Of a DNA stretch of 32,680 nucleotides, positions 1 through 32,680 are shown one piece after another. The DNA is from Coriobacteriia bacterium (GTDB lineage Bacteria; Actinomycetota; Coriobacteriia; Coriobacteriales; UBA8131). The DNA lies in assembly GCA_009784425.1 (NCBI GenBank), contig WRBR01000011.1, positions 1-32,680 of the forward strand. The letters are read 5' to 3'. The notes beneath the pieces were generated by a model that saw only the letters and a list, made by a program, of their open reading frames with translations, searched no databases and was not told the DNA's origin. Positions within the stretch are counted from its first letter, which is position 1; each line of letters begins with the position of its first letter. The translations under genes were made by a program, and so were the position numbers.

Positions 1-1
1 C

Positions 2-2281
2 TTCGTAGTAAGAGCAGGAGATGTCATAGGACATGACAGCGAGTACTCCATTGCTGCCAAGTATGTCTTCATGACGGTAGAAGAAGCTAACACGAGCTTC
101 CTTCCCGCTATGGATAGCAAGTACATCTCCTGGGCAGAAGCCAGTGCCTGGAAGGTAGACGGCAACACCGGAGCTGTCACTACAGAAACTGTAGTGAAGG
201 CCTTTGGCGCCATACCTTCTCCTGCCATACCCTCCATCACTCCTGTTACCTTTGCAGTAGACGGTAAGCCTTCCGTCTCTGCAACCGTAGACTTTGTTGT
301 CATGACCGGTGATGTCATCGTTGGCAGCACCGAGTACTCGATAGCTGCAAGACACGTCTTCATGACTGTTGAAGAAGCAGAGACCTTCCTCACCCAGACC
401 CCGGCTCCAACGGATCAAACGTATATCAATCGCACCAACGCCCACGCCTGGAAGCTCAATCAGCCTCCTGCAAGCAGAAACACCCCCGTTGAGATCGTGA
501 ACTGGAGCGCGCCATTTGCCGCAGTGGCAGGTACCTACGAGGTCACCTTTGGTGTAGTAGCAGACCCCGATACCCAGGTCACCGCAAAGATCGTAGTCTT
601 GGATGGTGACGAGAAATTCGGCAACAAGAACTTTGCCATCGCTGCAAATCATGTGTATATGTCAGTCAAAGAGGTCAATGCATTCTTCATAGCAGGTGCT
701 GACTACGTTGACATAGCTGGTGCGTATGCCGTAGCCGTAGATGCCAACGTGGCGCCAGCAGTAAGGCTCAAGGGAGCTCCAACCCTGCTCGCTGCTCCGG
801 GAGTGTATCAAATAGGATTTGAAGTGGCCCAAGACACCAGAGTCTTTGTCACGGTCAACTTTACCGTCTACCCAACCTTCACCGTGACCTTCAGAAACTG
901 GGACGGCAGCTTCCTCAGCGCCCACGAGGATCTCCTCTTTGGCGAGGCAGCCATTGCTCCGGCGGTTGTTCCGCCACGCGCGGGACACACCTTCATTGGT
1001 TGGGACAGGTCCTTCAACTACATCACCGAGGATATCACGGTAACGGCGGTTCACTCTCCCATACCTGCTCCCACCTATACCGTGACCTTTGTCGATTGGG
1101 ATGGCACCGTGCTTAAGGTGCAGACTGGAATTAAATTCGGCGAAGCCGCTACTGCGCCGGATAACCCCTCGCGCAACGGACATGTCTTTATTGGCTGGGA
1201 TAGCAACTACACCAACGTAACCGCTGATATGACGGTGACGGCTCGGTACAGTCCCATTCCTGCGCCCACCTATACGGTGACCTTTGTGGACTGGAATGGC
1301 ACCATACTCAGCGTGCAGTCGGGCATCCCCTATGGCGGAGCTGCTACTGCACCGGCCAATCCCACGCGCCCGGGCTTCACCTTTGTTGGCTGGGATGTTG
1401 CCTTCAACAACGTCACCGCCAGCATAACGGTAACGGCTCTGTATCTGCCTATCCCGCCGCCGCCAACGCCTGCGCCGCAACCAACGCCGCCACCAGCGCC
1501 CGCGCCAACGCCTGCACCTGCGCCGGCGCCAACGCCCGCGCCGCAGCCCGTGCCAACGCCAGCGCCGCAGCCCACGCCGCAGCCCACGCCGCAGCTGGCT
1601 CCACAGAGCTTCACCATCACCTTCACAGACGGTCTTGGCAACATACTCAAGACCGAGACGGTGCAAATTGGTGGCTCGGTGTCACCGCCGTCTAATCCCA
1701 CACACGGCGACTACAACTTCAACGGTTGGGACATGCCTTCCGGAACGTGGAACAACGTAACAGGAGATGCAGTTATCTCCGCACAGTGGTCAGAGCCTAT
1801 CGTCGATAGCCTGCTCTTCATCCCCGGAACCACCGTGCCCCTCTTTGGTGCCGATCACTGGAGCCTCTTCAACCTGGTCTGCGCTCTCCTTGCACTGCTG
1901 GTCTTTGCCCTCTGCCTGATTTGGGTATTCAGCCGCAAGAAGCGTATTGACGAGAAAGAAGGACACGAGCTTGGCTACAGGCGCATCAAGGGCGAGTGGA
2001 TCGATGGCTTTGGCCAAGTGGTGGACGAGGACGAAGAAGGCACACGTCATTTCCGCAAACCGGCACTGCTTGTCTCAGGAGTTGCAGTACTGGTCTTGGC
2101 AGCGATTTACTTCATCACGCAGGACATGAGCCAGTCCATGAGTCTGTTTGACTACTGGTCACCCTTCTTTGTCATAATACTTGCTGCCAATATCGCTGCG
2201 GCCGTCTTAGTCAACAAACGAGTGCGCGTTGCCGATGATAAGACATCAGAAATACAGGGAGCACAGGTGATTGCTGTATAA
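2..2281 (+). CDS. Large repeat-containing surface protein, 3' part (5' end outside window)
   Basis: The reading frame is open from base 2, so the gene starts upstream of the window; the first in-frame ATG (71) lies inside a repeat and is not the real start. The N-terminal part has about three copies of a 97-99 residue module marked by YSIAA..VFMTVEEA, which I do not recognise. Next come three InlB/Listeria-Bacteroides type repeats (YTVTFVDWDG ... GHVFIGWD ... VTA), a Pro/Ala/Thr/Gln-rich linker (about 1450-1600) and a fourth such repeat. The C-terminus has a hydrophobic helix followed by RKKR (about 1860-1945), a charged loop and two more hydrophobic helices. A three-helix tail of this kind, ending in a helix-TQDMS-helix pattern, resembles membrane anchors I have seen on other Gram-positive surface proteins. 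Likely exposed on the cell surface; ligand unknown. Confidence 0.85.
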   Translation, partial: FVVRAGDVIGHDSEYSIAAKYVFMTVEEANTSFLPAMDSKYISWAEASAWKVDGNTGAVTTETVVKAFGAIPSPAIPSITPVTFAVDGKPSVSATVDFVVMTGDVIVGSTEYSIAARHVFMTVEEAETFLTQTPAPTDQTYINRTNAHAWKLNQPPASRNTPVEIVNWSAPFAAVAGTYEVTFGVVADPDTQVTAKIVVLDGDEKFGNKNFAIAANHVYMSVKEVNAFFIAGADYVDIAGAYAVAVDANVAPAVRLKGAPTLLAAPGVYQIGFEVAQDTRVFVTVNFTVYPTFTVTFRNWDGSFLSAHEDLLFGEAAIAPAVVPPRAGHTFIGWDRSFNYITEDITVTAVHSPIPAPTYTVTFVDWDGTVLKVQTGIKFGEAATAPDNPSRNGHVFIGWDSNYTNVTADMTVTARYSPIPAPTYTVTFVDWNGTILSVQSGIPYGGAATAPANPTRPGFTFVGWDVAFNNVTASITVTALYLPIPPPPTPAPQPTPPPAPAPTPAPAPAPTPAPQPVPTPAPQPTPQPTPQLAPQSFTITFTDGLGNILKTETVQIGGSVSPPSNPTHGDYNFNGWDMPSGTWNNVTGDAVISAQWSEPIVDSLLFIPGTTVPLFGADHWSLFNLVCALLALLVFALCLIWVFSRKKRIDEKEGHELGYRRIKGEWIDGFGQVVDEDEEGTRHFRKPALLVSGVAVLVLAAIYFITQDMSQSMSLFDYWSPFFVIILAANIAAAVLVNKRVRVADDKTSEIQGAQVIAV

Positions 2282-2330
2282 TTCACGACCCCTGGCACAT
2301 ATCGGCAGGCACCCTATTTGCCAACACGCT

Positions 2331-2372
2331 GTCTTCGCTCAGGTTTCACCCGCCTGAGCGAAGACCCTTTTG
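2331..2372 (+). terminator. Rho-independent type terminator after the surface protein
   Basis: A perfect 13-bp stem (2331-2343 with 2353-2365) and a 9-nt loop is followed by CCTTTTG. It lies 50 nt after the stop of the surface protein gene. The T-tract is short, so termination may be partial. Confidence 0.7.
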
Positions 2373-2375
2373 TGG

Positions 2376-2405
2376 GACCGGAGTCACTTTACCGTCCCTC
2401 CGGTC
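2376..2405 (-). terminator. Small hairpin at the 3' end of the aldo/keto reductase gene
   Basis: Eight-bp arms GACCGGAG (2376-2383) and CTCCGGTC (2398-2405) flank a 14-nt loop and touch the reductase stop codon. No clear T-tract follows on the minus strand, so the terminator role is uncertain. Confidence 0.35.
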
Positions 2406-3426
2406 ACTCGTTTTGGGTTAACTGGTCATAGAGAGCAATATTCTCCACAAGCAGGGCAGGGATATTCAGGTTATAGGGGCAGCGACGCAAGCAGGTGCCG
2501 CACTTGGCGCATTTGCGGGCGAGCGCAATGGGCTTGTCCGTCATTGCGTGGGCACCTTCGGAGGTGTATCGCTTAAAGATGCTCTTTACCAGCAAAGCGC
2601 CACTGATGGGAATGCCCATTGGGCAGGGCTGGCAATAATCACAGCGATGACACCAACTTGCTCCCGTCTCCTCGCGTAGCGCGGTTATGTAAGACTCATC
2701 GGCCTCGTTTAGGCTCTCGCCGGCTTTTACAACTGCAGTAATCTCACGGAGCTCCTCAGGACTTTCTACGCCCGGATTGGGCACGATACTGTTGTACTGC
2801 ATGAGAAAACGGAATGCCGGCCCCGGATCATCTATGCGCCCGCCGCCCAGAGGTTTCATACAGATGAATCCCATGTCAAGCTCGCGAGCGAGCTGTATGG
2901 CACCCTCGGCCTTGCGCTCAACGCAGTTAAACGGAAGCTGCACCACATCAAACAGATTGGTCTGCATGAGCTCAACGGCTAGGTCAATGGTGTGGCTCGA
3001 AAAAGCCAAAAAGCGCACCTTGCCGGATTTGACCTGCTCTTGCAGCCATTGCAAGGGACCGTTTTCCACGAAGACGTTGTCGAGGCGCTCTCGGTTGCTT
3101 ACGCTATGCAGATGAAAGATGTCAATATAGTCCACACCCAGGCTTGTGAGACTGGCATCAAGCTGACTGGTGAGCTCGTCAGCGGTTTGACCCATAGACT
3201 TTGTTGACAACACCAACTCCTCGCGCGGTATGCCGCGGATTGCCGCGCCAATCTTTTCTTCGCTATCAGCATAAAAACGCGCGGTGTCAATGAAATTGAT
3301 GCCCAGGTTCAGTGCCTCATGCACCACTGCCGTGGCCTCTTCAAAGTCAAGGCGCATGATAGGGATACCGCCAAGCGCCACTTTGCTCACCAGTAACTCC
3401 GTACGCCCAAACCTGACTTTATCCAT
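2404..3426 (-). CDS. Aldo/keto reductase with two C-terminal 4Fe-4S clusters
   Basis: Predicted NAD(P)H-type oxidoreductase of the aldo/keto reductase fold, 340 residues, cytoplasmic. Near the N-terminus are FGRTELLVSKVALGG and INFIDTARFY, which supply the catalytic Asp and Tyr, followed by STKSM (Lys) and FHLHS (His). The C-terminal third carries CHRCDYCQPCP and CAKCGTCLRRCPYN, two 4Fe-4S binding motifs of the ferredoxin type. Such Fe-S aldo/keto reductases are common in anaerobes; their substrates are mostly unknown. I chose the ATG at 3426 because AAGGAAG lies just upstream; a longer reading to 3456 would translate through this ribosome binding site. It is transcribed away from the YhbD-like/bactofilin pair. 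Fold: sure; substrate: unknown. Confidence 0.9.
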   Translation of the reverse strand: MDKVRFGRTELLVSKVALGGIPIMRLDFEEATAVVHEALNLGINFIDTARFYADSEEKIGAAIRGIPREELVLSTKSMGQTADELTSQLDASLTSLGVDYIDIFHLHSVSNRERLDNVFVENGPLQWLQEQVKSGKVRFLAFSSHTIDLAVELMQTNLFDVVQLPFNCVERKAEGAIQLARELDMGFICMKPLGGGRIDDPGPAFRFLMQYNSIVPNPGVESPEELREITAVVKAGESLNEADESYITALREETGASWCHRCDYCQPCPMGIPISGALLVKSIFKRYTSEGAHAMTDKPIALARKCAKCGTCLRRCPYNLNIPALLVENIALYDQLTQNE

Positions 3427-3462
3427 GAATCTTCCTTTCGCTCCTAGCTGTACCATTTTAAC

Positions 3463-3518
3463 GCGAGAGGGAACGGTTCGGCTGTCACGTTTTCATGACA
3501 GCCGAACCATCCCCTCGC
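3463..3518. repeat. Intergenic hairpin, 13-bp core stem
   Basis: GGTTCGGCTGTCA (3475-3487) pairs perfectly with 3496-3508 across an 8-nt loop. The stem extends imperfectly outward through GCGAG/CTCGC. It lies in the 5' region of the aldo/keto reductase gene, so it could be part of its leader or an operator. Role unknown. Confidence 0.6.
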
Positions 3519-3573
3519 CATTCTCTCTCCTCCACAATCCCTCCTTTGTTTAGTCTCGCGGCAAGAAAACAAG

Positions 3574-3694
3574 AGTTCATGTTACAAATGCAGCCAAATG
3601 TACGGTTTTTTGCCTATTTTGTGCCCCTAAACCTCTCAAGTCAGGCGATTACTGAGCAAAAACCGTACATTTGGCTGCATTTGTAACATGAACT
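3574..3694. repeat. Long perfect inverted repeat (37-bp arms, 47-nt loop)
   Basis: The arm at 3574-3610 is the exact reverse complement of 3658-3694. Each arm ends, on the loop side, in a run of five T or A. The element sits in the 446-nt divergent region between the aldo/keto reductase and the YhbD-like gene and has no coding potential that I can support. Two other elements of the same architecture but different arm sequence occur at 20087-20250 and 28133-28290. Confidence 0.85.
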
Positions 3695-3796
3695 GCTAGG
3701 ATTTTGCCGCGGGCCATCCGTTCTCCCAAAAAAAGACAAACTGTCTCGACTTTATCGATTGAACAAAACAGCGCACGCAGGCCCAAGCCAAGACGC

Positions 3797-3825
3797 TTGA
3801 CAACGTAACAAAACATTGTTATATT
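3797..3825 (+). promoter_or_regulatory. Sigma-70 type promoter of the YhbD-like/bactofilin operon
   Basis: TTGACA (3797-3802) is followed by exactly 17 nt and TATATT (3820-3825). This is a near-consensus promoter 48 nt upstream of the start codon at 3873. Confidence 0.8.
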
Positions 3826-3843
3826 GCGTAACAATGTTTTGTT
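3807..3843. promoter_or_regulatory. Operator-like dyad over the -10 box
   Basis: AACAAAACATTGTTA (3807-3821) and its exact reverse complement (3829-3843) are separated by 7 nt. The dyad covers the spacer, the -10 box and the likely transcription start, which is where a repressor would sit. The product of the next gene has a MerR-like DNA-binding region, so autoregulation is a reasonable inference. Confidence 0.65.
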
Positions 3844-3872
3844 TTATCGAGAAAACTGTTAGGAGGTAAGTA

Positions 3873-4499
3873 ATGAGTGAGAAAAAAACAGAGACTCCTC
3901 AAGATATTTCCAAAAAGGAGTTATTGCAGGAGACCGGCATCTCGTATGGCCAACTTTATCGCTGGAAACGAGAAGGCCTGATTCCGGAGGACTGGTTTGA
4001 GAAGCGCTCTTCTTTTACCGGACAAGAGACGTTCTTCCCCCGCAGGCTCGTGTTGGAGCGCGTTGAGGCCATCCAATCCATGAAGGATGGACTCTCTCTT
4101 TCAGAGATCCGAGACCTGCTCAACGCAGTGCCCAGGCAAACAAACCTGCGGCAGACCCTGCTTGAAACAGGGAGCATAGGCGAGGACTTCATCAACACGC
4201 TCACCATACAGCTGGAGGGTATCTGGCTTTCGGAGCTTTCGCTCAAAGCTGTGGCAACCCTCTATTCTGCCCTAGAAATGGCGGGAGCAAGTTCAGAAGT
4301 ACAGAGAGAGCTTGTTTCGCGGGTTATTGAAGAACTGAGTGTTGAGGTGTCTGCAGTGTCAGACGAACTTGAGGCGGATCTGCAGCCAGATGAGGCAACA
4401 GCACCAGAAGATGCAGCTCATCAAGTGGATGCAGATGAGCAGGCTGATGCTGTTAAGGCAGACCCTGCTGAAGAAAAAAACACAGAAGAGGAGGGATAG
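3873..4499 (+). CDS. YhbD-like (DUF4004) MerR-type DNA-binding protein
   Basis: 208 residues. Residues about 14-75 form a MerR-like winged helix: [25 protein letters not shown] followed by a basic segment and [11 protein letters not shown] middle helical region follows, and the last about 45 residues are very acidic and low in complexity. The combination of this regulator with a following bactofilin matches Bacillus yhbD-yhbE-yhbF, so I call it YhbD-like. A good ribosome binding site (AGGAGG at 3861-3866) precedes the ATG. The stop is 3 nt before the bactofilin start and that gene's ribosome binding site lies inside this coding end, so the two are translationally linked. It probably controls its own operon through the dyad at 3807-3843 (inference). 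Confidence 0.75.
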
Positions 4500-4502
4500 A
4501 TC

Positions 4503-5153
4503 ATGGGATCTTTCAAAGGAGTTGGCAATATGGAAAACGGACGCATCGACGGCGTCGTGACCTTTCCTGGCGGTGTTTATGCCGACCTCAACATAAATGG
4601 AGTTGCAACAGCCGAAGGTCCCCTGGAAGCAGGCAAGCTGGATATTGACGGGGTTTTTAACGCCCGGAGCGATGTATCCTGTCAAACACTCAATACTAAT
4701 GGCGTTGCAACCATTGACGGCAATCTGCGCAGCGCGATTATGGACATCGACGGCGTGGTCACCGTGCACGGCAGCAAGGTTGAGGCGGATCGTATCGTTT
4801 GTGACGGCGTGCTCTCTACTGAGGGCCAGGTCTCGGCAGATGTCATCGATGCCAATGGCTTCATCAATGCCACAGAGATCGTAGGTGACCGTATCACCAT
4901 TCAGTCCTTTAAAAAGTCGTTTTTCTTTGACCTCTGGGTCAAGCTCAACCAGGCCGTGGGAAGCCGCGGCTACTCTAAAGTTGACCTCATTGAAGCAACA
5001 ACCATCAATCTGCGGGGTGTCTATGCCAACACGGTAAGCGGCCACGATGTCACCATTGGCAACGGCTGCAAAATCGACACGGTTGATGCCTCAGGCAAGC
5101 TCTACATAGACAGCGGAGCCGAAGTCAAAGTAGTTATCGAGAATAAAAAGTAA
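4503..5153 (+). CDS. Bactofilin-family polymer-forming cytoskeletal protein
   Basis: 216 residues with the repeating short beta-strand pattern of bactofilins: IDGVVTF, INGVATA, IDGVFNA, TNGVATI, IDGVVTV, CDGVLST. This reads as a right-handed beta-helix, interrupted around residue 135-165 by a segment FKKSFFFDLWVKLNQ and then resumed to the end. Bactofilins assemble into filaments without nucleotide and act in cell shape, envelope or appendage positioning; the Bacillus BacE/BacF (YhbE/YhbF) pair is linked to flagellar assembly. No flagellar gene is seen here. The start at 4503 has AGGAGGGA upstream. Only one bactofilin is present, against two in Bacillus. The gene ends right before a long palindrome. 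Confidence 0.85.
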   Translation: MGSFKGVGNMENGRIDGVVTFPGGVYADLNINGVATAEGPLEAGKLDIDGVFNARSDVSCQTLNTNGVATIDGNLRSAIMDIDGVVTVHGSKVEADRIVCDGVLSTEGQVSADVIDANGFINATEIVGDRITIQSFKKSFFFDLWVKLNQAVGSRGYSKVDLIEATTINLRGVYANTVSGHDVTIGNGCKIDTVDASGKLYIDSGAEVKVVIENKK

Positions 5154-5157
5154 GAAG

Positions 5158-5225
5158 TGACTCATGGGGACGGGGAAGGTGACTCGCTGCTTGCAGTGAG
5201 TCACCTTCCCCGTCCCCATGAGTCA
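5158..5225. repeat. Palindrome with GGGGACGGGG core (28-bp perfect arms)
   Basis: The 28-nt arm 5158-5185 is exactly complementary to 5198-5225, with a 12-nt loop that can itself pair partly. It starts 5 nt after the bactofilin stop. The core GACTCATGGGGACGGGG is shared in part with the larger palindromic clusters at 25868-26057 and 28900-29124. It may act as a transcription barrier or mRNA end, but no T-tract follows. REP-like mobile repeat is the likely class (inference). Confidence 0.8.
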
Positions 5226-5275
5226 ATGCAGGATGAAAAAATAGGACAAAATGCCCCGGCCCCTTCTCTTCTAAT

Positions 5276-5305
5276 CAGGTTACAATGTGCTTGGGATGTA
5301 ACCTG
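5276..5305. promoter_or_regulatory. Nine-bp dyad upstream of the M20 peptidase
   Basis: CAGGTTACA (5276-5284) and TGTAACCTG (5297-5305) form a perfect dyad with a 12-nt centre, ending 3 nt before the ribosome binding site. A TACAAT -10-like hexamer (5281-5286) overlaps the left arm, but no convincing -35 is visible. It could be an operator or a leader hairpin. Confidence 0.45.
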
Positions 5306-5322
5306 GTGGAGAAGGTGTGTGC

Positions 5323-6810
5323 ATGGAGACTGCTCTTATCATCGTGACGCTTGTGGTTGCCCTGCTTGCCCTGCTCATCCTTGTGCTGCTCATCAATGCA
5401 GCGCGCCTTCGCCCGGCAAAAGTCAAAGACCCCTTGCCACCTGCCACAGTCTTTGGAGACAGCAAGGCAGTTGAGCGCTTCCAATCCATACTACAAAGCG
5501 CAACTGTGTGGGACGAAGAGGATCCTGAGGCAGACCGCAGCGCCTTTGATGACTTTCTCCCCAAACTGCAAGCTCTTTATCCACGGGTCTTTGAGGCCCT
5601 GGAGCTCACGATAATCAATGACTACGGCATCTTGCTTCGCTGGCCTGGCAACGATTCTAGCGCGGCCCCCGTGGTAATGATGGCTCACTATGACGTGGTT
5701 TTTGCAAAGCCGGAGGACTGGACGCACGACCCCTTTGGCGCAGAGATAATCGACGGAAACATCTACGCGCGCGGCGCAGTGGACACCAAGTGCATACTCG
5801 CGGCGCTGCTCGAAGCAACTGATTACTTGCTGGCTGAGGAGCACACACCGCCGAGAGATATCTACCTCTGCTCCTCAAATAGCGAGGAAACTATGGGCCT
5901 CACCGGTGAGCTCATGGCCAACTACTTCTCAGACAGAGACATTACGCCGCTTTTTGTTTTGGACGAGGGAGGCGCGGTCATCGATAATGCGCCACTGGGG
6001 GCAAGCCCGGAGTTTGCCGCCATTGGGGTGGCTGAAAAAGGCTTTTTCACCGCATACTGCGCCGTGAGCGCAAAGGGAGGTCACGCCGCAACGCCTTCTC
6101 CTGCCGATGCCCCGGCCAAGCTGGTCAAAGCACTTAACAGGCTACTCCAGACCGCAGCGCCAGCCAGGCTCTCAAAGCCTATTGAAGCAATGCTCACCGA
6201 GCTGGCAACACACGGCAGCTTTGGGCTCAGGCTGGTCTTTGCCAACCTCTGGCTTTTCCGCCCGCTGGTGCTCTCGATAATGAAGAGCAATCCCGAGACT
6301 GCCGCCATGGTGCGCACAACCTACGCCCTCACCGAGCTGGAGGGGAGCAAGGCGCATAACGTCATTCCCAAAACGGCTAAAGCAACGGTCAACGTGCGCG
6401 TTGACCCTCATGAGACGGTGCAGCTTGCACTGACGCGGCTCAAGGATACCTTTGCCAAGGCAGGCATTGCCCCTGAGGATGCGCACTTTGATCTGATGGC
6501 GTCGCTTGACCCCTCGCCCATATCGCACTTTGACGATGAGCCCTTTGCTTACCTAAAAAGCGTCATCAAAAGCGTGTATCCAAACGCAGGCATTGCCCCA
6601 TACGTGCAAAGCAGCTGCAGCGACGCGCGCCATTTTTCTCTGATATGCCCCCATACTTATCGCTTTGCCGGCTTTCTCTTTAAGGGCGAGCAGCGCAGCG
6701 CCATACACGGGGTGGATGAGAACCTGAGCGTAGACAGCTACAAGCGCGGCGTGGGTTTTTATATTCAGCTCATAGCCCATTTAGAAAAACTTGGAGAGCA
6801 GCCTAAGTAA
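5323..6810 (+). CDS. M20-family metallopeptidase (carboxypeptidase S-like), membrane-anchored
   Basis: 495 residues from the ATG at 5323, preceded by GGAGAAGG at 5308-5315; a GTG at 5317 is too close to that site. Residues about 3-26 form one hydrophobic helix, so the enzyme is probably anchored. Zinc-peptidase motifs follow in M20 order: MMAHYDVV (His), GAVDTK (bridging Asp), SNSEETMG (catalytic Glu), LDEGGAV, GGHAATP in the lid domain, and a late SDARHF with HGVDENLSV. The length fits carboxypeptidase S/PM20D-like members. Likely cleaves dipeptides or N-acyl amino acids; the exact substrate cannot be told. It is 33 nt from the MFS transporter on the same strand, so the two may share a transcript. 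Confidence 0.9.
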   Translation: METALIIVTLVVALLALLILVLLINAARLRPAKVKDPLPPATVFGDSKAVERFQSILQSATVWDEEDPEADRSAFDDFLPKLQALYPRVFEALELTIINDYGILLRWPGNDSSAAPVVMMAHYDVVFAKPEDWTHDPFGAEIIDGNIYARGAVDTKCILAALLEATDYLLAEEHTPPRDIYLCSSNSEETMGLTGELMANYFSDRDITPLFVLDEGGAVIDNAPLGASPEFAAIGVAEKGFFTAYCAVSAKGGHAATPSPADAPAKLVKALNRLLQTAAPARLSKPIEAMLTELATHGSFGLRLVFANLWLFRPLVLSIMKSNPETAAMVRTTYALTELEGSKAHNVIPKTAKATVNVRVDPHETVQLALTRLKDTFAKAGIAPEDAHFDLMASLDPSPISHFDDEPFAYLKSVIKSVYPNAGIAPYVQSSCSDARHFSLICPHTYRFAGFLFKGEQRSAIHGVDENLSVDSYKRGVGFYIQLIAHLEKLGEQPK

Positions 6811-6843
6811 CCATCGCACACAGAGACAAGCCGGGAGGTCATA

Positions 6844-8214
6844 ATGGCAGAGAGCGCGCAGCCAAAAGCAAAAAAGAAGATTTTTTACGGTTGGTTTGTC
6901 GTAGCCGGCGGCTTTTTGCTGATGGCTACCTGCTATACCATTTTTGTGAACTGTATCCCGCTTTTCCAAGCGCACGTTGTTTCAGAGCTGGGTATCGGCA
7001 TGGGTGCCTTCAACCTAGGCGTGATGCTCTGTACCGCCGTGGCGATTTTTGCCTCCCTTCTCTTTGGCGCACTTATCGACAAGGTGTCCTCGCGCTTGCT
7101 CGGCGCGATTACCGTTGCCACCACTTCTGTGGTCTTGGTGCTCTTTTCCTTTATCACAGAGGCCTGGCACCTCTACGCGCTTTGTGTGGTTGCCGGCTTT
7201 GTGGTTGTGGCGGGTACCCGTTTGCTTGCGAGTGTTGTTGTAGCCAACTGGTTCACTGTACGGCGTGGCTTGGCCGTGGCCATCGCTCTCAGCGGCTCGG
7301 GCTTTGGTGGCGTGATTCTCTCTCCGCTGGTAAGCAACATCATCGTTGGCTGGGGTTGGAGGCCAGCCTTTATGGTGCTCGCGGTTATTGCTGCTATTGC
7401 CGCGCTACCCATCATCCTCACCACTTTTTATAACAGGCCGGCTGACAAAGGGCTCGAGCCCTACGGCACGGGAATGACAGAAACCGAGAAGGATAAATCC
7501 TCCGATACACCGGTGACGGTGTCGGTTGGCTGGAAGGTCCTCCGTAAAAACGGCGGCTTTTGGATTCTCATTATCGGTTTTATTGCTATGGGCATTGTGA
7601 ATGGTGCGGTCATCACTAACTCAATCACCAACATGACCTCAGTGACCTTGGAAGGCCAGGAAATTATCACCGGCGGACATGATGCCATCTGGGCCGGGTA
7701 TGTTTGGTCGCTTTATCTGGGCGTGGTTATTGTTGCCAAGATCTCGCTCGGTGCCATTTACGACCGCTATGGCTTGCGGGCAGGCACCTTGCTGGGCACG
7801 GCTACCTGTATCATCGCGGCTATTGCACTTTGCTTCCCCGCCACCTTCTTTGGTCCTATCATCGCTGCTGTTGCCTTTGGTTTTGGTACCTGCATGGGCA
7901 CGGTGTCTCCGCCTATCCATGCGGTTAAGCAATACGGCAAAAAGGATCTGGGTATGGTCACGGGCTTCATTACGGCGCTTGAACTTTTTGGCGTGGCCAT
8001 TGGTGCCTTGGTCTCCGGCGTACTCTTTGATATGTTCCTCACTTTTATCCCCGCTTGGATCATGGTGCTGGTAGCCTCAGTGGTAATGGGCATCTGCCTC
8101 ATGGCAGCTATCCCTGCCGCAAGCCGTCTGGTTGAAAAACGCATTGCCGCCGGCGCCCCCATGTTGGATGCCGAAGGATTTGAGATTGCTGCACCGCCAC
8201 CACTAGATTCTTAA
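6844..8214 (+). CDS. MFS transporter (OFA/monocarboxylate-porter type)
   Basis: 456 residues with about 12 hydrophobic helices and the opening KKIFYGWFVVAGGFLL, typical of the oxalate/formate antiporter and monocarboxylate groups of the major facilitator superfamily. Loop 2-3 contains GALIDKVSSR, the usual GxxxDR-like signature. Loop 4-5 has ANWFTVRRGLAVAIALSGSGFGG, again typical for these groups. A central charged loop (about 200-225) separates the two six-helix halves. The start ATG at 6844 has GGGAGG upstream. It follows the M20 peptidase closely, which might mean uptake or release of the peptidase's substrate or product (inference). Substrate not predictable from sequence alone. Confidence 0.85.
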   Translation: MAESAQPKAKKKIFYGWFVVAGGFLLMATCYTIFVNCIPLFQAHVVSELGIGMGAFNLGVMLCTAVAIFASLLFGALIDKVSSRLLGAITVATTSVVLVLFSFITEAWHLYALCVVAGFVVVAGTRLLASVVVANWFTVRRGLAVAIALSGSGFGGVILSPLVSNIIVGWGWRPAFMVLAVIAAIAALPIILTTFYNRPADKGLEPYGTGMTETEKDKSSDTPVTVSVGWKVLRKNGGFWILIIGFIAMGIVNGAVITNSITNMTSVTLEGQEIITGGHDAIWAGYVWSLYLGVVIVAKISLGAIYDRYGLRAGTLLGTATCIIAAIALCFPATFFGPIIAAVAFGFGTCMGTVSPPIHAVKQYGKKDLGMVTGFITALELFGVAIGALVSGVLFDMFLTFIPAWIMVLVASVVMGICLMAAIPAASRLVEKRIAAGAPMLDAEGFEIAAPPPLDS

Positions 8215-8250
8215 AAACAACGTCGAGGGCTTCTAAATACGGCACTCATT

Positions 8251-9111
8251 TTAGGTTTTCAGCAAGAGCAGCATGGTTGCGCTGCCCTTGTGTACCTCAA
8301 GGTGCAGGTGGGGGGAGCGGAGTTCGTTGGAGATGCCGCGGGCGCTGTAGGGGCTTAGGGTGAAACGCTCGAGCTCCCACTCGGTGCCTTTGAGTGTGAC
8401 AACTGATGGACCGCCCCAGGAGATGAGTGAGACATGTGAGGGCAGGGCGTCCGGAGGAAACTCCAGCTCAAGCGCCCTGTCAGTGGTGGTGCCGCTTACA
8501 AAGTAGCAGGCTTCGCGCTCGTCGCGCAAAGAGACTTCCATGCCGCGGTTATGGGCGGCTTCTGCCAAGGCGGCAAGTGAGCCCAGGGCGTGGTCGGTGC
8601 GTCCGCCCAGTACGTTGGTGGCAATGAAGCGTCGGTATCCTCGCGCGTAAAGTTCCTCAATGCCCAGCTCAACGTCGGTGGCGTTTTTGTAAGCGTCATG
8701 CTTTGCCACAGGTACGCCGCTGGCTTCCAGGCGAGCAAGGCTGTCTGCAGTAATGGAGTCAAAATCGCCCAGGAGCAAATCGGGGGCAAGCCCTGCTGCT
8801 TCCAAAAGCTCAGCGCCGGAATCCAAGGCTAAAACAAAGTCGGTTTGAGAAACCAGCATGCGCAACAGCTCGGGACTCACCCCTTCAGGTGAGCCCGAGA
8901 CCATAAGGGCAACGGTGTCCTTGACCGGCTCCGCGCCTCCCTGCCGTGCCAAAGACGAAAAACTGCCGAGCGGAAGAGTCTCGCTGACTAAATCGCCGAG
9001 CGACAAGGGAGGGTAGAGCTGAGCCAAAGAGGGCAGTACCAGCTCTGCGTCGGAGGTATCCGGCAGAGCATCACTCTGCGGCTTGTTGTGGGGCTCCTGA
9101 GGTTTCTCCAT
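8251..9111 (-). CDS. thiN: Thiamine pyrophosphokinase
   Basis: Transfers pyrophosphate from ATP to thiamine to give TPP, in the cytoplasm. Motifs: GDFDS (115-119), KNATD (142-146) and GGRTDH (169-174), the Asp-rich catalytic and thiamine-binding set of the family, followed by the C-terminal beta-rich thiamine-binding domain. The protein is 286 residues, about 65 longer than usual, because of a polar N-terminal extension before the first beta-strand (VALMVSGSPEG). The start at 9111 has TAAGGAAG upstream and overlaps the 3' end of thiT by 41 nt; a shorter start would lose this site. Second gene of the thiamine operon and controlled by the same TPP riboswitch. Confidence 0.9.
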   Translation of the reverse strand: MEKPQEPHNKPQSDALPDTSDAELVLPSLAQLYPPLSLGDLVSETLPLGSFSSLARQGGAEPVKDTVALMVSGSPEGVSPELLRMLVSQTDFVLALDSGAELLEAAGLAPDLLLGDFDSITADSLARLEASGVPVAKHDAYKNATDVELGIEELYARGYRRFIATNVLGGRTDHALGSLAALAEAAHNRGMEVSLRDEREACYFVSGTTTDRALELEFPPDALPSHVSLISWGGPSVVTLKGTEWELERFTLSPYSARGISNELRSPHLHLEVHKGSATMLLLLKT

Positions 9112-9754
9112 AGAACTTCCTTACCGGTACGGCTTTTGCTAAAACCGGGGCAATCACTATGAGACAGATTGCGCTGCCCACCAGTGAAGGCACCAGGTAA
9201 GTCAGATTATAAACCATGGAATAAATCCAAAGATTGAGACCGGCATCAACAGGCCCGGCCAGCAAAAAGGTGGGATTGCTCGCAAAGAAATCAGCAGCAT
9301 ACTCTCCAAAGAACACCACGCCGCTCACCACGTGCGAGGCAAAGCGCAATAGGCCGCCAAAAATCAAGGAAACGATGATGACAATTGAGCCTTGAGCGAG
9401 GAGCCTATCCAGCGCAACGTCGCCGGCTTTTCTTGTTACTCTGTTGTACAGACCGGAGAATAGACCCACGCCAACGCCAAACAGGAGATAGGGCAGAGGG
9501 TAGTCCAAAATCACCTGAATAGGCATGAGGATATAGGGCTCTACCAGCAGATTGATGCAGCCAAAGATGCCTCCCGCCGCCAAGCCTGCCAGCGGTCCGC
9601 GCCGCAGCGCTACGAGGGCAATGGGCAGCATGCAGAGGCTGATTGACCCTCCAAAAAGGTTGATAGGCAGCCTGAAATGCAGAAAATTCAGAACTGCGGC
9701 CAACGCAATGGCCAGGGCAATCTCAGTGATGATGATGGTTCTCGTGCTTCTCAT
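9071..9754 (-). CDS. thiT: ECF transporter S component for thiamine
   Basis: 227 residues, about six hydrophobic helices. It resembles ThiT, the substrate-binding membrane subunit of the energy-coupling factor thiamine transporter: a short N-terminus, then LHFRLPINLFGGSISLCMLPI and LRRGPLAGLAAGGIFGCINL in loop 1, and a late NLWIYSMVYNLTYLVPS region rich in aromatic residues as in the thiamine site. The energising EcfA/EcfT module is not next to it and is usually shared by several S components; the cbiO-cbiQ pair at 30-31.7 kb is more likely dedicated to metal. The TPP riboswitch upstream and thiN downstream agree with thiamine as substrate. Confidence 0.9.
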   Translation of the reverse strand: MRSTRTIIITEIALAIALAAVLNFLHFRLPINLFGGSISLCMLPIALVALRRGPLAGLAAGGIFGCINLLVEPYILMPIQVILDYPLPYLLFGVGVGLFSGLYNRVTRKAGDVALDRLLAQGSIVIIVSLIFGGLLRFASHVVSGVVFFGEYAADFFASNPTFLLAGPVDAGLNLWIYSMVYNLTYLVPSLVGSAICLIVIAPVLAKAVPVRKFYGETSGAPQQAAE

Positions 9755-9761
9755 GATAGAT

Positions 9762-9801
9762 CCTCTCTTAGTGCGCCAAACGGTGCACTCAATAGAGAGA
9801 G
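9762..9801 (-). promoter_or_regulatory. Riboswitch expression platform hiding the thiT ribosome binding site
   Basis: Read on the minus strand, CTCTCT, AGTGC and CC pair with GG, GCACT and AGAGAG in one hairpin whose 3' arm contains the ribosome binding site AGAGAGG, 8 nt before the thiT ATG. The loop side includes CCGTTTG, which is complementary to CAAACGG at the 3' end of the aptamer (plus-strand 9838-9844). The alternative pairing would free the ribosome binding site. This fits translational control, off when TPP is bound. Confidence 0.65.
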
Positions 9802-9837
9802 CTGTCGAAGATACGGTTTTGATGGGGAAACATCTCT

Positions 9838-9955
9838 CCGTTTGCCGCTCCGCATTACCGGAACGCTCTTCTCGGTCGCAAACCAGGGAGTTTTCTGGTT
9901 CGCCTCTCAGCCGGGGAAGCGTGACTTTCTTAGATGCTTCCGCAGTGCAGCTCCC
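9838..9955 (-). promoter_or_regulatory. TPP riboswitch aptamer (THI element)
   Basis: On the minus strand the conserved CTGAGA (complement of 9905-9910) follows a stem GGAAGC/GCTTCC. An extra hairpin comes next, then ACCGAGA and CCGGTAATGCGGAGCGG (complement of 9845-9861). This last segment aligns with the usual TGG.TAATGCCAGCG core, with the stem changed from TGG/CCA to CCG/CGG, a compensatory change. It precedes thiT-thiN, the expected target. The P1 ends are approximate. Confidence 0.85.
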
Positions 9956-10021
9956 GATGGAAATTACTGCGCCTTATTGCGCACGAGAATGATAACACAG
10001 AAACGTCCCCGTGACACATTC

Positions 10022-10049
10022 ATGACACATTAGGCAAATTAGGTAGAAT
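10022..10049 (+). promoter_or_regulatory. Promoter of the small lipoprotein gene
   Basis: ATGACA (10022-10027), 16-nt spacer and TAGAAT (10044-10049): each hexamer differs from consensus by one base. It lies 37 nt upstream of the ATG. A short direct repeat TGACACATT overlaps the -35. Confidence 0.6.
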
Positions 10050-10086
10050 AGACGGTTCAAGAACTGAAGATTGAGAAGGAGAAAGC

Positions 10087-10632
10087 ATGTACACCAAAAA
10101 GAAAGCATTTGTGGCACTCCTGGTGTCTCTCTGTATGGCAGCAACACTTGGGCTTGCTGGCTGCAGTACTAACACCTCAGGTTACACGCAGGTGGATGAG
10201 CAAACACTGTCTGATTTTTCTGACAGAGTTGAAGGTTATGTAAACGGCGTGATAGGGGAAGAGTACGAGACCCTTTGGTTTTCCTTTACCGTTAATTCAT
10301 TGAAAACTGACACTTCCTTTGCTGACTATAAGGCCCCCAGCGGCAAAGAACTGGTCATTGCAAACGTGACTATCACCAACACCTTTGGCACGCCAATACC
10401 TTTTGGCATCTTTGATTGGTTTGTCAGAGGCCAAGGCAGCGGAGAGATCTGGCCGCTGAGCCCCATGAACGATAGCATGATGCCAGAGGAGTTTATGCTC
10501 GACGACAAAGAGACCGTCACCTATAACGTGGTGATTGAGTTTTCTTCAGACCTGGTTGACCCTTACTTTATTTACACTGAGATTGATGAAAAGCAAAGCG
10601 AGTTCAATAGTTTCAGGTTTGTCATTAAGTAA
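10087..10632 (+). CDS. Small lipoprotein, DUF4352-like
   Basis: 181 residues. A lysine-rich start, a hydrophobic segment and the lipobox LAGC at about 23-26 show a lipoprotein with the mature N-terminal Cys. The mature part contains KELVIANVTITNTFGTPIPF, the strand pattern of DUF4352-type immunoglobulin-like extracellular domains, and ends in further beta-strands. No catalytic motif is visible. AGAAGGAG precedes the ATG at 10087. The gene stands alone, between its own promoter and a terminator, opposite the thiamine operon. Function unknown; the Ig-like domain call is moderate. Confidence 0.75.
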   Translation: MYTKKKAFVALLVSLCMAATLGLAGCSTNTSGYTQVDEQTLSDFSDRVEGYVNGVIGEEYETLWFSFTVNSLKTDTSFADYKAPSGKELVIANVTITNTFGTPIPFGIFDWFVRGQGSGEIWPLSPMNDSMMPEEFMLDDKETVTYNVVIEFSSDLVDPYFIYTEIDEKQSEFNSFRFVIK

Positions 10633-10641
10633 CGATTTTGA

Positions 10642-10673
10642 AAGGGGGCGGCACGGTGCTGCCCCCTTGCTTT
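10642..10673 (+). terminator. Terminator between the lipoprotein and mntP
   Basis: AAGGGGGC pairs with GCCCCCTT (with inner GCAC/GTGC pairs and one mismatch), followed by GCTTT. It separates two converging genes and may work in both directions. Confidence 0.75.
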
Positions 10674-11391
10674 AAAAGAAGCAAACCTTAATACCAATAA
10701 GAATAAGAATGATGCCGCCGATAAATTGAGCGCTGCTGCCTAAAAGGGCTCCCAGGCGCTTGCCTATGACAAGGCCCAGCAGGCAAATCAGAAAGGTCGT
10801 TATGCCAACCATTGGCGCGGCAACAACGATATTGGTGGCAAGCGCAGCCAAGGACACTCCCACTATGAGTGCGTCAAGAGACGTTGCCACTCCCTGGGCA
10901 AGTATCGTGGGCAGAGAAAGCGCAGCTGCTTTTTCAGCGGCTGTATCACTGGGCAATTCTGCTGCCTCAGGAGTTTCCAAAGCCTCCGGGGTTTCCAGTG
11001 CCACCGCAGCTTCCAGGGCTTCCAGAGCCTCCAAGGATTCCAGTGCATCCAAGGATTCCAGAGCCTCCGGAGACTTCGATTCTTCTGTGCCAACAGCCTC
11101 GGCCTTCTTCTTGCGCATATCCCTTATTGCCTCAAAGATCATCCGTCCGCCAATGACAAAGAGGATGACCATAGCAACCGGCCCCGCATAGGCCTCGATA
11201 AAACCGATTGCCATATAACCAGCAAGAAAGCCAATAAGCAGCATTGCCCCCTGAAACACTCCAAAGGTGAGGGGCATTACCAGCTGACGTGCACGGGTGA
11301 GTTTTGGATAAACCAACAGGTTTGAGACGGTCACCGCAAAGGCGTCCATGCTCAAGGCCAGGCTAATGATGAGAATCTCAACGATAGACAT
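10672..11391 (-). CDS. mntP: Manganese efflux pump MntP with an expanded central loop
   Basis: 239 residues against about 190 for typical MntP. Two halves of three helices each carry the family's SMDAFAVTV and SLDALIVGV motifs, whose Asp residues are needed for Mn(II) export. Between them lies an acidic, repetitive cytoplasmic insert of about 50 residues, of the form EALESLDALESLEALE...LETPEA, coded by 12-15 nt imperfect tandem repeats. I chose the ATG at 11391 over the TTG at 11400; GGAAAG lies upstream but is weak. It is 20 nt downstream of the Nif3-like gene and may depend on its translation. No Mn riboswitch (yybP-ykoY) is seen before it. Confidence 0.9.
   Translation of the reverse strand: MSIVEILIISLALSMDAFAVTVSNLLVYPKLTRARQLVMPLTFGVFQGAMLLIGFLAGYMAIGFIEAYAGPVAMVILFVIGGRMIFEAIRDMRKKKAEAVGTEESKSPEALESLDALESLEALEALEAAVALETPEALETPEAAELPSDTAAEKAAALSLPTILAQGVATSLDALIVGVSLAALATNIVVAAPMVGITTFLICLLGLVIGKRLGALLGSSAQFIGGIILILIGIKVCFF
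10965..11072. repeat. Imperfect in-frame tandem repeats inside mntP
   Basis: Variants of GCCTCCAAGGATTCCAG and GCCTCCGGGGTTTCCA follow one another in units of 12-15 nt, coding ALESLD/ALETPE-like peptides. The unit is a multiple of three, so copy-number change keeps the frame. Confidence 0.75.
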
Positions 11392-11411
11392 ACAAAGCAA
11401 CTACTTTCCGG

Positions 11412-12266
11412 CTACTGCCACCAGCTGGTCGTGGGGCCCAGGATACAGAGAGCTGATTCATCAAAGCCCAGAGCGAGCAGGGCATCATAAAGGTAATAAC
11501 GATACGGCAATTCAGAGCGGTCGTGCCCCAACTCAATGAGAGCCACGTCGGCACCAGCCAGGGCCAGCGCCTCGTGATAGGCAACCTCGCCCGTAACGTA
11601 GCAGTCAGCGCCGGCGTTGATGACGCGTTGCGTGAGAAACCCTCCGCCGCCAGAGCAGCAGGCAAGACACTTAACAGGTTTATCTGGATCCCCCCAGACC
11701 TTGGCCACGGTATCAAAGGCTTCTTTGTACAAGTTGGCCAACTGACCCAGACTCACTTCCGAGCCCTCTTTGGGCACGCCCAGCTGCCCCAGCGAGGGCA
11801 ACAGCTCCGGCGTGGCAGCCAGTTCATCGGGCGTACTCACGGTGAGCCCCACCGTAATTGCCTCTTTTTCCGTTTCGCAGGGCAGGGACAAGGGCGCCGT
11901 GTAAACAAAGCCTGCCGGCCCAAGCAGCATATCTTTGGTTGCCGGGGAACAATCCAGATTGGTGTGCATGGTGATAAGTGACACACCCAGTTCTGCAGCG
12001 CGGTAGATGGCAGCGCTTTCAGAAGGACCCCCCTTGAGCACAGCAGTGGGTGGATACCAAAAGGGAGGATGATGGGTGACTAAAACCGAGCAGTCCTGCG
12101 CCGCCGCCGCCTCAATGGTAGGCACCTTGGCGTCCAGGGCAATGGCGATGCGCTGTACAGTTGCCTGCGGGTCGCCCACAAGCAAGCCAATGCGGTCATC
12201 GGGAGTAGCATCCGCTGCCGGAAAAGCGGCAAACAACAACTGCTCCAGCTCTCTCACCGTGATCAT
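11412..12266 (-). CDS. Nif3-like dinuclear metal centre protein (DUF34/GTP cyclohydrolase I type 2-like)
   Basis: 284 residues, near the usual length for bacterial Nif3-like proteins without the PII-like insert. Metal-site motifs are present in order: THHPPFW (His65, His66), MHTNLD (His101, Asp105) and late GHDRSE, where most members have GHYxSE. The family forms toroidal hexamers with two metals per subunit; the physiological role is unsettled. GGAGGAACTGC precedes the ATG at 12266. It is followed by mntP after 20 nt and preceded by the 5-formyl-THF cyclo-ligase after 92 nt, so the three may form one transcript. Confidence 0.9.
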   Translation of the reverse strand: MITVRELEQLLFAAFPAADATPDDRIGLLVGDPQATVQRIAIALDAKVPTIEAAAAQDCSVLVTHHPPFWYPPTAVLKGGPSESAAIYRAAELGVSLITMHTNLDCSPATKDMLLGPAGFVYTAPLSLPCETEKEAITVGLTVSTPDELAATPELLPSLGQLGVPKEGSEVSLGQLANLYKEAFDTVAKVWGDPDKPVKCLACCSGGGGFLTQRVINAGADCYVTGEVAYHEALALAGADVALIELGHDRSELPYRYYLYDALLALGFDESALCILGPTTSWWQ

Positions 12267-12300
12267 GCAGTTCCTCCAATATATAGATCATTGAAATGTC

Positions 12301-12312
12301 TAGAATATTCTA
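12301..12312. promoter_or_regulatory. Perfect 12-bp palindrome upstream of the Nif3-like gene
   Basis: TAGAATATTCTA reads the same on both strands and lies about 35 nt upstream of the Nif3-like start. On the minus strand TAGAAT could serve as a -10 box, but no good -35 was found. Possible operator; weak. Confidence 0.3.
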
Positions 12313-12358
12313 TCTGACTTGTCTTAATAATTGGCGAGGTTAGCTAAAGTGATGCTTT

Positions 12359-12985
12359 TCACTCGGCAGGATTGCAGAACACTACTCCTTTATCGGTAAC
12401 AACAATATCAACGGGAATGTCATGGCTCTCGCGCGGGACCTGCTCCAGCAGCAGGCTCTCTCGGCAGAGGGCAACGGTGGTAGCTCGCGCCCCAGAAGGC
12501 AGTGCTCCCAAGTAACGATCGTAATAAGCGCCGCCGTAGCCAATCCTAAAGCCTGAGGAGTCGCAAGCCAGGCAGGGCACAACTATCAGATCAAGATCGG
12601 CGGGCTCAAGCAGGGGCGCGTCTGCCGGCGGAGCAAGGATGCCCAGCACGCCTTCGTGTAATTCGTTCATATCAGTGAGCACATGGGCGCGCATAACGGC
12701 CTTGCCCTCACAGCGCGGCACGCAAACGGTTTTGCCGCTTGCCAGCAGGTTCTTGAGGAGACCAAGGGTGTCCACCTCGGCACCCATGCTGATATAGCAG
12801 AAGATAGTCTGAGCAGCTTGAAAAGCAGGCAGCGCTTCAAGGTGAACTTTAATGAGAGCATCAGCAGCTGCCCTCTGCAGGGCATCTTCTGACTCGCGTT
12901 TAGCAAGCAGCTCGGCCCTGAGTTGCCTTTTTTGCAGAACAACAGTGTCAGCTTGAGCTGTTGAAGTCTCTTCAAAACCTGCCAT
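12359..12985 (-). CDS. 5-formyltetrahydrofolate cyclo-ligase
   Basis: Converts 5-formyl-THF to 5,10-methenyl-THF with ATP, recycling folate in the cytoplasm. 208 residues, usual length. The N-terminal Lys/Arg-rich helix (LQKRQLRAELLAKR) and the C-terminal signature SSGFRIGYGGAYYDRYL are typical; the common GYGGGYYDR has Ala for the third Gly here. The start at 12985 has AAGGAG just upstream; a longer reading to 13039 would run through this site. First gene of the minus-strand run with the Nif3-like protein and mntP, and divergent from the phosphate operon. Confidence 0.9.
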   Translation of the reverse strand: MAGFEETSTAQADTVVLQKRQLRAELLAKRESEDALQRAAADALIKVHLEALPAFQAAQTIFCYISMGAEVDTLGLLKNLLASGKTVCVPRCEGKAVMRAHVLTDMNELHEGVLGILAPPADAPLLEPADLDLIVVPCLACDSSGFRIGYGGAYYDRYLGALPSGARATTVALCRESLLLEQVPRESHDIPVDIVVTDKGVVFCNPAE

Positions 12986-13090
12986 ACAACACTCCTTACA
13001 CTGCAAAAACACGCCAAGCACCAATTGTAACGGATGCACTATAACTCAGCGCAGAAAGCAAGAAAACTGCTCAAAAAAAGGCAAATAGAC

Positions 13091-13129
13091 TTTACCTAAA
13101 TTTGATATTGGCTTGATGAAGAGTTGATG
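13091..13129 (+). promoter_or_regulatory. Pho-box-like direct repeats upstream of pstS
   Basis: Four hexamers, TTTACC, TTGATA, TTGATG and TTGATG, start at 13091, 13102, 13113 and 13124, each 11 nt apart with 5-nt spacers. An 11-nt period of direct repeats is the known layout of PhoP/PhoB sites. The operon encodes an OmpR-type regulator and kinase, the likely binders (inference). Confidence 0.6.
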
Positions 13130-13187
13130 TTGAACTTCTATCCTTTGCTCAGCAAAAAAAGAAGAAAAAGAGAGAGAGAAAAAGAAT

Positions 13188-14132
13188 ATGAAGAAGAAAA
13201 AGGGGACAGAGAAAAAGCTTCTCACCGCAGCACTCAGGACAGTTTTGGCAAGCATTCTTATTGCCAGTTTATTCATGATTGGCGCTTGTGCGCCCAGCAA
13301 CAATGCAAGTGAAAACAACGCAGGCGAAACAGGCAACGGAGCAGCCTCCAAGCCTATCAACGTCATAAGCCGCGAGGATGGCTCGGGCACGCGGAGTGCC
13401 TTTGTTGAGCTGTTTGAGGTACAAAAAGAAGGCTCAGATGGCAAGAAGATCGATGCTACAACGCTCGATGCCGTCATAACCAATTCCACCTCGGTCATGC
13501 TCACCACAGTGGCTGGCGACCCGGCAGCCATTGGCTATATCTCACTGGGCTCCATGAGTAACACCGTAAAGGCACTGGAAATCAACGGCGTTGCCGCCAC
13601 CGCAGAAAACGTTAAGTCCGGCGCCTATGAGATACAGCGCGACTTCAACATTGCCACCATGCCTAATCTCAGCGATGCGGCACAAGACTTCATCAACTTC
13701 ATCATGAGCAAAGAAGGCCAAAAGGTCATAGAAGACAATAATTATATTGCTGCTGACGCAAACGCCTCTGCCTTCAGGTCAAATAATGCCTCGGGCAAGG
13801 TGGTTGTCGGTGGATCTTCTTCGGTGTCACCGGTTATGGAAAAGCTGGTAGAAGCCTATGCGTCTGCCAACCCAAACGTCACTATCGAAATCCAGACCAG
13901 TGATTCTTCCGTGGGTATGTCCTCCACCATTGAGGGTGTGCTTGAGATTGGAATGGCCTCTCGTGCGCTCAAGGATTCTGAGCTTGAAAAGGGTCTCACT
14001 CCCAAGACGATAGCCATCGATGGACTCGCAGTCATTGTCAACAACGACAACCCGGTTTCAGGCATGAGCATTGAACAAGTAAGAGGAATCTTCTTAGGAG
14101 AGATAAAGAACTGGGCTGATATAAGCGCATGA
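13188..14132 (+). CDS. pstS: Phosphate-binding lipoprotein PstS with swapped halves (circular permutation)
   Basis: 314 residues. The signal peptide ends in the lipobox IGAC (Cys34), followed by a Ser/Asn/Gly linker. After that the order is unusual. Residues 57-187 match what is normally the C-terminal half of PstS: NVISREDGSGTRSAF, AIGYISLGS, EGQKVIEDNNYI. Residues about 204-314 match what is normally the N-terminal half: GKVVVGGSSSVSPVMEKL, IGMASR, IAIDGLAVIVN, IFLGEIKNWADI. A linker of about 15 residues joins them. Each half occurs once, so this is a permutation and not a duplication. The cut falls exactly between GEIKNWADI and NVISREDGSGT, which adjoin in ordinary PstS. The stop overlaps the pstC start (ATGA). 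The ribosome binding site lies in an A/G-rich tract. Confidence 0.9.
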   Translation: MKKKKGTEKKLLTAALRTVLASILIASLFMIGACAPSNNASENNAGETGNGAASKPINVISREDGSGTRSAFVELFEVQKEGSDGKKIDATTLDAVITNSTSVMLTTVAGDPAAIGYISLGSMSNTVKALEINGVAATAENVKSGAYEIQRDFNIATMPNLSDAAQDFINFIMSKEGQKVIEDNNYIAADANASAFRSNNASGKVVVGGSSSVSPVMEKLVEAYASANPNVTIEIQTSDSSVGMSSTIEGVLEIGMASRALKDSELEKGLTPKTIAIDGLAVIVNNDNPVSGMSIEQVRGIFLGEIKNWADISA

Positions 14133-15001
14133 TAAAAAAAGCAATTGCCAATACCGTTCTTAAAGAGCGCGTGGCACAGGCAGTCTTTACCGCGGCTGCC
14201 TGTTGCTGCGTCTTGGCCGTTGGCCTCATCTGTTTCTTTCTTGTAGTCAACGGCATTCCTGCCCTTGCTGAGATAGGGGTCATTAAATTCCTGTTTGGCA
14301 CGGTTTGGCAGCCAAGCGCCGGGTCATTTGGCATAGGCTACATGATCATCGGGAGCCTGTATGTAACGGCCGGTGCCATGGTGATTGGTATACCTCTGGG
14401 TCTTCTTACGGCTCTTTACCTCTCGCGTTTTGCCACTCAACGTTTGGGCGGGGCGCTTCACAGAGGCATTGAGCTTTTGGCGGGCATACCGTCGGTAGTC
14501 TTTGGCTTTTTTGGCCTGGTGGTCATTGTTCCGCTTATCAGGCAAACCATGGGCGGAACGGGCCTTTCCATCCTTGCCGCTGCAATCATCCTTGGTGTCA
14601 TGATCCTCCCCACCATCATCACTGTTTCGCGCGCCGCGCTGGATGCCGTGCCCGAGAATTACTACGAAGGCGCTCTGGCCCTGGGTGCCAGGCACGAGCG
14701 CTGTGTTTTCAGGGTCATCCTGCCTGCCGCCGCCTCAGGAATCGTGGCTTCCATCGTGCTTGGTTTTGGGCGAGCCATCGGTGAGACCATGGCGGTAGTG
14801 ATGGTTGTGGGTAACCAGGTGCGCCTGCCCTCTGCAATTACCGACGGCGTGAGAACACTTACAGCCAATATCATCTTGGAGATGGGTTATGCCGCAGACC
14901 TGCACCGAGGCGCTCTCATCGCAACCGCGCTGGTGCTGTTTGTCTTCATCATGGCAATCAACGTGCTTTTCAGCCTGATGAAAAAGAGGGCCGGGATATG
15001 A
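14129..15001 (+). CDS. pstC: Phosphate ABC transporter permease PstC
   Basis: 290 residues, about six helices. Membrane subunit of the high-affinity phosphate importer, partner of PstA and PstB. The ABC-permease EAA loop reads ALDAVPENYYEGALALGARHERCVFRVILPAA; before it comes GIPSVVFGFFGL, a PstC/PstA signature, and after it GFGRAIGETMAVVMVVGN. The start overlaps the pstS stop by 4 nt and the end overlaps pstA by 4 nt, so translation is coupled through the operon. Confidence 0.95.
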   Translation: MIKKAIANTVLKERVAQAVFTAAACCCVLAVGLICFFLVVNGIPALAEIGVIKFLFGTVWQPSAGSFGIGYMIIGSLYVTAGAMVIGIPLGLLTALYLSRFATQRLGGALHRGIELLAGIPSVVFGFFGLVVIVPLIRQTMGGTGLSILAAAIILGVMILPTIITVSRAALDAVPENYYEGALALGARHERCVFRVILPAAASGIVASIVLGFGRAIGETMAVVMVVGNQVRLPSAITDGVRTLTANIILEMGYAADLHRGALIATALVLFVFIMAINVLFSLMKKRAGI

Positions 15002-15897
15002 GTGAAGCCAGTATGACCCAGTCTAAACTGAGCCCGCGTGGAGAATTTGCCCAGCGTGCCGCCAAGCGCGCCGCCACCAGCGCACGCGCCCAAAACACGC
15101 TTGTCAAAGTTGGCGCGGCGCTTTCGGCAGCGATCCTCCTGTTTATAGTGGGCTACATCCTCGTCATGGGTGTTCCACACATTACGCCGGATCTCTTTGC
15201 CCTCAAATACAACTCCACCAATCTCTCCCTCATGCCCGCGCTGATAAACACCTTGTTGATGATAGCGCTCAGCTTGGCACTTGCCTTTCCGCTGGGGCTT
15301 GGCTCGGCCATATTCCTCGTGGAATACACCAAGCATAACAACCGCTTTGTCAAGATGATCCGCCTCACCGCAGAAACGCTCACGGGCATTCCCTCCATCG
15401 TCTACGGCTTGTTTGGCCTACTGTTCTTTGTCACCGTTTTGGGCTGGCGCATGTCACTGCTTGCCGGCTCGCTCACCGTTGCCATCATGGTGTTGCCGGT
15501 TATACTCCGCACCTCCGAAGAGGCGCTCAAGGCAGTGCCGGACACCTACCGCGAGGGCAGTTTCAGTCTGGGCGCCGGGCGCCTGCGCACCGTTTTCAGG
15601 GTGCTTTTACCCGCAGCCATGCCCGGCATCATGGCAGGCATCATCTTAAGCATCGGCCGCATCTTTGGCGAGAGCGCAGCACTCATCTATACCGCAGGCA
15701 CCGTAGCCGCTATACCGAGCTCTGTCTTTGACTCTGCCCGTACTCTCAGCGTGCACATGTATGTGCTGGCGAGTGAAGGGCTCTATATCGACAAAGCCTA
15801 TGCCACTGCCGTGGTGCTGCTGATTATCGTCATCATTATCAACCTCTTATCGGCTCGAGTAGCCAGCCGTATCACCAAAGGAGAAAAGAATGCTTAG
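14998..15897 (+). CDS. pstA: Phosphate ABC transporter permease PstA
   Basis: 299 residues, about six helices plus a 35-residue basic, cytoplasmic N-terminal tail. Signatures: [17 protein letters not shown], the EAA loop [20 protein letters not shown], and [17 protein letters not shown]. Forms the transmembrane channel with PstC. ATG at 14998 overlaps the pstC stop codon; the 3' end overlaps pstB by 8 nt and carries its ribosome binding site (AAAGGAG). Confidence 0.95.
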
Positions 15898-16699
15898 CCC
15901 TGCCACCGCCTTGTTGGACATACCTACTGAGATAACCAGTGACGAGCAGCCAACTTTCAGCATTGACAACTTAGATGTGTACTACGGCAACGTGCAAGCC
16001 TTAAAGTCGGTGAGCATGAACATCTATCCCCGGCAGATCACCGCTTTTATCGGACCTTCCGGCTGCGGCAAATCCACGCTCATCAAAACCATCAACCGCA
16101 TGAACGACCTCATCCCCAGCTTCAAACACACCGGACAGCTTTTGCTGGATGGCGAGGACGTCTACGCCAAAAGCACAGACGTCAATCTGCTGCGCAAGCA
16201 GGTGGGCATGGTCTTCCAAAAACCCAATCCCTTTCCCATGAGCATTTATGACAACGTTGCCTTTGGGCCGCGCACTCACGGAATCAAGAAAAAGCCAGAA
16301 CTCAATGAGATTGTTGAGCGCGCGCTCCGAGACGCAGCACTCTTTGACGAGCTCAAAGACGACCTCAAGCGCAGCGCCCTTGCACTCTCGGGCGGGCAGC
16401 AGCAGCGCCTCTGCATTGCGCGCGCCCTGGCCGTTGAGCCGGAGGTGCTCTTGATGGACGAGCCCACCTCGGCGCTCGACCCCATCTCCACCGCCCGCAT
16501 CGAAGAACTGGCGCTCACGCTCAAGGAGCGCTACACCATCGTCATCGTCACCCACAACATGCAGCAGGCGCTTCGCATCGCCGATCACACGGCCTTCTTC
16601 CTTTTAGGGGAGCTCGTGGAGTACAATCATACCTTGCAGATCTTTTCTGAACCGAGCGACCCGCGCACGGATGATTATGTTAAAGGGAGATTTGGGTGA
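15890..16699 (+). CDS. pstB: Phosphate ABC transporter ATP-binding protein PstB
   Basis: 269 residues. Walker [10 protein letters not shown] (55-63), Q-loop [18 protein letters not shown], signature LSGGQ (166-170), Walker B LLMDE (187-191) and the switch His in VTHNM. The [13 protein letters not shown] segment is specific to PstB. It drives phosphate import through PstC/PstA. Its stop overlaps the GTG start of the response regulator. No phoU gene follows, although phoU usually sits directly after pstB. Confidence 0.95.
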
Positions 16700-17394
16700 G
16701 CAAGCCCATCTATTATGTGGAGGATGACCTCAACGTTCGCAATCTGACCATGTATGCGTTGGAGCAGGCAGGGCTTGAGATCAAAGGCTTCTCTACAGCA
16801 GCAGAGCTTTATGCTGCTTGTGCAGAGGAGCAGCCGAGTCTCTTTATTCTTGACATCATGCTGCCAGGCGAGGACGGTATCAGCATACTCAAGCGCCTCA
16901 GGGCCGAAGAGGTCACCGCCGAGATACCGGTTGTGATGCTCACGGCTAAAGGAGCCGAGTACGATGTTGTCATGGGTTTGGACAGCGGCGCGGACGATTA
17001 CATCCGCAAGCCCTTCAGCATGATGGAGCTAATCTCGCGGGTAAAGGCGCTGCTCCGCAGACAACCGCAAGAATCCGGCACAAAAAACGGCAACGACACC
17101 ACCAAGGTTCTGGGTACTATCACGCTTTCTCCCAAGCAGCACAGCGTTGAGGTAGATGGCAAAGAAGTGGCCCTTGCCAACAAGGAGTTTGACCTTTTGC
17201 ACCTCCTGATGCAAAGCCCCGGCCAGGTTTATTCGCGTGAGCAGATACTCGAGACCATTTGGGGCTGGGCTTACGCAGGCAACACCCGCACCGTAGATGT
17301 GCACATCCAGACTCTACGCCAAAAACTCGGCACCTCCTCCGAGCTCATAGAAACAGTCCGCGGCGTAGGCTACCGCGCCAAAGCAAAACCATGA
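16696..17394 (+). CDS. OmpR/PhoB-family response regulator
   Basis: 232 residues. Receiver domain with acidic pair Asp10/Asp11, phosphoacceptor Asp53 ([10 protein letters not shown]), Thr83 and Lys105 (RKPFS). The C-terminal winged helix (about 135-230) contains the usual [24 protein letters not shown] and [15 protein letters not shown] segments. GTG start overlapping pstB. The position inside the pst operon makes it the likely phosphate-starvation regulator (PhoB/PhoP/RegX3 role) acting on the repeats at 13091-13129; that role is inferred. Confidence 0.9.
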
Positions 17395-18263
17395 TGCTCG
17401 CTGATACTCAATTGCTGGTGGCGTTAATTGCTGTTCTGCTCTGCGGCATTGGAATAGGCTGGCTCTTCTTTACCTTTATCAACAAAGACAAACTACAAAA
17501 GGCGGCGCAAGACACTCTTGAAGAAAAAATCAGCCGCGAGGCAGACCAGCTGGCGCGCCAACAAGCCGACGAAATCCAAGAAGCCCGCCGCGCCTTTACC
17601 GCAAATGTATCCCACGAGCTCAAGACTCCGCTCACGGTTATCTCGGGTTATTCCGAGCTGCTTAAAGACGGCAACGTCAGGCAAGAGGACATCACCGACG
17701 TTTCCACCGTGGTGTTTGAAGAGGCCTGCTACATGCTCAATCTGGTTGATGACATCCTCAGCCTCTCGCAGCTAGACGAATACATTGCCACTGACAATAC
17801 GAGTGCGCATTTGGCGCCGGTTGATCTGGTTCAGCTTGCCGAGGGGGTTTTGGCTCAGCTTGAGCCCTTTGCCAAGCAAAACCACGTAAAGTGCCAACTC
17901 AACAGCACGGGAGACACCACGATTATGGGCATCAAGCGCCTACTCGTCAGCGTCATCTACAATCTCTGCGAGAATTCAATCCGCTACAACGTGCCGGGCG
18001 GCTCAATGAGCGTGAACATCGAGGGGCTCAGTGACAAGGTTCGCCTCGAGGTGGTTGACACCGGCTTGGGCATTCCCAAGGAGGCGCAGCCGCGTGTGTT
18101 TGAACGCTTCTACCGAATAGACTCAGCACACTCCCGCCACTTAGGCGGAACCGGCCTGGGCCTGGCTATCGTCAAACACGGAGCCCAATACCACAAAGCC
18201 ACCCTCTCCCTAGAAAGCAAACCCCTCGAAGGCACTCAGGTTACTGTGGAGTTTCCGAGATAA
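17391..18263 (+). CDS. PhoR-like sensor histidine kinase, minimal
   Basis: 290 residues. One hydrophobic N-terminal helix (about 8-30), a coiled, charged linker, then HisKA with FTANVSHELKTPL (His75) and a HATPase domain with N-box NLCENSIRYN, DTGLGI and GGTGLGLAIVK. There is no extracellular sensor domain and no HAMP or PAS. It must therefore sense inside the membrane or through a partner such as the Pst transporter. I chose the ATG at 17391, which overlaps the regulator's stop (ATGA; a second ATG follows at once). A longer reading from 17259 lies inside the regulator gene. Its end overlaps the converging membrane protein gene by 23 nt. Confidence 0.9.
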   Translation: MMLADTQLLVALIAVLLCGIGIGWLFFTFINKDKLQKAAQDTLEEKISREADQLARQQADEIQEARRAFTANVSHELKTPLTVISGYSELLKDGNVRQEDITDVSTVVFEEACYMLNLVDDILSLSQLDEYIATDNTSAHLAPVDLVQLAEGVLAQLEPFAKQNHVKCQLNSTGDTTIMGIKRLLVSVIYNLCENSIRYNVPGGSMSVNIEGLSDKVRLEVVDTGLGIPKEAQPRVFERFYRIDSAHSRHLGGTGLGLAIVKHGAQYHKATLSLESKPLEGTQVTVEFPR

Positions 18264-19026
18264 AGAGCGGATGCAAGCGATAGCTGCCTCGACTCAACTG
18301 TCTGGCTATGCTGGCAAGAAAGACCGCCAAACACACCGAAAAAGCAATAAGCGGCAGAAAAACAAACATGAATGAAAGAATCTCTAGTAGTGCCCTGAGC
18401 TCGTAGTTCTGTGCGCTTAATGCAAACCATTCATAGATTAGTGGTTCTCCAATCAAGCCAAACAGCAGCAAGAAAACCGCAAAAAAGACCAGTAGGATTG
18501 CAGCAATCAACCCAACTTTGGTTGAGACAAAAAAAGTCTTTTTTGCCTTGATGGCCCCAAGAGCAAAGAAAACTGCTGCTACTAAAGCCAAGGAGAGAGC
18601 TAAAGTCAAGGAGAAAAAAAGAGAGTCAAAGACGATGTTTGAAAAAGCATTAAAGACCTCTTCAACAAACAACAAAAGCCAAATCAAAGAAAAAACACAA
18701 GCTCCTATCCCTGTGAATACTGCCCAAGTTGCCGAAGCACTTGTCCAGCGCGTTTTGTAGGCCGTTGTAAAGCACATAATACCCACGAAGAGAAAGGCAC
18801 TAGCAATAAGGAGCTCCACAATGCAGGGAACAATATAAACAAGCTGCTGGGCGGTTGAAAAGTCGAAAAAAAGCGACTGTATACTAAAAAAAGCAAAGAT
18901 TAGAATACCGAGCAGACCAAACAGCAAGGCTGCACTCGAAGTAATCCCACTCACAAAGAGTAATGTTGCCTTGATAGGTTCCGAGCCAACTCCACGCAGC
19001 TGTTGAGGCCCTGGTTGTCCGGGCAT
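18241..19026 (-). CDS. Polytopic membrane protein, function unknown
   Basis: 261 residues with about six or seven hydrophobic helices, very rich in Phe, Leu and Ala, and a proline/glycine-rich cytoplasmic start (MPGQPGPQQLRGVG). I do not recognise a family. The ATG at 19026 is 2 nt after the lipase stop, so translation is coupled and the two probably work together or share regulation. The 3' end overlaps the sensor kinase gene on the other strand by 23 nt. Base composition is more A/T-rich than the neighbours, which could mark recent gain, but membrane proteins often look like this. Confidence 0.7.
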   Translation of the reverse strand: MPGQPGPQQLRGVGSEPIKATLLFVSGITSSAALLFGLLGILIFAFFSIQSLFFDFSTAQQLVYIVPCIVELLIASAFLFVGIMCFTTAYKTRWTSASATWAVFTGIGACVFSLIWLLLFVEEVFNAFSNIVFDSLFFSLTLALSLALVAAVFFALGAIKAKKTFFVSTKVGLIAAILLVFFAVFLLLFGLIGEPLIYEWFALSAQNYELRALLEILSFMFVFLPLIAFSVCLAVFLASIARQLSRGSYRLHPLFISETPQ

Positions 19027-19028
19027 AT

Positions 19029-19952
19029 TCAGAGCCCCCTGGCTTTAAGGTCGGCAGTTATAGCGAGGTAGAAATCCGAGACATCCTTAAAGTCCAGCGT
19101 GGTAGTTTTGGGCTTGTCACCTGTTTGCGCAAATCGCCTGACTGCCGGGAGTATGGTACCGGATTCCTTCAGGGCAGAAAAAGGCCGTTTTGGCAGATCA
19201 ATCAAGTAGTCATGGGGAATACCGCGGCCATCCGCCGTGCAGTACTCGCCTCGGTAGTTGTCATACGTTGACGATTGTATGGATATCAGACCGTCATTGG
19301 GGCCTTCAGCCAGATACACAAAAAGATACGGAAAAAAGACAAGCGGGTCATCAACAACGCCGTGCAAACTGCTGGCAAACTGCTGACTATAAACCGGCGA
19401 GATATCCGGCTGCGATGCATTGAACTGCTTCATGTTAGAAGGCGTAAGGTAGAGGCAGGTGCCCAAAAAGTCAGGGTTTTTGTCCCCGATTTGTTTGTAG
19501 ATGAAGTTGGAAACAAAAGCAAGCGGGATAAACACGGGCCAAATCGACCTCAGCAGCATCTCAATAGAGCGGCTTCCCTGGTGGGGAGTAGCAATGGTAG
19601 TGAGAGAGGCAACGGGCAGATCGTCACCAAACTCATCAGCAAGCAGGGCAATCAGATAGCGTGCGTCTATGCCTCCCTTAGAGTGCGCGATGATGTTGAC
19701 CTTGGTTGAACCGCTTTCTTCCAGTATTGAAGGTAATCGCTCAAGCAACTGTACAGCGTTGTATATAGGAGTCCCCCAGGCATCATGCTCCCCAAAAAAA
19801 ACCTGAGCGCCATGCTTGCGCAATGCTTCGGGGATTTCTCCCCACACAAGGTTTTTCTTGCCATCCCGCACGCCCGCCCCGTGCACCAAAAGCATTGGGT
19901 ATCGAGTTGCACAAGACGAAGAGTCTACACCATATGTCGCATCGCTTTTCAT
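19029..19952 (-). CDS. Alpha/beta hydrolase, lipase-like
   Basis: 307 residues. The N-terminal strand YPMLLVHGAG provides the oxyanion region. The nucleophile motif is AHSKGG (Ser91), where Ala replaces the usual first Gly of GxSxG; EGPNDG supplies Asp220 and IPHDYL supplies His247. This order and spacing fit the LipA/EstA-type triacylglycerol lipases. No signal peptide is visible, so it may act in the cytoplasm or at the membrane with its downstream partner. The start at 19952 has only a weak ribosome binding site. The upstream region is shared with the large surface protein gene. Substrate unknown. Confidence 0.8.
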   Translation of the reverse strand: MKSDATYGVDSSSCATRYPMLLVHGAGVRDGKKNLVWGEIPEALRKHGAQVFFGEHDAWGTPIYNAVQLLERLPSILEESGSTKVNIIAHSKGGIDARYLIALLADEFGDDLPVASLTTIATPHQGSRSIEMLLRSIWPVFIPLAFVSNFIYKQIGDKNPDFLGTCLYLTPSNMKQFNASQPDISPVYSQQFASSLHGVVDDPLVFFPYLFVYLAEGPNDGLISIQSSTYDNYRGEYCTADGRGIPHDYLIDLPKRPFSALKESGTILPAVRRFAQTGDKPKTTTLDFKDVSDFYLAITADLKARGL

Positions 19953-20086
19953 GCCGTTATTATGACATAAGGAGTCCTCTCTCTGCAGTTTTGTCTATTG
20001 ATTGAAAGACAGAACCCGGGAGGGGAGCGGTTGCGACCCGCTAGAACCGTATCGGGTCAAAAGAAGTCTCACTCCACACTTTTGGC

Positions 20087-20250
20087 AGTTTTTGCCTGAA
20101 AACGCGCCCTGTGTAGTAGTTTTGAGAGCCCGAAGGTTCTTGCAGTTTTTCCTTGCGCGCTAAACTGCAGGTAGATTGCACGGATTATCCGAGTGCATTA
20201 TCTTCAGCTCAGAGAAACTACTACACAGGGCGCGTTTTCAGGCAAAAACT
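20087..20250. repeat. Long perfect inverted repeat (36-bp arms, 92-nt loop)
   Basis: The arm 20087-20122 is the exact reverse complement of 20215-20250. Inside the loop, TGCAGTTT and AAACTGCA form a smaller hairpin. The loop starts with GCAGTTTTTCC, similar to the outer arm's GCAGTTTTTGCC. It sits in the 546-nt divergent region between the lipase and the large surface protein genes. The remainder of that region holds a short dyad (GACCCG/CGGGTC, 20035-20058) and the surface protein's promoter and leader. Confidence 0.85.
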
Positions 20251-20355
20251 CTTGTTTTTCTGGAATGACACCTCTGTTCAAGCGAAAAGTAACTGAAAAG
20301 ACCTGAAAGCTTCTTCTTCGACTACCGCAAGATTGGCAAAACTATTAGATTTGTG

Positions 20356-20364
20356 TGCTAAAAT
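20356..20364 (+). promoter_or_regulatory. Extended -10 promoter of the large surface protein
   Basis: TGC followed by TAAAAT (20359-20364) is an extended -10. TTGGCA at 20333-20338 resembles a -35 but is 20 nt away, which is long. The start codon is 135 nt downstream, leaving a long leader. Confidence 0.5.
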
Positions 20365-20435
20365 AGCAAATACATCAGTGAGCTGAGTTCAGGGGGCCAT
20401 TCTGAAGACAAGTAGCTGTAAACGTAGTAACCCAG

Positions 20436-20487
20436 GCACCTCAAAAACCAGCTAACTACCTGCATAAACCTTTTTGGTGCAAAGGAG
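20436..20487 (+). promoter_or_regulatory. Leader hairpin ending at the ribosome binding site
   Basis: GCACC and AAAAA (20436-20447, 2-nt bulge) pair with TTTTT and GGTGC (20471-20480). AAAGGAG (20481-20487) follows directly, 11 nt before the ATG at 20499. The hairpin could modulate translation. I tried to fit the about 130-nt leader to a c-di-GMP riboswitch and could not. Confidence 0.4.
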
Positions 20488-20498
20488 ATGTTGGTCTT

Positions 20499-23400
20499 AT
20501 GGCGTTCAAGACAAATTCAGTCAATGAAAGTGCCGGTAGAGCCAGAAGAGAAGGTAAAGCCGAGAGATTCGGTAACGTCGAGAGACTCGGAATAGCCAGA
20601 AAAGCCCTCAGGGTCTCGTTGGCGTTGTTTGTTATTGCTGCGCTTATGCCGCTTGGTTTTTCACAACAAGCGCAGCCCGCCTATGCGGCAACTAATGTTC
20701 CTTATGTTGACCAAAGCGGTGCGGCGCAGGTTGCCGCTACGGCCACGGATCTCACCAGTTCCACCACTGCTTGGACTACCGGTTGGTATACCGTATCCAG
20801 CAGCGTAACCATATCGAGCAGAATCGTCGTTGCCGGCAATGTGAACCTGATACTGCAAGACGGCCTTACGCTTTCAGCCAGTGCGGGCATTACGGTGAGC
20901 AGCGGAAACAGCCTCACCATATACGGGCAGACTAACGGCAACGGTACCCTGATGGCGCAAGGCAGCGGCAACGTAGCCGGCATCGGCGGCGACGCCAGCA
21001 GCCAAACAACCGCAACCGCCGGCAGCATCACCATTAACGGCGGCACCGTCAACGTAACCGGTGGCGACATGGGCGCCGGCATCGGCGGAGCCGGCAGCCC
21101 CGACGGCAGCATCATCGGCAACGGCGGTACCATCACCATAAACCGGGGTTCCGTCACTGCGCTAGGCGGCAGTAACCACGGTGCCGGCATAGGCGGCGGT
21201 GGCAACGGAAACGGAGGCACCATCACCATAACCGGCGGAACTGTCAACGCAACCGGAGGTGCCTACGGAGGCGCCGGTATCGGCGGCGGGGCACCCTACA
21301 ACCACAGCCCGGCAGGAGCCGGCGGCAACATAACAATCAGCGGTGGCAGCGTCACTGCAAGAGGAAACTCCTGCGTCTACGGCGGCGGTGCCGGCATCGG
21401 CGGCGGCGGCGGCGGAAACCCCGACACCTCAGGCGACTCAGGCAACATCACCATTACCGGCAATGCCAGCGTGACTTCAACCGGTGGCAGCGGCGGTTCG
21501 GACGGCCTCTGGACAACTGCCGGCGGCGGCGGAGCTGCCGTAGGTACCGGCGGTGCCAACGGTGACTCCACAACTCTCGGAACCTGCCAGGGCTACAACG
21601 TGTTCATCAACACAAGCGGCACGCTCAGCCTCACAGCCGGCACGGGTCAGGGAAGTGCACTCAACGGCGCGCAGGTTGGCTACGGCGGAAGCACCACCAG
21701 CGCAGGCGCCGAGCTCATCCCCACGGCACCCCAAAACCTCGCGGCCAGCGCCGGCAACGCGCAGGTGACTCTCACCTGGAGCACTCCGCTCACTACGGGG
21801 CAACCCATAACTAACTACCTCGTTGAGAGTTCAACTGACGGCGGAGCCACCTGGTCAAGCCCCACCACCATAGGCAACGTAAGCAGCTACACCGCAACCG
21901 GACTGACCAACGGTACCGCGTGCACCTTTCAAGTAACAGCGGTGAACCCCGTGAATAGCGCCAGCGCGGTGTACAACTGGTCAAACACAGCCAGCGCTAC
22001 GCCCCAGCCTACGGCACCCGGCGCTCCCCAGGCAGTAGCTGCTGCCTCGGGCGCAGCGCAGCTCACGGTGACCTTCTCGCCGCCGAGCTTTGACGGCAAC
22101 AGCGCCATTACCAGCTATACCGTGTACGCAAGTCCATCCGGCGGAGGTGCCGCCATAACTGCAACGGGGGCCGCAAGCCCCGTGACCGTTACGGGCCTCA
22201 CCAACGGCACCACCTATCACGTAACCGTCACGGCTATCAATGCCGTAGGAGAAGGCCCTGCCTCAAGCCCCGCAGTTGCGGCAACGCCTTCAACCACGCC
22301 CTCTGCCCCCACCAATCTGGCGGCAACGCCGGGCGACGGATTCGTGGCCCTCACCTGGGCCGACCCGCTCGATAACGGCGGCAGTCCCATCACCTCGTAT
22401 CAGTATTCAATCAATGGAGGCGTTTCGTGGACGGCCGTTCCGGGCAGCAGCGCAACAACCGCCAGCTACACAGTAAGCGGCCTCACCGACGGAGTAAGCT
22501 ACACCTTTGGCATCCGCGCAGTTAACGCAAATGGTCCGGGAGCAAGCTCAAGCATAGTTTCGGCAACGCCGGTGGCTGTTCCGGGTGCCCCCACGCTCAC
22601 CAGCGTCACGCCGGGCGATACGCAGGCAACGGTGGTATTCAGCTCACCCGCCTCTGATGGTGGCAGCGCCATAACCGCTTATACCGTCACGGCCCAGCCC
22701 CAACCCACCGGCACACCCATCGTAACTACCGGCACAGCGAGCCCCATAACGGTAACCGGGCTTACCAATGGAACCCCCTATAGCTTCACGGTTACGGCTA
22801 CCAATGCCGTGGGCACCGGCGCCGCTTCAACGGCTCAAAGCGCAACCCCCTACACCACGCCTTCTGCTCCCCAAGCACTGGCCGCCACCCCGGGCGACAC
22901 CACCGTGGATCTTTCCTGGACAGCACCCGCCTCTGACGGCGGAAGCGCCATCACCAGCTATGAGGTTTCGGATGACGGAGGTGCAAACTGGCTGCCAGTA
23001 ACTGCAGCGCCACCAACAACTTACAGCTTTGCCGGCCTTACCAACGGCACCACCTACACCTTTTTGGTAAGAGCAGACAATGCCGCAGGCCCTGGTGCAG
23101 AAGCATCCGTGCAGGCAACTCCCTTTAACCCGGCGGCGTTGGCACCAGATGCACCGGCTAACCTTGCAGCGGTGCCAGCCAACGGAGAAGTAGACCTTAC
23201 GTGGGATATTCCAACCGGAAACCCCGTTGATTCGTATGAGTATTCTGTAGACGGCGGCAGCACCTGGAGCGCCATACCGGGCAGCGACGCTACAACTACA
23301 AGCTTTAATATCACCAGCCTTAGTAACGGAACTACCTATTCAATAGGAGTCCGTGGAGTGAGCACCTCCTATGGAGAGGGCGCTGCCTCCCTGATTACCG

Positions 23401-25868
23401 CAACACCATTCACCACGCCGGGAGAACCTCAAAACGTTGCCGCAGCTGCGGGCAACACGCAGATTGTCGTGACCTTTGACCCGCCGCTAAGCGACGGCGG
23501 CAGCCCCATAAGTTCGTATACCGTCACAGCAACGCCTACCAGTGGAGCGCCGGTCACCGCATCCGGCTCTGCGAGCCCCTTCACCATTACCGGTCTTACC
23601 AACGGCATGCAGTACTCAATAACCGTCTACGCAAGCAATGCTGCGGGTGATGGCCCTGCGACTCCCGCCCCCGCCTCTCCGCTCCTCGAAACGCCGGCCA
23701 CTACGCCGGGCACTCCTCTGAGCCTGACAGCAACTCCCGGCAATGGCGCCGTAACGCTCAACTGGATCACCCCCGCAAGCAACGGCGGCAGCCCCATCAC
23801 GTACTACGAAGCATCAACAGACGGCGGAGCCACCTGGAACACCATACCGGCCAGCGGCCCAGCAACCACCAGTTTTACCCAAACCGGCCTCACTGCCGGC
23901 ACGTTGTATACCCTGGGAATACGAGCAGTTAACGACGTGGGAGCCGGCGCCTCAGCGCTGATTGCCGCCACTCCTCTCAATGTGCCAACGGCACCGCAAA
24001 ACGTTGCGGCGGCGCCCGGTAACGCGCAGGCAAGCGTCACCTTTGCTGCGCCCGTCTCTGACGGCGGCGAGGCAATCAGCTCTTACACCGTAACAGCCAC
24101 GCCCAGCGGCGGCGGTGCCACGGTTACCCAGAGCGGCGCGGCCAGCCCCATCGCGGTAAGCGGCCTCATCAACGGGCAGCTCTACAGCATCACCGTGGTG
24201 GCAAGCAATGCAGCGGGGGACAGCCCCGCTTCTGCACCCGCAGTTTTGGTGACCCCCTTTACCGTGCCGGATGCACCAACTACCCCCTCGGCAACGCCGG
24301 CTGACGGCACAATTGCGCTCACTTGGACCGCGCCCGTCTCTGACGGCGGCAGCCCTATCACCTCCTACGACTTCTCCACTGATGGAGGAGTTTCCTGGTA
24401 CACCATCCCAAGCAGCGGCGCGGCAACAACCAGCTTCACCCTTACCGGGCTCACCAACGGCGTTACCTACAACCCGGCAGTGCGCGCGGTAAATGCCGCG
24501 GGCGTTGGAGCCGCCTTATTCTTTGGGGTGACCATCCCAGTTGGCCTGGCAAGCGCCCCAACGGGTGTGACTGCTGTTCCCGGCGCTGGTTCTGCCACTA
24601 TTGCGTGGGGCGCTCCCGCGTCAAACGGTGGCAGCGCCATCATTTCGTACACCATAGTCCTCACGGCTCAGCCTGCCGGAACCCCCTTCACCATTTACGG
24701 TTGGCCGGGCAGCCCTTTTACCGCGTTTGGACTCACTAACGGCACAAGCTATCTGTTTACGGTTGCGGCCGTTACTGCTGAAGGAACAGGGGCGGCGTCA
24801 GCGCCGGTCTTTGTCACTCCTACTAATGTGCCTGACTCTCCTTCCGGACTCATTGCTACTCCGGGCAACCAGCAGGTCACCCTTTCGTGGACGGCCGGCG
24901 CCAATGGAGGCTCACCCATCACCAACTACCTGATAACCGTCTCCGGCTCCTCCCGGTCTATCAATACGGGGAGCGATGCCACAAGCTTCACGGTAGGCGG
25001 CCTCACCAACGGCATTGCCTACACCTTTACGGTAGTAGCAGTCAATGCGGCCGGTATGAGCACTCCTCCTGTTTCCGCTATGGCTACCCCTGCAGGCCCG
25101 GTGCTGATTACCACCATAAGTCTGCCGGTGGCTACCACCACGGTGCCCTACAGCCAAACTCTGAGCTACACCGGTTTTCCGGCACCGAGTTGGGCAGTCT
25201 CAAGCGGCAGCCTGCCGCCGGGGCTCAGCCTGAACTCCGGCACCGGCGTGCTTTCCGGCACGCCCACGGTGCGCGGAACCTACGCCTTTACGATTACCGC
25301 TGACAACGGCTACCTGCCCATTCCTTCGCAGGCCTTTACCGTAGCGGTAGAAGTGCCCAGCACTTACGTGTATCCGGTAATCCAAGACTTTGGCACCTGG
25401 ACCGGCTCCGGCACCGCTGCCGCTTTAGTGGATGCCAACTACCTGGAGTTCCAGCAACTCGTCGTTGCCAGCACGGGGCTGCCGGTTCCAACCGCGTATT
25501 ACTCCGTGAGCTCAGGCAGCACCAAGATAAGCTTTACGGAGGCCTACCTAAACACCCTGTCAAACGGCACCTATTACTACATTGCGCAGTTCAATCAGTT
25601 TGACTCGGCTCAGATCATGCTGGTGATAAACCGACCCAACGCACCCGCGCCTCCCCCCACACCCACCCCCGCACCCGGCGGCGGAATGCCCGTTTCCGGC
25701 GACGACCCCACGCTTTTAATCGTGGTTATCGCTCTCGCCTGCGCAGCTGTAGTGCTTCTCACCGCAGGAATAATCATCTACCGTAAATCCCGGAAAAAGC
25801 CCAACAGGCCAGAGCAGTTAGAGCAGTTAGAGAAACCAGAGAAACCACCCTACCAACCACGCCACTAA
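20499..25868 (+). CDS. Giant surface protein: beta-helix domain, 12 fibronectin III domains, Ig-like domain, membrane anchor
   Basis: 1789 residues. A 35-residue polar start precedes a signal peptide (ALRVSLALFVIAALMPLG, likely cut after AYA near 63). Residues about 70-400 are rich in Gly/Thr/Ser with repeated GAGIGGG and GGTITI..GGTV turns, reading as a parallel beta-helix. From about 408 to 1530 I count twelve fibronectin type III domains of about 92-97 residues. Two subtypes alternate: one with STDGGxxW and one with TGxASPxTVTGLTNG. A putative Ig domain follows (He_PIG type, SGSLPPGLSLNSGTGVLSGTP, about 1531-1617), then an unassigned domain, a Pro-rich linker, MPVSGDD, a hydrophobic helix (about 1737-1760) and a 28-residue basic/Gln-Glu-Lys tail. 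Likely an adhesin or matrix-binding protein; ligand unknown. The anchor looks like a degenerate sortase signal. Confidence 0.85.
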   Translation: MAFKTNSVNESAGRARREGKAERFGNVERLGIARKALRVSLALFVIAALMPLGFSQQAQPAYAATNVPYVDQSGAAQVAATATDLTSSTTAWTTGWYTVSSSVTISSRIVVAGNVNLILQDGLTLSASAGITVSSGNSLTIYGQTNGNGTLMAQGSGNVAGIGGDASSQTTATAGSITINGGTVNVTGGDMGAGIGGAGSPDGSIIGNGGTITINRGSVTALGGSNHGAGIGGGGNGNGGTITITGGTVNATGGAYGGAGIGGGAPYNHSPAGAGGNITISGGSVTARGNSCVYGGGAGIGGGGGGNPDTSGDSGNITITGNASVTSTGGSGGSDGLWTTAGGGGAAVGTGGANGDSTTLGTCQGYNVFINTSGTLSLTAGTGQGSALNGAQVGYGGSTTSAGAELIPTAPQNLAASAGNAQVTLTWSTPLTTGQPITNYLVESSTDGGATWSSPTTIGNVSSYTATGLTNGTACTFQVTAVNPVNSASAVYNWSNTASATPQPTAPGAPQAVAAASGAAQLTVTFSPPSFDGNSAITSYTVYASPSGGGAAITATGAASPVTVTGLTNGTTYHVTVTAINAVGEGPASSPAVAATPSTTPSAPTNLAATPGDGFVALTWADPLDNGGSPITSYQYSINGGVSWTAVPGSSATTASYTVSGLTDGVSYTFGIRAVNANGPGASSSIVSATPVAVPGAPTLTSVTPGDTQATVVFSSPASDGGSAITAYTVTAQPQPTGTPIVTTGTASPITVTGLTNGTPYSFTVTATNAVGTGAASTAQSATPYTTPSAPQALAATPGDTTVDLSWTAPASDGGSAITSYEVSDDGGANWLPVTAAPPTTYSFAGLTNGTTYTFLVRADNAAGPGAEASVQATPFNPAALAPDAPANLAAVPANGEVDLTWDIPTGNPVDSYEYSVDGGSTWSAIPGSDATTTSFNITSLSNGTTYSIGVRGVSTSYGEGAASLITATPFTTPGEPQNVAAAAGNTQIVVTFDPPLSDGGSPISSYTVTATPTSGAPVTASGSASPFTITGLTNGMQYSITVYASNAAGDGPATPAPASPLLETPATTPGTPLSLTATPGNGAVTLNWITPASNGGSPITYYEASTDGGATWNTIPASGPATTSFTQTGLTAGTLYTLGIRAVNDVGAGASALIAATPLNVPTAPQNVAAAPGNAQASVTFAAPVSDGGEAISSYTVTATPSGGGATVTQSGAASPIAVSGLINGQLYSITVVASNAAGDSPASAPAVLVTPFTVPDAPTTPSATPADGTIALTWTAPVSDGGSPITSYDFSTDGGVSWYTIPSSGAATTSFTLTGLTNGVTYNPAVRAVNAAGVGAALFFGVTIPVGLASAPTGVTAVPGAGSATIAWGAPASNGGSAIISYTIVLTAQPAGTPFTIYGWPGSPFTAFGLTNGTSYLFTVAAVTAEGTGAASAPVFVTPTNVPDSPSGLIATPGNQQVTLSWTAGANGGSPITNYLITVSGSSRSINTGSDATSFTVGGLTNGIAYTFTVVAVNAAGMSTPPVSAMATPAGPVLITTISLPVATTTVPYSQTLSYTGFPAPSWAVSSGSLPPGLSLNSGTGVLSGTPTVRGTYAFTITADNGYLPIPSQAFTVAVEVPSTYVYPVIQDFGTWTGSGTAAALVDANYLEFQQLVVASTGLPVPTAYYSVSSGSTKISFTEAYLNTLSNGTYYYIAQFNQFDSAQIMLVINRPNAPAPPPTPTPAPGGGMPVSGDDPTLLIVVIALACAAVVLLTAGIIIYRKSRKKPNRPEQLEQLEKPEKPPYQPRH

Positions 25869-26057
25869 GTGACACACTGGGGAAAGTGACTTACTGAGCG
25901 GCTCTAGCTGTTTGGCTTCTGACTTGTGGAACAGGGGGACGGGGTTAGTGTTCCAATTTGACCAAGGTCAAATTGGAACACTAACCCCGTCCCCCTGTTC
26001 CACCACACCAACCCCGTCCCTCTGTCCCAGCTGAGTCACTTTCCCCAGTGTGTCACT
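25868..26057. repeat. Nested palindrome cluster, GGGGACGGGG family (copy 1)
   Basis: The outer arms are 24 nt and exact (25868-25891 with 26034-26057). Inside them are perfect 38-nt arms (25926-25963 with 25966-26003) separated by only two bases, so they can form an almost loop-free cruciform. A degraded partial copy of the core follows (about 26008-26030). The element begins on the last base of the surface protein's stop codon and fills most of the 245-nt gap to the ABC exporter. Confidence 0.9.
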
Positions 26058-26068
26058 CAGGTTGAGAG

Positions 26069-26074
26069 TATAAT
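26069..26074 (+). promoter_or_regulatory. Consensus -10 box before the ABC exporter
   Basis: TATAAT lies 40 nt upstream of the ATPase start and 12 nt after the palindrome cluster. No convincing -35 is seen; a -35 at the right distance would fall in the repeat's outer arm. Confidence 0.4.
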
Positions 26075-26113
26075 CTTCCAAGAAAAGCTAGTCTCTTCTG
26101 AGGAGGAAAAACT

Positions 26114-26998
26114 ATGCAGACTCTGGTGGAGATGCAAGATATTCAGAAGCGTTTTGGCAAGCAGGTGGTGCTGCGTGATATTGACCTTGTGCTGGAGCCG
26201 GGAATCATTACCGGATTACTTGGCCCAAGCGGCAGCGGCAAAACCACCATCGTCAATCTCATTGTGGGGAGCATCACCAAAACCGGAGGCGCGCTGAGCG
26301 TGCTGGGTCAGACGAAGATGTCAAGCAGCGTCAGCAAAGAGATGGGATTCATGCCTCAAAGTGAGGCGCTCTACAATGATCTTACCGCCAAAGAGAACTT
26401 ACGCTTTTTTGGGGCTCTTTATGGCCTTTCTAAAAAACAACTCGATACAGAAATCCCCCGGGTGCTTAACCTGGTGCGCCTGTCAGACGAGGGCAAAAAG
26501 CTGGTCTCGGCCTTTTCCGGCGGTATGAAGAGAAGGCTCTCGCTGGCCATCGCCCTCTTGCACGAGCCGCGCTTGCTGGTGCTGGACGAGCCAACAATCG
26601 GCCTTGACCCCAAGCACCGCAGAGAATTATGGAAGTCATTCCGCCTGCTTGCAAGCAGCGGAGCCGGCCTGCTTATCACCACGCATGTCATGGACGAGGC
26701 ACTTGAATGCGACCAACTGATCATGCTGCATGACGGCAGAATCATTGCCCAGGGCAGCCCCCAAGAACTCATCACCCAAACACAAACCGGCAGCCTTGAA
26801 GCAGCCTTCCTTGAGTTTGAGGACAGAGAAGACGCAAAGGAGGAACAAAAACCCGAGACTCAAGAAGATACAGTTCAGCAGACAGAGACACAAGAAGATA
26901 CAGTTGAGCAGCCCGAGCCTCAAGAAGATACAGTTGAGCAGCCAGAGCCTCCTCCTGCAAACGAAGCCCGGGAAGAAGGAGGTGGCAGCAATGCGTAG
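26114..26998 (+). CDS. ABC transporter ATP-binding protein (ABC-2 exporter) with repeat tail
   Basis: 294 residues. Walker A GPSGSGKTT (37-45), Q-loop MPQSEALYNDLTAKENL, signature FSGGM (134-138), Walker B LLVLDEP (154-160) and the His of TTHVMDEA. This set is typical of DrrA-like ATPases paired with ABC-2 permeases for drug or small-molecule export. The last about 50 residues are a low-complexity acidic tail with three 10-residue repeats of the type ETQEDTVEQP. GGAGG precedes the ATG. The 3' end overlaps the permease gene by 8 nt and holds its ribosome binding site. Substrate unknown. Confidence 0.9.
   Translation: MQTLVEMQDIQKRFGKQVVLRDIDLVLEPGIITGLLGPSGSGKTTIVNLIVGSITKTGGALSVLGQTKMSSSVSKEMGFMPQSEALYNDLTAKENLRFFGALYGLSKKQLDTEIPRVLNLVRLSDEGKKLVSAFSGGMKRRLSLAIALLHEPRLLVLDEPTIGLDPKHRRELWKSFRLLASSGAGLLITTHVMDEALECDQLIMLHDGRIIAQGSPQELITQTQTGSLEAAFLEFEDREDAKEEQKPETQEDTVQQTETQEDTVEQPEPQEDTVEQPEPPPANEAREEGGGSNA
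26855..26950. repeat. 30-nt in-frame tandem repeat at the 3' end of the ABC ATPase gene
   Basis: Three units of 30 nt (26855-26884, 26885-26914, 26915-26944) plus a 6-nt start of a fourth. Each contains CAAGAAGATACAGTT and codes a variant of ETQEDTVEQP. Few differences separate the units, so they are young or kept alike. Confidence 0.9.
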
Positions 26999-28097
26999 TG
27001 CCTTAGCGCTCACCTTGCGCATCCTCCAACAGTTCCGCCATGACCCCCGCACGGTTGTCATGTTTATCGTGGGTCCCTTCTTGGTCCTCTGGCTTTTCAG
27101 CGTCCTTCTGACGGGCGGCACCTATGAGCCCCGTCTCGCCGGAGTAGACCTGCCCACAGAGATAACCTCGGTGCTTCAAGAACAAGATGCCACCTTTGAG
27201 GCCCTGGATGCTGCTACGGCAGCCGAAAGGCTTGCCAACCGTGAGATAGACGCCATCCTCACCCTCAAAGACGGCACGCTTTTGGTAGAGGTCGAAGGCA
27301 CCGACACCTCGCACACCAGCTCGGTAATAGGTGTTGTCAACAACGCCATCAAAGAAGTTGCCGCAAACCAACGAGAAGAGCTTGCCGACGAGCTCAAGCT
27401 CAGCCTGGAGAAGTTGAACATTCCCCTGCCGCAGATGGACGATGCTTTATTGGTGCAAGATGTAGAAGTCACTTATCTCCACGGCTCTGATAACTGGAGC
27501 TTCTTTGACTTCTTTGGCCCCATCTTCATTGGCGTATTCATCTTTGTCTTTGTCTTCATTACAAGCGGCATGTCGCTCATCACTGAGCGCACCGGTGGCA
27601 CTATGGAGCGCCTGCTGGCAACACCCATCAAATCTTGGCAGCTGGTGCTGGGCTTTTGCCTGGGCTTTGGAGTTGTTTCGATAATCCAGGCAAGTATTGT
27701 GCTTTGGGCGTGCATCGCCTTGATTGGCTTTCCCAACGCGGGTTCGCTGCTCACGGTGATATGTATCACCGCCTCGCTCGCACTGGTCTCGCTCACCCTG
27801 GGCTTGCTTGTGAGCGGGTTTGCACGCACTCCCCTGCAAGTCATCCAGTTCATGATTATCCTCGTGATTCCGCAGGTGCTGTTTTCTGGCATCTTCGATC
27901 TCACCACGGCTCCTCAGTGGATGCAGATACTCAATAAGTGCTTCCCCATTACCTACGGGGCCGAGGCTCTGCAAGATGTCATGTTGCGCGGCGCCTCATT
28001 CGTAGACATCTTGCCCCAGCTTGCCATCCTCTGGGCCTTTATTGCTGCTTTCTTCGCCCTCGCCTCCCTGAGCTTTAAAAAGAGAAAGACGAGCTAG
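26991..28097 (+). CDS. ABC-2 type permease
   Basis: 368 residues. One N-terminal helix (about 22-42), a long external domain of about 135 residues (rich in charged helices), then five C-terminal helices with ITERTGGTMERLLATPI, the classic loop of ABC-2/LinJ-type permeases, and a final basic FKKRKTS. The ATG at 26991 overlaps the ATPase gene by 8 nt and has AAGGAGG 9 nt upstream; a longer reading from 26730 would lie inside the ATPase gene. Forms an exporter with the ATPase. Confidence 0.9.
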   Translation: MRSALALTLRILQQFRHDPRTVVMFIVGPFLVLWLFSVLLTGGTYEPRLAGVDLPTEITSVLQEQDATFEALDAATAAERLANREIDAILTLKDGTLLVEVEGTDTSHTSSVIGVVNNAIKEVAANQREELADELKLSLEKLNIPLPQMDDALLVQDVEVTYLHGSDNWSFFDFFGPIFIGVFIFVFVFITSGMSLITERTGGTMERLLATPIKSWQLVLGFCLGFGVVSIIQASIVLWACIALIGFPNAGSLLTVICITASLALVSLTLGLLVSGFARTPLQVIQFMIILVIPQVLFSGIFDLTTAPQWMQILNKCFPITYGAEALQDVMLRGASFVDILPQLAILWAFIAAFFALASLSFKKRKTS

Positions 28098-28132
28098 AGA
28101 AGGACTAGCGCGCTTTGGCATGAATACAGCCT

Positions 28133-28290
28133 TTTTTGTGCAGAAATTGCGCTTGTCTATGTGATTTGGAGGCGGATAACCCAAAAAAACCTGATTTCTG
28201 TTGCACCTGCAACAAAAATGGGCACTTAAGCGCCGTAGATAGCCAAAAAAGCTTGCAAAAACATAGACAAGCGCAATTTCTGCACAAAAA
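28133..28290. repeat. Long perfect inverted repeat (30-bp arms, 98-nt loop)
   Basis: The arm 28133-28162 is the exact reverse complement of 28261-28290. A small hairpin GTTGC/GCAAC lies in the loop. The arm starts TTTTTGTGCAGAAATTGCGC, which resembles the arm of the 20087-20250 element (TTTTTGCCTGAAAACGCGCC). The element occupies the 269-nt gap between the permease and the nuclease genes. Confidence 0.85.
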
Positions 28291-28366
28291 CTTGAGAAAA
28301 CCTGCCAAGAGCATAGATTAAGACTGCCCGGCTTCCGTTCTCCTTCAGTCGTGTTAGTATCGCTTT

Positions 28367-28903
28367 ATGAGTAAAAGCAAGAGGATTACGCAGAAGAGGA
28401 ATAAGATCAGGGCATCAGTCTTTGTTGCTGCGCTGGTGGTTGCCCTTGTGGTAGCCGCCGTCATGGCTTCAGGGCTGCTTTCGGGCGATGCGGACAATCA
28501 AGAGTTTCAGCCGGCGCAAGTTGTGCGGGTGGTAGACGGAGATACCTTAATCGTTCGCACCGGCGGTGTTGAGGAAAGACTGCGCCTCATTGGCATCGAT
28601 GCCCCCGAAAGCGTCCACCCGGATGAAAGCAGAAACACGGAAGAGGGCGTAGCTGCAAGCAACTTTGTCAAATCGATAGTGCAGCCGGGGCAAACGGTGT
28701 ACCTGCAAATGGATATAAGTAACCGAGACAAGTACGACCGCCTGTTGCGCTATGTGTGGCTAGAAGTGCCTGACGACCCCTGGGATATCAATGAAGTCAG
28801 GACAAAAATGCTCAACGGCATCCTGGTAGACAAGGGGCACGCCGACCCCAAACGTTATGAGCCGGACACAGCCTACAACAACATCTTTGATGCAATTAGG
28901 TGA
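28367..28903 (+). CDS. Membrane-tethered thermonuclease (staphylococcal nuclease family)
   Basis: 178 residues. A basic start and one hydrophobic helix (about 16-38) place the domain outside the membrane, tethered or released. The SNase fold carries VVDGDTLIV (Asp57, Asp59), RLIGIDAPE (Arg73, Asp78, Glu81) and DKYDRLLRYVW (Arg125), the calcium-binding and catalytic set. It cleaves DNA and RNA non-specifically in this family. The length is near that of the minimal family. No ribosome binding site is seen; TAGTAT lies 7 nt before the ATG, so the mRNA may be leaderless (inference). The stop codon runs into the second palindrome cluster. Confidence 0.9.
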   Translation: MSKSKRITQKRNKIRASVFVAALVVALVVAAVMASGLLSGDADNQEFQPAQVVRVVDGDTLIVRTGGVEERLRLIGIDAPESVHPDESRNTEEGVAASNFVKSIVQPGQTVYLQMDISNRDKYDRLLRYVWLEVPDDPWDINEVRTKMLNGILVDKGHADPKRYEPDTAYNNIFDAIR

Positions 28904-29124
28904 CTCACTGGGGTGGAACAGGGGGACGGGGGTGGAACAGGGGGACGGGGTTAGTGTTCCAATTTGACCTTGGTCAAATTGGAACACTAACCCCGTCCCC
29001 CTGTTCCAGACCTTGGTCAAATTGGAACACTAACCCCGTCCCCCTGTTCCACTGGAGTGAGCCGGGGCCCCAAGACAGAAACAAGCAGCTGAGACCGCTG
29101 AGTGAGTCACTTTCCCCAGTGAGT
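28900..29124. repeat. Nested palindrome cluster, GGGGACGGGG family (copy 2, expanded)
   Basis: The central palindrome has 37-nt perfect arms (28933-28969 with 28972-29008) and a 2-nt centre. The outer part of the left arm is repeated in tandem before it (28914-28930). The whole right arm is repeated after it (29015-29051). Outer segments 28903-28913 and 29114-29124 are again complementary. The stretch GAGTCACTTTCCCCAGTG is identical at 29105-29122 and in copy 1 at 26033-26050. Confidence 0.9.
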
Positions 29125-29152
29125 TGCAACTCAACAGAAGTCTTGCGTGTGC

Positions 29153-29183
29153 TATAGTGTTACGAATTAGCAATCTGTAACAC
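29153..29183 (+). promoter_or_regulatory. Extended -10 promoter with NikR-type operator
   Basis: TGC precedes TATAGT (29153-29158), an extended -10. GTGTTAC (29157-29163), 13 nt and GTAACAC (29177-29183) form a dyad overlapping the -10 and the likely start of transcription. GTGTTAC-N13/14-GTAACAC is the described NikR motif of several delta-proteobacteria. The gene downstream is a nickel/cobalt transporter, so nickel repression is the natural reading. Confidence 0.75.
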
Positions 29184-29195
29184 TCAGGAGGTACT

Positions 29196-30167
29196 ATGCA
29201 CATCCCTGACGGTATGCTGGACACAAAGACATTCAGCACACTATGGGTGGGGGCCGCTACTGGCGTTGGTTATGCAGGCTACTGGGTTCGCAAGAACTTT
29301 GACAGTTCAAAAATCGTGTTGATGGCGGTGATGGCCGCTCTTATCTTTGCCTTGCAAATGCTTAACTTTCCCATTGCTGGCGGCACCAGCGGGCACTTTA
29401 CCGGAGGAGCTCTGGTGGGCATTATGCTGGGAGCCTGGCCGGGTGCCATAGTTATGACGGGGGTGCTCCTGATTCAAGCCCTGTTCTTTGGCGACGGAGG
29501 CATCACCACGCTCGGCGCCAACATCGTGAACCTGGCGATTATCGGATGCTTTACGGGCGCCCTCATCTACCAATTATTTCAGCGTATTTCAAAAAGCCTC
29601 ACCAGCAAGATTGTAGGATCGTTTCTGGGCGCCTTTCTCGCCGTGGTTTTTTCCGCGGCGGCAGTAGCCTTGCAGTTGTGGGTCAGTGGCAGCGCGCAGT
29701 TTATCGCGGCTCTTTCTGCCATGACGTTCTGGCACGCCATCATTGGCGTTGGCGAGGGAATCATCACCGCGGGCATTATCGCCTACATCGCAAAGGTGCG
29801 CCCCAAGATCCTCGACGAGGGAGCACAAAGCTCTAAGGGCTCATTCAAGAGCGTTGTTGTGGTGTTTAGTGTTGTGGCGCTGCTTGCAGCCAGTCTTTCA
29901 TTTCTTGCCTCAACGCACCCCGATGGCTTGGAGTTTGTCTATTTTGAGCAGGAAATAGGCACAGCGGAGATTGCAGAAGAAACACTTATTCCGGCGCCTA
30001 TGCCTGATTATGCACTGCCGGGCATAGAAAACGAGGCGCTTGCCATTGCGGGTGCCGGCATTATTGGCACAATGCTGACCGGCGTGCTCATTTGGGCGCT
30101 TGCCTTGGCCCTGAGCAGAAAAAACAAGGGGAAGGACCCCGCCGAGACAGAGGAAGTGCTTGAGTAA
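29196..30167 (+). CDS. cbiM: Nickel/cobalt ECF transporter S component CbiM fused to a PDGLE domain
   Basis: 323 residues. Starts MHIPDGML, whose His2 and N-terminus bind Ni(II) or Co(II) in CbiM/NikM. About six helices follow with GGTSGHFTGGALVGIMLG and FFGDGGITTLGANIVNLAIIG, family signatures. After about residue 215 comes a helix, HPDGLEFVYFE (the PDGLE domain, a CbiN/NikN-like accessory) and a last helix. The fusion replaces a separate small subunit. AGGAGG precedes the ATG. The promoter carries a NikR-type site, so nickel is the more likely metal than cobalt, and NikM(N) would be the matching name. cbiQ overlaps its end by 8 nt. Confidence 0.9.
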   Translation: MHIPDGMLDTKTFSTLWVGAATGVGYAGYWVRKNFDSSKIVLMAVMAALIFALQMLNFPIAGGTSGHFTGGALVGIMLGAWPGAIVMTGVLLIQALFFGDGGITTLGANIVNLAIIGCFTGALIYQLFQRISKSLTSKIVGSFLGAFLAVVFSAAAVALQLWVSGSAQFIAALSAMTFWHAIIGVGEGIITAGIIAYIAKVRPKILDEGAQSSKGSFKSVVVVFSVVALLAASLSFLASTHPDGLEFVYFEQEIGTAEIAEETLIPAPMPDYALPGIENEALAIAGAGIIGTMLTGVLIWALALALSRKNKGKDPAETEEVLE

Positions 30168-30885
30168 CAACGCAGCAGACCAGCTTGCTCCCCATGCCAA
30201 AATTCTAGCCGCAGTCATTGCGGTGCTTGGCATAGTCTTAAGCGCGCCTCACATTCCCCTGGCGGTGGCAAGTGTGATAGCAATCGTCTTGCTGCTGGGA
30301 TTTATCGCTCAGGCAAGTATCAGGCGCATGCTCCTGCAGAGCCTTTTGGTGATTCCCATCGCGGGTGCCATTTCACTCTTTTATCCGCTACGCTTTGTTG
30401 CTGACTGGCAGTTGACTAGCCTCGCCGCTGCCTATGCAGCCAATTGGCAGCCCATGCTGCAACTCATCATCACCCCCTGGCTCTGCGTTTTGGTCATGAT
30501 GCTGCTTGTGCACTCCTCAACACGCTCGGATTTGCTCTTTGGCCTCGAGCGCCTGCGCCTGCCGCGCGTATTGGTGTTGATGCTCTCCTTTATGTATCGC
30601 TACGTAGATGTGATGCGCGCCCAGTTACGTGCGGCTCACCGGTCCCTGGTTTCGCGAGCCCCGGCACTCTCAAAGCGCAGGCAGGTTCTTCTCTACGGCA
30701 ATCTGGCAGGCTCGATGATCATACGCGCCTACGACCGAGGCGAGCGCATCCACGCCGCCATGCTCTCGCGCGGCTTTACCGGCACGCTCCCGAGCCTACA
30801 GGAGCAGCGCATTACAACGAGAGACGTATTATTGCTCGGGGCAACCACACTGTTTGCCGCGGCACTGATACTGATGAACCTTTAG
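30160..30885 (+). CDS. cbiQ: ECF transporter T component CbiQ
   Basis: 241 residues. Four or five hydrophobic helices and the C-terminal coupling helices of EcfT proteins, with the conserved Ala-Arg-Gly-type motif as AMLSRGFTG (and SLVSRAP as the first, less exact one). It connects the ATPase CbiO with CbiM. TTG start at 30160, overlapping the end of cbiM by 8 nt, with GAGGAAG upstream. Confidence 0.9.
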   Translation: MSNNAADQLAPHAKILAAVIAVLGIVLSAPHIPLAVASVIAIVLLLGFIAQASIRRMLLQSLLVIPIAGAISLFYPLRFVADWQLTSLAAAYAANWQPMLQLIITPWLCVLVMMLLVHSSTRSDLLFGLERLRLPRVLVLMLSFMYRYVDVMRAQLRAAHRSLVSRAPALSKRRQVLLYGNLAGSMIIRAYDRGERIHAAMLSRGFTGTLPSLQEQRITTRDVLLLGATTLFAAALILMNL

Positions 30886-30941
30886 AGAGTTAAGAGTTAA
30901 GAGTTAAGAGTTAAGAGAGAAGAGAGAAGAGAGAAGAGAGG
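30886..30941 (+). repeat. Heptanucleotide tandem repeat before cbiO
   Basis: Four copies of AGAGTTA (30886-30913) are followed by three of AGAGAGA (30914-30934) and one AGAGAGG (30935-30941), directly after the cbiQ stop. The last unit provides the ribosome binding site, 9 nt before the GTG of cbiO. The whole 65-nt gap consists of this and a short AT-rich spacer. Confidence 0.9.
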
Positions 30942-30950
30942 AAATAAACT

Positions 30951-31676
30951 GTGTCCTGTTCGATAGTCTATGACAATGTGCACTACACCTATCAAGACGG
31001 CACTCAGGCTCTGCGTGGTCTGAGCTTTACGTTGGGGCATGGGGAGCACGTGGCTTTGCTGGGTCCAAACGGTGCCGGCAAAAGCACCGCCATGCTGCTG
31101 TCTAATGGTGTGCTGATGCCCTCAAGCGGCGAGGTGCGCGTAGGAGACCTAACCTTGAGCAAAGAAACCCTGGTACGTATTCGCCAACGCGTGGGCCTGG
31201 TTTTTCAAGACCCGGATGACCAGCTCTTTATGACTACGGTCTACGAGGATGTGGCTTTTGGGCCAAGCAATATGAAGCTCAACAAAAAGGAGATTGAACA
31301 AAGGGTCACCAGCGCTCTCGAAGCGGTTTCACTGCTTAAAGAAGTCAAAAAGTCTCCGCAGGATCTGTCGTTTGGACAAAAAAAGCGCGCGGCACTCGCC
31401 ACCATCCTTGTCATGGAGCCGGACTTTCTCATCCTCGATGAGCCCTCCAGCAATCTAGACCCCAGGGGCCGCCGCCAGATGATGGAGCTGCTGCGCACCA
31501 TTGACGCAACTATGCTCATAGCAACGCACGACCTTGACTTGGTCTGGGAAATGCTCCCACGCTCCATCATCATAGATGAAGGTAAGATAGTAGCCGATGG
31601 CCCCACGAAAGAACTCCTGCAAAACAAAGCATTGCTCACTGCTCACGGCCTGGAGCTACCAAACGCCGTGCGGTAA
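30951..31676 (+). CDS. cbiO: ECF transporter ATPase CbiO
   Basis: 241 residues. Walker A GPNGAGKST (38-46), Q-loop FQDPDDQLFMTTVYEDVAFGP (typical for ECF ATPases), signature LSFGQ (139-143) where LSGGQ is usual, Walker B FLILDE (159-164) and the switch His in ATHDLD. Powers metal uptake with CbiQ and CbiM. GTG start, with the ribosome binding site formed by the end of the heptamer repeat. The Phe for Gly in the signature is a mild departure. Confidence 0.9.
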   Translation: MSCSIVYDNVHYTYQDGTQALRGLSFTLGHGEHVALLGPNGAGKSTAMLLSNGVLMPSSGEVRVGDLTLSKETLVRIRQRVGLVFQDPDDQLFMTTVYEDVAFGPSNMKLNKKEIEQRVTSALEAVSLLKEVKKSPQDLSFGQKKRAALATILVMEPDFLILDEPSSNLDPRGRRQMMELLRTIDATMLIATHDLDLVWEMLPRSIIIDEGKIVADGPTKELLQNKALLTAHGLELPNAVR

Positions 31677-31741
31677 AGCAGATGATGAAGTATAGTGGTA
31701 TCAGAGAAAGAAAAGTAACGTTTTTAGTGAAAGACACCTCT

Positions 31742-32680
31742 ATGCAGCACAAAAAACCAACATCATGGAAGAGAGTCCTGCTTTCGCTTGTGCTTTCGCT
31801 TGTGCTTGCCTTGTCGTTGGTTTTGAGTGGCTGCGGCTCGCTCACGCGAATCCTGCAGAACCCTGAGCCTCCGCGAGAAGTTGAGGAGGCAGCGATTCTC
31901 ACCAAGGTGCCTCGAGCCGAAGAGGGCTTTTTGGGCATTGAGATACTGCATGGAACCTGGGCTGAGCCCCAGTTCAGTCCGGACGGCAGGGGATACTTCT
32001 ACGAGGAGCGCGGCTGGATTTACCTGTACATTGTGGGAGAACCTCATGAGCGCGGCTATCAGCACGGCTGGCTGCTGGCCGATTACATACAGCTCAATAT
32101 CCGCCACAACAAGAATCTGCTCGCAGAGCTCTACGATCTAGACTGGGAGTACCTGAGGGTTAATGCTGAGCGCATGTGGGCAAAAGCCGTTGCCGAGGAA
32201 TATCAAGAAGAGCTGAGGGGCATAGCTGAGGGCGCAACAGAGCGCGGGGCAAGTCTGGATTATCTGGACTTGTTGGTGCTGAACGGCCTCGAAGAGCTGC
32301 AATACAGCTGGTTTCCTACCGTGCAGGCTGCTTATTATCAAGAGCTGGCAGAGGGATTATGGAGCCCCTATGTGTCAGTATCCGGGATGCGCCCGGATAG
32401 TGGAGGGCAGCCAAGAGTAGTGGCGCCGGCTGAAGGCGCAGGGCTTGCAGAAAACGCTGATGCCCCCGAAACCGCAGGGTCCGATGAAACCGCAGAGCCC
32501 GCCGAAGCTGCAGAGCCCGCCGAAGCCGCAGAGCCCGCCGAAGCCGCAGAGCCAACAGCAGTCACAGACATAACAGAAAACGCAGATCAAGCCGCACTGA
32601 GAGCTGCTGCAATAACCCTCCCCCAAACCAGCATGTTCACCAAGCAAGCCAGCGTCTTCATGGCAACAGGCGCCGCAACC
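31742..32680 (+). CDS. C45-type acyltransferase/peptidase-like lipoprotein, 3' end outside window
   Basis: The frame is open to the last base: 313 codons from the ATG at 31742 (an in-frame GTG at 31727 is also possible; neither has a good ribosome binding site). The signal peptide ends LVLSGCG, a lipobox. The mature part has GEPHERGYQHGWLLADYIQ and LDLLVLNGLEELQYSW, features of the C45 acyl-transferase/phospholipase B-like group of N-terminal nucleophile hydrolases. A low-complexity Ala/Glu/Pro insert follows (about 220-280). The last segment, KQASVFMATGAAT, aligns with the family's nucleophile region, usually CSxFxATGxAT, so Ala stands where Cys is expected. A TATAGT at 31691-31696 may be its -10. 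Possibly inactive, or the alignment is shifted by the insert. Confidence 0.7.
   Translation, partial: MQHKKPTSWKRVLLSLVLSLVLALSLVLSGCGSLTRILQNPEPPREVEEAAILTKVPRAEEGFLGIEILHGTWAEPQFSPDGRGYFYEERGWIYLYIVGEPHERGYQHGWLLADYIQLNIRHNKNLLAELYDLDWEYLRVNAERMWAKAVAEEYQEELRGIAEGATERGASLDYLDLLVLNGLEELQYSWFPTVQAAYYQELAEGLWSPYVSVSGMRPDSGGQPRVVAPAEGAGLAENADAPETAGSDETAEPAEAAEPAEAAEPAEAAEPTAVTDITENADQAALRAAAITLPQTSMFTKQASVFMATGAAT
32492..32553. repeat. 18-nt in-frame tandem repeat in the C45-like gene
   Basis: Three units GCAGAGCCCGCCGAAGCY (32492-32509, 32510-32527, 32528-32545) and the start of a fourth code for AEPAEA. They sit in the insert just before the presumed active-site segment. Confidence 0.9.

Follow-up and report, generated by a model that had tools for sequence, protein, structure and literature searches.

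The site described here is, with a probability of about 0.9, a NikR operator at the promoter of an ECF nickel importer of the nikMNQO type, which would be repressed in a nickel-dependent manner. It lies in a 32,680-nucleotide stretch of DNA (the window, by which we mean the whole stretch analysed) from a gut-type actinobacterium whose genome assembly is 2.0 Mb and 86% complete. The operator interpretation is supported by the presence of a nikR gene in the same genome, by retention of the site upstream of cbiM and of non-homologous nickel importers, and by its absence from a family that lacks NikR (family f5). Judged by its sequence, the site is confirmed as a genuine NikR operator of the ordinary kind, in a lineage that has been little described.

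A motif scan placed an exact 27-bp inverted repeat, GTGTTAC-N13-GTAACAC (GTGTTACGAATTAGCAATCTGTAACAC), at positions 29157–29183, with all 14 of 14 motif positions matching. The motif and spacing claimed for this site in an earlier sequence-only reading are therefore present with 0 mismatches. We also recovered the overlap with an extended -10 box that this reading had proposed: the promoter scan returned TCAACA-16-TATAGT with a TG ahead of the -10, and the final two bases of TATAGT are the first two of the left half-site. The extent given earlier, 29153–29183, was correct at its end but not at its start, since 29153 takes in the -10 and the operator proper begins at 29157. The start codon of nikMN is 12 bp past the end of the operator and 39 bp past its beginning. 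Coordinates of these features, and loci of related features in other genomes, are listed in Table 1.

Table 1. Features of the window, and loci carrying related features elsewhere
Feature	Position or loci	Strand	Basis or remark
Weak -35 hexamer TCAACA	29131..29136	+	consensus match only, 16-nt spacer
Extended -10 TGC-TATAGT	29150..29158	+	sequence, promoter scan
Left NikR half-site GTGTTAC, predicted	29157..29163	+	sequence, motif scan
Right NikR half-site GTAACAC, predicted	29177..29183	+	motif scan, conservation; 13-bp spacer 29164-29176
Ribosome-binding site AGGAGG	29186..29191	+	sequence
nikMN, CbiM (PF01891) fused to PDGLE (PF13190); S component + accessory domain, 323 aa	29196..30167	+	domain/profile search
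nikQ/cbiQ, T component; TTG start inside nikMN end	30160..30885	+	domain/profile search
nikO/cbiO, ATPase	30951..31676	+	domain/profile search
Hairpin repeat copies	L017 2490-2547, L009, L011, L018 2230-2330 (variant)		
Tandem NikR-type sites	L083, L086, L087, L089-L094, L096 (family f2); L115, L125 (f1)		
Small membrane-like protein	L097:4045-4452, L112, L256, L268		
FmdE-like protein	L108, L117, L118, L260, L270, L283		
Direct-repeat sites	L223/L279 (G029), L224/L277 (G005), L231/L276 (G085), L232/L275 (G105); f10: L299, L302, L303, L304, L306-L310		GTGTTAC-N13/14-GTGTTAC or complement, at nickel importer promoters

The ECF operon claimed to lie behind the operator was borne out by open reading frames and domain searches, with CbiM-PDGLE, CbiQ and CbiO encoded on the same strand. 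CbiM/NikM, an N-type accessory domain, Q and O all occur in one operon, the set by which a NikMNQO-type ECF importer is recognised. Short tandem repeats (agagtta, agagaga) occupy the gap between nikQ and nikO (window 30886–30950). Several NCBIfam models name the importer "cobalt transporter", with every score below cut-off. CbiMNQO and NikMNQO systems are close homologues, and some transport both ions. Together with the names of the closest protein families (cobalt transporter CbiM/CbiQ/CbiO), this homology leaves some room for an importer that sits behind a NikR operator and yet serves mainly cobalt, for B12, or both metals, with cobalt limited as a side effect. We consider such a cargo unlikely. 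The S component is fused to PDGLE, and a full-length large subunit of [NiFe]-hydrogenase, which requires nickel, is encoded in the same genome (C4:39124-40614). A riboswitch search of the window returned none, cobalamin type included, and we reject riboswitch control of the importer. Moreover, within the window's genus the operator precedes nikMNQO in three genomes (G000, G049, G113) and a NikA-type importer in two (G014, G093), two of the five genomes compared being only about 72% complete; nikMNQO and a close NikA homologue thus replace each other behind the same operator. From the operator, this importer swap and the hydrogenase, we infer that nikMNQO imports nickel. An importer that annotation pipelines label "cobalt" would thereby gain both a metal and a regulator.

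The nikR gene of the source genome lies on contig C124 (3257-3637), separate from the importer, after a thioredoxin-like gene and a small open reading frame. It reaches the contig end, such that 127 residues are visible and the last residues are unseen. Its presence removes the objection that the genome might have no nikR homologue. The protein has RHH (PF01402) and NikR_C (PF08753) domains, both above cut-off, and scores 168 bits against the NCBIfam NikR model (cut-off 105). All four nickel ligands of the family (His/His/His/Cys) are kept, as H80, H91, H93 and C99. In an alignment with solved NikRs (2bj1, 2ca9) they fall in the HVH...C and QH region, and the closest solved structure is Pyrococcus NikR (2bj1, E = 1e-37). 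The DNA-reading strand is intact, with the sequence RFSVA, as in Pyrococcus horikoshii NikR (2bj1). Autoregulation of nikR was rejected, there being no site within 3 mismatches on the nikR contig.

From knowledge of the NikR family, we infer nickel-dependent binding, repression and a nickel cargo. With nickel in excess, Ni-NikR would bind as a tetramer whose two ribbon-helix-helix dimers each occupy a half-site, at a distance of 20 bp from one another. The bound protein would cover the -10 together with the predicted transcription start (about 29165), and a block to RNA polymerase would follow from this position and known NikR biology. With nickel scarce, NikR would leave, the importer would be made and the [NiFe]-hydrogenase would be supplied.

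We examined the distribution of nikR and of the operator in 120 genomes of the order. Of these, 84 had nikR and 44 had an inverted N13 site with no more than 1 mismatch. The site occurred in 41/84 genomes with nikR versus 3/36 without it (p = 1e-5; counts not phylogenetically independent). Family f5 has nikR in 0/25 genomes, and these 25 genomes yielded neither a site at 0 or 1 mismatch, whether inverted, direct or everted, nor a hydrogenase match. We also applied a motif-blind test to the best 30 cbiM loci, 25 from nikR genomes, four from f5 and one from genome G117. In the nikR genomes, 23 of the 25 sampled cbiM genes had a site at 0–2 mismatches no more than 200 bp upstream of the start codon (20 at 0 or 1 mismatch, three at 2; N13 or N14, all arrangements counted), whereas 0/4 of the cbiM genes from nikR-less f5 had one. 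Shuffled sequence met the same definition in about 1% of cases. The cbiM locus of G117 (61% complete, no nikR seen) has an everted site with 1 mismatch. NikR and the operator type seen in the window are standard across most of the order. This survey reveals a NikR regulon in Coriobacteriales; we found no description of one in the open-access literature, subscription papers lying outside the search.

These distributions bear on whether the palindrome is read by some other regulator, such as an unknown RHH protein or a Fur-type Nur protein, the presence of NikR being coincidental. The operator and nikR are on different contigs, and two incomplete genomes with sites before NikA genes (G065, G073) show no nikR, as such a regulator would allow. 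Nevertheless, this alternative is highly improbable: the site is identical to the consensus that independent work on delta-proteobacteria established for NikR (PMC545781), as the sequence-only reading had claimed; it co-occurs with nikR at the level of the order; 25/25 of the f5 genomes, all without nikR, are without the site; and the genes behind the sites are nickel importers. A chance palindrome, which would fit a site that is the sole copy at 0 or 1 mismatch genome-wide, is a negligible prospect, since exact matches are expected at 9e-5 per window, 0.006 per 2.0-Mb genome and about 6e-7 per 200-bp upstream region, the second-best site in the window departs from the motif at 3 positions, and conservation at the same promoter in congeners refutes it. 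There, the -10/operator string TGTGCTATAGTGTTACG is kept whole in two Coriobacteriia/Coriobacteriales MAGs (L139, L140), so the earlier concern that the motif is conserved only by chance falls on this and on the 23/25 versus 0/4 cbiM genes.

Further copies near nickel enzymes, which had also been predicted, were not borne out: the source genome (86% complete) gave no second convincing site. A 2-mismatch site before a NirJ2-like radical SAM and FecBCD operon (C16:10867) was rejected as a weak regulon member; about six 2-mismatch matches are expected by chance in this genome (uniform-base estimate), and the site is not kept in two congeners. Two 1-mismatch candidates were likewise rejected, an everted site (C39:16353) that is part of a hairpin-like repeat and precedes an unrelated gene, and a direct site (C65:10423) inside a gene. 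A long perfect hairpin repeat (GGGACGGGGTTAGTGTTCCAATTTGACC...GGTCAAATTGGAACACTAACCCCGTCCC) occupies window positions 28930–29050, with a folding z of -12, and recurs at several places in the genome, including upstream of the nikR operon.

Returning to the NikR operator, sites in relatives precede three unrelated importer types: SBP_bac_5/NikA, for which the nearest models are NikA; Peripla_BP_2/FecBCD, in many cases accompanied by an FmdE-like gene; and CbiM. The window carries a single operator; many genomes have two. Tandem NikR-type sites occur before NikA-type genes, most often with 53 bp between their starts, or about five turns of the helix. In four genomes, NikR-type sites lie directly upstream of a gene whose product, at about 136 aa, is small, membrane-like and uncharacterised and has no above-cut-off Pfam match. 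An FmdE-like protein (PF02663 plus a zinc-finger tail) is encoded behind other sites, beside FecBCD-type operons or alone, and is possibly a partner of a chelated-nickel importer. The operator flags both proteins as candidate nickel genes. In genome G119, a site with one mismatch (L098:4001-4027) is immediately ahead of a gene resembling NuoL/hydrogenase membrane subunits.

Several cbiM promoters of relatives carry the second half-site in reversed orientation, giving a direct form, GTGTTAC-N13-GTGTTAC (for example the 27-bp sequence GTGTTACGAATTTGAAATTCGTGTTAC). Exact direct N13 copies numbered 18 in 120 genomes, compared with about 1 for a reversed-pattern control and about 1.5 expected from base composition. 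All 15 of the 15 copies inspected adjoin genes for NikA, FecB, FmdE, CbiM or the small protein, which occurs at inverted sites as well. In family f10, NikA promoters have the direct form, mostly N14, and cbiM promoters the inverted form, N14. This family first seemed to have NikR without targets because inverted-repeat N13 searches miss direct repeats; we rejected the notion of a NikR without operators as an artefact of the search pattern. Everted sites are rare, two of them preceding FmdE and CbiM genes (L283, L285). Each half-site can be written as GT-GTT-AC or GT-AAC-AC, with a symmetric outer GT/AC and a flipped central triplet, and NikRs from genomes with the inverted form and from those with the direct form have a reading strand that is RFSVA or close to it. 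The direct repeats suggest that the half-site may be readable in either orientation; the RHH dimer is itself two-fold symmetric, and could therefore in principle recognise both. We lean towards a model in which NikR of this order reads GT-[GTT or AAC]-AC both ways, with the central triplet exchangeable for its reverse complement, such that inverted, direct and everted N13/14 repeats would all work, RFSVA would serve all of them, and the operator would be kept while unrelated nickel importers exchange, even within one genus. Direct-repeat operators offer a testable exception to the idea that a repressor with two-fold symmetry requires an operator of matching symmetry. Our search of the open-access literature, which left aside subscription papers, found no published direct-repeat NikR sites.

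Nickel regulation in Actinomycetota has a known example in Streptomyces Nur, a Fur-family protein that, like its motif, is unrelated to NikR and its motif. It is NikR, not Nur, that fits the window site. The sequence-only reading had regarded a delta-proteobacterial motif as out of place in actinobacterial DNA, a view at odds with the 84/120 genomes of the order that have nikR and with the occurrence of the motif elsewhere. NikR was found in 44/296 sampled Actinomycetota genomes, 26 of these outside the order, and the same inverted motif precedes nikM in contigs of Nitrospirota, Verrucomicrobiota, Poribacteria and Clostridia. Because NikR extends to other Actinomycetota and the motif to other phyla, the motif is no evidence of import from delta-proteobacteria. 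Among the closest known systems is nik(MN)QO of Geobacter metallireducens, for which a NikR operator has been reported upstream of the operon (Rodionov et al. 2004, PMC545781). Both have the 27-bp GTGTTAC-N13-GTAACAC site upstream of a fused NikMN importer; however, they belong to different phyla, and the window site is 39 bp before the start codon, over the -10, whereas the Geobacter site is at -63. E. coli NikR, which acts at nikABCDE through GTATGA-N16-TCATAC (PMC7055735), shares the regulator family, the overall operator length and a nickel-importer target. By contrast, its half-site differs, and the reading strand in the window's lineage, RFSVA, is P. horikoshii-like (2bj1). Desulfotalea has everted NikR sites, GTAACAC-N13-GTGTTAC (PMC545781), and half-sites inverted in place are seen also in the window's relatives, in the two everted sites. 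As an alternative arrangement, however, these relatives mostly use the direct repeat, a form absent from PMC545781; the window's own site is of a known kind, and the new element is the direct-repeat operator form in its relatives.
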